Origin: Acidobacteriota bacterium
GTDB taxonomy: Bacteria; Acidobacteriota; Terriglobia; Terriglobales; Acidobacteriaceae
NCBI GenBank assembly: GCA_003225175.1
Contig: QIBA01000057.1
Span: 124,001-188,000, forward strand
DNA length: 64,000 nt
Reading direction: 5' to 3'
Part shown: piece after piece, positions 1-64,000 of the stretch
How the letters are laid out: each line of letters begins with the position of its first letter
Position numbering within the stretch: position 1 is the stretch's first letter
The notes under the pieces: model-generated
What the model was told of the DNA's origin: nothing
Databases searched by the model: none
The model's input: only the letters and a program-made list of their open reading frames with translations
Made by a program: the position numbers and the translations under genes

Positions 1-1014
1 ATCGGCTATGGCAAAGATGAAGCGGGCGGGAGAGCCATCCGGCAGGCGAATCACGGCGCGCTCGTTGTTGGCTACTGTGATCGCGGTGTCAACGATGCTG
101 CTTAAGTCCTGAAGCGTGAGGCCGTTCGCGCCAGTCTTTCTGGCGATTAAGTCGCCATCGGGCGCTGGACCGGGACTGTCCATTGGCCCAATCTGGAACG
201 ACCCGTTAGCAGTACCTGCACTTGTGCCCGGCGGCGCCACTTGATTCTGAACAAATGGCAACGCGATACCTCCGATGATAACCACCCCAGGAGGCGCGGG
301 ATTCGGTATGAAACCTGCTCCGACGATGCCGGAGAATGCTGCGTACTCGTCGGCGTCATTGCTGGCGCCGGCCACACCCACACCGCCCGCTAGCTTGCCA
401 TTTTTGAAAATTGGTACTCCGCCGCCGAGAACTGCATTCGGATCGGAGTCGAAGAGATTGGCTTTGCCGGTCACGATTCCGGTTCCGTTCGTGCTGCCGT
501 CAATCGAGCGCGCAGGCGGAAGGGTCTTGCCGGAAAGGTAGTTGGTGTTGAACGGACATCCGCGATTTGTGTTCTCGATGCCGTACAAATCGGCGTTCGG
601 GACATTGGTAATGCCAGGTGGGAAGTGAATCCCACTGATGTACCTGACGGTCCGCGATGAGAGAGGCGCTTGATCGTTGGAGAAGAAAGATGCGGTGCGC
701 GCCAGACCAACGGCTAATTCGCGCGTATCCGTAGCTAATCCAAAGTTGCCGATAGAAGTTGCCGGAGTGCCCGGCTTTACATATACAGCCAGAATGTTTC
801 CTTGGCGATTGGTGACTGCAACGGCTACCGGAACATTCAACGAAGCGGCAGCCGCGGTCACAACCGCCGTTACATCTTGCGCGGTCAGTTGGTTGACATT
901 GCTCTGCTGGCCCGGAGCTGGAGCAGGAGCCGGCTGTGGCTGGTCGCCGCCCCCGCAAGAAATGACCCACATCAAGACAGCGAGGCAGGCGCACTGAAGT
1001 ACACGCTTACTCAT
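1..1014 (-). CDS. GlcG/HbpS-like (DUF336) lipoprotein, 3' end cut by window edge
   Basis: 338 residues are visible; the C-terminus lies beyond position 1. The N-terminus is a lipoprotein signal (hydrophobic stretch, then VISC with Cys at residue 20), followed by a Gly/Pro/Ala linker, so the mature protein should be membrane-anchored outside the cytoplasm. From about residue 42 the pattern LTAQDV...NVPVAVAVTNRQGNILAV resembles the start of GlcG/HbpS domains, which are linked to heme or cofactor binding. A second similar start (LTLQDLSSIVDTA) appears near residue 296, suggesting two tandem domains. Start chosen at the ATG that gives the signal peptide. Function beyond family membership is not known. 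Confidence 0.75.
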   Translation of the reverse strand, partial: MSKRVLQCACLAVLMWVISCGGGDQPQPAPAPAPGQQSNVNQLTAQDVTAVVTAAAASLNVPVAVAVTNRQGNILAVYVKPGTPATSIGNFGLATDTRELAVGLARTASFFSNDQAPLSSRTVRYISGIHFPPGITNVPNADLYGIENTNRGCPFNTNYLSGKTLPPARSIDGSTNGTGIVTGKANLFDSDPNAVLGGGVPIFKNGKLAGGVGVAGASNDADEYAAFSGIVGAGFIPNPAPPGVVIIGGIALPFVQNQVAPPGTSAGTANGSFQIGPMDSPGPAPDGDLIARKTGANGLTLQDLSSIVDTAITVANNERAVIRLPDGSPARFIFAIAD

Positions 1015-1133
1015 TCTGATTAGGCCGGGGGAAAGGTGCACGGAAGTTTAGCGACTCGAAGGCAACTCCACAATAGCAATATCGATGACCAGATTTCATA
1101 GGTCCTTTAAAAAATCATTTACCATCGCTGGCT

Positions 1134-3905
1134 ATGAAGAAGCCTCTGCTCGGATTAATTCTTATCCTCCTTACGGTCGGTCTTGCGCTCCAGATTCTCA
1201 GGGGTTTTGCCGACAAGAGTGGCCGCATTGCCCTCCCCAGCAGCAAACTGCTACTCGAGCCGGTTCCCGGCGATCCGCAAACGACCAATAGCTTTCCCAC
1301 ATCGATGGCGTTGTCACCGGATGGCAAGTATCTGGCGTTGTTGAATAATGGCTACGGCACGTTCGAGTCCGACTACAAACAGTCGATCGCAATTGTCGAT
1401 ATAGCTAGCAACAAGCTTACAGATTTCCCCGATGCGCGGCTTGAACGCCATGCCCACCAGACTTATTTCTACGGCCTGGCATTCAGTTCAGACGGCAAGA
1501 AGCTCTACGCCAGCATGAGCTCTATGACCGATCCCGAAGGAAAAAACCCAGGTAACAATGGTAGCGGCATCGCCACATACGACTTCGCCGATGGACGGGT
1601 TACGCCTGCCGGATTCATTCGCTTTCCTGCGTCTGCACGAGCAGCTGCACCGAAGACCGCTCCTGAAGACCCAGACGAGGAGCCCAGTGCCGGACCGGGC
1701 TTCACGGTCCCATTCCCTACAGGAATCACATCATTTCAGCAGCAGGGCAAGGAGATGCTCCTGGTTGCGGACAATCTCTCCGATGCCGCCGAAATTGTCG
1801 TTCCAACTTCGCAGGAGATTCGTCGCGTCGAGCTTGCGGCCTATCGCGCTGTACCGGGTTCGTATCCGTTCGCAACTCTGGTCACCAAGGATGGGAATAC
1901 CGGCTACGTGAGCCTGTGGAATGCATCTCGCGTCGCAGAAATCGATCTCGGAAGCGGCAAGCTGAAGCGGATGATCGAGCTTCATGCGCCGGCAAAGCCT
2001 GAGAGGGCGGGGTCGCATCCAACCGCGCTTCTCCTTAGTCCTGATCAGACCCGTCTGTATGTTGCGCTCGCTAATACAGATGAAGTCGCAGTGATCGAAC
2101 GTCCGAGCGGAAACGTCTTCTATCTGAGCGCAAAGCTTCCGGAGCAACGTTACGGAGGAAATTTCCCAATAGCGCTCGCCATCACTCCGGACGGCAACAG
2201 GTTGTTTGTGGCGAACGCCAGCTCTGATGCAGTGGCGGTCTTCGACAATCCCCGTCCCAATTTGAAACCGCGTGGATTTATTCCGACGGAATGGTACCCA
2301 ACCGCGCTTGCGGTGCATAAGGGCGAACTTTTTATTGCTACGGGTAAGGGAAAGGGAACAGGTCCCAATAAGGGACTTGCCGGCAAGGTCGATGGCAAGG
2401 AGCGTACAGGCTACATTCCTACGCTGCTGCACGGCTCCCTGGCGCGCTTGCCAATCGCAGACATCGATTCGCACCTCGCGGGTTGGACCGACGAGGTAAT
2501 GGCCAGTAATCTGATGCGCGGTAACTCAGACCAGATCGCGTTCGCCACGGGCCGCAATCCGATTAAGCACGTGATTTACATAATTAAGGAAAACCGCACG
2601 TACGACCAGATCCTCGGCGATCTTGGGAGCGGCGACGGCGATCCATCGCTCGTCATGTACGGCGAGGACATCACTCCCAACCAGCACAAACTCGCGCGTC
2701 AGTTCGGAGTCATCGACAACTTCTATGACAGCGGAGAAGTTTCCGGTGACGGTCATGTTTGGTCAAATGCTGCAATTACAAGCGACTACACCGAGCAGAC
2801 TTGGGAAATCGGCTATCGCAGCAAAGAGCGTACTTACGATTATGAAGGCGTAGTCGACGATCGCTATCCAATTCAGGAACACATTCCTGATGTGAATGAA
2901 CCCGGAACAGGATATCTATGGGGAAATCTCGCACGACACGGTGTCGCGTATCGCCACTATGGCGAATACATCTCCACCAGGTTTTGTGCTCAGCCGCGAA
3001 CCCAGGAGATGCCGCAGGAAGGTACGCCGCTCCCTCAAGGCGCGCCTTGTCCAATCAACTCAATAAAGCCAGGAGATCCGCTGCCGGATTACTTAGGGCA
3101 GCCGCACGGCAGCAAGAGTCCGTGGCAGTGGGAGATACCGCTCATTTACCAGAACGTTGCTGTAAAGCCGGAACTGGAAGGACACTTCGATCCTCGCTTT
3201 CCCGATTTCAGTCTCCATTTTCCCGATCAGCTTCGCGTCGACGAATTCTTGAATGAATTCAACCAATTTGTCGCGAAGCGCGGGGCAGGTCGCGACAGCA
3301 TGCCGCACTTCATTCTTTTGCGTCTGCCCAACGACCACACAGCGGCCACAACAGCCGGATATGCAACACCTGCGGCTCTTATCGCTGATAACGATCTCGC
3401 TGTGGGCCGCGTAGTCGAGGCTGTTTCACATAGCCCTTACTGGCAGGACACCGCAATCTTCATTCTCGAGGACGATGCGCAGAATGGCGCGGACCACGTG
3501 GATGCTCATCGCAGCATCGCATGGGCGATCAGTCGTTTCTCGCCACGACCGAACGGCACTCCCTTTGTTGATCACACCTTTTACACGACCGTGAATATGG
3601 TGCACACGATCGAAACGCTTCTTGGCGTTCCCCCAATGAACAACAACGACTCTCATGCCGCAGTGATGGCGCCGATGTTTTCAGGTAAAGGCGATCAGCC
3701 GCAGTTTGTGGCTGACAGCCGGAATCGCGACAACGGTCTTTTGTACAGGATGAATCCGCCAAAGGGACCGGATGCAAAGCAATCTTCGCAGCTTGATTTC
3801 TCTCGTGCTGATGCAGCGGACGCCGGCGTGCTGAATGCGATTCTCTGGCGCGAGCGCATGGGCGATCGTCCGATGCCGAAAACGCCGGGTGCGGAGTTTA
3901 AGTAA
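1134..3905 (+). CDS. YncE-like beta-propeller / phosphoesterase fusion protein
   Basis: A 923-residue exported protein. Residues 1-24 form a hydrophobic signal or anchor. Residues ~50-430 hold repeated blades of the YVTN/YncE type (SPDGKYLAL, SSDGKKLYA, SPDQTRLYVA, TPDGNRLFVANA). Residues ~480-800 are a phosphoesterase domain of the acid phosphatase/phospholipase C superfamily: VIYIIKENRTYDQ carries the Glu-Asn metal-binding pair (~486-487), with GDGHVWS and ILEDDAQNGADHVDAHR further along. Such fusions are annotated as bifunctional YncE/alkaline phosphatase family proteins; the substrate is unknown. It probably acts in the periplasm. It stands alone and is convergent with the anti-sigma gene. 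Confidence 0.88.
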   Translation: MKKPLLGLILILLTVGLALQILRGFADKSGRIALPSSKLLLEPVPGDPQTTNSFPTSMALSPDGKYLALLNNGYGTFESDYKQSIAIVDIASNKLTDFPDARLERHAHQTYFYGLAFSSDGKKLYASMSSMTDPEGKNPGNNGSGIATYDFADGRVTPAGFIRFPASARAAAPKTAPEDPDEEPSAGPGFTVPFPTGITSFQQQGKEMLLVADNLSDAAEIVVPTSQEIRRVELAAYRAVPGSYPFATLVTKDGNTGYVSLWNASRVAEIDLGSGKLKRMIELHAPAKPERAGSHPTALLLSPDQTRLYVALANTDEVAVIERPSGNVFYLSAKLPEQRYGGNFPIALAITPDGNRLFVANASSDAVAVFDNPRPNLKPRGFIPTEWYPTALAVHKGELFIATGKGKGTGPNKGLAGKVDGKERTGYIPTLLHGSLARLPIADIDSHLAGWTDEVMASNLMRGNSDQIAFATGRNPIKHVIYIIKENRTYDQILGDLGSGDGDPSLVMYGEDITPNQHKLARQFGVIDNFYDSGEVSGDGHVWSNAAITSDYTEQTWEIGYRSKERTYDYEGVVDDRYPIQEHIPDVNEPGTGYLWGNLARHGVAYRHYGEYISTRFCAQPRTQEMPQEGTPLPQGAPCPINSIKPGDPLPDYLGQPHGSKSPWQWEIPLIYQNVAVKPELEGHFDPRFPDFSLHFPDQLRVDEFLNEFNQFVAKRGAGRDSMPHFILLRLPNDHTAATTAGYATPAALIADNDLAVGRVVEAVSHSPYWQDTAIFILEDDAQNGADHVDAHRSIAWAISRFSPRPNGTPFVDHTFYTTVNMVHTIETLLGVPPMNNNDSHAAVMAPMFSGKGDQPQFVADSRNRDNGLLYRMNPPKGPDAKQSSQLDFSRADAADAGVLNAILWRERMGDRPMPKTPGAEFK

Positions 3906-3922
3906 TAACTGCTTGGTTTTGT

Positions 3923-4071
3923 TTACGTGATTCCGACCGCCCTCGGCCGGTATAAGGTGTCAGACTTCGTCGATGTGGGTTCCTTCCGTATGCTGGCGGT
4001 AATCAAAATCGAGAATTACGCCTTCACGAAATCTCTATCTTAGTCCGGGCGGGGCGGCCGGAAGCACGTAA
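3923..4071. mobile_element. MITE-like element with imperfect terminal inverted repeats (copy 1)
   Basis: The left end (from ~3923, TTACGTGATTCCGACCGCC) and the reverse complement of the right end (TTACGTGCTTCCGGCCGCC, ending ~4071) match over roughly 35-50 bases with few differences, including an inner CTTCGT/TTTCGT block. A relative lies at 15126-15269. It sits between two convergent genes, has no coding potential and fits a miniature non-autonomous element or large REP-like repeat. Confidence 0.5.
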
Positions 4072-4091
4072 GGAAAGCCTCTCAAGAAGAG

Positions 4092-4853
4092 CTACGCGCC
4101 AGCCATCACGATGGGCATCGTTGGCGTTTGACTGCCACCTTCGGGCTCAATGGTGACAGCGAACATCTTGGGTGCAGTCTTCTCCATATTCGGCATGATC
4201 ATCGCCGCATTGCCTTGGACATCGGGCTTAAAGGTGCCAAACGGCATTGGCGCTGAGCCACTCGCCGGAATCAACCACAGTTGATAGACCTTCTGCGGGG
4301 GCAGCGCGGGCAAGTGTTGCGCTGTGAACACTAGAGTGCCAGTCTTCTGCATGTAGCTCGCACGCCCTTCGGGAACCGGCTGCGACTTAGTCGCTACCAA
4401 GGCATAGTGGCTCGACTCTGGAGAACTGAGAGCATCTGAAACGAGTTGTGCGCGCTCCAGATCAGCTTGCCGCTGGCCCGAAGCCTGCTGTGAGACGTCG
4501 AGTTTCCGCCGCAGACTTGTATTTTCGCGCCACAACATTAGACCAAAGATCGCCAGCAGCACCGCCACAAATGATGGCACAAAACTCCACCACGGACGTC
4601 GCATAACAACGGTCGCGGCGCGCCGTGGCTCACTCTTTACAGCCTTCAGCAAGCGTTCGCGCGAACGTTGTGGCGGAGCTGGCCCTACGCTCGATAAGGC
4701 AAGCAGCGCCATATCGGAATTGAGATCGCCCAGCTCTCGCCGGCATTCAGGGCAATCGTCGAGATGGCGACGCACTTCCACGGCCTGCTGCTCAGGCAGC
4801 TCCCGCAGGGCATACAGCACCAGATCCTCGGTGATCTGCTGATGGTCTCTCAT
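4092..4853 (-). CDS. RskA-family anti-sigma factor
   Basis: 253 residues. The N-terminal cytoplasmic part holds an anti-sigma zinc-finger pattern (HLDDCPECRREL, residues ~30-41) after an acidic helix. One membrane segment follows (WWSFVPSFVAVLLAIFGLML, ~86-106), then a coiled stretch and an RskA-like C-terminal domain (~140-250, with QLWLIPASG and TIEPEGGS). The product should sit in the inner membrane and sequester the sigma factor encoded just upstream. The genes overlap by 4 bases (ATGA), which implies translational coupling and matched stoichiometry. Regulated proteolysis in response to an envelope signal is known for this family but cannot be seen here. Confidence 0.9.
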   Translation of the reverse strand: MRDHQQITEDLVLYALRELPEQQAVEVRRHLDDCPECRRELGDLNSDMALLALSSVGPAPPQRSRERLLKAVKSEPRRAATVVMRRPWWSFVPSFVAVLLAIFGLMLWRENTSLRRKLDVSQQASGQRQADLERAQLVSDALSSPESSHYALVATKSQPVPEGRASYMQKTGTLVFTAQHLPALPPQKVYQLWLIPASGSAPMPFGTFKPDVQGNAAMIMPNMEKTAPKMFAVTIEPEGGSQTPTMPIVMAGA

Positions 4854-5407
4854 GCGGCGAGTGCCTTTCTGAGCGTTAGTAGCGCAGAGCGAATGCGTGT
4901 CTTGACTGTCCCGAGCGGTTCGCCTGTCTTAGTGGCAATTTCTGAATGTGTGAGCCCTTCGAAGAATGCCATCTCCAAAGGCTTGCGCTGCTCGGCCGGC
5001 AATCGATCCACAACGGCGCGAATTTTCGCGATCGTCATATTGCGATCAGTTGTCTGCTCAATGCGGGTGTCGACCGCCACGATTACGTCCTCAATATCCG
5101 ATTCAGGACGGCGACGGCGCAGTTGATCAATTGCGCGGTGGCGTGTAATCACTGCGAGCCATGCCCCGAGGCTGCCGCGGCTGGAATCGAACGTCTGCGG
5201 ATTCCGCCATAGTTGGAGAAAAATTTCCTGCAAAATGTCTTCCGCCTGTGTAGTTTCACCCAATACGCGCAGCGCTACTGAATAAACAACCTGGGCGTAG
5301 CGGTCGTGTAGAGCGGCGAGCGCGTCCTCATCTCCGGCACGGACTCTCGATATCAACATGGAATCCGTTACTTGCGGCTGATCTTTGGCGCTCGGCGCCG
5401 TGCTCAT
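4850..5407 (-). CDS. ECF RNA polymerase sigma factor, SigK-like
   Basis: 185 residues with a standard two-domain ECF layout: region 2 at ~20-95 (DEDALAALHDRYAQVVYSVA, then DILQEIFLQLW and a WLAVITRHRAIDQLRRR core-binding/-10 segment) and region 4 at ~125-180 (LPAEQRKPLEMAFFEGLTHSEIA helix-turn-helix, GTVKTRIRSAL). Pairing with an RskA-type anti-sigma factor suggests the SigK/ECF19 group. A purine-rich ribosome site (GGGAGAGGAA) lies directly before the ATG. The targets, possibly including its own operon, cannot be identified from this window. Confidence 0.92.
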   Translation of the reverse strand: MSTAPSAKDQPQVTDSMLISRVRAGDEDALAALHDRYAQVVYSVALRVLGETTQAEDILQEIFLQLWRNPQTFDSSRGSLGAWLAVITRHRAIDQLRRRRPESDIEDVIVAVDTRIEQTTDRNMTIAKIRAVVDRLPAEQRKPLEMAFFEGLTHSEIATKTGEPLGTVKTRIRSALLTLRKALAA

Positions 5408-5513
5408 TTCCTCTCCCTAAGAACGAGGCGGTGTTGCGATCGGATTTATGGTTGGGTAACCGGAAGCGGAGATTCTACCTCAGGGCCGGTAACTAAAGTA
5501 ATAACGCCATCAA

Positions 5514-6473
5514 TCATTTGCCCAATGTGGCATTTAGCAGCGCTGCGAGACGGATTCCGGCCTTCGTGAGCTGCTCTTCAGCGATGGGGTGAGTGACGTT
5601 GTCATACCGCTCCCCGAGGCCTATGTGCAGGTCGGCAATCCGCTTGGCGAGATGGTTGTTATCGGAGCAGGACGTCGCCTGTAGATTGATATCGCGCGGC
5701 AGATTTGCCGGCAACGCGCGATAGGCGCTAAACGCCAAATCGTGGCCTTCCCACGCCCAGTCTGCCGCCTGACCTGAGTTCCACCGCTGGAAGCGGGGAC
5801 GGAAGCGGAAGTCCAGAAAATCGGCGAACTCCTCAACTGTCATATCGTGCGAAGCCAACATATTCTGTGGTATTCCTGTATCCCATACGGAGTGCAAATT
5901 GGGGAAGTACTCCTCTTTTTGGGCATTCGTTACGTGCGGCTCTTCATCCTCGAACTCCACGGGCACGCAGTTTCCACCTTCGTCGCCATTCGTTTCATCG
6001 TGCAGGGGTTGGTGAATGTCGCCCAAAAAGTGAATTAGAAAGCGCAAGGCATCTGCGCGAGTTTTTCCTTCATTACCTGCCTTGAGTTGCTGCGTGTATT
6101 TCGTAATCGCGTCGATGATGCAGCCCTGCTTGCAGGCTTCGGTGATGTCGTACTTGTCACGAGAAGCATTGAGAGGAATATTGATGTAGTGCAGTGGGCC
6201 GCTATCAGGCTGTTCGGAGCGGAGATCATCCGCCCAACTTGAAACCTCAGCCATTGGCGGCAGTCCCGAACTTCGGCAGAAGCGCCGAAGCGTAGAAGCT
6301 ACCGGACTCGCAGCCAGGATTGCATTCACCTGAGCCGCAACTTGCGGCTGAAGGTGCTTCATTGCGATCAGAGCAACGATCTGATGGCCTTCGCAGCCCC
6401 ACGCGTGTGCTGGAAGAGGCGCTAGAGCAGCAAGGAATAATGCAAGAGACCAGAGCGGGCGTTTGATCATCAT
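5514..6473 (-). CDS. Exported S1/P1-type nuclease
   Basis: 319 residues. A signal peptide ends at PAHA, leaving mature Trp25 as the predicted N-terminus (WGCEGHQIVAL). In S1/P1 nucleases the mature N-terminal Trp coordinates zinc through its backbone, so cleavage here fits the family exactly. Further zinc-site blocks are visible: SWADD, HYINIP, HFLGDIHQPLHDE and NLHSVWDTGI. The enzyme should hydrolyse single-stranded DNA/RNA and 3'-mononucleotides outside the cytoplasm, probably for phosphate or nucleoside scavenging. It is divergent from the VTT-domain gene on the right. Two in-frame ATGs open the gene; the first is used. Confidence 0.92.
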   Translation of the reverse strand: MMIKRPLWSLALFLAALAPLPAHAWGCEGHQIVALIAMKHLQPQVAAQVNAILAASPVASTLRRFCRSSGLPPMAEVSSWADDLRSEQPDSGPLHYINIPLNASRDKYDITEACKQGCIIDAITKYTQQLKAGNEGKTRADALRFLIHFLGDIHQPLHDETNGDEGGNCVPVEFEDEEPHVTNAQKEEYFPNLHSVWDTGIPQNMLASHDMTVEEFADFLDFRFRPRFQRWNSGQAADWAWEGHDLAFSAYRALPANLPRDINLQATSCSDNNHLAKRIADLHIGLGERYDNVTHPIAEEQLTKAGIRLAALLNATLGK

Positions 6474-6651
6474 CCGCAGAATTCTATAGCAGCACCTGCG
6501 CGGCTATCAGATGTTGGCAACTATCAACCACTGGCAGGGTCTCAATGAGCAGGAAGCGCGGACGTGCTTGTTCCTTCGTTAGCAATACTTAACAAGACCA
6601 AACGTCGATAATGTCAGATAGGGGCATCTAAGGAGCAGATTGCTTTCAAGT

Positions 6652-7329
6652 ATGTTCAACGCTGCGATACTGGATAAGACCGCAAAGGTGCTGGTGCAAC
6701 AGCGCCAGCGCGCCAGTAGTCCGACTATCCTGCGTTTCTTCGCGCATTGGGGCGGCATAGGGCTTGTTCCGCTCGCGATCCTCGACAGCTCGCCGATTCC
6801 AACATTCGGCAGCCTCGACATCCTTACTGCCTTTCTTTCCGCGCGGCACAGCGACCTATGGCTGTACTACGCCTGCATGGCCACATTCGGAGCGATGATC
6901 GGGTCGTACTTCACATACAAGCTTGGGCAGAAAACCGGACTCGCCTGGATTGAGAAGAACTTTGGTGCGCGCCGCTCGCAGCAAGTCGAGTACGCACTCG
7001 AGCGTTGGGGATCAGGCGCAATCTTCGTCTCGACTGTCTCACCGCCGCCATGCCCTACGTCGATGTTCCTCTTGGCTGCCGGCGCATTCGGATACAGGAT
7101 GCGCAAGTTTTTCCTTGCGGTGTTCCTGGGTCGGGCCATCCGTTACGGGCTGCTGACCATAATCGCAGCGCACTATGGGCGCCGCATTGTGCGCTACATG
7201 CGGCATCCTGGTCAGTACCTTTGGCTGTCCCTTGGCGTGACCATACTCATCATTGCCATCACTGCAGCCTTCCTGATCCTGAGAAGGCCGAGTCGAGTTC
7301 CAGAGGAGCGCCTTCCACACGCGAGCTGA
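6652..7329 (+). CDS. VTT/DedA-like (YqaA-type) membrane protein
   Basis: About 225 residues with several hydrophobic segments: SDLWLYYACMATFGAMIGSYF, GAIFVSTVSPPPCPTSMFLLAAGAFG, FFLAVFLGRAIRYGLLTII and a C-terminal YLWLSLGVTILIIAITAAFLIL. The re-entrant G-x-x-x-P-x-P-like segment and the GRAIRYG motif are typical of VTT (SNARE-associated) proteins, several of which act in lipid carrier or phospholipid flipping. Start choice is uncertain: AAGGAG at 6630-6635 lies 16 bases before this ATG but only 4 bases before an in-frame TTG at 6640. The protein is probably an integral inner-membrane protein; its substrate is unknown. Confidence 0.82.
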   Translation: MFNAAILDKTAKVLVQQRQRASSPTILRFFAHWGGIGLVPLAILDSSPIPTFGSLDILTAFLSARHSDLWLYYACMATFGAMIGSYFTYKLGQKTGLAWIEKNFGARRSQQVEYALERWGSGAIFVSTVSPPPCPTSMFLLAAGAFGYRMRKFFLAVFLGRAIRYGLLTIIAAHYGRRIVRYMRHPGQYLWLSLGVTILIIAITAAFLILRRPSRVPEERLPHAS

Positions 7330-7459
7330 ATAGATCAGTTTGTGCTCCGAGCAATTTGCGCCGGAGTTGCTTTGGCAATTCACACTGGTACTGGAGCTCT
7401 AGGTTGTTGGCTCGATGGTGACGGCGAAAGCGCATCCGATAGGATGAAGCCATAGTTGT

Positions 7460-9271
7460 ATGGACCACCACGGGAAGTCATCAGAAAAGCGGTTTCCGAG
7501 TCGCGAGGAGCGCGTGCTCTTTCGCAAAAGGCTCTTTGAACTAGCGAGGCCGAGCTATCCTCACCTGGCTGGAATTCTCCTGCTGGGCATGGTCTCCGTG
7601 CCTCTCTCAATGCTGATGCCTCTACCGCTGAAGATCGCGGTTGACAGCGTAATTGGCAACCAGCCTTTGCCGCGAATCCTGGACCGTCTGGTTCCCGCCG
7701 GCCTTGCGAGTTCCACGACAGAGAACCTGATCGTCGTGCTCGTCATTCTCGTTGGACTGGCCGTACTGAGCAATTTGCAAACCCTCGCCTCCTGGCTCCT
7801 GCAGACCTACACCGGCGAGCGCCTTGTCTTCGAGCTGCGAAATCGCCTCTTCTGGCATGCACAACGACTCAGTCTAGCAACGCATGATCGTCGTGGCGTC
7901 AATGACATTGCCTATCGTATCCAGCATGACTCTCCTGCCATTCAGTACATCTTCATTCAGGGCATCCTGCCACTCGTAACAGCAGCGTTGACCTTTATGG
8001 GCATGTTTTATGTTGTGGCGCGCATCGACCGTTCAATTGCGGTGGTTGCGCTGGTCATCTCTCCAGCGCTCATGATTGCGGCGCGGCGCTCGGGCTATCG
8101 CGTGCGGCGAGCGTGGCAAGGTGTCAAGACCCTAGATAGCTCTGCGATGCTGCTGATGAACGAAGCTCTGGCCTCGATTCGCGTAGTGAAGGCATTCAAC
8201 ACTGAGGATTTTGAGGACACTCGTTTTCGCCTGCGCTCGCGCGAACGGATGAAGGAGCAGGTTCGTCTGGCATCGATTCAAGCGGGTTATCACCTGCTTA
8301 TCTCCCTAGCCATTGCCGTAGGAAGTGCGGCGGCGCTGCTGATCGGCATCCGTCATGTCAAGATGGGGCTGGTCACACTCGGCGATCTGCTGCTGGTGAT
8401 GGCTTATGTTGCGCAGTTATACGAGCCGCTCCGGGTTATCAGCAGCAAGATTCCGGACCTGCAGTCGTGGAGAGTAAGTCTGGAGCGAGCTTTTGCGCTC
8501 TTCGAAGAAAATCCCGAATTGGGCGTGATCTCCGGCCATGATGCGAAGGCGTCACCTGCCTCAGGGCTAGTGGCTTTCGAAAATGTGACGTTCGAGTATG
8601 CAAATGGTCAACGGGCGCTCGATGGCGTCAGTTTCTCGGTTCCCGCCGGGACCAAAGTTGCGCTTATAGGTCCTAGCGGCTCAGGCAAGACAACGCTGGT
8701 GAATCTGCTTACGCGCTTTTATGAGCCGACCAGCGGACGCGTGCTGCTCGACGATGTCGATCTGCACACCTATAGCGTGACGCATTTGCGACAGCAATTC
8801 GCCGTAATCGGTCAGGAGCCTGTGCTTTTCTCAGCGACAGTAGCAGACAACATCTCATATGGACGCTTCGACGCGAGCCGCGACGAAATCATCGCTGCGG
8901 CGGTTGCCGCGCATGCGCACGAATTCATCACGTCGCTGCCTCGCGGTTATGAGACCAGGATCGGGGACGGTGGATCGCGTCTGTCAGGTGGCCAAAGGCA
9001 AAGACTGTCGATTGCGCGCGCTTTTCTAAAGAACGCTCCGATTCTTATACTCGACGAACCCACCAGCGCCCTGGACGCAGCCACCGAATCCGAGTTGCTC
9101 GATTCACTGCACCACGTAATGGAAGGCCGCACCGCTTTTGTGATCGCGCATCGGTTAAACACGATTCGCGACTGCGATCTCCTGCTGATGCTTGAAAAAG
9201 GCAAGCTGAAGGAGATGCGCTGGCGCACGGAAGAACCAATTTCGGTTGCGGCAGAGATGCTTGCGCGGTAG
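7460..9271 (+). CDS. ABC transporter, fused permease and ATP-binding protein (exporter type)
   Basis: 603 residues, the half-transporter architecture of type IV ABC exporters (MsbA/lipid/drug-type). The membrane domain covers ~25-320 with six predicted helices. The nucleotide-binding domain at ~365-600 shows Walker A (GPSGSGKTT, ~404-412), the Q-loop (VIGQEPVLFSATVADNI), signature LSGGQRQRLSIARA (~507-520), Walker B ILILDEPTSALD (~528-539) and the switch His in AHRLNTI. It should work as a homodimer in the inner membrane. There is no dedicated substrate gene nearby, so the substrate (lipid, drug or peptide) is unassigned. Convergent with the receiver-PilZ gene. Confidence 0.92.
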   Translation: MDHHGKSSEKRFPSREERVLFRKRLFELARPSYPHLAGILLLGMVSVPLSMLMPLPLKIAVDSVIGNQPLPRILDRLVPAGLASSTTENLIVVLVILVGLAVLSNLQTLASWLLQTYTGERLVFELRNRLFWHAQRLSLATHDRRGVNDIAYRIQHDSPAIQYIFIQGILPLVTAALTFMGMFYVVARIDRSIAVVALVISPALMIAARRSGYRVRRAWQGVKTLDSSAMLLMNEALASIRVVKAFNTEDFEDTRFRLRSRERMKEQVRLASIQAGYHLLISLAIAVGSAAALLIGIRHVKMGLVTLGDLLLVMAYVAQLYEPLRVISSKIPDLQSWRVSLERAFALFEENPELGVISGHDAKASPASGLVAFENVTFEYANGQRALDGVSFSVPAGTKVALIGPSGSGKTTLVNLLTRFYEPTSGRVLLDDVDLHTYSVTHLRQQFAVIGQEPVLFSATVADNISYGRFDASRDEIIAAAVAAHAHEFITSLPRGYETRIGDGGSRLSGGQRQRLSIARAFLKNAPILILDEPTSALDAATESELLDSLHHVMEGRTAFVIAHRLNTIRDCDLLLMLEKGKLKEMRWRTEEPISVAAEMLAR

Positions 9272-9312
9272 AAGCTCTGAGTTCTTGCTCGGAATTTAAC
9301 CATCAACGGAGC

Positions 9313-9334
9313 GTCCGGGCGTCCTCGCCCGGCG
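9313..9334. terminator. Possible bidirectional hairpin between convergent genes
   Basis: CCGGGCG (9315-9321), loop tcct, CGCCCGG (9326-9332) forms a 7-bp GC-rich stem between two convergent stop codons. The T-run on the plus strand begins 11 bases after the stem, so termination is uncertain. The element also resembles parts of the TTCCGG/CCGGAA repeat family seen elsewhere in the window. Confidence 0.35.
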
Positions 9335-9352
9335 TGCCCATACTTTTTGAGT

Positions 9353-10057
9353 TCAGGCGGCGGCAATAAAATGCAGGCAACGCTGTAAGGCCTTCTGCTG
9401 CGCTGCAGTGAGATCCACAAACTCAAAACCGTGCGAGTCCGCGTTTTGATACCGCACTCTCGCCAGCAGCTCCAGCCTGACATCGCATTCCGGAATTCCG
9501 AAGACAAGTGAAACCAATTCGCCCGGCACCATCTGCGCGTCCACCTGTCCGCCACAACCACCCTCGGCAAGATCCCTCAGCGTACCTTCAAACCCGCCAT
9601 TCTCAGGTTCCCGATCCGGGAAGCGCAGCGTGAAGCTCGAGGAAGTGGCAAAGCGCGGATAACGCCGCCGAACGAGTACCGGCGGCGGATCATTCAAAAC
9701 GCGAGCAAGCGCCATGACCAGAGCCTGCGGATGCTCCTTCTCCACATAGGCGTCCACAATTCCGGGAGCGGTGGCTTCCGTCTGCGGATGGCGCGCAGAG
9801 TACATCAGAATGGGGAGCATGGGATGCGCGGTCTTGAGGATCTGAGCGACCTCGAGTCCATTGAGCTCGGGCATTTCGTAATCGAGAATGACGGCGTCGA
9901 GCGAGATCTTGTTCGCAAGTTCCAAGGCTTCGCGGCCGGTCGACGCGGGAACCGCGCGATATCCCACCGCAGTCAGGAACATGTCCAGCATCTGCAGGAC
10001 GTATGGTGTGTCGTCGACACACAGAACCGTTTTCGGACCGGCTGTTACTGGGGGCAT
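9353..10057 (-). CDS. Response regulator receiver domain fused to PilZ domain
   Basis: 234 residues from the ATG at 10057, chosen because GAGAGG precedes it at good spacing; the reading frame stays open upstream to 10135. The receiver domain spans 9-125, with acidic pocket VDD (~15-16), phospho-acceptor Asp59 in VILDYEMPELNG and the Ser/Lys switch region (MYSARH, YVEKE). The PilZ domain spans ~137-232, with RRRYPR and DLAEGG matching the RxxxR and (D/N)x(S/A)xxG cyclic-di-GMP motifs. It probably links a sensor kinase signal to c-di-GMP-dependent surface behaviour. No partner kinase is adjacent. Confidence 0.88.
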   Translation of the reverse strand: MPPVTAGPKTVLCVDDTPYVLQMLDMFLTAVGYRAVPASTGREALELANKISLDAVILDYEMPELNGLEVAQILKTAHPMLPILMYSARHPQTEATAPGIVDAYVEKEHPQALVMALARVLNDPPPVLVRRRYPRFATSSSFTLRFPDREPENGGFEGTLRDLAEGGCGGQVDAQMVPGELVSLVFGIPECDVRLELLARVRYQNADSHGFEFVDLTAAQQKALQRCLHFIAAA

Positions 10058-10170
10058 GCAGCCTCTCGGTTCATGATGATGAGGGTTTTGGGCATTCTCG
10101 CAGAGATGCCGGAAGTGCGGTGTACCAAAGGACATGTACCACGCAGGAACCTGTGCAAAACGACAAAAGA

Positions 10171-10196
10171 AAAGCCCCGCATTTCTGCGGGGCTTT
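10171..10196 (-). terminator. Rho-independent terminator of groEL
   Basis: A perfect 10-bp stem, AAAGCCCCGC / GCGGGGCTTT with a 6-base loop, lies about 40 bases after the groEL stop. On the minus strand the stem runs into a T-rich tract (TTTTCTTTTG). Confidence 0.9.
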
Positions 10197-10237
10197 AGGT
10201 GTTGCGCCGAAGGCGCGTCTGCCTGGACGGCGGCTCC

Positions 10238-12034
<1,797 letters not shown>

Positions 12035-12056
12035 TCAATGCTCGCGCGAAGCGCGC

Positions 12057-12377
12057 CTAGCTTGCCTTCCTTACTGATTTGGCAACGCCAGACAGGATGC
12101 CGAGCACTTCCTCTTCGCGGATGATCAGGAATTCTTCGTTGTCGATCTTGATCTCATTACCGGCGTATTTGCCGAAGAGAATGCGATCGCCTTCCTTCAC
12201 ATCGACGGGCTGTCTTTCGCCCTTATCGTTCTTCTTTCCTGAGCCAACGGCGATCACTTCACCCTCCTGCGGCTTTTCCTTCGCAGTGTCGGGAATGATG
12301 ATGCCGCCACGAACGGTTTCGCCCTCGTCAATGCGGCGAACCAGAATGCGGTCATGCAACGGGGTCAACTTTGCCAT
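12057..12377 (-). CDS. groES: Co-chaperonin GroES (Hsp10)
   Basis: 106 residues from the ATG at 12377 ([15 protein letters not shown]), the usual GroES start; AAGGAG precedes it. The mobile loop region is visible as [22 protein letters not shown], followed by [16 protein letters not shown] and [14 protein letters not shown]. It forms the heptameric lid of GroEL. A longer in-frame extension to 12425 is open but has no family support. The last ten residues ([10 protein letters not shown]) extend a little past the typical end. First gene of the groES-groEL operon. Confidence 0.97.
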
Positions 12378-12501
12378 ATCTGTATTCGACTCCTTGTGAA
12401 TTGAGTGTTTGAGTTGTACTTCCAAGTTGTTGAAACTATGAGAGCTAGTGTCGGCTTCCGTACGCAGTCACCCCAGTCATCCAGTGCGACGAGAGCAGCT
12501 G

Positions 12502-12528
12502 TTAGCACTTACGCCTAACGAGTGCTAA
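12502..12528 (-). promoter_or_regulatory. CIRCE operator (HrcA binding site)
   Basis: TTAGCACTT-N9-GAGTGCTAA on the plus strand, one mismatch from the CIRCE consensus TTAGCACTC-N9-GAGTGCTAA. It begins at the last base of the -10 box of the groES promoter, the expected place for HrcA repression under non-stress conditions. Confidence 0.97.
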
Positions 12529-12556
12529 TTGTAGGACTACAACTCTAGAGTGTCAA
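12528..12556 (-). promoter_or_regulatory. Sigma-70-type promoter of groES-groEL
   Basis: On the minus strand TTGACA (12551-12556) and TACAAT (12528-12533) are separated by exactly 17 bases, an almost perfect housekeeping promoter. It faces groES and is directly abutted by the CIRCE operator. Confidence 0.93.
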
Positions 12557-12918
12557 GAGCGTAATGGTTAAAGTTGAGTGAAAGACACTCAATGGGAGGA
12601 TTGGGTCATCGACTCATCGGCTGATCGACTTGCAGTAGCGACGGCGGGAGCCGCTGGGTGTCGACGCGACGGTGGAAGGATGTTACTGGCTCCATCACAC
12701 TGTACCTACGCTGCAGGTTGCCGACGATGGTTTAGAGGCAAACGCATTGGCTGGGACACTAGGGCTGTGACTGAGCTTACCCCCGGCTGAATCTCCCGGC
12801 CTTAAACAACTGGCGGACTCCATACCGGATGTCCTGACGCAATGATTCCATCGGCTCCTCCTGGAATGGTGCTTAGACGTGGAGCGATACCTTACCGTTT
12901 TATTGCCGGAACATCAAA
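12557..12918. other. Intergenic stretch upstream of the groES promoter
   Basis: About 360 bases between the groES promoter and the GATCCC array. No open frame with a convincing start, composition or similarity is visible on either strand, and no tRNA-like or terminator-like fold was recognised. Confidence 0.5.
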
Positions 12919-13016
12919 AATCCCATGAGATCCCTGAAGGTCCCACCAGATCCCTAGGGATATCCCATCGGGATCCCTGTGGATTGCCTGCGATATCCGA
13001 TTAGATCCCAGGATCC
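12919..13016. repeat. GATCCC/GGGATC word array 1
   Basis: Within ~98 bases the word ATCCC or its complement GGGAT occurs about nine times in both orientations, including the palindrome ATCCCTAGGGAT (12950-12961) and ATCGGGATCCC. There is no coding potential. The region resembles the array at 60504-60611 in vocabulary. Function unknown. Confidence 0.6.
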
Positions 13017-13031
13017 AGAAAAGGAGCGCAC

Positions 13032-13051
13032 GGGCACCGGGCCCGGTGCCC
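13032..13051. repeat. 20-base perfect GC palindrome
   Basis: GGGCACCGGG followed by its exact reverse complement CCCGGTGCCC, just to the right of array 1. It could form a hairpin or bind a dimeric protein. There is no T-tract on either side, so a terminator role is unlikely. Confidence 0.6.
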
Positions 13052-13360
13052 CGGATTGGCTCCAACTGGCGTTCCCGAATTGGAAACAAACCTAACATTT
13101 TCGTTTCCATGATGCGCGTGTTGCAATCGAAAGGCAACGTTCGTCCGTTGTTCGCAACATTTTTTGAGTTAGCCGTATCAAGAACTTACGAGGAACGCAA
13201 AAAATATTTTCGCAATCCGTTGCTCTAAACGAATTTGTCCCCCATCAATGGGATTCTCAAACTAAGGGGACTTTTCGCGCGTCGTGGACGCACAGGTTGT
13301 TCTCGCAACACCGAGCCTGAGCCAACGAAGAAAACCTGGCCGAGGGAGGCCGCAGGTCTT
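13052..13360. other. Intergenic stretch downstream of the aminopeptidase gene
   Basis: About 310 bases without a supported gene. It contains an A/T block AAAAAATATTTTCG at 13199-13212 that recurs near array 2 (60456-60470). Nothing else was recognised. Confidence 0.4.
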
Positions 13361-14707
13361 TTACTTCCCCTTCATCGCGGCTTCCACCTCTTCAGCGGTA
13401 TGGGGCAGGTCTTTCGTAATCTGCACGAGATTCCCTTGCTGGTCTACGTAATAAATGTCTTCAATACGCACGCCCAACTTCTCTTCGGGAATGTAAATCC
13501 CCGGCTCGATCGTGAATACCATGCCCTTGTCCAGCGGTACGGTGTAGTCGCCCGCGTCATGTACATCGAGGCCGACGTAATGGCCCAGTCCGTGAATGAA
13601 GTATTTCCCAAGAGAACCGCCATGCAGGTCCTTGCCGTGGGAATCAATGTAATCCCGCGCAACTTTGTCGAGCGAGTCCGAGCCTCCGCGTCCGATATGC
13701 GAGACGCCGGCTTTGAAGGCCTGCATCGCCGCTTGTTGTGCGCCGAGAACAACGTTGTAGATTTCGCGCTGTCTAGCCGTGAAGCGACCGTTCACGGGAG
13801 CGGTTCGCGTAATGTCGGAGGCATACATGGAACACTCGCCGGCAACATCCATCACGACAACATCACCAGACTGCATCGTTCCCGAATCAGCAGAGTAGTG
13901 GAGCACGGTGGAGTTGAACCCGGAGCCTACGATTGGAGCATAGGCAGAACGCTCGCATCCGCGGCGCTGGTATTCATATTGCATGAGTGCTTGAATCTCC
14001 CGTTCGCCGACTCCGGGATGGATCGCCTTCAGCGCGGCAACGTGTCCGGCCATGGAAGCTCGCGTGGCTTTCACTACAAGATCGATCTCGCCCTGATCTT
14101 TCAAAGTGCGCAGCTGCGCGATCAGCCGCTTCGCCTCCTGGAAGCCGCCCGCCCCGCCAAAGGCTTGCCCGCGACGCAACCATGCAAGAGGCTCGGTGGA
14201 AGCCGAGTCCTGGTCGTAACTTCCCAAATCGGAATACACCGGCGCACGTCCTGCACTTAGCACAGTCGTGAGCTCGTCGTGCATTTTGTCGAGCGGCTCA
14301 ACACGGTCGAAGCCCGTGATCTTTGTGACCTCGGCATCGCCCGGTCCCAACTTAGGTCCAAGCCACCTCTCCTCGGTCAAGTTGCGCGCAGGGAGAAATA
14401 GGATCTCTATATATGGATGGCCACCGGTGGCTTCGCCCTTGGCTTCCACTGCGGGCGCAATGAGGAGCGCGGCTCCGGGTTCGGTCCAGCCCGTGAGGTA
14501 ATAGAAGTTTGATTCCTGATGGAATCCAAAAATCTCATCAGACCGCTCCACCGGGGCGAACAAGACCACGAGGCCACCGTTCGTTTTTTGCGACAATGCG
14601 ACGCGTCGTGCGTGGTATGCGCTTGCATCCTGGCGTTCGAGCGCTATGAGTGAGAAGGAAGTTAAAAAAAGAAAAACAAGGAGAAGAAGAGGAGTTCGTA
14701 GTCGCAT
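13361..14707 (-). CDS. Exported Xaa-Pro aminopeptidase (M24B family)
   Basis: 448 residues from the ATG at 14707, chosen because it starts directly with a signal peptide (MRLRTPLLLLVFLFLTSFSLIAL); an in-frame ATG at 14764 would put 19 hydrophilic residues in front of it. The aminopeptidase P N-terminal domain (~25-190, NFYYLTGWTEPGAALL) is followed by the pita-bread metalloprotease domain with metal ligands in VVVMDVAGE, SDITR, HGLGHYVGLD, TIEPGIY and VRIED. It cleaves an N-terminal residue preceding proline and needs two Mn/Zn ions. The family is often cytoplasmic; the signal peptide implies a periplasmic peptide-scavenging role here. No clear Shine-Dalgarno site is seen. Confidence 0.9.
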   Translation of the reverse strand: MRLRTPLLLLVFLFLTSFSLIALERQDASAYHARRVALSQKTNGGLVVLFAPVERSDEIFGFHQESNFYYLTGWTEPGAALLIAPAVEAKGEATGGHPYIEILFLPARNLTEERWLGPKLGPGDAEVTKITGFDRVEPLDKMHDELTTVLSAGRAPVYSDLGSYDQDSASTEPLAWLRRGQAFGGAGGFQEAKRLIAQLRTLKDQGEIDLVVKATRASMAGHVAALKAIHPGVGEREIQALMQYEYQRRGCERSAYAPIVGSGFNSTVLHYSADSGTMQSGDVVVMDVAGECSMYASDITRTAPVNGRFTARQREIYNVVLGAQQAAMQAFKAGVSHIGRGGSDSLDKVARDYIDSHGKDLHGGSLGKYFIHGLGHYVGLDVHDAGDYTVPLDKGMVFTIEPGIYIPEEKLGVRIEDIYYVDQQGNLVQITKDLPHTAEEVEAAMKGK

Positions 14708-14875
14708 GGCAGGGAAGCGAGATTCTACACGAAAGGCGACGCTCGGCATTCGGCATCCGGCCATGAGGCATTTTGGCCAGAGGAAATGTGTTGCTCAATC
14801 TCGCGCGCTCGATTGTGCGCTTAGAACAGCAGCCGACTGGCCCAACGCTGATCGCCGAAAGCCGAACGCCCCGAG

Positions 14876-14908
14876 AAAAAAATACCCGCAGGTGCGAAGC
14901 CTGCGGGT
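14876..14908 (-). terminator. Strong rho-independent terminator
   Basis: On the minus strand a 9-bp perfect stem (ACCCGCAGG / CCTGCGGGT, 7-base loop, 14884-14908) runs straight into ATTTTTTT. It lies 370 bases after the GT2 gene and 170 bases before the aminopeptidase start, so it appears to end a separate transcript. Confidence 0.88.
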
Positions 14909-15035
14909 GGAGAGAACATTTCGATTAGAGAGGGCGAAACTCCATGCACTGACAAGAACCCAGCTTGCCAGAGCCTGGGAGGAGCATCGTTGAAAGCCAC
15001 CCCTGACTTTCCACAATGTCTCTTCGCCTAAATAG
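14876..15035 (-). ncRNA. Candidate structured RNA ending at the terminator
   Basis: The minus-strand RNA can fold into a closed multi-branch: GGCGAA (15028-15023) with UUCGCC (14938-14933) encloses a 13-bp hairpin with one mismatch (15018-14985) and a second hairpin CCCAG/CUGGG (14979-14959). An intrinsic terminator follows. No open frame in the segment looks coding. It was not recognised as 6S RNA, tmRNA, SRP RNA, RNase P or a known riboswitch, though 6S-like or leader RNA roles are not excluded. The 5' end is a guess. Pairings were found by eye. Confidence 0.35.
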
Positions 15036-15125
15036 ACGTCCAAAGGGCGGGGAAAGTTAGCGCCATAGGGCGTTCGCAGGCGAGATTTACAACTCTTTAC
15101 AACGCGATGTTGCCTGCAACTTTTG

Positions 15126-15269
15126 GCTAGGTGGTTCCGGGCGCCTCCGCCGGTAGGCGGCATCAGATTTCGTGACTGTGTGCTGAGCAGTCGCTCTTGG
15201 CACTGCATCGAGAATTAACACGAAGTCCCCATCTGCGCACCGGCCGAAGGCGGCCGGAACCACGCCAGC
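15126..15269. mobile_element. MITE-like element with imperfect terminal inverted repeats (copy 2)
   Basis: The left end (GGTGGTTCCGGGCGCCTCCG... then CAGATTTCGTG) and the reverse complement of the right end (CGTGGTTCCGGCCGCCTTCG... then GACTTCGTG) align over about 45 bases. Size and inner TTCGT block match copy 1 at 3923-4071. It ends just downstream of the GT2 stop codon. No open frame inside. Confidence 0.55.
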
Positions 15270-15275
15270 AAAACC

Positions 15276-16922
15276 TTAGACACCGACTGGAAATGGTTTT
15301 GTGCTCTGTGGTTCTGGGAGACCACGGAAACGCTCGAAGCGTCCCTGCAGCAACGACATCAGTCCCGTGTACCAATACCCAAGAACGAAGATCAGAAGGA
15401 AGGGGACGGTGATGTAATTCTCGTTGCTCAAGGCGTAGTACACGGTTGCTGCAAAATACGTCCCAATCAGAAGTTCGATCCAGGGAACGAAGCCCAGGCG
15501 CTTGCGATACTTGCGTGCTGCGATCGACTTCTCGCCCTTCGCCTGCACACGATATTTCGGCGTGCGCTTGAATGAAGATTTTATTCCGAACAGAGCTTCC
15601 ATAACCGCTCGAGTGTTCGTAACCGTAAGGCCAATGCCGAGCGCCATGAGAAATGGCAGGTAGAGAAAAGTCTTGGGCCAGCGTCGAGGGAACAATTCTT
15701 TCTGTGATACCAGATAAAAAGAAGAGATCGAGAATGTCGACGCCATAAACAGCGGCAGGTCGATCACCAGCATCTGGAACCACCCCTGATAAAAGCGGAT
15801 GATCATCGCCGGCAGCAGCAGCGTTGACAGCACAACCATAAAGGGATAACTGATATTTGCCGTCAAGTGATACCAGGCCTCAGTCTTTATCCGGAAGGGC
15901 ACATTTGAGCGCAGCACAGCAGGAAGAATCTTCTTGGCGGTCTGGATCAGTCCCTTTGCCCAACGTGCCTGCTGCGTTTTGAAGGCGGTCATCTCGATAG
16001 GAAGCTCAGCAGGGCATTCGACATCTTGCAGATACTTGAACTTCCAGCCTTTGAGCTGGCTGCGATACGAGAGATCGGTGTCTTCCGTCAGCGTGTCGTG
16101 CTGCCATCCGGCGGCGTCTTCGATTGCCTGCCGCCGCCACATGCCTGCCGTGCCATTGAAGTTGAAAAACACGTGACTGCGGGAGCGTGCACCATGCTCC
16201 AGGACGAAGTGCCCATCCAGCAGAATTGCTTCGACGTTGGTCAGGAAAGAATAATCGCGATTCAGGTGGGTCCACCGCGTCTGCACCATTCCTATTTCGG
16301 GATCGGCGAAGTGATGGACAACGCGCATCAACCAGTCTTCCGGCGGCACAAAGTCGGCGTCAAAAATGGCGATGAACTCGCCCTTGGCCGCCTTCATTCC
16401 TTCCTGCAGAGCTCCGGCCTTGAATCCGTAGCGATTCCTTCGATGATGATAGGTAATCGGATATCCCAATGCTGCATAGCGCTCCACGACGGCACTTGCG
16501 ACCTCGACAGTCTCGTCCGTCGAATCGTCGAGCACCTGGATATCGAGCTTCTCGCGTGGATATTCCATCCTGCAGACGGCGTCTACTAAACGGTCGATCA
16601 CGAATTGCTCGTTGAAGATCGGAAGCTGGACCGTGATGCGGGGCAGTTCGGTAAAGCGAGTCGGCGAATCCTCCACCTTGTTCCTGCGGTGCTTGTAATA
16701 GAGATAGACCAGCACGTAGCGGTGAATACCGTACGAGGCAAGAACGAATAGGACGATGAAATACGGAATCAGAAGCGCTAAATCGAAACTGTTGAGCCGA
16801 TACAGCCCCTTGAAGCCAAAGCCATTGATCCTGATGTCGCCAAAGTGACTCTTGAAGTAGTGTATGAGCCCATGAGGGGCAAATAGAGCGAGGCTCAGAA
16901 GTGTGGGGGAAAGGAGAGACAT
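15276..16922 (-). CDS. Membrane-bound family 2 glycosyltransferase (cellulose/mannan synthase-like)
   Basis: 548 residues. A membrane segment at ~46-76 precedes the GT-A domain, with the full processive signature: DDST (132-135), DAD (188-190), TED (279-281) and QQARW (317-321). Three or more membrane segments follow (~340-430 and ~485-525). This layout matches CslA-like/beta-glycan synthases and related ceramide-type transferases, which polymerise or attach sugars from a nucleotide-sugar donor on the cytoplasmic face while exporting the product. It is isolated from other polysaccharide genes, so donor and product are unassigned. Transcribed leftward towards the candidate RNA. Confidence 0.9.
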   Translation of the reverse strand: MSLLSPTLLSLALFAPHGLIHYFKSHFGDIRINGFGFKGLYRLNSFDLALLIPYFIVLFVLASYGIHRYVLVYLYYKHRRNKVEDSPTRFTELPRITVQLPIFNEQFVIDRLVDAVCRMEYPREKLDIQVLDDSTDETVEVASAVVERYAALGYPITYHHRRNRYGFKAGALQEGMKAAKGEFIAIFDADFVPPEDWLMRVVHHFADPEIGMVQTRWTHLNRDYSFLTNVEAILLDGHFVLEHGARSRSHVFFNFNGTAGMWRRQAIEDAAGWQHDTLTEDTDLSYRSQLKGWKFKYLQDVECPAELPIEMTAFKTQQARWAKGLIQTAKKILPAVLRSNVPFRIKTEAWYHLTANISYPFMVVLSTLLLPAMIIRFYQGWFQMLVIDLPLFMASTFSISSFYLVSQKELFPRRWPKTFLYLPFLMALGIGLTVTNTRAVMEALFGIKSSFKRTPKYRVQAKGEKSIAARKYRKRLGFVPWIELLIGTYFAATVYYALSNENYITVPFLLIFVLGYWYTGLMSLLQGRFERFRGLPEPQSTKPFPVGV

Positions 16923-17053
16923 TCAGCGCGCAAAATGAACTACAACCATTGTAGCTGAATGACTGAGCGCGCGGCCTTGGCCAGGGGTGCCAGAGAGGCT
17001 CAAAGCGGGAGCTTCGATTCGCTATTGAACGCCGAGTTGCAGCTGCCAGCGCT

Positions 17054-18100
17054 TTAGTTCAGGAACATCGTTCGATACAGCGTGTCTCTCTGCACAGGTT
17101 TAAATCCTGCGTCGCGGATGATGTGACGCAGCTCTTCTTCCGTTGTGCAATTTGAAGTTCCCGCGGCGCGCACGACATTTTCTTCCAGCATCACGGAGCC
17201 AACATCATTGCCCCCGAAACGCAATCCAAGCTGCAGAACCTTCAAACCTTGCGTCACCCAACTAGCCTGCACATTTTCGATGTTGTCGAGAAAGAGCCGT
17301 GAGATCGCCAAGAGCTTTAGATACTCGACAGAGGTGGCCTCGTCCCATCTGCGTCCGCCGAGAGCGGTGTTCTTCGGCTGGAAGCTCCATGGAATGAACG
17401 CGGTGAATCCGCCAGTCTCTTGTTGCAGATCGTAAACGACCTGGAAGTGATTGATACGCTGCTCGAAGCTCTCGCCAACGCCGAACATCATGGTTGCCGT
17501 AGTGCGCATGCCGAGTTGATGCGCCGTGCGATGGACGTTTAGCCAGTCGCCGGTCAGGCATTTGAGTCGCGCAATGCGATGGCGAACGTCGTCGTCGAGG
17601 ATCTCGGCGCCTCCTCCCGGAATGGAATCGAGGCCGGCGTCCCGCAGCCGCATGATGGTATCGCGAATCGTGAGCTCGCTGTACTCGGCGATAGCAATGA
17701 TTTCCGAGGCCGAAAAGCAATGCAGATGGACTTTGGGAAAACGTTCTTTGATTCCGCGCAGCAGTCGCTCGAACCAGTCGATCTTCAAATCCGGATGCAA
17801 GCCGCCTTGCATGAGCACACCCGTGCCGCCCAGTTCCAGGGTCTCTCGTATCTTTTCGTAAATCGTGTCGAAATCGAGGATGTACCCCTCAGCAGCCAAC
17901 TTACCCTTCAATGGACGATAGAAAGCGCAGAACGAGCAGTACTCGGTGCAAAAGTTGGTGTAGTTAATGTTGCGATCGATGATGTAGGTAACCACGCCTT
18001 CCGGATGCAGCTTGCGCCGCACGGCATCGGCTTCCATGCCGACGCCAATCAGATCATCGGAGCGGAACATATCGAGAGCTTGCTGTCGGGTCAGGGACAT
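17054..18100 (-). CDS. mqnC: Cyclic dehypoxanthinyl futalosine synthase (radical SAM, menaquinone pathway)
   Basis: 348 residues. The radical-SAM cluster motif is C51-TEY-C55-SF-C58, preceded by the MqnC-typical DRNINYTNF and followed by CAFYR. Other family blocks are QGGLHPDLKIDW, HCFSASE, PGGGAEIL and MMFGVGE. The enzyme cyclises dehypoxanthine futalosine in the futalosine route to menaquinone. MqnE is a relative, but the NINYTN and FYRP context favours MqnC. The gene starts 17 bases after the aspA stop and is probably co-transcribed with it. No other mqn genes are in the window. Confidence 0.93.
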   Translation of the reverse strand: MSLTRQQALDMFRSDDLIGVGMEADAVRRKLHPEGVVTYIIDRNINYTNFCTEYCSFCAFYRPLKGKLAAEGYILDFDTIYEKIRETLELGGTGVLMQGGLHPDLKIDWFERLLRGIKERFPKVHLHCFSASEIIAIAEYSELTIRDTIMRLRDAGLDSIPGGGAEILDDDVRHRIARLKCLTGDWLNVHRTAHQLGMRTTATMMFGVGESFEQRINHFQVVYDLQQETGGFTAFIPWSFQPKNTALGGRRWDEATSVEYLKLLAISRLFLDNIENVQASWVTQGLKVLQLGLRFGGNDVGSVMLEENVVRAAGTSNCTTEEELRHIIRDAGFKPVQRDTLYRTMFLN

Positions 18101-18117
18101 CTTCGGATGCTTTGATT

Positions 18118-19566
18118 CTAACGCGCCTTGATCGCCTCTCGCTGCTTCGCAGCCTCAAGCGGGCGCTGTGGCTCGGTCATGTTTACCGGGTCGAGGATTT
18201 TGGCGATCTCGTCTTCTTTTAGAAGTCCTCGGGAACGGGCGATGTCGATAATCGACTTTCCGGTCGCCACCGACTCCTTCACGATCTCCGCAGCCTTCTG
18301 ATATCCGATGTATGGATTCAACGCCGTCGCCAGCGACACGGTGCTTTCCGCATAGAACCGGCAGCGCTCTTTGTTGACGGTCAGCCCGCTAATGCAGAAC
18401 TTGTCGAACTGGCGAAGCATGTTGGTCATGATCGTGATCGACTGCAGCACACTGTAGGTCATCGTCGGCATCATTACGTTTAGTTCGAGCTGTCCCCCCT
18501 GAACGGCCATGGCGACCGCGGTGTCGTTCCCTACTATCTGGAAAGAAACCATCGCCGCCAGCTCCGGCATTACGGGATTGATCTTGCCGGGCATGATCGA
18601 TGATCCTGGTTGAAGTGCGGGCAAATAAATTTCGGCGAATCCCGTATTGGGACCTGACGATAGCAGGCGAATGTCATTCGAGATGCGAATTATCTCCAGA
18701 GCAAGGTTCCGCAGCGCAGCTGAAATCTCGGCCATGGGTGCATTCGATTGCATGGCCCAGCGCATGTCCACCGCGGGCATGAGTTTCTGTCCGGAGATGC
18801 GCATGAGCTTTGCGATGGCAAGTCCACGATAGTCAGGATGTGTGTTGATTCCAGTGCCCACAGCCGAGCCGCCAAGCCCGAGTTCATGCAAGTCTTCGGA
18901 ATTAGAACGGATATTGGCTGTGGCTTTCCGAATCGTAAGCCCATAGGCAGCGAATTCCTGGCCGAGCCGAATTGGCACCGCGTCCTGCATGTGGGTGCGG
19001 CCGGACTTCATCACTTCCCAGAATTCTTTGCCCTTCTTGTCGAAGCTCCCAGCGATCGCGTCGAGCACTGGATAGAGTTTCTCCAATTCGATGAGTGTGG
19101 CCAGGCGCATCGCGGTAGGGAAGACGTCGTTCGTCGATTGCCCATAGTTGACGTGGTCGTTGGGATGAACTCGTTTGTACTCGCCCAGCCTGCCGCCGAG
19201 GATCTCTTCGGCGCGATTGGCGATTACCTCGTTCGAATTCATGTGGAAGCTGACGCCGGCGCCCGCCTGAAAGACATCAACCACAAACTCGCGGTCCCAT
19301 TTGCCGTCGATCACCTCCTGTGCGGCAGCAATGATGGCGTCGGCAACCTTCGCGTCTACCAGCCCAAGCTCCTTGTTGGCTTCCGCAGATGCTCGCTTGA
19401 TCATGGCAATAGCGCGGATCAGCGTCGCGTGCGCCCGCATTCCCGAAATAGGATAATTCTCCACCGCGCGCGCAGTCTGTATGCCGTAATAGACATGCGC
19501 CGGAATCTCTTTTGGGCCAATGGAGTCTTTCTCAAGACGAGTGCCAATGGAAGGGGCCGTGGACAT
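18118..19566 (-). CDS. aspA: Aspartate ammonia-lyase
   Basis: 482 residues from the ATG at 19566, chosen because GAGGAGC lies just before it and the product then starts like family members (MSTAPSIGTRLEKDSIG); an open extension reaches 19611. It belongs to the fumarase/aspartase superfamily: GRTHMQDAVP (189-198), NTHPDY and signature loop GSSIMPGKINP (321-331) with the catalytic Ser. It converts L-aspartate to fumarate and ammonia in the cytoplasm. Lead gene of a likely two-gene operon with mqnC. A fumarase identity is less likely given the aspartase-like N-terminal and loop sequences. Confidence 0.93.
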   Translation of the reverse strand: MSTAPSIGTRLEKDSIGPKEIPAHVYYGIQTARAVENYPISGMRAHATLIRAIAMIKRASAEANKELGLVDAKVADAIIAAAQEVIDGKWDREFVVDVFQAGAGVSFHMNSNEVIANRAEEILGGRLGEYKRVHPNDHVNYGQSTNDVFPTAMRLATLIELEKLYPVLDAIAGSFDKKGKEFWEVMKSGRTHMQDAVPIRLGQEFAAYGLTIRKATANIRSNSEDLHELGLGGSAVGTGINTHPDYRGLAIAKLMRISGQKLMPAVDMRWAMQSNAPMAEISAALRNLALEIIRISNDIRLLSSGPNTGFAEIYLPALQPGSSIMPGKINPVMPELAAMVSFQIVGNDTAVAMAVQGGQLELNVMMPTMTYSVLQSITIMTNMLRQFDKFCISGLTVNKERCRFYAESTVSLATALNPYIGYQKAAEIVKESVATGKSIIDIARSRGLLKEDEIAKILDPVNMTEPQRPLEAAKQREAIKAR

Positions 19567-19693
19567 GATTGCTCCTCGAATAGGAAACGAACAGAATCGT
19601 GCAAGAAGCACAGCGGAACTCTCGATTATAAGCGATGCCCCATTCGCTGCTGTATGCTATCGCCGCAGCAAAATCAACCTTCGGAGGCGCTTC

Positions 19694-19984
19694 GTGAAAA
19701 TAGTTATCCGCGCAGCAATCGCAATGCTGCTTGCCTGCTTCCTCTCCGCAGCTCTTCCAGCGCAGCCAAAATCCAGTTTCAGTCCTAGTAAGAGAACGCA
19801 GGAAAGCCAGGAACGACGCGAGCATCATCCTCACATTCGCTCCGCGATTCGTGAGCTCGAAGAAGCCAAGCGAGAGCTTCAGGCGGCTGCGCACGATTTC
19901 GGTGGTCACCGCCTCGAGGCTCTCAAGGCTTGCGACGAAGCCATTCATCAACTTCACTCAGCCCTTCCATACGACAAAAAATAA
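19694..19984 (+). CDS. Small exported helical protein of unknown function
   Basis: 96 residues from a GTG start with GGAGG 6 bases upstream. A signal peptide (~1-24, ending LPAQP) is followed by a charged region and then a compact helical hairpin: HPHIRSAIRELEEAKREL (residues ~46-63), HDFGGHR (~68-74) and a second helix ALKACDEAIHQLHSAL. I recall this HPxIR...AAHxFGGHR...A pattern as recurring in small secreted proteins, but no function is known to me. It is divergent from aspA and precedes the S9 peptidase by 91 bases. Confidence 0.75.
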   Translation: MKIVIRAAIAMLLACFLSAALPAQPKSSFSPSKRTQESQERREHHPHIRSAIRELEEAKRELQAAAHDFGGHRLEALKACDEAIHQLHSALPYDKK

Positions 19985-20075
19985 ATCCAGGGATACTGCG
20001 GCCGGAACGATCCGGCGGCTTGAACATTTCCTTTCGGGCAGAGAGACGAAGCTCGAGAGATGGGGAGAAGACATC

Positions 20076-22031
20076 ATGAAAAATTTCGTGTGGTTAATGC
20101 TGCTAGGGACATCATTCGCGGTTTCCGGTCCCAATGACCGGCAGATCACGGATTCAAAATCGGTCACTGCACAGCAAAATGCGAATGCCAAACCAGTGCA
20201 GGTGGAAGATCTTTTCTTGACGCGTCTAATCTATGATGCGGCCTGGTCTCCCGATGGCAAGGAGATCGAGCTCAGTACCACACTTACAGGGCGCGCCAAT
20301 CTTTGGAAGGTAGCCGCCAACGGAAGTTGGCCAATACAACTCGCGCAATCCGATGACAGGCAGCAGGAAGGACAGTGGTCCCCGGACAGCAAATGGATTG
20401 CGTTCACCCAGGACAAAGGTGGCAATGAGCTCTGGGATATCTATCTGATCTCAAGCAACGGAGCGCAGCTCACGAACCTGACGAATACTCCAGACGTGAG
20501 GGAGGAGTCGCCTCGGTGGTCGCGTGATGGCAAGTGGCTGGGTTGCGTCGTCAAACCCAAAGAAGCTCCTTCCTACAATGTGGCAGTCCTTGAGCTAGCA
20601 ACTCGCCAGCTGCGCCAGCTCACGCACGAGGAGGATCCGCAGTACACATGGTCCGTCGTCGATTGGAGTCGTGATGGCAAAACTCTGTACGCAAATCGCG
20701 GCGATCTAGTAGGCACCGACACCGATATCTATGCCATCGATGTCGTTTCGGGAAAGGCGAGCAACCTAACGCCCCATACGGGGAAGTCATCGCACGCCGG
20801 CAGCTCGGTTTCACCCAATGGCCGTCAGATTTTGCTCGCCTCGAATGAGAAAGGCGGATTCGAGAATGTTGCCTTGCTCGATGTTGCCAGCAAAAAGATA
20901 ACCTGGGTGACCGACACGCAATGGGAGGCGAGTCCCGGCGAGTTCTCGCCAGACAGCGTGCATTTCACTTATGACATCAATCAGGATGGGCGCAGAGAGG
21001 TGTATCTCGGCGATCTCCACGGGCAATCCCGAAAGCTCAGCATGCCGGAGGGTATTAACGCCTTCTACGGTCCTCAACACTTCTCGCCCGATGGCAAGAG
21101 CATCATGATCGCTCATGCCGGATCGAATACCCCAGCCGACCTTTGGATCTACGACACCAGCACCGACCAGGCCCGGCAACTAACGCATTCCGCCCTGGCC
21201 AGTCTGAATCCGCAGAATCTGCCGCAATCACAGATCGTTCACTATAAGAGCTTCGATGGAAAAATCATCAGCGCATTTTTGTACCTGCCGTTCAATCTAA
21301 AGCGCGACGGATCAAATCCCGGGGTGTTGTACCCACATGGTGGTCCCACCGGCCAATCGCAAGACAGTTTCAACCGAACCATAAATGCTCTGGTCTCTCG
21401 CGGCTATATCGTGATCGCGCCAAATCCGCGGGGTTCAAGCGGCTACGGCATCGATTTTCAGAAAGCCAACTATCAGGACCTGGGAAACGGTGATCTGAAA
21501 GACGACATGGCGGCCGTTCAGTTTGTTCTTGACACTGGCTATGCCGATCCCAAAAAGGTAGGGGTAATCGGAGGCTCATATGGCGGATACACGACGTTGA
21601 TGGCAGTAGGCAAGTATCCCCAAACCTTTGCCGTCGCGGTTGATCTGTTCGGCCCGCTGGATTGGTTCACGATGATGAAGAACTCTGATCCCTTGCTGCG
21701 GCAATACATCGTTAGCCTGCTGGGAGATCCGGAGAAAAATCGCAAGGTTTATGAAGATACGTCACCGATTACGTACATAGCCAACATCAAAGCGCCGCTG
21801 CTGGTGCTGCAGGGCGAAAATGATCCCCGTGTCCCAAAAGAGGAGACAGACCAGGTTGTCGACATGCTGAAAAAACGCGGAAACGTAGTCGATGTTCACT
21901 ACTATCCCGCCGAGGGACACGGTTTTGCCAAGCGCGAGAATCAGATCGACTCCATTAAACGGACGCTGGATTGGTTCCAGAAGTATCTACCTACAGGAGC
22001 TGGCGCTGAACGTGCTTCGAGTGGCCGCTGA
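20076..22031 (+). CDS. Exported S9-family prolyl oligopeptidase / acylaminoacyl peptidase
   Basis: 651 residues from the ATG at 20076, preceded by GGGGAGAAG. The start gives a signal peptide (MKNFVWLMLLGTSFAVSG). An N-terminal WD40-like propeller (~45-370; repeats such as SPDGKEIELS, SPDSKWIAF, SRDGKWLG, SRDGKTLYA) gates an alpha/beta-hydrolase domain (~400-645) with nucleophile Ser ~500 in GGSYGGYTT, Asp in GENDPRV (~583) and His in EGHGF (~614). It should hydrolyse short peptides in the periplasm, like DPP4 or acylaminoacyl peptidase. The frame is open further upstream but overlaps the small gene before it. Confidence 0.92.
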   Translation: MKNFVWLMLLGTSFAVSGPNDRQITDSKSVTAQQNANAKPVQVEDLFLTRLIYDAAWSPDGKEIELSTTLTGRANLWKVAANGSWPIQLAQSDDRQQEGQWSPDSKWIAFTQDKGGNELWDIYLISSNGAQLTNLTNTPDVREESPRWSRDGKWLGCVVKPKEAPSYNVAVLELATRQLRQLTHEEDPQYTWSVVDWSRDGKTLYANRGDLVGTDTDIYAIDVVSGKASNLTPHTGKSSHAGSSVSPNGRQILLASNEKGGFENVALLDVASKKITWVTDTQWEASPGEFSPDSVHFTYDINQDGRREVYLGDLHGQSRKLSMPEGINAFYGPQHFSPDGKSIMIAHAGSNTPADLWIYDTSTDQARQLTHSALASLNPQNLPQSQIVHYKSFDGKIISAFLYLPFNLKRDGSNPGVLYPHGGPTGQSQDSFNRTINALVSRGYIVIAPNPRGSSGYGIDFQKANYQDLGNGDLKDDMAAVQFVLDTGYADPKKVGVIGGSYGGYTTLMAVGKYPQTFAVAVDLFGPLDWFTMMKNSDPLLRQYIVSLLGDPEKNRKVYEDTSPITYIANIKAPLLVLQGENDPRVPKEETDQVVDMLKKRGNVVDVHYYPAEGHGFAKRENQIDSIKRTLDWFQKYLPTGAGAERASSGR

Positions 22032-22079
22032 TACATCGCGAGCTAACATCGTTGGCGACCCGCGACCGCTGCGATAAGC

Positions 22080-22106
22080 AAGGGCACGGATGGAATCCGT
22101 GCCCTT
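22080..22106. terminator. Probable bidirectional terminator hairpin
   Basis: AAGGGCACGGAT (22080-22091), a 3-base loop and ATCCGTGCCCTT (22095-22106) form a 12-bp perfect stem between the S9 peptidase and the convergent phosphoesterase gene. The T-tract after the stem is short (TTCTCT). Confidence 0.65.
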
Positions 22107-22145
22107 CTCTAAATCTGCCATCAGTTTGGACCTTCGTGGGCTGCT

Positions 22146-23179
22146 CTAGAAGAAATCTGTCATATCCGCAACGCTGGCAGACGCGCCGGGATAGACCTTC
22201 ACTCCAAGTGCATCGAGAATCGTGCGTAAAGCGTTTTCATGCTTGTACATCGTCGACGACACGGTTCCTGGCTTCACATTGGGACTAATCACGGCGGTGA
22301 ACACCTGCTCCGGACAAGCGCCCACAGCTCCATCGCATTCGTCGAAGGTAATGAACATCAAGCCATCGCCTCCTGCCTGGAAGTAGCGAGTGTTCAGCAA
22401 TGGGGCAACGTTGTTCTTGAGAAAGTCGTCAGCCTGTTGCACGGTGCCGTCATGGGCATCATTATCCACATCGGGAACGATAATCGAGTAGTTTGGAAGC
22501 TGATCGGCGGCCAGGTCTGCTGCGAATTTTGTGAACGGGACCATGTTCTGCTGCAATGCCGGACTGTTGATCACATCGGAGTACCACTTTGCCGGATTGT
22601 GACGAGCCACATAGTAGCCGGAGGAGCTGCCCATGAAGCCGGCGCTAGGCAGGGATTGTGCGTAAACTTTCCACGTCAGGCCTGCTCGCCCGAGTTCCCG
22701 GAAGATATTGTCTGATGTGATGGGGTTGGGACATCCATCACCTGAGCATCCAAACGCCTGTTCTCCGCTGCCAGACGACAACCAGAAATAGTCGAGGGCG
22801 GAGCCGGGCTCATCGGCGTGGTAGTTGGTCGTGTATCCGTACTTTTTTCCTTGCGCCGATAGCCAAGGCATGCCGTTTGGGTACACCTCGCTGAACATGT
22901 GATTCTCTTCAATTACAAGTACAACGTGCGATGAATGAGGAATTCCTGAAAGGGGAATCGGCGTTGGAGTAGGAGTCGGCGTTGGGGTAGGTATCGGCGT
23001 TGGAGTAGGTGTCGGAGTGGGAGTAGGTGTGGGGATTGTAGTCGTGAGGCCGCAGCCGACGTCGAGGTGGTTGATGCGAAGGGTTGTGCGGTTGTTCCAC
23101 AGCCGGAGATCATTGATGCTGTGGCAGACAATGCTCCGATGAGAATCGCCTTGCCGATAAGAGGATAGGTGGCTTGCAT
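22146..23179 (-). CDS. Phosphoesterase (acid phosphatase/phospholipase C family) lipoprotein, frame-shifted near N-terminus
   Basis: The main frame from 22898 down to 22146 encodes 250 residues typical of the phosphoesterase family (EVYPNGMPWLSAQGKKYGY, TNYHADEPGSALDYFW, LPNYSIIVPDVDNDAHDG, FITFDECDGAVG). The same frame continues upstream without a stop through VVLVIEENH (Glu-Asn metal pair) and a Thr-Pro linker, but has no start codon. A good start with a lipoprotein signal (ATG 23179; ATASMISGC) is in another frame, so one base is missing, or a -1 shift occurs, between ~23100 and ~23028. The linker is built of four 18-base repeats (22956-23027). Either an inactivated gene, a sequencing error, or recoding. 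Confidence 0.7.
22956..23027 (-). repeat. Four tandem 18-base repeats encoding a Thr-Pro linker
   Basis: Four consecutive 18-base units of the type CCTACTCCAACGCCGATA on the minus strand encode (TP)n-type residues in the phosphoesterase frame. Because 18 is a multiple of three, unit gain or loss would not change the reading frame. Confidence 0.85.
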
Positions 23180-23476
23180 GTTGCCTCCAAAAGAACTTCG
23201 TGGAGGCTAAGCGAGTCTCTCCCCGCCTTACATCGGAACTGCCTCTTAGGTGTAGCCCGAAAGAATACCGAAGAAAATCTTAATCAAGCGGACAGAATAG
23301 CGACATTTCTCGTTAGTGATCTCAGCAACCCCTTATATTGCCGTAGTTAACAAGGCTGAGAGTCCTAACGATAATTCCATGGCTGTAGTACTAAGGCCCT
23401 GCTGGGAAACAGTTCAGTATCGTCCTCTTGTCGCGGGAGTTGTGCACGCTGCCTTGCAGACCAGAACATGGAAGCT

Positions 23477-23854
23477 CTACGCTGTCACCGTGGCCCTCCA
23501 TTGCCGACCCGCTGGACGCGTTACGTACGAGATCGCCAGAAGCACCAGTAGCACCAGCGGCAGGAAGGCTTCTGCGCCGTCTTTTGCGAGATAGTGGGCG
23601 ACACAGGCAGCGATCCAAGCGAATGTGAAGCCGGCATAAGCCCATTCTTTGAGCTTCGGCAGCCCGGGTACGACCAGCGCGATTGCGCCCAGAAGTTTGG
23701 CGATGCCAAGTAGAACCCGCAATTGTTGCGGATAGCCGACGTGAGCAAAACCTTGTACCGCTTGCGGACTCTTCGTGAGGTAAGCGTAAGCTGCAAATGC
23801 CGACATCGCGGCCACCAAACCGGTCGTAAGCCAGTAAATTACTTTTCGTGCCAT
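23477..23854 (-). CDS. DoxX-like small membrane protein
   Basis: 125 residues from the ATG at 23854, preceded by AAAGGAA. Four hydrophobic segments are visible: VIYWLTTGLVAAMSAFAAYAYL, LRVLLGIAKLLGAIALVVPG, WAYAGFTFAWIAACVAHYLA and FLPLVLLVLLAISYV. The GIAKLLGAIALV...LKEWAYAGF segment is characteristic of the DoxX-like family. Members occur with thiol-redox proteins in some bacteria, but the role here is unknown. Monocistronic, to the left of the frameshifted small gene. Confidence 0.82.
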   Translation of the reverse strand: MARKVIYWLTTGLVAAMSAFAAYAYLTKSPQAVQGFAHVGYPQQLRVLLGIAKLLGAIALVVPGLPKLKEWAYAGFTFAWIAACVAHYLAKDGAEAFLPLVLLVLLAISYVTRPAGRQWRATVTA

Positions 23855-23968
23855 GTCATGATTCCTTTGGTTTGATCCAACAGCTGCTTCCGATGATAAG
23901 GGCAACAGTTCCGATTCAGGATTAGCTATGATGGTTCAAAATAAGGGGCGGGCTTTGTAGAGGCGTTT

Positions 23969-24146
23969 ATGAAATGCCCTTCATTCTTCATCGGGCATAT
24001 TCGCGCGCAGACGTCCTCATTTCTTATCGAACTCGACGACACGCAGGACGATGCCAATCACATTCATTTAATATGGCGCGACTTCACAAACGACTTTGGC
24101 TGACCTTCTGCAGCGGCACTACCAGGCGAGCGATCAGCACAAATAG
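23969..24146 (+). pseudogene. Small conserved-looking gene interrupted by TGA / +1 shift
   Basis: An ATG at 23969 with AGAGG 5 bases upstream opens 44 codons ending ...HIHLIWRDFTNDFG, then TGA at 24101-24103. Shifting by +1 at exactly that TGA restores a sensible C-terminus, DLLQRHYQASDQHK, with a stop at 24144-24146. The joined product (~59 residues) reads like one protein; the composition after the TGA without the shift does not. Either a 1-base insertion (or 2-base deletion) inactivated it, or +1 recoding occurs at GGC-UGA-C. The protein family is not identified. Confidence 0.42.
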
Positions 24147-24196
24147 ACCGGAGCTGTCGAAGGATTTCCGAAACGGGAACTCTGCCAGAGTCAGAT

Positions 24197-24487
24197 TTAG
24201 TGCAGCAGTAGATCCGAATACTCTGGATTTTTCTTGATGTATTGAGTGGCGAACGGACAAATGACATCCACTTTCACATTGTGCTCTCGTGCCCACTCCA
24301 ATGCGGACCGCACGAGAGACGAACCCGCGCCGGTGCCCTGCATCGTTTGAGGAACTTCAGTATGGATGAGCTCGAGAACCTTGCCGGCCAGTGAATATTC
24401 GAGAAAAGCCACAGCGTCATCTTGTTCGATTTCGAAACGCCCGCTCGTGACCAGCGTGGGCGCGGCTGGTTTGCCCAAGATGTTCAT
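24197..24487 (-). CDS. YjdJ-type GNAT acetyltransferase
   Basis: 96 residues, the size of the minimal GCN5-related N-acetyltransferases of the COG2388/YjdJ group. The core is visible: FEIEQDDAVAFLEYSLAGKVLELIHTEVP (beta strands), the acetyl-CoA loop QGTGAGSSLVRSALEWAREHN (Q/RxxGxG/A-like) and the terminal VICPFATQYIKKNPEY, which is characteristic of this subgroup. Substrate unknown. It stands alone between the frameshifted small gene and an uncertain ORF. Confidence 0.88.
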   Translation of the reverse strand: MNILGKPAAPTLVTSGRFEIEQDDAVAFLEYSLAGKVLELIHTEVPQTMQGTGAGSSLVRSALEWAREHNVKVDVICPFATQYIKKNPEYSDLLLH

Positions 24488-24535
24488 GGCAACAGATTAG
24501 CTGACCAAGTGGTGGTCGGTGCGATTCAAGTCTTA

Positions 24536-24832
24536 CTACACACTTTTCCGCTGTCTCGTTGCCTCTCGCGTTACCAGCGATTGTGCGATGGCTTGGCGAG
24601 ACCGCTCACGAACTTCACGCGACCTTCTGCGGAGGGCTTCTGGCTCCACAGATATCATTCTCAAGACACCCTGCGGTTGATTGAAATCATTTTTTGCATT
24701 CCCGATGCGAGTGGTTCTTAGTTTCACGAGGGTCTTACTTCTTCTGATCGCCTGCTCAGACTTGACGCGGTTAATCTTCGTCTGCCGGATTAGCTCGGTT
24801 GTTTCCATGGGCATTTCACTCTGATGAGACAA
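24536..24832 (-). CDS. Small charged hypothetical protein (uncertain)
   Basis: 98 codons, strongly basic and helical in character (ETTELIRQTKINRVKSEQAI, PEALRRRSREVRERSRQAIAQ), with no signal peptide or membrane segment. Internal ATGs at codons 7 and 9 could be the true start. No convincing ribosome site is seen. The regular Leu/Arg/Glu spacing suggests a real helical protein rather than a chance frame, but no family is recognised. Confidence 0.35.
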   Translation of the reverse strand: MSHQSEMPMETTELIRQTKINRVKSEQAIRRSKTLVKLRTTRIGNAKNDFNQPQGVLRMISVEPEALRRRSREVRERSRQAIAQSLVTREATRQRKSV

Positions 24833-24947
24833 GTCAGAGGCGAGTAGCCCGGTCTGAACATTAATTAATGCCCTGCAAAATACCCTGCAGGCTCTTTCGA
24901 TTGGCGTGGGTGTAACATTCGGTTATTCAAGGAGCTGGAGGTAAACC

Positions 24948-25280
24948 ATGAAGCGGTCAACGCTCCTTCTGTTATTTGCCTTAATTTCAAGCTGCGCAAT
25001 TTGTGTCGGTCAAAAGACACTCCGAACAAGTTCAGCGGATGCTGCACGCGGTGAGCGGGGCAAGGAAATCTTCGTCAGCCATGGTTGTGCGCGGTGTCAT
25101 GATGAAGATGGCAACAAGAAGCTGACCGATGGAACAACACTGATCCAGCGCCTCTCGAAGAGCACGGATCCCGAAGCGCGGCTGCAAACGCGACTTCAGG
25201 ATCGCCAGGAGCGTCACGCAGTCATGATGCATCTTCAAGAGACTATTAAACGATTACAATCTTCGACACACAGTCGATAG
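24948..25280 (+). CDS. Small exported monoheme c-type cytochrome
   Basis: 110 residues. A signal peptide (~1-21, MKRSTLLLLFALISSCAICVG) is followed by one heme c attachment site, C47-A-R-C50-H51, in a short cytochrome c fold (GKEIFVSHGCARCHDEDG). Met92 or Met93 in HAVMMHL may serve as distal ligand, but this is inference. The product should carry electrons in the periplasm or be membrane-tethered. GGAGG lies 6-7 bases before the ATG. It lies directly upstream of the predicted selenoprotein, so the two may share a redox context, but a 141-base gap separates them. Confidence 0.85.
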   Translation: MKRSTLLLLFALISSCAICVGQKTLRTSSADAARGERGKEIFVSHGCARCHDEDGNKKLTDGTTLIQRLSKSTDPEARLQTRLQDRQERHAVMMHLQETIKRLQSSTHSR

Positions 25281-25421
25281 TCGGTTGCTCTCGGTCGTCT
25301 GAATGGCAGCCTCCGACGCAGAGCCGTCTCGGTGGCAAAATTTCCGGCGGTTCTGATGTAGAGTTGTATTACCATATCGGGCAATTTTTAGGTTCTGCAT
25401 TTCAACGCAAGTGGAGGTTCT

Positions 25422-26210
25422 GTGAGTCCCAGAGCTTGGAATTGGCGGTTGTGGGTTGGATTTCTTATTTGCCTGCTCAGTCCGTTTGCGTTCTTCTCCC
25501 TTTTTGAAATCACGCGCTCTGCTGTCTGGATCAGCGTGGCTTTATTCGTTATCGCTGCGGTGCTCATCGTTGGCGGATTGCAGCGGACCTACTCCGCACC
25601 TGAGTCTTACCGCGGAAGGATTGCGGGCCCGATTGTGGTTACGCTCAGCGTTCTTGTGATGGCGCTGTTCGCCTTCGGAATGTATGAGATGAAGAAGGCC
25701 TATCCTGTCGCCAAGAATGCACCTCAGGTCGGGCAGAAGGCTCCCGAATTTGCGCTCACAGACAGCAACAACAAGAACGTGAAGCTTGCAGAACTGCTCT
25801 CAACTCCACTGTCTGAATCCTCAGGCAGTGCGCCGGCGAGGCGGGGTGTTCTGCTTGTATTCTATCGAGGATATTGGTGAGGGCCATGCGTCTCCGAGTT
25901 ACGGAGCATTCAACGTACGCTTGGCTCTCTTCAACAACTCGGCGTTCGCCCTGTAGCCATCAGCGCTGATACACCTGAAGAATCCCGCGAGATGTGTCGC
26001 AAGGCCGGTATTACATTCCCGGTTCTCTCTGATACGAAGGTGGAAGCCATTCGCCAATACGATCTGCTTATTGCGCAAAGAGGACAAGACGGTCGCGAAA
26101 TTAGCGGTCCCGGAGAATTCTTGCTGGATAGCAGCGGCACCGTTCGCTGGCGCAAACTAACGGAAATGCATCCGCGCGAAATTACCGAAGCGGCAAAGGT
26201 CCTGCAATAG
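25422..26210 (+). CDS. Predicted selenoprotein: membrane-anchored thioredoxin-fold/AhpC-TSA protein with Sec-Gly-Pro-Cys site
   Basis: 262 residues if TGA at 25878-25880 is read as selenocysteine (residue 153). The N-terminus has three membrane segments (~10-30, 35-52, 68-88). The thioredoxin-fold domain starts near 100 (VGQKAPEFALTDSNNKNVKL) and reads VLLVFYRGYW-Sec-GPC-VSELRSIQ, then VRPVAISADTPEESR, ITFPVLSDTK and GEFLLDSSGTVRW. AhpC/TSA-type proteins have Cys at exactly this TGA position (FYRGxWCPxC), and the frame continues uninterrupted for 109 codons after it. A SECIS-like hairpin follows. GTG start with GGAGG 4 bases upstream. The alternative is a Cys-to-stop nonsense mutation. No sel genes are in the window. 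Confidence 0.72.
25886..25909 (+). promoter_or_regulatory. Putative bacterial SECIS hairpin
   Basis: Beginning 5 bases after the in-frame TGA: lower stem AUGC/GCAU, a 3-base bulge GUC containing U, upper stem UCCG/CGGA and apical loop AGUUA with a GU. The upper stem starts 12 bases after the UGA, near the ~11 bases known for the E. coli minimal SelB-binding hairpin. Folded by eye. Confidence 0.6.
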
Positions 26211-26256
26211 GGGCACGGCATGCGAGGGTCGGAGGTTTGTTGCAAACCTCGGAAGA

Positions 26257-26577
26257 CTATTCTTGCTGGTTGTCGAAGATATTCAGCCGAATCGCAGGTT
26301 CTGGAAGGGGCTTCTTGAGGCGCAGCTGCGGATGCATTGCTTCAGTAATAAACATCGCAAAGAAGACGACCATAAATGCGACGGCTATCACTTCGAAGAT
26401 GTGTCCTTGGCGACCCAGCCCAAAGAGTAACGTCATCAACACAGCAAACGGCGTCGAACGCGGAGCCTTCGCTTCCAGCCTCGCTCGGCAGTGAGGGCAG
26501 ACAAACTCCGCCCACGCCTGCAGATTGAACATGCTCGGCGTAACGATTTTCTGGTTGCAGCTGGGGCAGATGGACAT
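26257..26577 (-). CDS. Small zinc-ribbon membrane protein
   Basis: 106 residues from the ATG at 26577 (MSICPSCNQKIVTPS); the frame is open to a TTG at 26613, and neither start has a clear ribosome site. Two CxxC pairs (CPSC near residue 4 and CPHC near residue 27) form a zinc ribbon of the kind found at the N-terminus of bacterial stress or secretion-associated membrane proteins. Two hydrophobic stretches follow (~44-57 and ~61-82) and a polar tail. Function unknown. Convergent with the selenoprotein gene, 46 bases apart. Confidence 0.7.
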   Translation of the reverse strand: MSICPSCNQKIVTPSMFNLQAWAEFVCPHCRARLEAKAPRSTPFAVLMTLLFGLGRQGHIFEVIAVAFMVVFFAMFITEAMHPQLRLKKPLPEPAIRLNIFDNQQE

Positions 26578-27229
26578 CGAGGCGATTGTGAAACCGGAGT
26601 TGATGCGTGTCAACGTGACGAAAGACGCTAGCGCTAGAAGGTATGGGCAGCATTTTTATTGCAGGCGCGTTGACCGATTGCCTCGATAGACAGTACACCG
26701 TTACACAGCGAAGAGCGAAGGTGTTTCAGGCCCGCCTCCCTTGCGCGCTATATTGCTTAGGACTTCATCGCGTGGCGTAGTTCAAAAAATGCTCTCAGTT
26801 CCACAATACTGATTCTTGGCGCAAGCCTTCTGCTCCGAACAACCAATTAACGGCGCGGGGGCCGGAACCAGGCTGGCTTTGTAGCGCTCTAAGGACAGCA
26901 CTCGCCGGTGCACGGTGCGATTCCTAGATAATCTCGGTCTTCCTGAGCCATGTCTCTACCATGAGTGATCCGGAATACCAGCATCATTCTTTCCACCGTG
27001 GCCGGGGAGTGCTTCTCGGGCGGCTGAATGTTTCCGCATTTTTCAGCAAATTTTGGTTCGGCGGTCACAGGGTCACCTCACGCAAGTTCTTGCTTTTCGT
27101 CGGATTTTCAAGCTTGGATGACCGGGCAAAACGGGGAGGTTGGATTGGCTATCCGCCAGAAGAGAGTTGACCAGCATACCGCTCAGCACTGGTGTTCCGA
27201 AGTTTATTCGATCTGCTTTAGGTGCTAGC
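26578..27229. other. Intergenic region with a REP-like half element
   Basis: About 650 bases without a supported gene. Short frames near 26961-27228 lack ribosome sites and look random. At 26852-26878 the reverse complement reads CCTGGTTCCGGCCCCCGCGCC, resembling one end of the inverted-repeat elements at 3923 and 15126; a matching second end was not found. Confidence 0.4.
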
Positions 27230-28024
27230 TTAGTGACCTGCAGAGCGATGGCTCCGGCGCAGCGATTCCCAACTCCCATCAGCGGTCCAGCCACCATCGA
27301 CCGTGAGGCAGTGCCCGTTAATGAATCCGCTCTGCTTATCGTCGGCAAGAAATGCGATTGCAAGTGCGATATCATCGGGCGTCGCGAAGCGTCCCAAGGG
27401 TATGCGGCTCGTGATGTCGTCCTCTGTGTACGTGCCGCGCGCTTGATCCACAGCATCCATCTCGGTCTTCACCCAGCCTGGGCAGACGGCGTTTACGCGT
27501 ATGCCTCTCCCACCCCATTCTGCGGCAAGCGTCCGCGTCAGACCGATAAGTCCGTGCTTCGAGGCGTTGTATGCCGCCCTGTCCGAGATACCTACGAGCC
27601 CAGCTATAGAGGCTACATTGACGATCGAACCGTGACCTGCAGCCAGCATTTTATTGCCGAAGGCCTTCGAGAGAAGAAACGGCGCGACTAAGTTCACTTC
27701 CAGCACGCGACGATAGTCGTTTCCCGAAGTGGCCTCAGCCGCGGCGATAAAGCTGATGCCTGCATTGTTGATCAAAACGTCCGTTTGGCCCCAGGCGTCG
27801 TACGAACCGCGGACGAATTCATCCACAACAGACTCATCGGCAATATTTCCCGCAAAACCGATAGCCTCCCCGCCCCTTGACTGAATCGACTGGATCGTTT
27901 CGTGGGGCATGCGCAAATCATTAAGCGCAAGACAGTAGCCTCTCTCCGCCAAGGCCTCGGCGGTCCGGCGTCCGATGCCTTGCGCCGCGCCGGTAATTGC
28001 CGCTACTCGTTTCTCGAGGACCAA
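27230..28024 (-). CDS. Short-chain dehydrogenase/reductase (SDR)
   Basis: 264 residues from a TTG at 28024 that has GGAGG 4 bases upstream; the frame extends to a GTG at 28099 without a ribosome site. Classical SDR features: TGAAQGIG cofactor loop (11-18), NNAG (~86-89), catalytic Ser ~139, Tyr152 and Lys156 (YNASK), PGWVKTEM and the C-terminal SGFINGHCLTVDGGW. NAD(P)-dependent oxidation or reduction of an alcohol/ketone; resembles 3-oxoacyl-ACP reductase or sugar/sorbitol dehydrogenases, but substrate cannot be assigned. Monocistronic. Confidence 0.88.
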   Translation of the reverse strand: MVLEKRVAAITGAAQGIGRRTAEALAERGYCLALNDLRMPHETIQSIQSRGGEAIGFAGNIADESVVDEFVRGSYDAWGQTDVLINNAGISFIAAAEATSGNDYRRVLEVNLVAPFLLSKAFGNKMLAAGHGSIVNVASIAGLVGISDRAAYNASKHGLIGLTRTLAAEWGGRGIRVNAVCPGWVKTEMDAVDQARGTYTEDDITSRIPLGRFATPDDIALAIAFLADDKQSGFINGHCLTVDGGWTADGSWESLRRSHRSAGH

Positions 28025-28232
28025 TTCGCCTCCGTGTTTGAAAGGGGATATCAGAAGGGAAGCGAGTGTTCCCTTGGAGACGTGCGCTCCCAGTTTCACG
28101 CTTTATATGCCGGGGAGAATATAACAAGCCGCGGCTGATGGGAAAACGGCGAAGCTGGGAAAACAGCATCGTGCTCATCCGCCGCAAAACCCGTGCGAGT
28201 GCGCGCGGCGGTCCTGCGTATTCCTCTTCCTA

Positions 28233-29978
28233 CTATTTGCGTGAACAGGCTTTCACCGTGCTCTTTCCCCAATTGAATGTCCGGAACGGGTCGGTAGCAA
28301 TGACTCGGGTGCGGACGCCATCGATCACGGCGGGTACAGCGACGGACTTTCCTTTTTCGACAAAGACCACAATCGCGGACTCGCCGGGACTGTCATTGCT
28401 TGCGCCTACTCCTACCCCAATAATGGCGGAGTTCGTCATCAGTTCCTCGGCATGTTGCTGTTTGGCGCCGCGTGCGCGAGCGACCTCGGTTTCCGAAATA
28501 GGTGAGAGCGCTGCGGCCTGCTTTGCCTGAGGGTGTAATGCGTTGAACTCTCCGTTTTCCACGATCCTCGTGCGGACTCCATCTACCTGTGCCGGAATGG
28601 GAAGACTTGCCAAGCCACGGAGGGTGACTACTACGGCCGACTCGTCAGGATTGTCGGCACTACGCCCGACTTCGACAGTGTCCACAGCCGAGTCCTGCAT
28701 GAGTTCGTACATGCGGTGATTGCGCGCAAGCGTGGCGCGCGAAATCTCGCTCTGAGGTAGCCCTCGTTTTTCCTGAGGACCAGGACTTCCGGGTTGCAGC
28801 TGCAATCCCGCGGGGCATGCGACCGGATGGTCGGAGCCGCCGACTACCTGCGGAGTTACTCCATTCGAGTCTTTCAGCGCGTTGTAAACATCTTGGATCG
28901 GATTTCCTACTGTGCCGGTATTGCTGCCGGCATAGAGCAGTGCCACCGGACGCGAATTCGACGAGTCGACGATAAGCGACCCTGAGTCTCCGCTGTTGCT
29001 GAAATTCGCGCCTGCGATTGCGACCTGATTGTTATAGGTAACGTCAAAATTCGTGCCACCCTGGCATGAAGTGGAGTAAGTCACGCGAATTAGCGCATTC
29101 GTCGCCGTCACCGTAGAGCAGGTGAGCCCAGAGGCGTCACCACTCTTAGCTACTGCTTGGTTTATCGCCGGAAGGCCCGTAATTGCTGATGGCTGGGCCG
29201 GTTGTCCCGGCGCGGCGAGATCGAGGATAGTTCCACTGGTATCCACCTGGCCGGTCACGATCTGAGCAATGGCCGCGTCAACATTGCTCGTCTTGAGTGC
29301 GGCTGCCTGAGACATATTGGCCACTGTACGGATCCCTGCAGTTCCGCAATTGCTGTCTGCGAGCCCCGGCTGCGAAATTGGATCTCCAACCGCCCCTTGG
29401 TCCGATTTATTGAGAACGTGATTATTGCTGAGGACGTAGAGCGTCCCAGCGCGAGAGACCAGCGAACCAAGAGTCCCTGAGCAACAAAAAAGCTGATTAC
29501 CGCTTCTCGTCGTATCCGTTGAATTTCCTCCGCTCGTGCCCAATTTGATCGGGCCACTCTGCGGGTCCTGGTTGTCGTGATGAACGCGTATGTTGGCCGT
29601 GGCGGTTCCAGACTTGGTCGAGTCTGCTGTCGAGACGGCCGTAATCGTGACGCTCGATGGATTCGGAGCAACTGCTGGAGCAGTGTATAGTCCCGACGAA
29701 CTGATCGTTCCCGCTGTCGAGTTTCCACCCTGCACTCCACCCGCGCTCCAGGTGACGCTGATATTCGATGTTCCCGTCACAGTCGCCGTGTAGAGCTGTG
29801 TTCCGCCTGGATCGATAGTGGCAGAAGCTGGCGTAACCGTCACGGTGATGTTCTGGGTCATTCCTCCACTAGGTGACAGGGAACTTGATCCTCCTCCGCC
29901 ACCACAGGAAATGAATACGGTGCCAATCGACAGCAACAGCAGGGCCCTAATCCAGGCCGCGATACTTCTCAACATCAT
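28233..29978 (-). CDS. Lipoprotein with Ig-like domain, trypsin-fold protease and duplicated C-terminal domain
   Basis: 581 residues from the ATG at 29978 (GGAGAAG upstream). A lipoprotein signal ends VFISC (Cys25) before a Gly-rich linker. A bacterial Ig-like domain follows (~42-130, VTVTPASATIDPGGTQLYTA). A trypsin-like domain (~145-380) shows His187 (SNNHVLN), Asp234 (NVDAAIA) and Ser332 (GDSGS). Two copies of a ~60-residue module then occur (~422-482 and ~508-565), each running from ELMxxSAxxxVxVG through SAxVVxxxxG to VDGVRTR or IDGVRTR. It is probably surface or periplasm anchored. Substrate unknown; the protease resembles Nal1-like trypsin-fold proteins. Confidence 0.82.
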   Translation of the reverse strand: MMLRSIAAWIRALLLLSIGTVFISCGGGGGSSSLSPSGGMTQNITVTVTPASATIDPGGTQLYTATVTGTSNISVTWSAGGVQGGNSTAGTISSSGLYTAPAVAPNPSSVTITAVSTADSTKSGTATANIRVHHDNQDPQSGPIKLGTSGGNSTDTTRSGNQLFCCSGTLGSLVSRAGTLYVLSNNHVLNKSDQGAVGDPISQPGLADSNCGTAGIRTVANMSQAAALKTSNVDAAIAQIVTGQVDTSGTILDLAAPGQPAQPSAITGLPAINQAVAKSGDASGLTCSTVTATNALIRVTYSTSCQGGTNFDVTYNNQVAIAGANFSNSGDSGSLIVDSSNSRPVALLYAGSNTGTVGNPIQDVYNALKDSNGVTPQVVGGSDHPVACPAGLQLQPGSPGPQEKRGLPQSEISRATLARNHRMYELMQDSAVDTVEVGRSADNPDESAVVVTLRGLASLPIPAQVDGVRTRIVENGEFNALHPQAKQAAALSPISETEVARARGAKQQHAEELMTNSAIIGVGVGASNDSPGESAIVVFVEKGKSVAVPAVIDGVRTRVIATDPFRTFNWGKSTVKACSRK

Positions 29979-30097
29979 CCAGCTTCTCCGAAGATACCGT
30001 TGCTTTGATTCAGGAACTCGGAAAAAGGATACCAAGCGCGGCAAAGCAAGTGGGATCTTTGATCCCCGCTGAAAACAATAGAAGCGGGGGCGGTTTC

Positions 30098-30131
30098 GCC
30101 CGGCGACTCTCATGCAGCACGAACGCCGGGC
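30098..30131. repeat. Inverted repeat after tamB-like gene
   Basis: GCCCGGCG (30098-30105) and CGCCGGGC (30124-30131) could form an 8-bp stem with an 18-base loop, 36 bases beyond the TamB stop. There is no T-tract on the minus strand, so its role as terminator is uncertain. Confidence 0.4.
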
Positions 30132-30166
30132 AAGGGCGCGCCGCGCTTCATTTTTTTGTGTCAGGA

Positions 30167-33100
30167 TTACCAGCTCTTGTGAATCTTCGTGTCGAAGCCG
30201 AAGCCGCCGTTTTGGTCGCGCGTGCCGCTGAAGGAGACGCGGGGGCTCACTTGATACTCGAGTTTTATCGTCGTGTTCTGCGTCTGGGTCACGTCGGTCG
30301 CGAATGTTACAAACAGATTGCCGGTGACGCGCTGTTGAATTGCGACGCGCGCTCCGGGATTCTGCTGGTTGTTTCCCAATTCAGGATCGATGGAGAGCTG
30401 CGAGATTCCGGCTACTTTCTCCAGCCTGCTCGTTACTTGACTGCTCACCTGCGAGGCCACAAGCGACTCTGCGCCCATGCTGCCGGGCTGCGATCCACTT
30501 ACATCCTGAGCTTCCGTTGTTTTTCCTCTCACGATGAGATTGATGATGTCCGAAGGCGGCAGTGATGGCACTGAGGTGTACGAAGTGTGCAGACGATCCG
30601 CTGGACCATCAAAGCGCATCATGATGTTGTATTCCTGGATGGTCGTGCTTACCGCGGCATTCACCACCGGACGAGTCTGGTAGGGATTCACAAAATCGAT
30701 CGTTCCGCTTTCGAGAATGTAGCGGTTGTTCTGGAAGATCAGGTCGCCGCCTGAGAGATTCACTCGGCCCAGAATCACAGGATCCGCGGCTGTGCCACGA
30801 ACTTGAAGATTGGCGGTGCCATCCAGACTCAAGGTGCGGCTCGTGAGATTAATCCCGTTGGTCGCGGCGACGCTGAGATCCAGCTTTACATTATCGGCAA
30901 AGCCTTGCGAGGGAGCGGGAACAGTGTCGCCCGAGAATTGTCCAATGAAGTCCATGAGGTCAAAATCGGGAGCGAAGGAGAGTTGATTGATACGAACCTG
31001 TCCGGTCAGTAGCGCAGAATTCAAATTGCCGGTGAGCGCAAGGTTCGTTCCCAAGCCAGTCCGTACGCCATCTGGATACAACAGGCGAATGCCGCGTCCA
31101 GCGAGTGCCAGATTGAAATTCAAAGCCGGACGATAGACTACGCCACCGCTTGCCGTAACCTCTCCTCCGCCTACTGTTCCTTTGAAACTGGTGATGTTCA
31201 GACGATCTTTCGTCAAGGTGAGCACGCCGTTCCCATTTTGCAATCCTAAGGGAAGATCGCCGCTGGCCAATCCGGCATTCATAACCTGAATTTGTCCCTG
31301 AACGTCAGGGTTCGCGCGGTTCCCGTATGAGTTAATGTTTAGCTTCAACTGTCCCGAAGTGACGTAATCTGGATCGAAGAGCTCGATCAATTTGAGGTCG
31401 ATCGTCCCGAGCGCCAGCAGCGAAACCGGCGCATTGGGGTCATTCATCGGCACGCGTGCCTGAAGTGCCAGATCGGTATCGGTACCGCGCAGCTGAGCCC
31501 GCTGAAGGGAAAGGATGCCATTCATGTAATCAATATGAATCGGGCTCACCGCCGCGATTTGCACGGTGTTGGTGTAGTTTACGTTCAGCATCGGAATCTG
31601 GGCATGAGCCTCGATGCGGTTCTTGTTCTTCAGTGGTCCGCGCAGAGTAGCGTGAAGCTCTGTTTGGCCGGACAGCTTTCCAGCTTGCGCCGGAGCGTAG
31701 GCGGCTACGATGGTTTCGAGCGGAATCGCCTGAGTGTCGAGGGTTGCATCTGCATAGTAGTCGCCCGTGAGGTTTACTTTCCCGTGGCTTCGGATCGACG
31801 TATTCAGCACCTGCGAGTTCAGGTCGAAGTTGCCGACATGGTTGGCTACGTTCGCATTTAGTGCGATCCCGTTCACCGTCTGTTTGTCGATGACCAGTTT
31901 GGGAATCTGCAGTGAAGCCGTGAGTTGGGGATTCTGAACTGTTCCGTGTCCGTTGGCGATCAGGCTGAGTACTCCGGAGAGATCCATTCCGCGCTGCTTT
32001 ACGGTTTGCAATTGCGCTAGTTGGATTCCCGGCGCCTGTAGTTGCAGGTCGTACGCCTGCGTCTTTGGATAATAGATAAGGTTACCGTTTGCGGCTCCCG
32101 CAGGAATGCGAGCGGCCAGTTTCGCGTTCACGACGTCGCCCGTGCCATTGAAATTGACGTTGAGCGAATTGATTGGCTCGGCTGCTACTTGAGCGTTGGT
32201 AAGGCTTAGTGTTCCCTGACCGATAGGATTTAACTCCGTGCCGTGCACGGCGACATTTGCTGCCAGCGTTCCCTTAATGGGAGTCGTAACTCCTCCGGCC
32301 TTTGCCAGCTCGCCGACATTTAGATTATTGGCGTTGAGCCCGACCTGAATAGGACTAGTATTCGAGAATGCCCAATTATGAAGACCTGCGCTGAGATTGA
32401 AGGTAATACGGCCGCGATCTGCGGGATCGAGCTCTCCGTTTGTCAAACTCGCCAGGCCGGGACTGGCGTCGACGTTCGTGCGCACAACCTTCCACTGCGT
32501 CCCATGGACCGTCAGATTGTCGGCATTCAACGCTCCATTCAAGTGCGGAGCAGTCATCGATCCACGGACAGTTCCGTTGAAGCTGGCGGTGCCTCCGAGG
32601 CCGAATGGTTGCGAGCCTGGAGCACGGAATTTATCGGCGATGTTTTCGAGTTCGTGCAGATCGTTTGATTGCAGGCGAACCTGCAACGCCGAGCGATCGC
32701 TCACGGTTCCGTTTAGATTCAGCGAGGTCTGCGGGAGACGAATGTAGCTATCTGCCAGGGCGATCGATTTGGTTGCATTGGCGTAACTGGCGTGGATCAC
32801 GCCGTTGAGTGGCACTGGAGCTGCACTTCCGCCCGTTGATGCGATGGCGGCCTTTACGGTCGCGTTGGTTTTCGCAACCAGATTGTCGAACGTGCGTCCC
32901 CAGGTGGCATCAGCGTCAGCGTTCACGCGACCCGTTAGTGCGACCTGCTTCAGGGCGGGTGAATTCATCATCGCCTTCAGATCAGCAACGTTGACTCCAC
33001 GAAGATCCGCCACGAGATGAGACTGCGACTTGCCAACGAGGTCGTGGATCTTCAGATTGCCGATCAGCTCGCCACCTAGAAGGCCCGCGTGCATGTTCTT

Positions 33101-34192
33101 TACTTCGAGATTCCCCTGCCGCACGGTATAGCGCGCTCCGATGTCGCGGATGTTCGCGCGTAAGGACGGGGCGACTACTTGAAGTTCGCGGCTGCTCAGT
33201 CCGCCATCGACGACGATGAGCGCGAGCATCGGAGTATCCGGCTTGGCTTGATATTCCAACGAGCCATCAGCCTGCAGCAGTCCGATCGGCAGCGAAGCGT
33301 TCTTCAATGTCTTCCGAATTTGCCCTGCATCGAGCAGTGCCTGATACGTGGCATTCACATGGGGGTGTACAAAGTCGGTGAGCGTCGCATTAAGAATAAA
33401 GTGCGAGTTGCCGCTATGCAGCGTGGCATTCGTTAACTTGAATTGCTGCGGAGTTACGTCGAACTGTGCGGCCAAGTCGTGCGGTATCGGATTGAAGTTC
33501 TCGAGGTTGAGGTGTCCATCTTTGTAACTCAGCGTGCCTGAGTACTTCTTCTGCGAAGGATCGAACGCCGACTGAAAGTTCAGGTCGTGCAGGTCGGCGC
33601 TCATCGCACTCTTGCGGTTGTTGTAGTAGATCTCGCCGTTGTCGAGTAGGGCATGGCGCACGCCTAGATCGAAGATGCTGGTATTGTTCTTTTGCCCGCT
33701 GCTCTTCGTCTGCGGCAGATTATCGGTGCCATGCGCATCTACGAACAGTCGGACCACGGGATGGTTGACGGTCACGTCGTCCATGTACCACGTCTTGCTG
33801 ACAAGGGAGACCACCCGGATTCCCGCGTGAAGATGATCTACGGTCAGCAGAGGCGGAGTCGGGTAAGGATTCGCTCCGTTAATTACGACTCCATAAAGAT
33901 CCAGGCTGGGTGAGATTCCGTTGAAGTGCAGCGCGTAATCGCGTACTCGGACCTGGGAACCCAGAGCAGCCGTGATCTTCTCTTGCGCCGTTCGCAGTAC
34001 GTACTGATGGACTCCACGGCTGTGAAACAGTACGTACACCGTGAGCACGGCAAGGATGATGAGAAACAGCAGAATGCCTAGGGTCCAGGCAGCAACTCTC
34101 TTCCAGCGTCTGCGAGGCGCAGGCTGCGCAACCAGGCGTGGCTTCTCGGGCGGCTCGTGGTAATAAGGAGGTAGATTTGGCGCTGCGCTCAA
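30167..34192 (-). CDS. tamB: TamB-like translocation and assembly module protein
   Basis: 1341 residues. A short cytoplasmic N-terminus and one membrane anchor (~34-55, AAWTLGILLFLIILAVLTVYVLF) are followed by a very long beta-helical AsmA/TamB-type region with repeating patterns (LNGTVSDRSALQVRLQSNDL, ALTGNLNSALLTGQVRI). The conserved C-terminal TamB domain starts near 1000 (LDGTANLQVRGTAADPVILGRVNLSGGDLIF). It should span the periplasm and work with its Omp85 partner in outer-membrane protein or phospholipid transport. It starts 17 bases after the TamA/BamA-like gene, a conserved gene order. C-terminal KSW rather than a terminal Phe. Confidence 0.9.
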   Translation of the reverse strand: MSAAPNLPPYYHEPPEKPRLVAQPAPRRRWKRVAAWTLGILLFLIILAVLTVYVLFHSRGVHQYVLRTAQEKITAALGSQVRVRDYALHFNGISPSLDLYGVVINGANPYPTPPLLTVDHLHAGIRVVSLVSKTWYMDDVTVNHPVVRLFVDAHGTDNLPQTKSSGQKNNTSIFDLGVRHALLDNGEIYYNNRKSAMSADLHDLNFQSAFDPSQKKYSGTLSYKDGHLNLENFNPIPHDLAAQFDVTPQQFKLTNATLHSGNSHFILNATLTDFVHPHVNATYQALLDAGQIRKTLKNASLPIGLLQADGSLEYQAKPDTPMLALIVVDGGLSSRELQVVAPSLRANIRDIGARYTVRQGNLEVKNMHAGLLGGELIGNLKIHDLVGKSQSHLVADLRGVNVADLKAMMNSPALKQVALTGRVNADADATWGRTFDNLVAKTNATVKAAIASTGGSAAPVPLNGVIHASYANATKSIALADSYIRLPQTSLNLNGTVSDRSALQVRLQSNDLHELENIADKFRAPGSQPFGLGGTASFNGTVRGSMTAPHLNGALNADNLTVHGTQWKVVRTNVDASPGLASLTNGELDPADRGRITFNLSAGLHNWAFSNTSPIQVGLNANNLNVGELAKAGGVTTPIKGTLAANVAVHGTELNPIGQGTLSLTNAQVAAEPINSLNVNFNGTGDVVNAKLAARIPAGAANGNLIYYPKTQAYDLQLQAPGIQLAQLQTVKQRGMDLSGVLSLIANGHGTVQNPQLTASLQIPKLVIDKQTVNGIALNANVANHVGNFDLNSQVLNTSIRSHGKVNLTGDYYADATLDTQAIPLETIVAAYAPAQAGKLSGQTELHATLRGPLKNKNRIEAHAQIPMLNVNYTNTVQIAAVSPIHIDYMNGILSLQRAQLRGTDTDLALQARVPMNDPNAPVSLLALGTIDLKLIELFDPDYVTSGQLKLNINSYGNRANPDVQGQIQVMNAGLASGDLPLGLQNGNGVLTLTKDRLNITSFKGTVGGGEVTASGGVVYRPALNFNLALAGRGIRLLYPDGVRTGLGTNLALTGNLNSALLTGQVRINQLSFAPDFDLMDFIGQFSGDTVPAPSQGFADNVKLDLSVAATNGINLTSRTLSLDGTANLQVRGTAADPVILGRVNLSGGDLIFQNNRYILESGTIDFVNPYQTRPVVNAAVSTTIQEYNIMMRFDGPADRLHTSYTSVPSLPPSDIINLIVRGKTTEAQDVSGSQPGSMGAESLVASQVSSQVTSRLEKVAGISQLSIDPELGNNQQNPGARVAIQQRVTGNLFVTFATDVTQTQNTTIKLEYQVSPRVSFSGTRDQNGGFGFDTKIHKSW

Positions 34193-34209
34193 GGGGCCCT
34201 AAACTCCGC

Positions 34210-37188
34210 TCAGAATGCCTGTCCGATCGTTATGAAGTACTGCCATGTTTTGACTCCCGGAGGAGCATTCAAGTTGTAACCGAAGTCCACGCGAACCGGT
34301 CCTACTGGGGTTGCATAGCGGAATCCGAGTCCCACCGTGTTCGTGTACTGACCGTGAAAACCAATCGTGCGGAACACATTGCCGCCGTCGTAGAAGGGAA
34401 CTACTCCGAGTCCTTCCTTCAGCGGCACAGGAATGCGGAACTCGGAATTGACCAAGAACAACTGATTGCCGCCGACGGGCACGGTGATCTTTGAGCAAGT
34501 GTTCGGATCGCTCGGATTTCCGCAGGCCGGGATAACTCGCTGCGGCCCCGCCGCGTTCAGGGCGAATCCGCGCAGAGTATTGCCTCCACCGGTGAAGAAC
34601 TCCTGGCTGAGGGGAACATGTCCGCTAAAGGCAGTGGCAAACCCTGTCCGCACGCTGTTTGCCCAAACGATCTTGCGCTGCGTCATGGTCTTGTAGTATG
34701 CGGTCTGGGCGAGGAACTTTCCGAAATTGAAATTAGAACCCAGAGCCGAAGGATTGAAGTCGGCTTCCCAGGTTTCGTAAAGGCCCTTGTGGGCATCAAG
34801 TTGGAAGTCTCTCGTGTCTCTCACATAAGTAGCCGACAGAGTCGAGAGGCGTACATGGCGATCGGAAGCTGGTACTAAATCGGGAATCAGCAGATTCGTG
34901 AGCCCTGTTTGCGAGTAGTTGTAACGGAGAAACAGATTCGTTGTCTTGTCCTGATTCAGAGGACGTTGTAGCTGCCATCCTGCCTGTCCAATCAGTGAAG
35001 TGAAGATTGGATTCTGCGCATCGTGCTCTCCACCAATATTGAAGCTCGACGCCCAATTGCTCCCGCGGAAGTACGGATCTGTGTACGCGATCTGACCGCG
35101 CTGGTCGAGGCGCGAGCCTAAGGCATTGAAGCTGATTGTCTCGGCTCTGCCCCACAGGTCTTTGCGCGTGTATTGAATCAAAGCCCGCGGTCCATAGAAA
35201 GTCTTCTGGTTGGTCTTGAAGTTCTTATTCAATCCCACGACGGGAAGCCCAGGCAGAGCTACGGTTCCGCTGGGAATGCTGCCGCCACGATTGATTACGT
35301 CGAAACCAAATCCGTAAGTCAGATCGTTCCTCTTCGCCTCGTGGACCTTTACCAGCACATCCTCTTCTGTTTGCGTAGTGATGCGTCGCCTGGGATCGAT
35401 CTCTGCCCAATCGAATACTCCCAGGTTATAGAGCTGAGTCTCGTTGGCGAGCATGTCATCTTCCCGCAGCGGAGCTTCGGGCGAAATGGGAGCGACGCGA
35501 TTGATCAGTGACTGTTGCGTTTCGCCACGGCCCAGAGTCACGACACTGGCGGTTCTGACTTGCGGACCTTCCTCAATAAGGTAGCTGACCTCGAGGCGGT
35601 GCTTATCTTTATCGATTGGCTTTGCTGTTTGCCGGAAGCTGGCATTGAGATATCCGAGTTTCAGGTAATTAGCCATGATGGTATTGCGGTCCTGCTGCGC
35701 GAGCGTCTGAGAATAAGGTTTGCCTGCCGCGAGGTTCAGACCCTTCGGGGCTAATACCGAGAGCGATTGCGTGTCGTTGCCTTCGACGTGCATGGCTTCG
35801 ACGATGTCGCGTTCGCCTTCAACCACTCGGAACGTCAGGGTGATGTTGCCTGCCTGATTGTGGACCTCCGGGGTGACCTTGACGTCGCTGAAGCCATTGG
35901 CCTGATAGACGCGTTGCAGGTTCTTGATGCTGGTGTGGAGCAAATTCTCGCTGTAGCTTCCGTGAGAAAAGATGTGGGCTTTTTTCACCGGCACGTGCTT
36001 GAGCAGGTCGTCTTCTTTTAGCGTCTGGTTGCCGGCGATGTCGACGTCTTTTACTTTGTGTCGCGGTCCTTTCGCGATTTGATAAACGATCGTTTCACCA
36101 TCGGTTTGTTTCTGCGTGTTGACATCTACCTTCGCATCGAAATATCCCTTCGACTGAAAGTGAGAGACCAGGTTCTTGCGACCTTCCTGAATAATTTCGG
36201 GATCGACTCCGACCTGCTGGTACACCGGTAGCAGTTTCCTCTTGGTCCAGCTCCACACATGGCCGCCCTGAACCTTCACGTGATAGAACGGGCCGCTCTG
36301 CACGTTGAACGTGATATCTGCGCGATTGTTGCCGGCGTTGTAATTGGCGGAGATGAGCTTCACCTTGGCATCGAGATGATCTTTGCTCATCAGCGAATTC
36401 TGCAGATAGTTGGTGGCATTCTGGAGAGTTTTCAGTGAGTAGGTCTTTCCTTCACGGATGGCGGCATTGCGCAGCCGCGCACGGAACGAATGAACCTTGG
36501 ATTGGAGAAGAGCTGTGTCTTGCGGAGTGGCTCCAGACAGCGCGACTTTACCAAACTTTGCCTTGCGTCCGAGGTTGATGTCGAAGTAGACGTTGGCGAG
36601 CCCATGGACTCGATCCGTAACAACCCGTGGCTTTACCGTGGACTGAAAATATCCTTCATGTTGCAGGAATCTCTCTAATGCTTTGTGCGCATTGGCTACG
36701 TCGACCGACGTGTAAGGTCCGCGAGGGGGATACTCGGCAACTTGTAACAAACGTGCATACGCAAAGCGCTGTTCCGCTCCCGGAAATGAGTACACACCAA
36801 AGTACACAGCAGGTTCGAGGATAAAGAGTACCCGCACGCCTGCGGGCTCCGGCCGGATCTGGATTTGGACGTCATGGAAGCGGCCTGCACGTTTCAATGC
36901 AGCAACCGTCTCATCCACCTTCGCCTGCGAGAACGGTTGATTTGCTTTCTGTGCGAGAAGGGGGAGCAGGTTGTCTGCTTTCAGTTCGGGCTGTCCAGCG
37001 AGCTCGACAGAAGAGACGTTTTGCCCTTCGTAGGAAGGAAGCACCTCTTGCGTTTGCTGCGATGTGTGAGGTGTTTGCGCCGGCGTCGCGGTTGGTCCGG
37101 TTTGTGCGCAGAAAAACGTCGCGCAAAGAACTACGTCGAAGAGAGCTGCGCGGCGGGAGAGCCAGCCTGAATAGCCGAGAAGAAGCAC
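34210..37188 (-). CDS. Omp85-family outer-membrane assembly protein (BamA/TamA-like)
   Basis: About 992 residues from a GTG at 37188, chosen because it begins a signal-like segment (LLLGYSGWLSRRAALFDVVL...FCAQ); the frame is open to an ATG at 37347, whose extra 53 residues do not look like a signal peptide. Multiple POTRA-type repeats cover ~60-620 (e.g. VKDVDIAGNQTLKEDDLL, EAMHVEGNDTQ). The C-terminal bacterial surface antigen barrel (~650-992) ends ...YFITIGQAF with terminal Phe, the usual signal for outer-membrane insertion. Adjacent tamB-like gene suggests a TAM-type role; the larger POTRA number is unlike E. coli TamA. Confidence 0.88.
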   Translation of the reverse strand: MLLLGYSGWLSRRAALFDVVLCATFFCAQTGPTATPAQTPHTSQQTQEVLPSYEGQNVSSVELAGQPELKADNLLPLLAQKANQPFSQAKVDETVAALKRAGRFHDVQIQIRPEPAGVRVLFILEPAVYFGVYSFPGAEQRFAYARLLQVAEYPPRGPYTSVDVANAHKALERFLQHEGYFQSTVKPRVVTDRVHGLANVYFDINLGRKAKFGKVALSGATPQDTALLQSKVHSFRARLRNAAIREGKTYSLKTLQNATNYLQNSLMSKDHLDAKVKLISANYNAGNNRADITFNVQSGPFYHVKVQGGHVWSWTKRKLLPVYQQVGVDPEIIQEGRKNLVSHFQSKGYFDAKVDVNTQKQTDGETIVYQIAKGPRHKVKDVDIAGNQTLKEDDLLKHVPVKKAHIFSHGSYSENLLHTSIKNLQRVYQANGFSDVKVTPEVHNQAGNITLTFRVVEGERDIVEAMHVEGNDTQSLSVLAPKGLNLAAGKPYSQTLAQQDRNTIMANYLKLGYLNASFRQTAKPIDKDKHRLEVSYLIEEGPQVRTASVVTLGRGETQQSLINRVAPISPEAPLREDDMLANETQLYNLGVFDWAEIDPRRRITTQTEEDVLVKVHEAKRNDLTYGFGFDVINRGGSIPSGTVALPGLPVVGLNKNFKTNQKTFYGPRALIQYTRKDLWGRAETISFNALGSRLDQRGQIAYTDPYFRGSNWASSFNIGGEHDAQNPIFTSLIGQAGWQLQRPLNQDKTTNLFLRYNYSQTGLTNLLIPDLVPASDRHVRLSTLSATYVRDTRDFQLDAHKGLYETWEADFNPSALGSNFNFGKFLAQTAYYKTMTQRKIVWANSVRTGFATAFSGHVPLSQEFFTGGGNTLRGFALNAAGPQRVIPACGNPSDPNTCSKITVPVGGNQLFLVNSEFRIPVPLKEGLGVVPFYDGGNVFRTIGFHGQYTNTVGLGFRYATPVGPVRVDFGYNLNAPPGVKTWQYFITIGQAF

Positions 37189-37430
37189 GATTGTGTCAGA
37201 TGAGAAGAGAAGCTCAGTGTTTGTCTCAGTTCGGCGTGGCGCTTCTCGACTCAATTCGGCGGAGCTGAATCGGGAGAATTCAGCAGCACGCGATTTCGAG
37301 CATCTGCCCCAGCAGACGACCGAATCCAACCTAGGCAAGCCATTCAAAATCCAAAGTGCCGGTATTTCCGACGCAAACGTTTCTTAATCAAAGGAAATTT
37401 CAACTTCTCACTCAAGAGGGATTCCAAGAA

Positions 37431-38141
37431 ATGAAACGAACATGGTTAGCAGCTCCGGTTTTGCTCATGGCATTTGCCTGGGCAGGAGCGCAGACAGCGG
37501 GATCTACAGGATCGACAATGGGCGGAAGCAGCACCAGTGCCGGTCCAAGCACAACAACCAACAGCACAGCCACCATGGGTTCTCAAAACAGCACGGCGGC
37601 GGGTCCGATGGCTCCGGCCGCCAGTCCGTCAACCGGAACTAAGACCAGCAGCACGGCTGGTCAATCCACCAGCGCGAACCCGAGTAGCAGCACGACGGGT
37701 ACATCGAGCGGAATTGGTTCGACGTCCACCAATCAGAACACCACGGTAGGCGCGAGCGGGACCTCAACGACGAATCCGAGCACGACCACCGGCACTTCAG
37801 CAATAACGCCTGGCGCCAGCGGTAACGTCGGCGCAGCTGGGTCCACCGCAGGCTCGACTAGCGCTAACGGGACTTCTGGCACCAGCAATACCACGGGCAA
37901 TATGGGCACAACGGGAACGACCGGTTCCATGACAGGAAGCACCGGAACCGCTGGCACTGCGCCCACGACAAACTGTGCTCAAGTCACTCCAGGAACCTCC
38001 GGCAGCAGCACTGCCACTCAGGGGGCAACTACCGGAACAACTCCAGGGACGGGAACAAATTCGCCCGCAGGGACAAATCAAGCGACGGGAATAAATTCAA
38101 CAAACTGCTCTTCGACGACAAACTCCACGATTCCTCATTAA
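37431..38141 (+). CDS. Exported Ser/Thr/Gly-rich low-complexity protein
   Basis: 236 residues. Signal peptide MKRTWLAAPVLLMAFAWAGAQ, then almost entirely Thr, Ser, Gly, Ala, Asn and Pro in short irregular repeats (STGSTMGGSSTSAGPSTTT, TGTTGSMTGSTGTAGTA). The mature part has only two Cys (NCAQV and NCSST), near the C-terminus. Such composition fits a flexible, possibly glycosylated, secreted or surface polymer; no enzymatic motif is present. AAGAGGG lies ~11 bases before the ATG. Divergent from the TAM operon. Confidence 0.78.
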   Translation: MKRTWLAAPVLLMAFAWAGAQTAGSTGSTMGGSSTSAGPSTTTNSTATMGSQNSTAAGPMAPAASPSTGTKTSSTAGQSTSANPSSSTTGTSSGIGSTSTNQNTTVGASGTSTTNPSTTTGTSAITPGASGNVGAAGSTAGSTSANGTSGTSNTTGNMGTTGTTGSMTGSTGTAGTAPTTNCAQVTPGTSGSSTATQGATTGTTPGTGTNSPAGTNQATGINSTNCSSTTNSTIPH

Positions 38142-38336
38142 AAGGCGGTACGAATGGGTCCGCTCCAGCGTCGCTCTCACGAATGCGCTGGGGCGGCCGG
38201 CCGCTTGTTCCCTGCGTATCTTGACCGGTAACGCAACTTTACTTTCCTTCCATTGTTCACATCTGTAGCATCTGTTGGGGTTGCCACTCCGTTGAGGAAG
38301 TACTGCGCCAAATCACGTTTTGTTGCAGCAAGGTTG

Positions 38337-39164
38337 GTGAGAGGTGGTTTGTGTCTGCTGCTTGCGTGGTTTGCTGGGGTTGCGACATGCTCCGCGTCTG
38401 ATCCGGCCTCTGCCGTTGATTTGAATCGCGGCTTTGAGCAGATGTACAACCTGGACTTTTCTGCTGCGCACCTGACTTTCGCGCAATGGGAGCAAGCGCA
38501 TCCTGATGATCCGATGGGCCCAGTCTCGAATGCAGCGGCATTTCTGTTTGCTGAATTCAATCGGCTGAAGATTTTGGAGTTTGACCTCTTCACGCAAAAC
38601 GAGAAGTTCGAGAAGCGTCCGAAGCTCTCACCAGACCCGTCCGTAAGAGCAGCTTTTGAAAATGAACTTCAGCGCGGCGAACGGATCGCGAGCAAAGTTC
38701 TCGCCAGAGCGCCGAATGATCTGCACGCATTGTTTTCATTAGTGATGATCAACGGCCTGCGCAGTGACTACACGGCGATGATCGAGAAAAAGAACCTCTT
38801 GGCGCTCAGCTACACCAAGAGTTCGCGGGCGATCGCGGAGAAATTGTTAGCTGCCGATCCGTCTTACTACGACGCTTATCTTGCCGTCGGTGTTGAGAAT
38901 TATCTGTTGGGTTTGAATCCCGCTCCGATTCGCTGGATCTTACATATTGGGGGAGCGCAAACCGACAAAGTAGAGGGCCTGGAAAAATTACGCATCACGG
39001 CTGAGAAAGGCCACTACTTCGCCCCCTTCGCTCGCCTGCTGCTGGCGGTCGCAGCGCTGCGTGACAAGGACCGCAACACCGCGCGCGACCTGCTCTCCGC
39101 ACTCTCGCGAGAATTCCCGGGAAACGACTTGTATCGCAAGGAACTCGCTCGGCTTCAACCATAA
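38337..39164 (+). CDS. Exported TPR-like protein
   Basis: 275 residues from a GTG at 38337 that begins a signal peptide (RGGLCLLLAWFAGVATCSA); the frame is open to a TTG at 38253. The mature part is helical with TPR-like pairs: GFEQMYNLDFSAAHLTFAQWEQAHPDDP, SSRAIAEKLLAADPSYYDAYLAVG and FARLLLAVAALRDKDRNTARDLLSALSREFPG. It probably acts as a periplasmic scaffold. No catalytic motif. Similar exported TPR proteins are common in Acidobacteriota. Confidence 0.78.
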   Translation: MRGGLCLLLAWFAGVATCSASDPASAVDLNRGFEQMYNLDFSAAHLTFAQWEQAHPDDPMGPVSNAAAFLFAEFNRLKILEFDLFTQNEKFEKRPKLSPDPSVRAAFENELQRGERIASKVLARAPNDLHALFSLVMINGLRSDYTAMIEKKNLLALSYTKSSRAIAEKLLAADPSYYDAYLAVGVENYLLGLNPAPIRWILHIGGAQTDKVEGLEKLRITAEKGHYFAPFARLLLAVAALRDKDRNTARDLLSALSREFPGNDLYRKELARLQP

Positions 39165-39191
39165 AAGATTTCCTAAGCCACTCCACAAAGA

Positions 39192-39737
39192 TCAAACAGA
39201 CGGATTGAGGAGCTTTTCGATTGCGGCTACTGCTGTGCGCAAGCGTTGTTCGTCTTTCCCGGAGATCAAGGTCCAGCGCAATTCCCGTTCGGTGAGCTCC
39301 TGGCGAAAGCGGTTAGTCATCCATTGCCGCAGGTGCTCGCCGTCGCGTAGCCCATCCTGGGCAAAGGGTATGTCACAGTCAGTGAGCAAGTAGAGGTCAT
39401 GCGTACGCTGTTTGGCGATCTTCTCAACCTCGGGTGACCAAGCTCCCATGTAACGTTCTTGCCAGATGCAGGTGGCAAGCACATCGGTATCGCAAATGAG
39501 CACGCGATTGGCTGTTTTTGCTAGCTGATCTTCGAGTTCGATCTGCTTCTGCGCGATAAGAACGAATTCGTCATTGCGCCACTTGTAATCAAAGAACGCC
39601 TCGCGTCCGACGCTGACTTCGGTATACTCGCGTCCATATTCGGGAACCCAGACCGTTCCGAAATGCTCTGCCAGCTGCTGGGCGAGCGTGGTTTTACCTG
39701 TGGACTCGGCTCCGACAATTGCTACTCGCTTGATCAT
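39192..39737 (-). CDS. NadR-type ribosylnicotinamide kinase (stand-alone P-loop domain)
   Basis: 181 residues. Walker A GAESTGKTT (9-17) follows the first strand; further NadR-kinase blocks are WVPEYGREYTE, DTDVLATCIWQERYMG and DLYLLTDCDIPFAQDGLRDGE. It phosphorylates nicotinamide riboside to NMN. Full NadR proteins also carry an NMN adenylyltransferase domain; that domain is absent here. It overlaps pnuC by 4 bases, which supports the assignment and suggests that uptake and phosphorylation are coupled. Confidence 0.9.
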   Translation of the reverse strand: MIKRVAIVGAESTGKTTLAQQLAEHFGTVWVPEYGREYTEVSVGREAFFDYKWRNDEFVLIAQKQIELEDQLAKTANRVLICDTDVLATCIWQERYMGAWSPEVEKIAKQRTHDLYLLTDCDIPFAQDGLRDGEHLRQWMTNRFRQELTERELRWTLISGKDEQRLRTAVAAIEKLLNPSV

Positions 39738-40327
39738 GCAAGCACTTGTTTACTCTCGGACGCCGGAAGATTCGTCATCCTGCGCTGCCACTCGCGCCAA
39801 CCTGCGATGCACATTGCCAGAAATATCGCGTAGAGCAAGCTGGTCAGATACAGGTGCTTGTAGACGTAGAGGGCAATGTAAATTACGTCAACCGCAATCC
39901 ACCACCACCAGTTCTCGACGACTTTCCGAGTGAGCATGTATTGAGCAGTAAGACTCATGGCCGTTGTGAGTCCGTCCCAGAATGGGACTGTGCTGTTAGT
40001 GTATCGGCGTAAGAGCTCATGGAAGAGGATGGTGCCTGCAGCAGTGAGTGCGACATAAACAAGCATGCCACTTTGCGAGGTGCGACTTATTTTCAGCTCC
40101 GAATGCGCCACCCCGCCACGTAACCAATTCCACCAGCCATAGATCGAGATCGAGATGTAGAACCACTGCAACAGCGAGTCCGCGTACAACCCCGACCGCC
40201 AGAAAACGACGACATAGAAGATGTTATTGGCGATTCCAGCAGGCCAGTTCCAGACGTTCTCCTTCACCTGCAGCCAGACGCAGATTGCTCCGGTAACGAA
40301 TCCCAGAAGCTCGGTCCACTTCACCAT
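39734..40327 (-). CDS. pnuC: Nicotinamide riboside transporter PnuC
   Basis: 197 residues with about seven hydrophobic segments and PnuC hallmarks: WPAGIANNIFYVVVFW, LYADSLLQWFYISISIYGWWNW, and the C-terminal WIAVDVIYIALYVYK. It facilitates diffusion of nicotinamide riboside across the inner membrane; trapping depends on the downstream kinase. First gene of a two-gene operon with the NadR-type kinase. No clear Shine-Dalgarno site before the ATG, so the message may be leaderless or the start imprecise. Confidence 0.92.
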   Translation of the reverse strand: MVKWTELLGFVTGAICVWLQVKENVWNWPAGIANNIFYVVVFWRSGLYADSLLQWFYISISIYGWWNWLRGGVAHSELKISRTSQSGMLVYVALTAAGTILFHELLRRYTNSTVPFWDGLTTAMSLTAQYMLTRKVVENWWWWIAVDVIYIALYVYKHLYLTSLLYAIFLAMCIAGWREWQRRMTNLPASESKQVLA

Positions 40328-40406
40328 TCAGGCAGGCAAGGTTAGCACTCAGACGGACTTGTAGGCAGCTTGGGATGGATTCTGAGTGGGGTAAGCCATT
40401 GATGTA

Positions 40407-40482
40407 TTTTCGTCCCAAAATCGGAATCCCGGACTTCTGAATTTTGTAGCTGCTTTCCGTTTGTAATATTTCTGGACGAAAT
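40407..40482. promoter_or_regulatory. Inverted repeat between pnuC and the TonB-dependent receptor
   Basis: TTTCGTCC (40408-40415, within ATTTTCGTCCCAAAAT) and its reverse complement GGACGAAA (40474-40481, within ATTTCTGGACGAAAT) lie in the divergent intergenic region. They could be paired operator half-sites for either gene. No regulator can be named. Confidence 0.35.
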
Positions 40483-40622
40483 CTGAAAGTTAGTGCCTGA
40501 CAATCAATAGCTTATCGGGGATGATGAATGGTAGGGAGGTTGCAGACATGTAGATCGGCTGTTCTCACTTGGGCAAGAAATTCACCCCGAGAAGAGGGGT
40601 TTGACGATACAGGAGACGGTAC

Positions 40623-43600
40623 ATGCAAAGATTCTCCAGCAGTCTGCGGTTTGTTGCTTTCGGACTCGTTCTGGTTAGTGCCAGCAGCCTGATTGGCCAA
40701 ACGCTGGCGGCCGTGCAAGGTCAGGTAACCGATCCCAGTGGGGCGGTGGTGCCTGGCGCGACAGTAACAGTGACGAACACAGCGACGTCAGTGTCGCAAA
40801 CCACAAGAACTGATTCAAACGGGAATTATCAGGTCCCTGCGCTGCCGGTGGGTGCGTATGACGTTGATGTTCAGGCAGCTGGCCTTGAGAGGCAGCGCGC
40901 AAAAGGCCTCATTCTCGATGTCGGACGAACTGCGGTGCAGAACTTTCAGCTAAAGGTAGCGCAGGCAACTGAGGTAGTGACCGTCGCAAGCGAGATACCC
41001 GTCGTTGAGTCGACAACCATGACGGTGGGTCAAGTCATGGACCCGAAGAATGTGCAGCAGATTCCTCTGAATGGACGCCATTTCGTCGACTTGGGATTCC
41101 TCGTTCCAGGTTCCGTAACGCCGCCAGCCAATGGATTTTTGGCACAGCCGATTCGCGGCCAAGGCTCACTTGCATTCAATACTGCTGGTCAGCGGGAGGA
41201 TGCTGTGAACTTCTTGGTCAATGGCATCAACCTTGCCGATATGACCAATGGTCAGATCACCTTTCAGCCTTCGATTGCGACGCTCGATGAATTTAAGGTC
41301 GATAATTCTACTTACAGCGCAGAATCAGGGCGCAACTCCGGTGCGGTCGTGAATATGGTGACCCGCTCAGGAACGAATAGCTTCCACGGCGAGGCGTTCG
41401 ATTTCATGCGCAACAATTACTTCGACGCGCGAAACTTCTTCAACAAAGTCGGGGCGCCGCAATCGCAATTTATCCGCAACGATTTCGGTGGCGATCTGGG
41501 TGGACCCATCATCAAAAACAAGTTGTTTTTCTATGGTTCGTATGAAGGACTGCGGCAACGGCAGGGAATTACGATTAACCAAACGGTTCTTAATTCCGCT
41601 CAGCGGGCAGCGGCTCTGGCTTCATCTAGCGCGGCAGTGCGGCAACTGGTTCCACTGATTCCTCAAGCCAATGACTCGTCTGGCTCGAAGTTCATTGGCT
41701 CGGCATCGGCTCCGGTGAAACTCGATCAATGGACCGGTGACATCAGCTACAACGTGAGCGAGAAAGACCGGGTACACGGTTATTACGCATTACAGAAAGA
41801 CGTCCGGACGGAACCAACCGACGCCAATGGCGGCAGCACGGTTCCGGGATATGGCGACCAGCGCACCGCCCAACGACAATTGCTAACGGTGGGCGAGAGC
41901 CATGTCTTCAACCCAACGCTTGTCAATGAAGCGCGCCTGGGCTTCAACCGGATCCATATCATTTTCGACGCGATCAACAAAGACGACCCAACCAAGTTCG
42001 GGATCAACAATGGGCGCAGTGGACCCGTCGGCTTGCCTGAAATCAATATTCAGCAAGGGGGATTGGATTTCGGCGGCGTCTCTGGATTTCCGCAGGGACG
42101 CGGCGATCTCACGACCGTGCTCAGCGACACGGTCACTTATCTTCGCAGCCGGCACACTTTCAAATTCGGTTGGGAAGGCCGGCAGGTGAATGACAACGGC
42201 ACGTTCCAGCATGACCTCGGGTTCGTCCAATTCGCGAATACCACCGACTTCATCAACGGCAATGCCTTCCTCTACACCAGCGTCGGAGATGTGACTCCGC
42301 ACTTTGTTCAGCGCGCTCTTGATTTCTTCGCTCAGGACAGTTTCAAGGTCGCCTCCTATCTCACGCTCGAACTTGGGCTGCGCTATGAGTGGAATATGAC
42401 GCCTTTCGAGAAGGACAACCGCTGGGCCGAGTTCCTGCCGAACGGCACTCTGGTTCAGGCTGGCTCGTCCGCCCTGCCATTGCTCTACCAGCAGAACAAC
42501 AAGAACTTTGAGCCCAGACTGGGTTTTGCCTGGGATGTGTTTCATAATGGGAAAACCGTATTGCGCTCTGGCTACGGTTGGGCGGTCGATCAGCCGCTTC
42601 CGATCACGTTCCCGGCGAGCAATCCGCCATTCGTGAGTCCCTCGCGCTTCTCGGGAAGTACCGCCAAGCCTTTCACAAGCTTCGCGACCTTGGCATCCGA
42701 CGCCGCAGCCGCCGGCGCCTCGGTCAATACCGTGGATCAGAACTTCAAGAACGCATACGTGCAGTCCTACAACCTTAATGTCCAGCAGGAGATTTCTCCT
42801 TCGACGGCGATCATGGTCGGATATTTCGGGTCGAAGGGAACGCACCTGCGTCAACAAATCAATTTGAACCAGCCCTTCTACACCAACACGACCACGGGCG
42901 CGCAGTCACGGCCGTTTCCAACGATTGCTGCCAATAGCCCCCTTCTTCCCGGCGCCGCGCTGGGTACCAGTATGACGACTCGGGTAAGTAACGGTAATTC
43001 GAACTACAACGCACTGTGGGCTACGGCAACGCGAAGGCTAGCCAGGAACCTGCAGTTCTCGGCGAACTATACGTGGTCAAAATCGTTGGACTATGCATCG
43101 CAGACCGGATCGGCGGTCGCCGAAAACAGTCTGAACGTGCGCCAGGATTATGGGCTGTCAGACTTCGATGCCAGGCATCGGTTTGTATTCACCAGTCTGT
43201 ACGAACTGCCATTTAAAGGAAACCGCTTCGTCGATGGCTGGCGCATAAGCGGCGTTCTCAGCCTGCAATCGGGAAGTCCGATCTCCTTATTGAATGGCGT
43301 CTCGTCTACGACCTTTACCGGCGTCCCGACCAACAGGCCGGACCAAATCGGACCGGTAACAATCGTCAATCAAATCATCACTTCTGGGTCACAGAGTGGC
43401 CTTATTCAGTGGCTGGCGCCAAATTCAGTATGCGATCCCACCAAGGGCGCATGTGCGGCGGGAACTTCGTATGCGATTCCTGCAGTGCTTGTCTCCAATG
43501 GCGCGACCACGACAACCATCTTTCACTTCGGGAACATGCGACGCAATTCGGTGCCTGGGCCCGATTTCAAGAACTTGGATATGTCGTTAGCTAAGACGAC

Positions 43601-43802
43601 CAGAATCACCGAGCGCCTGCGGCTCGAGCTTCGGGCGGAAGCATTCGACCTAGCCAATCATCCTAACTTTGGTTTCGTCAATTCGACCCGGACTGCAGCT
43701 GCAGGTTCCGCCTCATTCGGGGTAATCAACTCGACTCGCTTCCCAAATGGAGACTCTGGTTCAGCGCGGCAGCTTCAGTTTGCGGCTAAGATGATATTTT
43801 GA
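40623..43802 (+). CDS. TonB-dependent receptor with carboxypeptidase-regulatory-like domain (Oar-like)
   Basis: 1059 residues. Signal peptide (~1-29), then a carboxypeptidase-regulatory-like beta-sandwich (~31-115, VQGQVTDPSGAVVPGATVTVTNT...ALPVGAYDVDVQAAG). A plug-like region follows (~125-260, PLNGRHFVDLGFLVPGS, GQREDAVNFLVNG) and then a large beta-barrel ending LQFAAKMIF with terminal Phe. This architecture, abundant in Acidobacteriota, imports large substrates such as oligosaccharides or peptides; no canonical TonB box was spotted. AGGAGA precedes the ATG. Single gene with its own terminator and no adjacent partner genes. Confidence 0.92.
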   Translation: MQRFSSSLRFVAFGLVLVSASSLIGQTLAAVQGQVTDPSGAVVPGATVTVTNTATSVSQTTRTDSNGNYQVPALPVGAYDVDVQAAGLERQRAKGLILDVGRTAVQNFQLKVAQATEVVTVASEIPVVESTTMTVGQVMDPKNVQQIPLNGRHFVDLGFLVPGSVTPPANGFLAQPIRGQGSLAFNTAGQREDAVNFLVNGINLADMTNGQITFQPSIATLDEFKVDNSTYSAESGRNSGAVVNMVTRSGTNSFHGEAFDFMRNNYFDARNFFNKVGAPQSQFIRNDFGGDLGGPIIKNKLFFYGSYEGLRQRQGITINQTVLNSAQRAAALASSSAAVRQLVPLIPQANDSSGSKFIGSASAPVKLDQWTGDISYNVSEKDRVHGYYALQKDVRTEPTDANGGSTVPGYGDQRTAQRQLLTVGESHVFNPTLVNEARLGFNRIHIIFDAINKDDPTKFGINNGRSGPVGLPEINIQQGGLDFGGVSGFPQGRGDLTTVLSDTVTYLRSRHTFKFGWEGRQVNDNGTFQHDLGFVQFANTTDFINGNAFLYTSVGDVTPHFVQRALDFFAQDSFKVASYLTLELGLRYEWNMTPFEKDNRWAEFLPNGTLVQAGSSALPLLYQQNNKNFEPRLGFAWDVFHNGKTVLRSGYGWAVDQPLPITFPASNPPFVSPSRFSGSTAKPFTSFATLASDAAAAGASVNTVDQNFKNAYVQSYNLNVQQEISPSTAIMVGYFGSKGTHLRQQINLNQPFYTNTTTGAQSRPFPTIAANSPLLPGAALGTSMTTRVSNGNSNYNALWATATRRLARNLQFSANYTWSKSLDYASQTGSAVAENSLNVRQDYGLSDFDARHRFVFTSLYELPFKGNRFVDGWRISGVLSLQSGSPISLLNGVSSTTFTGVPTNRPDQIGPVTIVNQIITSGSQSGLIQWLAPNSVCDPTKGACAAGTSYAIPAVLVSNGATTTTIFHFGNMRRNSVPGPDFKNLDMSLAKTTRITERLRLELRAEAFDLANHPNFGFVNSTRTAAAGSASFGVINSTRFPNGDSGSARQLQFAAKMIF

Positions 43803-43815
43803 GCACTAGCACAGC

Positions 43816-43847
43816 GGCCCAGTCTGGCGGACTGGGCCTTTTCTTTT
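43816..43847 (+). terminator. Rho-independent terminator of the TonB-dependent receptor
   Basis: GGCCCAGTC (43816-43824), a 5-base loop and GACTGGGCC (43830-43838) are followed directly by TTTTCTTTT. Confidence 0.92.
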
Positions 43848-43860
43848 GCGCGAGCGTGAG

Positions 43861-44193
43861 CTATTTGGGAATCACAGGTTTCTTCTGGCTCTTGCGATCA
43901 TAGACGTAGCCTCCACCGCCGCCGGCCAGTGCGCCAATTGCGGCGCCTTTCTTGCCGCCTGCAAGTCCGCCGATTGCCGCTCCACCTAAGGCGGAACCAC
44001 CGACAATCACCGCGGATTTCTTTTTGGAACGGCGCTTGGGCACCGTCTTCTTAGCGGCCGTCTCAAGATAATAGTGACTTGGCGACGCGACTGGTTGTGC
44101 ACTTTGCACGACTCGGGCGCCTCCAAAAGTTTGTGCTGGCAGGCTCATCGCTGTCAGCAGCATGCTCGAAACCAGCCATTTGGGCTGCTTCAT
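43861..44193 (-). CDS. Small exported glycine-zipper protein
   Basis: 110 residues from the ATG at 44193, preceded by GGGAGGAG at ideal spacing; the upstream open frame to 44400 lacks a ribosome site. Signal peptide MKQPKWLVSSMLLTAMSLPAQ, a basic Lys/Arg cluster (KKTVPKRRSKKKS), then a glycine zipper (VGGSALGGAAIGGLAGGKKG, then AAIGALAGGGGGYVYD). Glycine zippers of this type insert in or span membranes and occur in outer-membrane-associated small proteins. Specific function unknown. Confidence 0.82.
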   Translation of the reverse strand: MKQPKWLVSSMLLTAMSLPAQTFGGARVVQSAQPVASPSHYYLETAAKKTVPKRRSKKKSAVIVGGSALGGAAIGGLAGGKKGAAIGALAGGGGGYVYDRKSQKKPVIPK

Positions 44194-44450
44194 TGAAAAT
44201 CTCCTCCCGAAACAAACAATGGGTCCTTGCGCGTGCGCGCCGGCCAGTGTTGTCGAATACTCGAAATTGTTGTGTTGTTGGATGAAGCCGGAAGAGAGAG
44301 AGTTGGAGCCGAACGTGAGCAGCAGAACTTTACTGGAGCACCGCTCGCTCGGGTGTTTGTTTCCCGAGTGACAAAATTTCGACCAAATCAGCGGAGGCAA
44401 ACAATTTCTGCTTATTGAGCAAAATCCAGTCGAGAGCGGCCGCAGCTCCC

Positions 44451-45746
44451 TTACAACTCCAACTTCAGCAGATCGGAAATCGTTTCACGCTTGCGTATGA
44501 GCTTTGCTGAGTTGCCCTTGACCAGAACTTCTGCTGGACGGGTTCGCGTGTTGTAGTTTGAGCTGAGTGACATCCCGTAGGCGCCGGTATCCAGGATGGC
44601 CAGCAGCTCGCCTTCGGCTACTTCCGGCAGCTCACGATCGCGCGCAAAGAAGTCGCCTGTCTCGCAGACCGGACCGACAACATCGAATACACCTGTTGAG
44701 CTGTTCTGCTGCCGAGCTACGGGAATAATCTCGTGATGAGCCTTGTAGAGTGATGGCCGCAACAGGTCGTTCATCGCAGCGTCAGTCACCATGAAACGCT
44801 TGCTGCCGTTTTGCTTCACGTAAAGCAAGCGAGTGAGTAGAGCGCCCGCAGGACCAACGATCGTTCTTCCTGGCTCAAGCAGAATATGCACCTTCAAACC
44901 GTGTAGGCCCTGCAGTAGCGCCCGGGAGTACTCCACGGCTCGTCCCTCAAAATCGAATTCAGTTTGAGGTGAATAGGAGATTCCTAAGCCGCCGCCTGCA
45001 TCGACATAACGAATGTTGTGTCCGCCGCTCTGCAGCTCTCGCACCAGATCAGCGACGCGTTTCATCGCCGCCATGAACGGTTCCACGGCGAGGATCTGGG
45101 AGCCGATGTGGACACTTACGCCGGCAACGTCGAGCCACTTCGAGCGCGAGGCTTCCAGGTAAAGGTCCCAGGCGCGCTGAATGGGCACTCCGAACTTGTG
45201 CTCCCGCAAGCCGGTTGAAATGTAAGGATGGGTCTCCGCAAAGACGTCTGGATTTACTCGTAACGCCATTCGCGCCCTTTTTTTCAGCGAAGCTGCTCGT
45301 GATGCGAGGACAGCAAGCTCGCTTTCGCTTTCGACATTGAAGATCAGAATTCCGGACCTCAGCGCGAGATCGATTTCCTCTTGCGTCTTTCCGACTCCTG
45401 AGAAAACGACTCTGCGAACTGCGCTCTTGTCGGCGCGAAGCACTCGTTCTAGCTCTCCACCTGAGACTACATCGAAGCCGGCCTTCATCCTGGCAAGCAG
45501 CTTCAAAATTGCGAGATTGGAATTCGCTTTTACCGAATAGCAGAGGGTGTGAGGGACGCCCCGAAACGCGGATGTGAACGCTCTGAATCGATCTGCGATG
45601 TGGGTTGCAGAATATACGTATAACGGAGTTTTGTATTTCGCTGCCAGGGCGGTCAGCGGTAATTCATCACAGAGAAGCTCTTCAGCGCCGTTACTGCGGC
45701 GATTGCGATAGTGGAATGGACGTTGTGGGATCGTCAAGTTGGACAA
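44451..45746 (-). CDS. lysA: Diaminopimelate decarboxylase
   Basis: 431 residues. Fold-III PLP enzyme: Lys73 in CYSVKANSN binds PLP; FDVVSGGELER, HIGSQI, the Gly-rich phosphate loop DAGGGLGISY and CETGD near the C-terminus (active-site Cys from the partner subunit) identify LysA. It makes L-lysine from meso-diaminopimelate. The start appears to be TTG (45744-45746); no ATG lies near and the ribosome site is weak, suggesting coupling to the upstream phosphatase gene, whose stop is 12 bases away. Co-transcription with a signalling phosphatase is unusual for lysA. Confidence 0.93.
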   Translation of the reverse strand: MSNLTIPQRPFHYRNRRSNGAEELLCDELPLTALAAKYKTPLYVYSATHIADRFRAFTSAFRGVPHTLCYSVKANSNLAILKLLARMKAGFDVVSGGELERVLRADKSAVRRVVFSGVGKTQEEIDLALRSGILIFNVESESELAVLASRAASLKKRARMALRVNPDVFAETHPYISTGLREHKFGVPIQRAWDLYLEASRSKWLDVAGVSVHIGSQILAVEPFMAAMKRVADLVRELQSGGHNIRYVDAGGGLGISYSPQTEFDFEGRAVEYSRALLQGLHGLKVHILLEPGRTIVGPAGALLTRLLYVKQNGSKRFMVTDAAMNDLLRPSLYKAHHEIIPVARQQNSSTGVFDVVGPVCETGDFFARDRELPEVAEGELLAILDTGAYGMSLSSNYNTRTRPAEVLVKGNSAKLIRKRETISDLLKLEL

Positions 45747-45758
45747 TAACTGCGCGTT

Positions 45759-47528
45759 CTACTTCACTTTAACAGCCAGCACCGTCTCATCGTCGAAGGT
45801 TGCGCGCGTGCCGCGGTACTTGTCGACGGCATCGAAGATTGCCTGCACGATTTCCTTTGCCTGCAACCTGCAAGACTGCTGGATCACCTCCTCAACGCGC
45901 TTGGGGCCAAACTGCTCGCCGGCTGCGTTGAAGGCGTCCAAAATTCCATCGCTGACCAGTACAAAGATGTCGCCAGACTCGGCGCGGACTGTCACCTCAT
46001 CGTAATCCGCATCTTCAAATAATCCGAGAGGAAGGCCAGTGCTCTCTATGCGGCTGACTGCCCCCTTCTTGCAAAGAAAAGGCCGAGGGAGTCCGGAGTT
46101 GGCGAAGGTCATGATGCGAGAGTCGTCGTCCCAAATCGCATACGCGAGGCTCACATACTGTGCTTCAATCCGGCGCTCGTTTAATGACAGATTGATTGCG
46201 GATAGCATTTGCGCAGGATGTGGCTCGAGTGACGCCGTTGATCGCAGAAGACCGCTTACTAGCGCTGCGTACAGGGCAGCAGGCGCGCCTTTGCCGCTGA
46301 CGTCGCCAAGCACGAAGGCAACACGTTCACCGCTGTATTCGAGAAAGTCGAACATGTCGCCGCCGATCATTAGGGCAGGCTCGAACTTGGCTGCAAGGTC
46401 TGCAGACTTCAGTTGGGGCAGGCTCTGTGGCAAGAGACGAATCTGTATTTCCCGGGCCATCGAGAGATCGCGCTCAAGACGTTGCTCCTCGCGTGCGATC
46501 CGCTCATAGAGCCGCGCGTTTTCGACTGTACTTTCCAAATCGAGCACGCCGATGGCCCGCTCTTTGTAGATCAGAGGAACGCAGAGTTCGGAACGAGTCT
46601 CTGGGTTCAGCTGAATGTAACGCGGATCTCTACTTACATCCGGCGCAAGCACTGCCTCCTGGTGCTGAACGGCGTACCCTACAAGTCCGCGGCCGAGGGG
46701 GATGTCGTGCTTGAGATGAATATTCTCCTGGTAGCGAAGCGAGAAGCGATGCACCAGCATGTTCCGTTCGGTGTCGAGCAACAGAATAGAAAACATCTGG
46801 TACTCGATGACTCGGGTCAGCAAATCGCCAATACGCTTGAAAAGCTGATCGACATTCAGGATCGAAGTCAATTCACGGCTGATCTCGTTGAGTACAGTCA
46901 ACGTTTGCGCTTGTCGCGCTACCCGAGTGTATAGGCGGGCATTTTCAATGGCCGCGGCGATGCGCGAAGCCACAAGCGTGAGGATACGGTTGTGTTCTTC
47001 TGTGAAGTACTTCTCCTTGCTTGCCTGAATATCGATAACCCCGATAACCCGCTTTTTTGCAATCAGCGGCACTGCGAGCTCGGAACGGACAAGCGGGTGA
47101 GCGTTAATGTAGCGAGGTTCTTTGCGGACATCATCGACAAGAACTGAGCTGCGCCGCTCGACAGCCATTCCTGTGATGCCTTGGCCGACTTTGATCTTGA
47201 GGCGCTCCGTCTCAGCTGTATGCCCAATTTGGAATCGAATGCGCAACTCCTGGGTACGTTCATTCAACAGCAGGATCGCGAAAATCTCATAGTCGATGAT
47301 CTGGCGAACCAGCTCGGCCACTCGTCCCAGCAGTTTGTCCATTTCGAGTGTGCTGTTGAGAGTGTCAGCAACATCGATGAGAAAGTTTTCGAGCCTCAGA
47401 GAGACATCAGCAGCTGTGCCACTGGTGACTGAGATTGAGCCCTGTTTGGGCGCACCATTCCCCACAGACTGTAGCTTTGTTTCAGCTGGTGCGGCAGCTG
47501 CCGGGGATTTTGTACGGCTAGAACTCAT
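45759..47528 (-). CDS. GAF-GAF-SpoIIE serine phosphatase (RsbU-like)
   Basis: 589 residues, no membrane segment. GAF domain 1 at ~45-195 (VADTLNSTLEMDKLLGRVAELV...GVIDIQASKEKYFTEEHNRI...AIENARLY). GAF domain 2 begins ~205 but ends abruptly: GVLDLESTVENARLYERI lacks the usual ~24-residue helix segment present in GAF 1. The PP2C/SpoIIE domain (~370-589) has GGDMFDF, LGDVSGKG, LVSDGILDAFN and DDETVLAVKV, with the metal-binding Asp residues. It should dephosphorylate an anti-anti-sigma protein in partner switching in response to a GAF-sensed ligand. Precedes lysA by 12 bases. Confidence 0.88.
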   Translation of the reverse strand: MSSSRTKSPAAAAPAETKLQSVGNGAPKQGSISVTSGTAADVSLRLENFLIDVADTLNSTLEMDKLLGRVAELVRQIIDYEIFAILLLNERTQELRIRFQIGHTAETERLKIKVGQGITGMAVERRSSVLVDDVRKEPRYINAHPLVRSELAVPLIAKKRVIGVIDIQASKEKYFTEEHNRILTLVASRIAAAIENARLYTRVARQAQTLTVLNEISRELTSILNVDQLFKRIGDLLTRVIEYQMFSILLLDTERNMLVHRFSLRYQENIHLKHDIPLGRGLVGYAVQHQEAVLAPDVSRDPRYIQLNPETRSELCVPLIYKERAIGVLDLESTVENARLYERIAREEQRLERDLSMAREIQIRLLPQSLPQLKSADLAAKFEPALMIGGDMFDFLEYSGERVAFVLGDVSGKGAPAALYAALVSGLLRSTASLEPHPAQMLSAINLSLNERRIEAQYVSLAYAIWDDDSRIMTFANSGLPRPFLCKKGAVSRIESTGLPLGLFEDADYDEVTVRAESGDIFVLVSDGILDAFNAAGEQFGPKRVEEVIQQSCRLQAKEIVQAIFDAVDKYRGTRATFDDETVLAVKVK

Positions 47529-47628
47529 GATGCGGCATTCGAATGATAGCAGTGTGATTCAGAGGAGGTCGCTGTCGGTGCAGCGAAGTGTGCAGAACGA
47601 AAGGCGAATGGAATTTGAATGCGACAGA

Positions 47629-48351
47629 CTAAGACTTTGCGCGAGCGGATTCGACGATCGCCACGCCGGAACTGGTTCCGATTCGGTTTGCGCCAGCCTC
47701 GATCATCGCCTGCGCATCTTCGAACGTGCGAATTCCACCAGAGGCCTTCACCCCGAGCTTGTCGCCCACCACTCCCCGCATCAGTGAGATGTCGGCAGGA
47801 ACAGCTCCTGCGTGAAAAAATCCCGTGCTGGATTTTACCAAATCGGCTCCAGCGGCGACTGCGAGCTGACAGGCCAGAATTTTTTCTTCGAGTGACAGCA
47901 ATGCAGTCTCGATCGTGATCTTCAATATGGCGCCATTACCATGCGCAATTTCAACCAACCCACGCATGTCCGCCTGCACCATTGCGCGATCGCCGGATTT
48001 CAGCGCTCCGATGTTCATCACCATGTCTAATTCGTGAGCTCCGAGGCGAATGGCATCCAAAGCTTCGTAGCGCTTTACGCTCGTGGTGTTGGCGCCAAAG
48101 GGAAATCCCACAACAGATCCCACCTCTACACCAGTGCCTGCCAAGAGAGAGCATGCCAGGGCTACGTTAGTGGGGTTCAGCATCACGCAAGCAAAGCCAT
48201 ACTCAAGCGCTTCGCGGCAAAGCTGCTGGACTTTTATATTCGGGGATTCTGGCTTCAGAAGGGTATGGTCGATCACTGCTGCAAGGCGTTGCCAGTCCGC
48301 TTGCGCCGGAGCTGCCGCGATCTGTGGCGCTTCCGAAATCTCGATAGGCAT
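47629..48351 (-). CDS. deoC: Deoxyribose-phosphate aldolase
   Basis: 240 residues. TIM-barrel DeoC with Schiff-base Lys173 in LVKSSTGF, plus IDHTLLKPE, VVGFPFGANTT, ELDMVMNIGALKSGD, KITIETALL and KASGGIRT. It splits deoxyribose-5-phosphate into glyceraldehyde-3-phosphate and acetaldehyde in deoxynucleoside catabolism. The gene starts 20 bases after hpt and is likely co-transcribed with it, giving a nucleoside salvage/degradation pair. Confidence 0.95.
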   Translation of the reverse strand: MPIEISEAPQIAAAPAQADWQRLAAVIDHTLLKPESPNIKVQQLCREALEYGFACVMLNPTNVALACSLLAGTGVEVGSVVGFPFGANTTSVKRYEALDAIRLGAHELDMVMNIGALKSGDRAMVQADMRGLVEIAHGNGAILKITIETALLSLEEKILACQLAVAAGADLVKSSTGFFHAGAVPADISLMRGVVGDKLGVKASGGIRTFEDAQAMIEAGANRIGTSSGVAIVESARAKS

Positions 48352-48371
48352 GACCGAAATACGATTTTAAC

Positions 48372-48926
48372 TCACTCGTCACCCAGGGCGGACGGTGGAA
48401 TTACGCAAATATTCGGCAGGTTGCGATAGCGTTCGGCATAGTCAAGTCCATATCCCACTACGAATTTGTTTGGGATGGTAAAGCCGATGTAATCGCCTTC
48501 GATCTTCTGAATGCGACGCGCCGGTTTGTCGAGCAGGGCCGCGATCTTCAAACTTTTCGGTTGATGCGCGCTCAACACTCTGCGCAGATAACTGAGCGTT
48601 AGACCGGTATCGAGAATGTCTTCTACGAGAATGATGTTCTGGCCTTCGACTGAATGATCAACATCCTTCAGCAAGCGCACTTCGCCGCTTTGCTGATGGC
48701 CTTTGCCGTAGCTCGAAGTGGAGAGGAAATCGAAAGTGGCGTCCAGGCTGATGCACCGAGCCAGGTCGGCGAGAAAGATTGTCGCTCCTTTAAGCACGCC
48801 AATCAGCACGACTTTTTGTCCGGTAAAATCCCGTGAGATCTGCTCGCCCATCTCTGCAACGCGCTTGGAAATCTGATCTCGTGTAAAGAGAACTTCCAAT
48901 CCAGCATGAATAGTCGCGGCTGCCAT
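48372..48926 (-). CDS. hpt: Hypoxanthine phosphoribosyltransferase
   Basis: 184 residues. The PRPP-binding motif VEDILDTGLT (101-110) is canonical for Hpt; LIGVLKGATIFLADL, STSSYGKGHQQSGEV (flexible loop) and the C-terminal VVGYGLDYAERYRNLPNICV complete the family pattern. It converts hypoxanthine (and guanine) to the nucleotide using PRPP. First gene of the hpt-deoC pair. Divergent from the rhodanese gene. Confidence 0.95.
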   Translation of the reverse strand: MAAATIHAGLEVLFTRDQISKRVAEMGEQISRDFTGQKVVLIGVLKGATIFLADLARCISLDATFDFLSTSSYGKGHQQSGEVRLLKDVDHSVEGQNIILVEDILDTGLTLSYLRRVLSAHQPKSLKIAALLDKPARRIQKIEGDYIGFTIPNKFVVGYGLDYAERYRNLPNICVIPPSALGDE

Positions 48927-49089
48927 AAGCGTATTGTGCTCCTCGCGCTAAAAAAACGGCAACTGCAAAAACAGAAGCAACTACTCAAGTAAATGAAATA
49001 CCGGTTCCGAACTTTAAATTAGGCGCAGGTCGGCTTTTGCCCTTCGCGGAATGGGCTAATAAAATTATTTGTTTTTGGAGAGACTCCCG

Positions 49090-49437
49090 ATGCCAATGTC
49101 CGAATTCAATCAGCTGTGCAATGAAGCTAAACGCGAGATTCAGGAGGTCGACATCCAACAGCTCAAGGCGATGCAGCAGCGGAAGGAAGACTTCGACTTG
49201 ATTGACGTCCGCGAGACTGACGAAGTACAGCGCGGGACGATTCCTGGCGCTAAGCATATTGCGCGCGGCGTATTAGAGCGCGACATCGATAAGATCACAA
49301 CTGACAAGAATCGCAAGATGGTTCTCTATTGCGGTGGCGGCAATCGCTCGGCGCTTGCAGCATGGATGCTGAAGAAGATGGGCTTCAAGAACGTCTACTC
49401 GCTGATCGGTGGGTGGTCGGCGTGGAAATCACAATAA
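49090..49437 (+). CDS. Single-domain rhodanese
   Basis: 115 residues from the ATG at 49090 (GGAGAG upstream). Rhodanese fold: DLIDVRETDEVQRGTIPGAKHIARG, then the active-site loop Cys81 in LYCGGGNRS and the closing VYSLIGGWSAWK. An intact catalytic Cys makes sulfur transfer or persulfide handling likely. No signal peptide, so cytoplasmic. It is 108 bases upstream of the UPF0173 hydrolase, in the same direction. Confidence 0.9.
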   Translation: MPMSEFNQLCNEAKREIQEVDIQQLKAMQQRKEDFDLIDVRETDEVQRGTIPGAKHIARGVLERDIDKITTDKNRKMVLYCGGGNRSALAAWMLKKMGFKNVYSLIGGWSAWKSQ

Positions 49438-49545
49438 TTTCTGAGCACCTTCTGCGGACCTTTCCATGCACAGTTCGGTTTGAACGTGAGACCAACGCCG
49501 CCTGATACAAATTAAGTGCCAAGCAGCTTCTCAAGGGAGATTTCA

Positions 49546-50256
49546 TTGATCGATCTAAAAGGCAACAAAATTACGTGGCTCGGACACGCAACCTTCCACA
49601 TTGAGACCGCCTCGGGCAAATCAATTCTGATCGATCCCTGGGTGATGAATAATCCAGCTTGTCCCAATGATAAGAAGAGCTTCAAGAAAATTGACGTGAT
49701 GCTCTGTACTCACGGACACGGAGATCATATCGGGGATGCTGTCGAGCTAACGAAGAAGCACAATCCGAAGATTGTCGGCGTTTACGAGCTTTGCATGTGG
49801 CTCCAAAAAAAAGGCGCGAAGCAGATTCAGCCAATGAATAAAGGTGGATCGCAAACAGTAGAGGGTATGCGAGTGACCATGGTGCATGCCGATCATTCCT
49901 GCGGAATTGAAGATGATGGTCAGATCATCTACGGCGGTGAGCCCTGCGGATATGTGATTGAAATTGAAGGTGGACTCAAGTTCTACCACGCCGGCGACAC
50001 CAACGTCTTTGGAGATATGCAGATCATCCGCGAGCTCTACGCTCCTGAATTGGTGATGCTCCCGATTGGGGATCTGTTCACCATGTCTCCACGCGAGGCG
50101 GCCTATGCATGCAAACTGCTAAAGCCGAAATTCATTATCCCGATGCACTTCGACACTTTTCCGGTTTTGACAGGTCGACCGCAACAGCTCGAGAAGCTCA
50201 TAGAGGGAAGCGGGGCAAAGGTCGTGGCATTGCAGCATGGACAGACACTCTCCTAG
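49546..50256 (+). CDS. UPF0173 metal-dependent hydrolase (metallo-beta-lactamase fold)
   Basis: 236 residues from a TTG at 49546 with AAGGGAGA 5 bases upstream; an in-frame GTG at 49516 lacks a ribosome site. It begins KITWLGHATFHIET and carries the HxHxDH zinc motif (THGHGDH, His56-His61), later MVHADHSCG, YHAGDTNVFGDM and IPMHFDTFPVLTG, all typical of UPF0173. A cytoplasmic hydrolase with unproven substrate. Possible operon with the rhodanese gene; rhodanese-MBL pairing is known for persulfide dioxygenases, but this MBL subgroup is different. Confidence 0.9.
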   Translation: MIDLKGNKITWLGHATFHIETASGKSILIDPWVMNNPACPNDKKSFKKIDVMLCTHGHGDHIGDAVELTKKHNPKIVGVYELCMWLQKKGAKQIQPMNKGGSQTVEGMRVTMVHADHSCGIEDDGQIIYGGEPCGYVIEIEGGLKFYHAGDTNVFGDMQIIRELYAPELVMLPIGDLFTMSPREAAYACKLLKPKFIIPMHFDTFPVLTGRPQQLEKLIEGSGAKVVALQHGQTLS

Positions 50257-50455
50257 ACAGAAGAACCGTTTTCGCGTAGTTCTCGCTCGAAATGCCAGCG
50301 CGGACAAACCTGGAACCTCAAGAAAGTTGCGGTGTCAATATTACGTTTGTGGCGTCTGGCCGCATCGTGTCTCCGAAAATCTCACGCAAGAACGAGCTGT
50401 GACTTGCATCTAAAGAGTAAAGAGTCACAAGACTGCTTGTTACCTGCAACATATC

Positions 50456-50484
50456 TTGCTATGTTCGCGGTGCATTCTTATAAT
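50456..50484 (+). promoter_or_regulatory. Sigma-70-type promoter upstream of the TPR gene
   Basis: TTGCTA (50456-50461), 17-base spacer and a perfect TATAAT (50479-50484). It would give a leader of about 200 bases before the ATG at 50694. The leader contains small GC hairpins (CAGAC...GTCTG; CCGG...CCGG) but no recognised riboswitch. Confidence 0.7.
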
Positions 50485-50693
50485 CAGCGTTTCTCTGCCA
50501 GAAGCGGTTGCTGATTGGGGTTACTGGCTGCGGTCAAAAGGCGCACCTCAGACGCAGGACGGTCTGCGGGAAACGAGCCAGGTAGATTGTCCGGTGCAAG
50601 CCGGTGTGGTTCAGATATCAAGAACTTTTCGTGCCGAGTGACGCAGTCCGCCACTTCAGTGCTCTGGCCGGACAGCGAATGAAGGAGCTTCGA

Positions 50694-52142
50694 ATGAAGA
50701 AGTTGCTCGCGATGTCGCTGCTGGCAATTGCCCCATATGGCATTGCGCAGGACGCCCAGAGTGCCCAGCCCGGGCAAGCCGCTTCCGGTCAACAGGCCGG
50801 CGCTCAACCGCAGCAAAAGACGATCAAGGATCCTGCGGAATACAACGCATACATGAGCGCGATTAGTAACAACGATCCCAATGCCAAAGCCCAGGCGCTC
50901 GAGGCTTTTTTGCAGCAGTATCCAAACACAGTTGTAAAGGAGGAGACTCTCGAGCAATTGATGGCGGCATACCAGGCAGCTAACAATGCCGCGAAGACGA
51001 CCGACGCCGCGAATCGGCTCTTGCAGGCGAATCCGAACAACGTCCGCGGGCTGGCATTGCTCACATATCTCACTCGCCAGCAATGTAGTCAGGGTCAACA
51101 GCAGGCGTGCGGCCAGGCGGCGCAGTACGCGCAGCGCGGATTGCAGGCGGCGGATTCCATGCCCCATCCTGCCGGTGTGTCGGATGCTGACTTTACCAAG
51201 CTGCAGAACGGCGTCAAGGTGATCTTCAACGGCGCCATCGGCATGGAGGCTGTACAGCGCAAGGACTACAAAACCGCACAGCAGGCACTTCAAGCTGCTA
51301 TATCCGTCCCGGAGAATGCGAATAACCTTCAGGATGTGTACCCGTTAGCAACGGCCTATCTTCAGGCGAACCCGCCGGATTATTTGAATGGACTTTTCTA
51401 TGCGGCGCGCGCGGTTGACTTAGCGCAAGGTAATGCGGCTGCTCAACAGCAGATTGAGAAGTTTGCTCTCTATTACTACAAGAAATATCACGGCAGTACC
51501 GATGGATGGGATCAAGTGAAAGTGCAGGCGCAGAACTCTCCGACCCCTCCGCCTGGTTTCACGATCGCTCAAGCTCCCCCGCCGCCAACTCCGTGCGAGT
51601 TCGCCACAACGATCATGAAGCAGAATCCAGATGTTTCGCAGATGGCTTATGGAGACTGGCTCTTCGTGCTCGGCTCAGGCAATGAGCAAGCTGCACAGCA
51701 GGTATGGACTTTCCTGAACGGCAAGGGTATTCCGGTGAGCAGTACTGAGCATCCGGCGAAAGTGATTAGCGCTACGGCTCAGGAGCTTCAACTCGCGACG
51801 ACGGATGACGATATCCAAGAAAACAAAGCCGACGTAACGCTGCGAATGGCTACGCCGTTGCCGGCTGCGCAGGTACCGCAACCAGGCACAATGCTCAGCG
51901 GCAAGTGGGTAGGCAAGGCAACAAGTTATCAGGCGCTTCCGCCAGCCGCTGGTCAGGGTGCGGCTGGACAACTGGCCGGAAGTCCTACGCAGCCACAGAG
52001 TCAACCCGCTGGATGCCTGCCGAATACCGGAGGCGGCGTCATGTTGACGCTTACAGATGGTGCCAAGCAGGGCGCTGCCGCCAAAAAGCCTCCCGCGAAA
52101 CGCGGCACCACGGCTCGAAAGAGGACTGCGGCTCACCGCTGA
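50694..52142 (+). CDS. Exported TPR-like protein
   Basis: 482 residues from the ATG at 50694, preceded by AAGGAG; it begins a signal peptide (MKKLLAMSLLAIAPYGIAQ). A Gln/Ala-rich linker is followed by helical repeats: EYNAYMSAISNNDPNAKAQALEAFLQQYP, AANRLLQANPNNVRGLALLTYL and LNGLFYAARAVDLAQGNAAAQQQI. A C-terminal domain (~310-420) and a basic, Ala/Pro/Lys-rich tail (AAAKKPPAKRGTTARKRTAAHR) complete it. Likely a periplasmic scaffold; no enzymatic motif. The basic tail is unusual for an exported protein. Confidence 0.8.
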   Translation: MKKLLAMSLLAIAPYGIAQDAQSAQPGQAASGQQAGAQPQQKTIKDPAEYNAYMSAISNNDPNAKAQALEAFLQQYPNTVVKEETLEQLMAAYQAANNAAKTTDAANRLLQANPNNVRGLALLTYLTRQQCSQGQQQACGQAAQYAQRGLQAADSMPHPAGVSDADFTKLQNGVKVIFNGAIGMEAVQRKDYKTAQQALQAAISVPENANNLQDVYPLATAYLQANPPDYLNGLFYAARAVDLAQGNAAAQQQIEKFALYYYKKYHGSTDGWDQVKVQAQNSPTPPPGFTIAQAPPPPTPCEFATTIMKQNPDVSQMAYGDWLFVLGSGNEQAAQQVWTFLNGKGIPVSSTEHPAKVISATAQELQLATTDDDIQENKADVTLRMATPLPAAQVPQPGTMLSGKWVGKATSYQALPPAAGQGAAGQLAGSPTQPQSQPAGCLPNTGGGVMLTLTDGAKQGAAAKKPPAKRGTTARKRTAAHR

Positions 52143-52163
52143 AGTTCTTTGCTTCGCTTCGAC

Positions 52164-52188
52164 AAGGGCAGCCAGCTTGGCTGCCTTT
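52164..52188 (+). terminator. Rho-independent terminator of the TPR gene
   Basis: AAGGGCAGCCA, loop GCT, TGGCTGCCTTT forms an 11-bp stem with one G-T pair, about 20 bases after the stop codon. The T residues are part of the stem end. Confidence 0.75.
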
Positions 52189-52261
52189 GCCATTCTTAGA
52201 GATATGCTGATGTGTCTCTCTTCAGGGAAACTGAAGACGAAGCTCACTAATCCAAACAAGT

Positions 52262-55200
52262 ATGGCCAATCTCGTCGCACTCACACCGGCTACACCGGAT
52301 CCTTCAACTCTCCCTCCGAGCTCACATGATTCTTCCAAACACAAATCCTTTCGCCAGTCACGTGAACTCGAGCATGCGCTTCGTGACGTGATCAAAGGAG
52401 AGGTCCGATTCGGCGATGGAGATCGTGCGCTCTACGCGAGCGACGGATCCAATTATCGGCAGATTCCAATTGGCATTGTTATTCCACGATATATCGAGGA
52501 TGCAATCGCTACGATGCGGCTTTGCCGCATGCATGGAGCGCCTGTTCTCTCGCGAGGGGGTGGCACAAGCCTTTGTGGTCAGTGCTGCAACTTTGCCGTG
52601 ATCCTCGATTTTTCCAAGTACTGCAATCAGATTCTCGAGCTCAACCATCGCGAGAAGTATGTCCGCGTGCAGCCGGGCATCGTCCTCGATAAGGTGCGCT
52701 CCGCGGCAGAGAAGTACAACCTAACCTTCGGTCCCGATCCGGCAACGCACACACATTGCACTCTGGGAGGAATGATCGGCAATAACTCCTGTGGCGTGCA
52801 CGCGTTGATGGCCGGAAAAACCGACGAGAACGTACTTGAGCTGGACGTGCTTACCTATGACGGGCTCCACTTGAAAGTTGGACAAAGCAGCGAAGCCGAA
52901 TTGGAAAGCGTCATTCGCGAAGGTGGCCGTCGCGGCGAGATCTACGCTGGTCTCAAACGACTTAGGGATAAATACGCAAATCTAATTCGTGAACGATATC
53001 CAAACATCCCACGCCGGGTATCAGGTTTCAATCTGAACGAACTTCTGCCCGAGAACAATTTCAATGTTGCCCGAGCTTTGGTGGGCACAGAAGGCACATG
53101 CGTGATGGTGTTGGAAGCTAAGCTCCGCCTGGTGTATTCGCCACCCTCCAGGACGCTCGTCGTGCTCGGGTATTCGGACGTGTACGCGGCTGGTGATCAT
53201 GTATCCGAGGTTCTCGAGTTCAAGCCCATCGGGCTGGAAGGAATCGACGATCGCCTCGTCGGTTACATGAAGCGAAAAGGTTTAAACGTAAACGACCTCC
53301 CTCTTTTGCCCGAAGGCAAGGGATTCTTGCTAGTGGAATTTGGTGGCGAAAACAAAGCCGAAGCAGACGCCAAGGCACGCCAAATGATGGCGCGTTTGAA
53401 GACCCATCCCGGCGCTCCGTCTATGAAGCTTTACGACGATACACGCGAAGAAAAAATGGTATGGGAGATTCGGGAATCCGGACTCGGCGCTACTGCCTTT
53501 GTGCCAGGAGAGCCGGTTGCATGGGAGGGTTGGGAGGATTCTGCAGTGCCTCCCGATAAGGTTGGGAGCTACCTGTGCGACTTGCGCCGGTTGTTTGAGA
53601 AGCATGGCTACGAGTGCTCTCTCTACGGACATTTTGGTCAAGGTTGCATTCATACTCGCATCAACTTCGACTTCCGAACCGTCGAGGGCATTCGCAACTA
53701 CCGCGCATTCATCGAAGAAGCTACCGATCTGGTTGTGAGCTATGGAGGCTCGATCTCAGGCGAGCATGGCGACGGTCAATCTAAGGCTGAAATGCTGCCG
53801 AAAATGTTCGGTCCCGAACTGGTACAGGCGTTCCGGGAGTTCAAGTCGATCTGGGATCCTCAGAACAAGATGAACCCGGACAAAGTCGTTAATCCGTTCC
53901 CGATTGACGAGAATCTGCGCCTTGGAACGGACTTCCGGCCGTGGGAACCGAAGACTCATTTCAAGTTTCCTGAAGACGAAGGTCATTTCTGGCACGGCAC
54001 GATGCGTTGCGTCGGTGTTGGCAAATGCAGGCGGCATGAGGAAGGAGTGATGTGCCCGAGCTACATGGTCACGCTCGAAGAGAAGCACTCGACGCGCGGC
54101 CGCGCCCATCTTCTTTTTGAGATGTTGCAGCGCGAGGAGCTCAAAGACGGGTGGCAGGACGAAAACGTCAAAGAAGCTCTCGACCTTTGCCTGAGCTGCA
54201 AGGGATGCAAGAGCGATTGTCCAGTCAACGTGGACATGGCTACGTACAAAGCTGAGTTCATGTCCCACTACTACGAGGCGCACAAGCGACCACTTAGCGC
54301 AGAGGCTTTCGGTCATATTGACCGCTGGGCAGCACTGGCTTCCCTGGCACCAAACATTGCAAATTTCTTCAGTCAGACACCGGGATTGAGTGATCTGATG
54401 AAAGCGGCGCTGGATGTTCCGAAGCAGCGCGAGCTACCACGGTTTTCGCCGCAGACATTTCGCAGTTGGTTTGCGAGCCGCAAAGCCGATCGTTCTCCCG
54501 GCCCGCAAGTGATTCTCTGGACCGATACGTTCAACAACTATTTCCACGCCGCCACCGCGCGTGCCGCGGTTGACGTCCTGGAGCATCTTGGATGGCGCGT
54601 GCGGATCCCGGCAGAAAACCTTTGCTGCGGGCGTCCCTTATATGACTTCGGCATGCTGGACGATGCCAGGGTGTATCTGAAGCGGATTCTGCGCACTCTC
54701 GAGCGTGATATCCAGGCGGGTTATCCCATTGTGGTACTTGAGCCGAGTTGCGCATCCGTCTTCAAAGAAGAACTCAAGAATCTTTTGCCCGAAGAGCCGC
54801 TGACTGAGAAACTCGCTGGACAAACCATGTTGCTGAGCGAGTTCATTCAGAAGAAAGCCTCAGAATTCCGTTTCCCGCAATTGCAGCGCAAGGCGATCGT
54901 CCAGGCGCACTGTCATCACAAATCAATTTTCAAGACTGCGGCTGAAGAGCAAGTTCTCAAACGCCTTGGAATCAAGGCCGAGGTCTTGGATTCGGGCTGC
55001 TGCGGTATGGCCGGTCCATTCGGATTTGAAGCCTCTAAATACCAGGTCTCGCAAGCCTGCGCGGAGAGAGTCTTGTTGCCGGCAGTACGCGAAGCAGCCG
55101 AAGACGAAGTCGTGATCGCCGACGGCTTCAGTTGCCGGGAACAGATTCGTCAGAATACAGAGCGTTACCCGCTTCACTTGGCTCAAGTGTTGCAGATGGC

Positions 55201-55375
55201 CCTGAAGGACGAATTTCCCAAAAAGGGCAAAGCAGAGAATGTGGTCCTGAAACGACTCAAGACAGATGCGATGATTGGAAAGCTCAAAGCGACTTTCCTG
55301 CTGGCGACCGCTCTGGGAACAGCTGGGTTCGTGACGTGGGCGTTCCTCGGTCAGCGCAGTCGAAGCTCCACCTGA
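52262..55375 (+). CDS. FAD-linked oxidase / Fe-S fusion dehydrogenase (GlcD-GlcF-like)
   Basis: 1037 residues. FAD-binding type 4 domain (~60-260; LSRGGGTSLCGQ, GGMIGNNSCGVHAL), FAD-oxidase C-terminal domain (~280-520; GHFGQGCIHTR, SGEHGDGQ), two 4Fe-4S motifs (~582 CVGVGKCRRHEEGVMCPSY and ~642 CLSCKGCKSDCP) and two CCG cysteine domains (~786 NLCCGRPLYDFG and ~909 DSGCCGMAG). It resembles YdiJ/D-2-hydroxyacid dehydrogenases that pass electrons to a quinone or cytochrome. A hydrophobic C-terminal helix (~1010-1030, ATFLLATALGTAGFVTWAFLG) probably anchors it to the membrane. Substrate: D-lactate or D-2-hydroxyglutarate-like, not certain. Weak ribosome site. Confidence 0.9.
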   Translation: MANLVALTPATPDPSTLPPSSHDSSKHKSFRQSRELEHALRDVIKGEVRFGDGDRALYASDGSNYRQIPIGIVIPRYIEDAIATMRLCRMHGAPVLSRGGGTSLCGQCCNFAVILDFSKYCNQILELNHREKYVRVQPGIVLDKVRSAAEKYNLTFGPDPATHTHCTLGGMIGNNSCGVHALMAGKTDENVLELDVLTYDGLHLKVGQSSEAELESVIREGGRRGEIYAGLKRLRDKYANLIRERYPNIPRRVSGFNLNELLPENNFNVARALVGTEGTCVMVLEAKLRLVYSPPSRTLVVLGYSDVYAAGDHVSEVLEFKPIGLEGIDDRLVGYMKRKGLNVNDLPLLPEGKGFLLVEFGGENKAEADAKARQMMARLKTHPGAPSMKLYDDTREEKMVWEIRESGLGATAFVPGEPVAWEGWEDSAVPPDKVGSYLCDLRRLFEKHGYECSLYGHFGQGCIHTRINFDFRTVEGIRNYRAFIEEATDLVVSYGGSISGEHGDGQSKAEMLPKMFGPELVQAFREFKSIWDPQNKMNPDKVVNPFPIDENLRLGTDFRPWEPKTHFKFPEDEGHFWHGTMRCVGVGKCRRHEEGVMCPSYMVTLEEKHSTRGRAHLLFEMLQREELKDGWQDENVKEALDLCLSCKGCKSDCPVNVDMATYKAEFMSHYYEAHKRPLSAEAFGHIDRWAALASLAPNIANFFSQTPGLSDLMKAALDVPKQRELPRFSPQTFRSWFASRKADRSPGPQVILWTDTFNNYFHAATARAAVDVLEHLGWRVRIPAENLCCGRPLYDFGMLDDARVYLKRILRTLERDIQAGYPIVVLEPSCASVFKEELKNLLPEEPLTEKLAGQTMLLSEFIQKKASEFRFPQLQRKAIVQAHCHHKSIFKTAAEEQVLKRLGIKAEVLDSGCCGMAGPFGFEASKYQVSQACAERVLLPAVREAAEDEVVIADGFSCREQIRQNTERYPLHLAQVLQMALKDEFPKKGKAENVVLKRLKTDAMIGKLKATFLLATALGTAGFVTWAFLGQRSRSST

Positions 55376-55396
55376 GACCCCGATCTTCAGAAAGCT

Positions 55397-56194
55397 ATGT
55401 ACATTCGCAGCGATGATATCCAGCTCTACTATGAAAAGTTGGGCGCTGGTTTTCCAGTCGTTCTGCTCCATCCTTTTCCTGTCCATCACGAATTCTGGAA
55501 ACCAATTACAGCGAGGCTCTCGTCTCGATATCAACTCCTTCTTCCGGATTTGCGCGCTCACGGCCTTTCCGATGTGGGGAACGGAACCGCGACTATGGCC
55601 AAACACGCAGAGGACCTGAAGCACCTGCTCGATGCGGAACAGCTTGTGAGAGCCGTCTTCGTGGGTGTCTCGATCGGTGGATACATTCTCTTCGAGTTCT
55701 GGCGAAAGCACCGCGGAAGGGTGCAGGCGCTGGTGCTGTCAAGTACGCGCGCGGAAGCTGATACCGAACAGGGAAGAGCGAATCGGCTGAAATCGATCGA
55801 AGACTCTCGTCTACACGGCACAGCGCCATTTCTCGATGCGCAGATGCAGGTTCTGATTGGCGAGAGCACGCGGCGAAATCATCCTGAGATTGCCGCACAA
55901 GCTCGCAGGATGATGGAAAAGATGACAGTCAGCGGCTTTGTTGCAGTTCAGCTAGGGATGGCTGAACGGCCCGATTCGGTTGCTGACTTGCGTGACATCG
56001 ATGTCGAGACGCTGGTGATTGCCGGTGAGGAAGACACGCTCACTCCCCTGGCAAACGCCCAAGTCATTCAGCAGCACATTGGTGCAGCCAGATTGTCGGT
56101 GATCCCTAAAGGGGGACACTATGCTGCCTTCGAGAACCCCACTGAGTTTGCACGAGTCCTAAGGCAATTTCTCGACGGCCTCAAGCTGAGCTAG
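55397..56194 (+). CDS. Alpha/beta-fold hydrolase
   Basis: 265 residues without a signal peptide. Oxyanion strand VVLLHPFPVHHEFW, nucleophile Ser92 in GVSIGG, acid in IAGEEDTLTP and His in KGGHYAAFENP. The layout matches 3-oxoadipate enol-lactonase/haloperoxidase-like hydrolases, but no pathway neighbours support a substrate. It begins 21 bases after the FAD/Fe-S dehydrogenase and may be co-transcribed with it. Convergent with the TPR gene at 56198. Confidence 0.9.
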   Translation: MYIRSDDIQLYYEKLGAGFPVVLLHPFPVHHEFWKPITARLSSRYQLLLPDLRAHGLSDVGNGTATMAKHAEDLKHLLDAEQLVRAVFVGVSIGGYILFEFWRKHRGRVQALVLSSTRAEADTEQGRANRLKSIEDSRLHGTAPFLDAQMQVLIGESTRRNHPEIAAQARRMMEKMTVSGFVAVQLGMAERPDSVADLRDIDVETLVIAGEEDTLTPLANAQVIQQHIGAARLSVIPKGGHYAAFENPTEFARVLRQFLDGLKLS

Positions 56195-56197
56195 CGT

Positions 56198-57247
56198 TTA
56201 CCGAGCGGCGTTGCCGACACTTGGACTCGCAGCAGATGCCGTGACGGCCTTCAGCTTTTCCAAGGCTGTCTTTGCTGCCGCAGAATTTGGGTCCTGCGGA
56301 GCCAGTCTGAGGAAATCCTGGAGTTCGTTCATGGCATTGCTGTAATCCTTTAGTGCCAACATTACATGCGCGCGAAGCAGATGAATGGGAGCATATTCAG
56401 CTGGATTCAAGCTCTGAGCTCTGGCCAATTGCTGCAATGCATGTTGATAGTCGGCCTTGCCAACATAGGCCTTTGCCATCTCGAAGTAGGTTTGCCAGGA
56501 ACGTGGTGCCAGAGTGCTTGCGCGTTCTGCTGACTTCAAGGCATCGTCGAACTTATTGAGTTGGTTGAAGGCAGCCGTCATCGCGGTATAAGCAAGCGCG
56601 AAACTTGGATCGCTATGAATTGCTTTGTCGAAGTCAGTGATTGCAGCATTCACGTTCGCGGCATCCAGAGCGAGAACACCGCGCAGTGTCAAGGCCGGAG
56701 CGTAGTCGGGAAAAATCTCCAAAGCCTTCGCCAGATACTTGCCTGCTTCTTCCTGTCGATTTTTGGAGAGCGCGACTTCGGCTTTGTGGAAGGCGTTGCG
56801 TGCTTTCTGCGGAACCTTGTATTCGGCCACCGAAACCGTTGCCTTCCCATCGGCCTGAGCGGCCGCCGCATTTACTGTGCTGAGCCGAATTTTTACCCCA
56901 AGTGCTCCATCCATACCCACCCGCTCGCGTGCCTCCGCGAGGCCGGATGTCGCGATTACTTCGTACGATGCTGCAGGCAGATTTGCAAACTCGAATACGC
57001 CATTTGTGTTCGTGTACCCTGAAGAAACCACGTCCCCAGTGTTTTCGTTGCGCAGCTCAATGCGAGCCTCAGCGATGGGAGCACCGTCAGATCCGACAAC
57101 TACGCCAGAAACACTGGTTAAGTTCGGCGGCTTAAGAGGATTTCTTGGGTCTCCGGGGCGAGTGATGTTGGGTCCGAAGGTTTGTGCGAAAGAAACAGCT
57201 GCAAAAATGAAGGTTGCGATTAAAGTCGTTATGGATCGGCCTTTCAT
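56198..57247 (-). CDS. Exported protein with carboxypeptidase-regulatory-like domain and TPR repeats
   Basis: 349 residues from the ATG at 57247 with GAGGT 8 bases upstream; the open frame extends to 57331. Signal peptide MKGRSITTLIATFIFAAVSFAQ. A carboxypeptidase-regulatory-like domain (~45-130, SVSGVVVGSDGAPIAEARIEL...ANLPAASYEVIATSG) precedes 4-5 TPRs (~150-330; KARNAFHKAEVALSKNRQEEAGKYLAKALEIFP, ALTLRGVLALDAANVNAAITDFDKAI, ALQQLARAQSLNPAEY). A periplasmic or surface protein-interaction module. Architecture common in Acidobacteriota. Confidence 0.85.
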   Translation of the reverse strand: MKGRSITTLIATFIFAAVSFAQTFGPNITRPGDPRNPLKPPNLTSVSGVVVGSDGAPIAEARIELRNENTGDVVSSGYTNTNGVFEFANLPAASYEVIATSGLAEARERVGMDGALGVKIRLSTVNAAAAQADGKATVSVAEYKVPQKARNAFHKAEVALSKNRQEEAGKYLAKALEIFPDYAPALTLRGVLALDAANVNAAITDFDKAIHSDPSFALAYTAMTAAFNQLNKFDDALKSAERASTLAPRSWQTYFEMAKAYVGKADYQHALQQLARAQSLNPAEYAPIHLLRAHVMLALKDYSNAMNELQDFLRLAPQDPNSAAAKTALEKLKAVTASAASPSVGNAAR

Positions 57248-57464
57248 GGCCCGGTACCTCGAAGTCTTCACGAGCATCGGGAGGTACCTTGTCACCCGTG
57301 GGGAACCTCGTACAGCGCTCGGCAACAGCATATCCGCCGTGCTGTTGAATGAGAGTGGAAGTCAACCTAATTTAGTTGGCTGAACCTCCTTCGCGTTGCC
57401 GGAAATAAAGACTTCGCCGCCGGGCAACTGAACCGAGCTGCTACTCTGGAGTAAATCGAACTCC

Positions 57465-58745
57465 ATGAAAGATGTCATCATCAAGCCAGCAAGGAATCTT
57501 GTTGGATCGATACGCCTTCCGGGCGACAAGAGCATCTCGCATCGCTATGCAATGCTCGCCGCGCTCGCAGAGGGCACGACTCGGTTACGCAATTTTTCGA
57601 GTGGAGGGGATTGTGCCAGCACGCTCAATTGTTTGCGCTCGCTTGGGGTAAACGTAGCGAGAGCGAATGGCGAGATCACGATTACCAGCCATGGCGGCGA
57701 ACTGCAGGCTCCACACAATCCGCTTGATTGCGGAAACTCCGGCTCAACCATGCGAATGCTTTCGGGCATTCTGGCCGGCCAACCCTTCGCTGCTGAAATG
57801 ATCGGAGACGAATCTCTTTCCCGCCGACCGATGCGTCGCGTTATCGAGCCGCTTACGCAGATGGGCGCCATTATTTCTTCAGAGGATGGCCACGCGCCTT
57901 TGCATATTAAAGGCGGTAAGCTGCGCAGCATCGATTACAAACCTCAGGTTGCCAGCGCCCAAGTCAAAAGCTCCGTCCTGTTTGCCGGGCTATTCAGCAA
58001 TGGGGAGACCAGCGTTGAAGAGCCCGTTCGCACACGCGACCACGGAGAGATGGCACTGCGCGCTTTCGGCGCGAAGATCTCACGCGACAAAAATCGCGTG
58101 AGCATAAGCGGTGGCCAGCAGCTGAAAGCCATCGAGGCTGCTGTTCCCGGGGATATATCCTCGGCTGCGTTCTTTCTTTGCGCCGCAGCGCTGTTTCCTG
58201 AAAGCAATCTCGTCATCGACTCATTGTTGTTGAATCCAACTCGTGCTGTGCTTCTGGACGTGCTTACCTGCTTGGGAGCTCGCGTGCGCATGGTTCAAGT
58301 AGAAGAGCAGCATGGGGAACTGATGGGCACTGTCGCTGTTGAGGCTGGCTCGCTGAAAGGCATCGCTCTCGCCGGAGCACAGTCCGCGGCGCTGATCGAC
58401 GAGATTCCGGTCCTGGCAGCAATCGCTCCCTACACGCGCGACGGTCTAGTGGTGCATGACGCGCGGGAACTTCGGGTGAAGGAGTCCGATCGCATCGCTG
58501 CCGTAGCTCGCAATCTGCGAGCCATGGGGGCAACGGTGACCGAGCACGAAGATGGCTTAACTGTTCCGGGAGGGCAGCGGCCGCATGGCGCTGAGATTGA
58601 TTCTGAGCACGATCATCGCATTGCCATGGCATTCGCCATTGCGGCACTTAGAGCTGAAGGAGATACCTTGATCCACGGCGCCGACGCAGCACAGATATCG
58701 TTTCCGGAATTCTTTGAAATGCTGGAAGGCGTGCTCGAACGATAG
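57465..58745 (+). CDS. aroA: 3-phosphoshikimate 1-carboxyvinyltransferase (EPSP synthase)
   Basis: 426 residues, typical length. LPGDKSISHR (~18-27), DCGNSGSTMRMLSG (~86-99), QVKSSVLFAGL, ISSAAFFLCAAAL, and the C-terminal ELRVKESDRI (~332-341) and DHRIAMAFA are all present. It transfers enolpyruvate from PEP to shikimate-3-phosphate in the chorismate pathway. The loop reads GNSGSTMR, unlike the GNAGTAMR of plant/enterobacterial class I enzymes; this suggests the class II-like branch. The only GGAG is 14 bases before the ATG, so translation initiation may be weak. Confidence 0.96.
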   Translation: MKDVIIKPARNLVGSIRLPGDKSISHRYAMLAALAEGTTRLRNFSSGGDCASTLNCLRSLGVNVARANGEITITSHGGELQAPHNPLDCGNSGSTMRMLSGILAGQPFAAEMIGDESLSRRPMRRVIEPLTQMGAIISSEDGHAPLHIKGGKLRSIDYKPQVASAQVKSSVLFAGLFSNGETSVEEPVRTRDHGEMALRAFGAKISRDKNRVSISGGQQLKAIEAAVPGDISSAAFFLCAAALFPESNLVIDSLLLNPTRAVLLDVLTCLGARVRMVQVEEQHGELMGTVAVEAGSLKGIALAGAQSAALIDEIPVLAAIAPYTRDGLVVHDARELRVKESDRIAAVARNLRAMGATVTEHEDGLTVPGGQRPHGAEIDSEHDHRIAMAFAIAALRAEGDTLIHGADAAQISFPEFFEMLEGVLER

Positions 58746-58793
58746 CAACGGACTGACGAAACCAGAGAGCCGGGGCTTCGGTGGAAGCAAGAG

Positions 58794-60098
58794 CTACTGC
58801 GTTCCGGTTCTCCGTCGTAGTGTTGGATGTGGACGCTTGCCTCCGTTCAGTGCTCGTCCACGTGTGAGTTTGGAGAGGCGATCGCGAACCTGATCGAATT
58901 CACTCGTATCCGTGATGTAGCTGTCCCGGTCAGGAAGATTTTCGAGCATGTGCTCCGCTCGACGAACACGATCGTCAGTCATCGGATGCGTCATGAAGGC
59001 GCGGGCAACAAAGTTGTGGGGCTCCTTCTCTTCCCCCTCGAGCTTCTCGAAAAAATCCACGAAGGCAGTGGGATCATATCCCGCAGCATATTGATACTGC
59101 ATGCCCAGCAAGTCCGCTTCGCGTTCCGCATCGCGGCTGAACTTTAGGAAGGAAAGAGGCATAGCAAAGCTGGAGATCTGGCGCACCGCAAGTCCGACCG
59201 GTCCGCCGAGAAATATCAGAGGCAAGGAAATGTACTGTGAGATCTCTCCGCGTGTTAGATTCTTCGTGGCGTGCCGGGCGCACACGTGGGCGATTTCGTG
59301 TGCCATCACGCTGGCAAGTTCTGCTTCATCGTCAGCAGCCAAAATCAGGCCGGTATTGACGTAGAAGAATCCGCCGGGGAGGGCGAAGGCATTCACCTCA
59401 TCGTCGTCAACGATCTTCACGACGAACGGAACTTTGCAATCAGAATGCTGGACCAGCAGTTGTGCCTTGCGGTTCACATATTCAGTGATCTCCGCGTCGG
59501 TCAGCAACCGCGCGCTTTGTTCCACCTGGGCCGACAACTCCCTGCCCAGCGCAATCTCTTTCTCGATTGAGAAGAAGTTAATGCCTTGCCCTACCGGACG
59601 ATTCCCAATTTGGGCAGTGTCGTACTTCGCCGGCATGGCGGCAGGCACATGATGCGGCGGTTCAGCGGCCATACGTTGCGCCGTATTCGGATGACCAGGA
59701 CGCGGCAGTTCGGGAAGATAAACGAAGTTGTCCGAGTCTGGAGAATCCGAAATGGCCGACCAGTTGAAGGGATCCGGAGTGAGTTTATACGACTTTGCCT
59801 GCGGTAAGCTCCGCGTACTCTTTGCATCTTCATTGAAGCTCAGAAACCTGCCGCTGAGGAGCCAGGGGCGCATGAAGGCTGCAATTAGGCGCGGGTCAGC
59901 CTGCAAAGGGTTGCGAATTATCGGCAGAGTCCAACCTGAGAAATCAGGGTTGCTTTCGACAACCAGTTCGGGCACGGCGTTGGGAACCGCTTGCGGCGGC
60001 ACTGTCTGGCAGAGAAGCGGGAGAGAAATGAGAGAGGACAATAAAACAACAACCAGCCCAACGACTTTTGCAGAAGACACGCCACCAGGGAAAACCAT
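58794..60098 (-). CDS. Exported M48-family metalloprotease (BepA-like)
   Basis: 434 residues from the ATG at 60098, chosen because it begins a signal segment (KVVGLVVVLLSSLISLPLLC) and has GGGAAG upstream; the frame is open to 60203. Zinc site HEIAH (267-271) with the downstream Glu in READLLGMQYQ. The region before it (FVVKIVDDDEVNAFALPGGFFYVNTGLI) is the M48C hallmark of BepA/YfgC-type periplasmic proteases. It probably degrades or assists assembly of outer-membrane proteins. The ~180-residue N-terminal part is longer than usual and unassigned. Convergent with aroA. Confidence 0.9.
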   Translation of the reverse strand: MVFPGGVSSAKVVGLVVVLLSSLISLPLLCQTVPPQAVPNAVPELVVESNPDFSGWTLPIIRNPLQADPRLIAAFMRPWLLSGRFLSFNEDAKSTRSLPQAKSYKLTPDPFNWSAISDSPDSDNFVYLPELPRPGHPNTAQRMAAEPPHHVPAAMPAKYDTAQIGNRPVGQGINFFSIEKEIALGRELSAQVEQSARLLTDAEITEYVNRKAQLLVQHSDCKVPFVVKIVDDDEVNAFALPGGFFYVNTGLILAADDEAELASVMAHEIAHVCARHATKNLTRGEISQYISLPLIFLGGPVGLAVRQISSFAMPLSFLKFSRDAEREADLLGMQYQYAAGYDPTAFVDFFEKLEGEEKEPHNFVARAFMTHPMTDDRVRRAEHMLENLPDRDSYITDTSEFDQVRDRLSKLTRGRALNGGKRPHPTLRRRTGTQ

Positions 60099-60503
60099 AG
60101 GGACCACTTCCCGAAGGACTACATTTGCAACGATCCATTGTAGGCCCACAATCAAGAGGGAATATGAGATCTCATGCCGAACTGGAGGGAAGCAATGGCT
60201 CATTCAGTGCCTCATACTGGGCAATTGGAATCCTCAGTCAGGCAAGACTGAATAACAATGAAAAAAACAGTGAATTTCTCGCGTTCGACCCAGAACCCCT
60301 TAAATTTTGCCCAGAATTCGCGAATTCCTTCTTAGGAACAGTGAATAACAGTGAATTAGCAGTCAATTTCCAGCGATTGTGTTCACCGATTTCGGTCCCC
60401 AGAGTTCCCCGATTCCGTGCGGGAAGGCCAAACCGATCGTTCTCGGCACTGAACTAAAAAATATTTTTCGTCGATGCCCATAATCCAAAGGACTAGCCGA
60501 CGA
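60099..60503. repeat. Intergenic region with AACAGTGAAT direct repeats
   Basis: No gene is supported. AACAGTGAAT occurs in tandem at 60337-60356 and once more at 60266-60275. The A/T block AAAAAATATTTTTCG lies at 60456-60470, shared in sequence with 13199-13212. Confidence 0.5.
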
Positions 60504-60611
60504 GATCCCATCAGATCCCATGCCATGAGATGGGATATCCGACAGTCCACCATGGGATCGAGGAGGATATCCCAAATCGCGAATGGGATCGGCATGGGAT
60601 CGCGATGGGAT
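60504..60611. repeat. GATCCCAT/ATGGGATC word array 2
   Basis: GATCCCAT starts at 60504 and 60514; its reverse complement ATGGGATC starts at 60552, 60583 and 60594, with further partial copies at 60529-60536 and 60605-60611. The left pair can base-pair with the right pair to form a ~16-bp interrupted stem. Related in vocabulary to array 1 (12919-13016). It lies between divergent genes. Confidence 0.7.
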
Positions 60612-60814
60612 TCAGTTCCGACCTCGACGCCGCGCCCCGCGGCCCGAAGCCTGATTCCCGATATGGAACTGAAGCTCAACACAGCTACTGCTGTGCTACC
60701 ACGAAGGGTCAGGCAAGGGGAAGCGGCTAAATTGCCACAGAAGTATCGAAAAACCCACTGGTCTACTCGAAATTCTTCAGCACTCACGCAAACGCGCTTT
60801 TCACTTGAGCCCTT

Positions 60815-60889
60815 ATTGACCAACTGATCAATATTGACTGCCGGTCATATTTAGCAGTAGGCTGTTCTTTAGAAATTGACCGGTGGTCA
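60815..60889 (+). promoter_or_regulatory. Probable TetR-type operator region and promoter
   Basis: Three TGAC/GTCA-type dyads occur: TTGACCAACTGATCAA (60814-60829), TGACTGCCGGTCA (60835-60847) and TGACCGGTGGTCA (60877-60889). The last ends 3 bases before the ATG at 60893. TTGACT (60834-60839) could be the -35 box, with TAGGCT ~18 bases on as a weak -10. The layout fits autorepression by the downstream TetR protein. Confidence 0.6.
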
Positions 60890-60892
60890 GAG

Positions 60893-61561
60893 ATGCTTTC
60901 AGACAGAAAAATTGCTTCCCCGAATGGCAGGCGCGAACGGCGTCGCCGAGAGACTCACATTCGTATTTTTGAAACGGCCATGCGACTTTTCGCGGAGCGC
61001 GGCTACGCCAATACTCCGGTTGAGGAGATTACCGAGGCTGCCGATGTCGCGAAGGGAACCTTCTTCAACTACTTCCCCAGCAAGGAAGCGATTCTCCAAG
61101 CCTTAGCGGAGCGGCAGCTTGGAGTGCTCAAGGCAGCCGAGGAGCGGGCGCGTACAGCCGCGAGCGTGCGCCCAGTGCTTATTGAGATGATTTACGGGCT
61201 TTCGGAGCGTCCCGCACGCAGTCAGCTGCTTTTGCGCAGCCTGATCGGCGTCGCGATGACCAACAACACGCTATCGAACTTTCTGGGTCGCTTATTAGAA
61301 GGTGGACGAGGACTGATTGCAAAGATCATGCAGCGCGGGCAGGAGCTGGGCGAATTGCGCACGGATCTCACGCCAGTGGAGCTCGCTCGCGTACTTCAGC
61401 ACAGCATTTTCGGTACGAACATGATCTGGGCTCTGAGCTCACCGAAGGATCTAGATAAATGGCAGGATCTCACATTTGAAATTCTCTGGCGGGGAATAGC
61501 CGCAGAGGGGACGCTACGTTCCCCCACCCTTTCTCAATCGCGCAAGGAGAAGTCAGCATGA
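60893..61561 (+). CDS. TetR/AcrR-family transcriptional regulator
   Basis: 222 residues. N-terminal helix-turn-helix (~27-75; ETHIRIFETAMRLFAERGYANT, EITEAADVAKGTFFNYFPSKEAIL) and a helical ligand-binding domain (~90-205). No proper Shine-Dalgarno site separates the operator-like palindrome from the ATG, so the message may be nearly leaderless or the start slightly further in. It overlaps the HlyD gene by 4 bases (ATGA) and is the first gene of an efflux operon that it probably represses. Confidence 0.92.
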   Translation: MLSDRKIASPNGRRERRRRETHIRIFETAMRLFAERGYANTPVEEITEAADVAKGTFFNYFPSKEAILQALAERQLGVLKAAEERARTAASVRPVLIEMIYGLSERPARSQLLLRSLIGVAMTNNTLSNFLGRLLEGGRGLIAKIMQRGQELGELRTDLTPVELARVLQHSIFGTNMIWALSSPKDLDKWQDLTFEILWRGIAAEGTLRSPTLSQSRKEKSA

Positions 61562-62616
61562 AACGCTGGGTGGCAATCGTCGTCGTTTTAGTTGTTGTCA
61601 TCGCCACGATTGGAGTCAGATCCTGGTGGAAGAAAGATGACACCATCACCGCTTCAGGCACGCTGGAAGCTCGCAACGTAAGCGTTGGATCCAAGGTCGG
61701 CGGACGTGTAGCCCAGGTGAATGTGCTCGAAGGTGATCACGTTCAGGCCGGTCAGGTGATTCTTTCTTTCGAGGATTCCGAACTGAATGCTCGGCTGCTG
61801 TCTGCGCGCGGCAAGCACGAAGAGGCCAAAGCGAACTACCAAAAGATGCTGCATGGCAATCGCCCCGAGGACATCGCCGAAGCGCGGGCCACAGCGAAGT
61901 CTCAGGAACACATGGAAGATACACATCGGGCCGAAGTGGAACGCGCTCAATCTGACCTCGCGAACGCGGAAGTGAACTATCGTCGTGCGCAGGAGCTGGC
62001 GCGCAGCGGAGTCGTCTCACAGCAGTTCCTCGATGATGCTCAGAACCGATACCGCTCAGCGCAGGCGGTGCTCGCTTCTGCCCAACAATCGGTAGCCGCG
62101 TCTCAAGCCAACACAAGCGCTTCAGAAGCGGCAAAGAAGCGCGCCGAACGTGGATTTCGACGCGAGGACATAGCCGCCGCCAAAGCGCAGATGATCGCCG
62201 CAGAAGGGGATTTGAGAGAAGCGGAATCGCAGTGGAACGAGCGCCAGGTTAAGGCTCCGGCGAATGCCGTAGTGGAGGTCATGGACATACGTCCCGGCGA
62301 TCTGCTGCCGGCAAATACGACGGTCGCCAAGTTGCTCGAGACCGATCAGCTCTACGTTGTTGTCTATGTTCCCCAGGACCTGATTGGGCAAATCTATATG
62401 GGCCAGGACGCGCAGGTGAAGGTCGATGCTTTCGATAAGCCATTTCACGCCAAAGTGGAACAGATTCGTCAGCAAGCGGAATTTTTGCCGCGCAATGTTC
62501 AAACCAAAGAAGAGCGCGTGCACCAGGTAATAGGGGTAAAGCTGCGAGTTGAGAACCCTGAAGCACGACTGCGCGCCGGCATCAACGCTGACGTGAAATT
62601 CCTGGGGTCCAAGTAA
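61558..62616 (+). CDS. HlyD/EmrA-type membrane fusion (periplasmic adaptor) protein
   Basis: 352 residues. A short N-terminal membrane anchor (~4-22, WVAIVVVLVVVIATIGVRSWW), first half of the biotinyl-lipoyl domain (ASGTLEARNVSVGSKVGGRVAQV), a long alpha-helical hairpin (~85-220; HRAEVERAQSDLANAEVNYRR), then the second lipoyl half (VKAPANAVVEVMDIRPGDLLPA) and a beta-barrel domain. It links the ABC pump encoded downstream to an outer-membrane channel; no channel gene is visible before the window ends. Similar to YbhG-type adaptors. Confidence 0.92.
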   Translation: MKRWVAIVVVLVVVIATIGVRSWWKKDDTITASGTLEARNVSVGSKVGGRVAQVNVLEGDHVQAGQVILSFEDSELNARLLSARGKHEEAKANYQKMLHGNRPEDIAEARATAKSQEHMEDTHRAEVERAQSDLANAEVNYRRAQELARSGVVSQQFLDDAQNRYRSAQAVLASAQQSVAASQANTSASEAAKKRAERGFRREDIAAAKAQMIAAEGDLREAESQWNERQVKAPANAVVEVMDIRPGDLLPANTTVAKLLETDQLYVVVYVPQDLIGQIYMGQDAQVKVDAFDKPFHAKVEQIRQQAEFLPRNVQTKEERVHQVIGVKLRVENPEARLRAGINADVKFLGSK

Positions 62617-63572
62617 TGGCGGCGATTGTTGCAGAGAAACTCGTGCGTAAGTTTGGCGACGTCACCGCAGTCGATGGCGTCAGCTTCCAGGTGCAGAGCG
62701 GGGAGGTCTTCGGCTTTCTCGGTCCGAACGGCAGCGGCAAAACGACCGTGATCAAGATGCTCACCGGGATCCTTCCGCTTACCTCGGGCCGAGGCGTAGT
62801 CGATGGGATCGACGTGAGCGCCGATCCGGATGGAGTGAAACAGCGCATCGGCTACATGAGCCAGAAGTTTTCGCTGTATGACGACTTGACCGTGCTCGAA
62901 AACCTGCGCTTCTATGCGCAGATTTACGGACTGAAGGGAAAAGTTGCCCAAGAGAAGATCGAGCAGACAATGCAGCAGAATGCGATTGAGCCATACAAAG
63001 ACCGTGCCGCCGGCAAACTATCTGGTGGATGGAAGCAGCGCCTGGCTCTAAGCTGCGCCATGATGCACGGCCCGAAGATGCTTTATCTGGATGAGCCCAC
63101 AGCGGGAATCGATCCGGTAGCGCGGCGGAAGCTTTGGGATCTGCTCTTTGAACTCAGCGGTCAGGGCATCACCTTTTTTGTAACGACGCACTACATGGAC
63201 GAAGCCGAGCGCTGCTCTCATCTCGCTTACATTTACTACGGCAAGCTGATCGCCGACGGTACTCCGGATACTTTGCGTGAGATTCCCGAAGTCTCTCCCC
63301 CCGGCACGCAGCGTTTCGAGATCACGACAAAGGATGTGACCACTGCGCTCCGGCGCGCGCGGACACTGCCCTTCATGCGCAGCGCTACGATTTTTGGCCG
63401 CTCGATCCATGCGTTGATGCAGGACTCGATCACGCAATCCGAGTTGCAAGAAGAGCTGGAAACGGTCGGCGTGCATGCCGACGAGATTCGTCCGCTCATG
63501 CCCGATTTGGAAGATGTATTTGTGGAGTTGACTTATCGCAAGCAGGCTGAGATGGAGGTTAGCAAGGTTTAA
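62616..63572 (+). CDS. ABC transporter ATP-binding protein (efflux, YbhF/CcmA-like)
   Basis: 318 residues with a single nucleotide-binding domain: Walker A GPNGSGKTT (36-44), Q-loop YMSQKFSLYDDLTVLENL, signature LSGGWKQRLALSCA, Walker B MLYLDEPTAGIDP and switch His in TTHYMDEAERC. The C-terminal ~80 residues form a DrrA-type extension. It powers the downstream ABC-2 permease. The start codon overlaps the HlyD stop by one base. Canonical YbhF carries two ATPase domains in one chain; this protein has only one. Confidence 0.93.
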   Translation: MAAIVAEKLVRKFGDVTAVDGVSFQVQSGEVFGFLGPNGSGKTTVIKMLTGILPLTSGRGVVDGIDVSADPDGVKQRIGYMSQKFSLYDDLTVLENLRFYAQIYGLKGKVAQEKIEQTMQQNAIEPYKDRAAGKLSGGWKQRLALSCAMMHGPKMLYLDEPTAGIDPVARRKLWDLLFELSGQGITFFVTTHYMDEAERCSHLAYIYYGKLIADGTPDTLREIPEVSPPGTQRFEITTKDVTTALRRARTLPFMRSATIFGRSIHALMQDSITQSELQEELETVGVHADEIRPLMPDLEDVFVELTYRKQAEMEVSKV

Positions 63573-63577
63573 CCGCT

Positions 63578-64000
63578 ATGGAAGTGTTACAACACAATCC
63601 GGAAAACCAAAATCACCAGGCATGGAGCAAGAGTCCCTTCCGCGGATTCAGCGCGATCTTTTATAAAGAGTCGATCCATCTTCGACGCGATTCGATGGCC
63701 ATTATGTTCGCGTTGCTTGTTCCTATTGTGGAAATGATCATCTTGGGAGCAGCGATCGACACCAACGTGCGCCAGGTGAAGACTGTTGTCTTTGACCAGA
63801 GCGGGCTGATGGAACATGCGGGTGATATAGAAGGAAGCCAGAGCAGCCGGGCATTGCTCGATCGCTTTCGCAGCTCGGATACCTTCAAGTTCTACAAATA
63901 TGCTCACTCGGACGAAGAGCTGACCCATGAAATGGTTGCCGGTCGCGCCAAAGTAGGAATCAAAATTCCGTATGACTTCGACCGCCAGCTCGTCCGGGGT
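63578..64000 (+). CDS. ABC-2 type permease, cut by window edge
   Basis: 141 codons are visible, open at the right edge. After a polar N-terminus (SKSPFRGFSAIFYKESIHLRRD) comes the first membrane helix (SMAIMFALLVPIVEMIILGAA) and then a large extracytoplasmic segment (VKTVVFDQSGLMEHAG...DTFKFYKYAHSDEELTHEMVAGRAKVGIKIPYDF), the layout of YbhS/YbhR-like permeases. It starts 5 bases after the ATPase stop, so it belongs to the TetR-controlled efflux operon. Confidence 0.9.
   Translation, partial: MEVLQHNPENQNHQAWSKSPFRGFSAIFYKESIHLRRDSMAIMFALLVPIVEMIILGAAIDTNVRQVKTVVFDQSGLMEHAGDIEGSQSSRALLDRFRSSDTFKFYKYAHSDEELTHEMVAGRAKVGIKIPYDFDRQLVRG

Follow-up and report, generated by a model that had tools for sequence, protein, structure and literature searches.

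A predicted membrane-tethered UxxC selenoprotein encoded across an in-frame TGA in an Acidobacteriota genome

A frame of 262 codons in an Acidobacteriota genome is interrupted by one TGA, which raises the question of whether this codon is a stop or stands for selenocysteine (Sec), and what the uninterrupted product would do. The frame lies in a window of 64,000 nucleotides, the whole stretch of DNA that was analysed. A sequence-only reading had predicted a selenoprotein with Sec at residue 153, and had suggested searching the genome for sel genes, comparing relatives at the TGA and folding the RNA behind it. Our analysis indicates that the UGA of this membrane-tethered redox protein is very probably read as selenocysteine, and Sec at residue 153 is supported by the recurrence of the TGA in homologs, by the sel genes and by a hairpin. 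The features of the locus are given in Table 1.

Table 1. Features of the predicted selenoprotein gene, in window positions except for the first line
Feature	Position	Strand	Remarks
Genome segment (the window)	C57:124001-188000		5.73-Mb genome, 268 contigs, 98.9% complete
Selenoprotein gene, 262 residues with the TGA read through	25422..26210	+	GTG start, in-frame TGA, TAG stop
Probable ribosome-binding site GGAGG, 4 nt 5' of GTG	25413..25417	+	GGAGG read directly; function probable
Probable membrane anchor of three hydrophobic helices (residues 10-28, 35-53, 67-85)	25449..25676	+	hydropathy and AlphaFold2
AhpC/TSA domain, residues 103-243	25728..26150	+	PF00578, 86.5 bits, cut-off 26
TGA, predicted selenocysteine 153	25878..25880	+	TGA aligned in 27/30 phylum homologs, Cys in 3
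Cys156, which probably resolves Sec153 (UxxC)	25887..25889	+	Cys in 27/27 Sec and 39/39 Cys homologs
SECIS apical hairpin, stem CUCCG/CGGAG, loop AGUUA at 25897-25901	25892..25906	+	16 nt after the TGA
Extended hairpin predicted for the window gene	25879..25929	+	-25.5 kcal/mol, z -4.5
Pro230, aligned with the active-site Arg of peroxiredoxins	26109..26111	+	alignment with AhpE and Bcp4

The interrupted frame and its homologs

The frame runs through 152 codons, the single TGA and a further 109 codons to its TAG, as had been read from the sequence, and the read-through product contains FYRGYW-U-GPC-VSEL, with a UGPC motif at the TGA. The open frame alone is no evidence, since a six-frame scan of the window found 35 TGAs, this one included, that are flanked on either side by 70 or more open codons. 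Profile searches matched the full read-through protein to PF00578 as given in Table 1, and also to PF08534 (63.7 bits). The 109 residues after the TGA matched PF00578 on their own (56 bits, E 4.9e-15) from profile position 40 on, which agrees with the earlier statement that family sequence is kept downstream, and the first 152 residues alone matched no family at E ≤ 0.01. At the level of sequence, it is this family match across the TGA that goes beyond chance. A standard gene caller would stop at the TGA and lose the active site together with most of the domain. In the whole window, Rfam gave no match at gathering scores and ARAGORN found no tRNA.

We searched 396 genomes sampled from the phylum for homologs (E ≤ 1e-15, at most six candidates scored per genome) and obtained 30 matches in 28 genomes. 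Exactly one TGA was present in 27 of these and none in the other three; all 27 TGAs align to residue 153, where the three TGA-less homologs have Cys, so that the proposed comparison with relatives came out in favor of Sec. Arg149, Gly150, Trp152 and Cys156 are identical in all 27 Sec rows. A second search, of the genome_contigs collection with six peptide patterns, returned 36 loci, mainly from Bacteroidota and Acidobacteriota, all with Cys at residue 153. One of the patterns, VFYRGYWC, has C in place of Sec and favored Cys forms, so the frequency of Sec can hardly be judged from these 36 loci with their invariant FYRGYWC; they establish that Cys homologs exist and are not proof that Sec is rare elsewhere. 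Among plasmid records, 85 had a match, all below 60% identity, with ResA and 'peroxiredoxin-like' proteins among the matches listed.

With standard decoding the frame terminates at 25880, as expected if the TGA were a true stop or a sequencing error and the locus a split gene or pseudogene. The TGA form is, however, present in 26 genomes, which makes a sequencing error untenable, and the downstream part has its own match to PF00578. In four comparisons downstream of the TGA, differences at codon positions 1, 2 and 3 amounted to 0.35-0.39, 0.27-0.34 and 0.59-0.62, so that substitutions concentrate at third positions in a protein-like pattern. On the recurrence of the TGA, the downstream family match and the codon pattern we rejected a split gene or sequencing error, a reading of negligible probability.

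The alignment at residue 153 comprised 27 TGA and 39 Cys rows, 36 of the latter from the Cys-favoring search; the counts include all 66 rows, and the tree was built on 189 of 231 columns. Mapping the Sec or Cys label on this tree requires four changes, at least three of which are forced by well-supported branches. One Cys homolog from Acidobacteriia (L052), the closest named relative on the tree and the one that points to Acidobacteriota as the phylum, nests among the close Sec group (support for the group of seven, 95/92). Its branch with the Sec homolog L032 has a support of 89/83, which makes a Sec-to-Cys change there likely, not certain.

Selenocysteine machinery and the SECIS-like hairpin

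The search for sel genes proposed beforehand was positive throughout. The source genome encodes selA (554 bits, cut-off 268), selB (377 bits, cut-off 242), selD (371 bits, cut-off 125) and a tRNA-Sec (64 bits, gathering score 47) whose anticodon, assigned by ARAGORN, is UCA. The selD gene itself contains one TGA, in AAGUASK. Across the 396 phylum genomes, 276 had a selA match (250 above the cut-off), among them 25 of the 26 TGA-bearing genomes (E ≤ 9.5e-121); the association of selA with the TGA form had a Fisher p of 8.9e-5, uncorrected for kinship. The only TGA genome without a selA match (G140) has a 332-bit selB fragment at a contig end. Two genomes with the Cys form only (G347 and G040) had neither a selA match nor a selB above the cut-off. 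The selB gene was sought in six relatives, and exceeded the cut-off in G009, G140 and G177; in G350, a TGA genome with selA, none was found above the cut-off in its 820 contigs.

Some bacteria have UGA-reading tRNAs other than tRNA-Sec, and a special tRNA of this kind could insert cysteine or tryptophan at the UGA instead of selenocysteine. Among 12 tRNA genes at eight loci (the best 8 of 15 matches), however, only tRNA-Sec had the UCA anticodon; tRNA-Cys and tRNA-Trp at the same loci had GCA and CCA. A hairpin is also associated with the TGA genes, as described below, and we regard such decoding as very improbable.

Folding of the 54 nt from the TGA (25878-25931), as had been suggested, yielded the structure and energy of the extended hairpin in Table 1, and none of 200 shuffled sequences was as stable. 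The fold has a bulged U at 25887 and an apical loop AGUUA. The U bulge and the GU-containing loop had been foreseen by the sequence-only reading; its upper stem of 4 bp has to be corrected to 5 bp (25892-25896 paired with 25902-25906). Measured against bacterial SECIS criteria, the window gene thus has 5 bp, loop AGUUA, a spacing of 16 nt and the minimum free energy given above. The consensus of 12 close relatives holds only the apical part, and the lower stems of the window gene are absent from it. A 5-bp hairpin with loop AGUUA or AGUUG, 16 nt after the TGA, was found in all 12 close Sec homologs (L021-L032) and in none of the 39 Cys homologs. All 60 stem cells pair, compared with 27-65% after a shift of the partner strand by one to three columns. 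In L031, two pairs have changed on both sides with pairing kept, and three rows have a U-G pair. The covariation of the hairpin is thin: both double changes come from the single row L031, and 14 of 500 shuffles equalled it. The Leu codon of the loop is TTA in eight and TTG in four of the 12 close Sec homologs; elsewhere in these genes, TTA and TTG make up 2% and 11%, together 13%, of 340 Leu codons, figures uncorrected for kinship.

In a second Sec group (L033-L039) the hairpin differs; all seven members form five of five pairs, with zero variation. We scanned all homologs with a simplified form of a published bacterial SECIS model (PMC13188914), requiring contiguous pairs, at least five with three G-C, and no energy term. 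A SECIS-like hairpin was detected in 26 of 27 Sec homologs, the exception being L041, and in 7 of 39 Cys homologs, a contrast that is partly due to kinship and base composition because the Cys controls are mostly distant Bacteroidota. The closest Cys control, L052, fails to form two of the five pairs, and its loop lacks GU; this Cys homolog among Sec homologs, with SECIS stem and loop broken, probably underwent a Sec-to-Cys change. With both Sec and Cys lineages, and a broken SECIS among the Sec ones, the family offers a good case for studying the gain and loss of selenium.

Active site, fold and membrane topology

Peroxiredoxins are defined by a Thr or Ser three residues before the peroxidatic Cys or Sec together with an active-site Arg, and it is the Thr and the Arg that activate peroxide. 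The sequence-only reading had placed the TGA exactly at the redox Cys of AhpC/TSA-type proteins. HMMER alignments with AhpE and Bcp4 lead to a different register: the Thr of the peroxiredoxin motif lies opposite residue 153, and it is Cys156 that faces the peroxidatic position, which is Cys in AhpE and 2ywn and Ser in 3hjp. The same register was obtained against three TxxU paralogs of the source genome, with their Thr at 153 and their peroxidatic residue at 156, while the first Cys of the ResA CxxC faces residue 153. The peroxiredoxin Arg is faced by Pro230, which may correspond to the cis-Pro of thioredoxin folds. Of the 27 Sec homologs, 21 have Pro at this position and 3 have Arg; among the 39 Cys homologs, 34 have Pro. 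At the two defining positions of peroxiredoxins, the window protein therefore has Sec153 and Pro230 instead. Judged by these alignments, the motif is a thioredoxin/ResA-like UxxC, and Sec153 does not take the place of the peroxidatic residue in AhpC/TSA peroxiredoxins.

The AlphaFold2 model (mean pLDDT 82.5) places residue 153 just before the helix of residues 154-165. The model matched the structures of Bcp4, AhpE and ResA with E of about 1e-12. The UxxC motif, Pro230 and these fold matches make a UxxC selenol with Cys156 as its resolving partner the best reading.

The same Sec protein might instead be a peroxidase, a selenol peroxiredoxin outside the cytoplasm, in which Sec153 reduces hydroperoxides and Cys156 resolves. 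Selenols react fast with peroxides, the best structural matches are the peroxiredoxins Bcp4 and AhpE, and the best Pfam match is AhpC-TSA. The peroxide-activating pair is replaced, however, with Sec153 in place of Thr and Pro230 in place of Arg, and the TxxU motif of peroxiredoxins is retained in the three paralogs of this genome. A peroxidase is on this evidence the less likely reading of the two. On the best reading of the sequence, the product would be tethered to the membrane and act as a UxxC selenol-disulfide (perhaps peroxide) oxidoreductase of the known 'Prx-like UxxC' kind.

The hydropathy of the three N-terminal segments is 2.18 (residues 10-28), 2.72 (35-53) and 2.45 (67-85), and AlphaFold2 models N-terminal helices at 8-18, 20-57 and 61-92, with pLDDT under 50 at 19-28. 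Arg4 and Arg9 at the N-terminus, together with Arg55, Arg64 and Arg66 in the loop that joins the second and third helices, favor an N-inside orientation with the domain outside the cytoplasm; lysines 91, 92 and 98 follow helix 3, and the positive-inside argument is not clean. Of the earlier proposal, the three N-terminal helices are borne out as hydrophobic segments, and the extracytoplasmic domain is favored by the charges and blurred by the lysines after helix 3. The three helices thus suggest, in a topology drawn from hydropathy, that the domain lies outside the cytoplasm.

Start codons of the relatives were chosen by a simple rule, which makes helix counts rough. At least three helices were counted in eight of the 12 close Sec homologs and zero to two in the other four, including L032, whose chosen start probably lies inside the protein. 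Outside the close group, three helices were counted in 2 of 15 Sec homologs. The predicted three-helix anchor thus marks the close group and not all Sec homologs. A hydrophobic segment beginning within the first five residues was found in 17 of 39 Cys homologs, and such segments would agree with an extracytoplasmic site.

The gene neighborhood in the window was compared with those of 20 relatives, drawn from the 26 other Sec loci, with frames overlapping the gene left out. Two neighbor families recurred in 4 of the 21 loci, comprising response regulator-like and kinase-like frames as judged by their sequences, and eight families recurred in 2 of 21. As no neighbor is conserved in the 21 loci, we propose no partner gene, and in these 21 neighborhoods no neighbor gene pointed to a substrate. 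In the window, 141 nt upstream of the gene and on the same (+) strand, lies a short c-type-cytochrome-like frame (24948-25280) with one CxxCH haem motif (HGCARCHDEDG), which was unmatched among frames of at least 90 residues in the 20 related neighborhoods.

Taking together what computation gave, namely TGA conservation, the machinery, the SECIS-like hairpin, the UxxC motif and the fold, we assign a probability of about 0.85 to a Sec153 selenoprotein with a three-helix inner-membrane anchor, an extracytoplasmic domain and UxxC redox activity with Cys156; from these results we infer Sec insertion, topology, chemistry, direction and partner. SelB and tRNA-Sec, aided by the downstream hairpin, would insert selenocysteine at the UGA. 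The N-terminal helices would hold the product in the inner membrane with the N-terminus inside, and the AhpC/TSA-fold domain would thereby lie outside the cytoplasm. Sec153, immediately before the first domain helix, would act as the nucleophile and attack a disulfide (or peroxide), after which Sec153 and Cys156 may form a selenenyl-sulfide, to be reset by a reductant.

Other selenoprotein candidates and relation to known families

The source genome has 16 PF00578 matches, seven of which contain one TGA, the window gene included; the match on contig C55 was below the cut-off at first and reached 28.5 bits over a longer frame. Three AhpC/TSA genes (C28:62416-62802, C66:43446-43817 and C63:17868-18269; L109, L110 and L111) each carry one in-frame TGA at the peroxidatic position, in TPGU, TGGU and TPTU, and probably encode Sec peroxiredoxins. 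A deiodinase-like candidate (C33:40717-41151, L112) contains GSYTUPPF and matches PF00837 with 109 bits. Two AhpC-TSA_2 (PF13911) genes, C50:92717-93007 and C55:42719-42982 (L113 and L114), have the TGA in UIFC and UPFC. An in-frame TGA was also found in WAPWUSSC of a thioredoxin-domain protein (C71:8075-8383, L116) and before His in the formate dehydrogenase alpha subunit FdhA (C75:12595-15606, L115). The genome thus holds at least ten selenoprotein candidates by sequence: the seven with PF00578, FdhA, selD and the thioredoxin-domain protein. With Sec at two positions of one fold, UxxC here and TxxU in three paralogs, two chemistries could be compared directly in one cell. The genome also suggests a heavier use of selenium in some Acidobacteriota than their few recorded selenoproteins imply.

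Few selenoproteins are on record for the phylum: a 2006 survey gives four in three families for Acidobacteria (PMC1794560), and a 2025 deep-Sep paper gives three known genes in Occallatibacter riparius (PMC12013277). We found no membrane-anchored UxxC selenoprotein of Acidobacteriota among the open-licence papers listed by our searches. Among the literature matches listed, those for the FYRG motif were only unrelated papers, and 'selenoprotein' was not mentioned together with Solibacter or Koribacter.

The UxxC type itself is already known. According to the corresponding passages, the survey of the Sargasso Sea includes a selenoprotein family distantly homologous to Prx, with UxxC in place of TxxU (PMC1088965), the GOS study a 'Prx-like 1' family (pfam00578, UxxC) of 225 sequences (PMC2398784), and a 2026 catalogue both a Prx-like thiol:disulfide oxidoreductase and a Redoxin family protein with UxxC (PMC13188914), families that also appear in a 2022 review (PMC9312934). 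The window protein shares with the Prx-like UxxC selenoproteins the PF00578 domain and the UxxC in place of TxxU; its likeness to that subfamily, which has WP_010940744.1 and HEU0032618.1 among its reference proteins, is one of description. It differs in its three N-terminal hydrophobic helices, an anchor unmentioned for the known ones in those passages, and in its Acidobacteriota host. The Redoxin family protein resembles it in UxxC and in the PF08534 match, and by its description in PMC13188914 and PMC9312934 may be the same subfamily.

The selenocysteine peroxiredoxins of TxxU type, including the three paralogs, have the same fold and Sec; their Sec, however, occupies the peroxidatic position, three residues downstream of its place here, in a motif that opens with Thr, and the window protein scored 29.7 with the PrxU model NF040737 (cut-off 270). 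A related domain with Sec occurs in deiodinase-like, SelL-related and AhpC-TSA_2 selenoproteins, and on the window protein the SelL-related model NF040769 reached 38.8 bits (cut-off 120). ResA is a membrane-tethered, extracytoplasmic protein with Cys and one anchor helix. Besides the alignment of its first CxxC Cys with Sec153 and the structural match, the window protein would share its tethering and location; it differs from the Cys and single anchor helix of ResA, and the ResA model NF002854 gave 54.8 bits (cut-off 170).

The membrane anchor may mark a subfamily among the known UxxC selenoproteins of PF00578. It is conceivable, and a tentative suggestion, that this is an uncatalogued Acidobacteriota subfamily of polytopic-membrane-anchored, extracytoplasmic UxxC proteins with a SECIS of its own (CUCCG/CGGAG, AGUUR), in bacteria that would have a much larger selenoproteome than is on record for the phylum and would depend partly on selenium for redox control outside the cytoplasm. 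Set against known systems, the protein joins the bacterial selenoproteins already described as a well-supported new relative and does not represent a new type of system.
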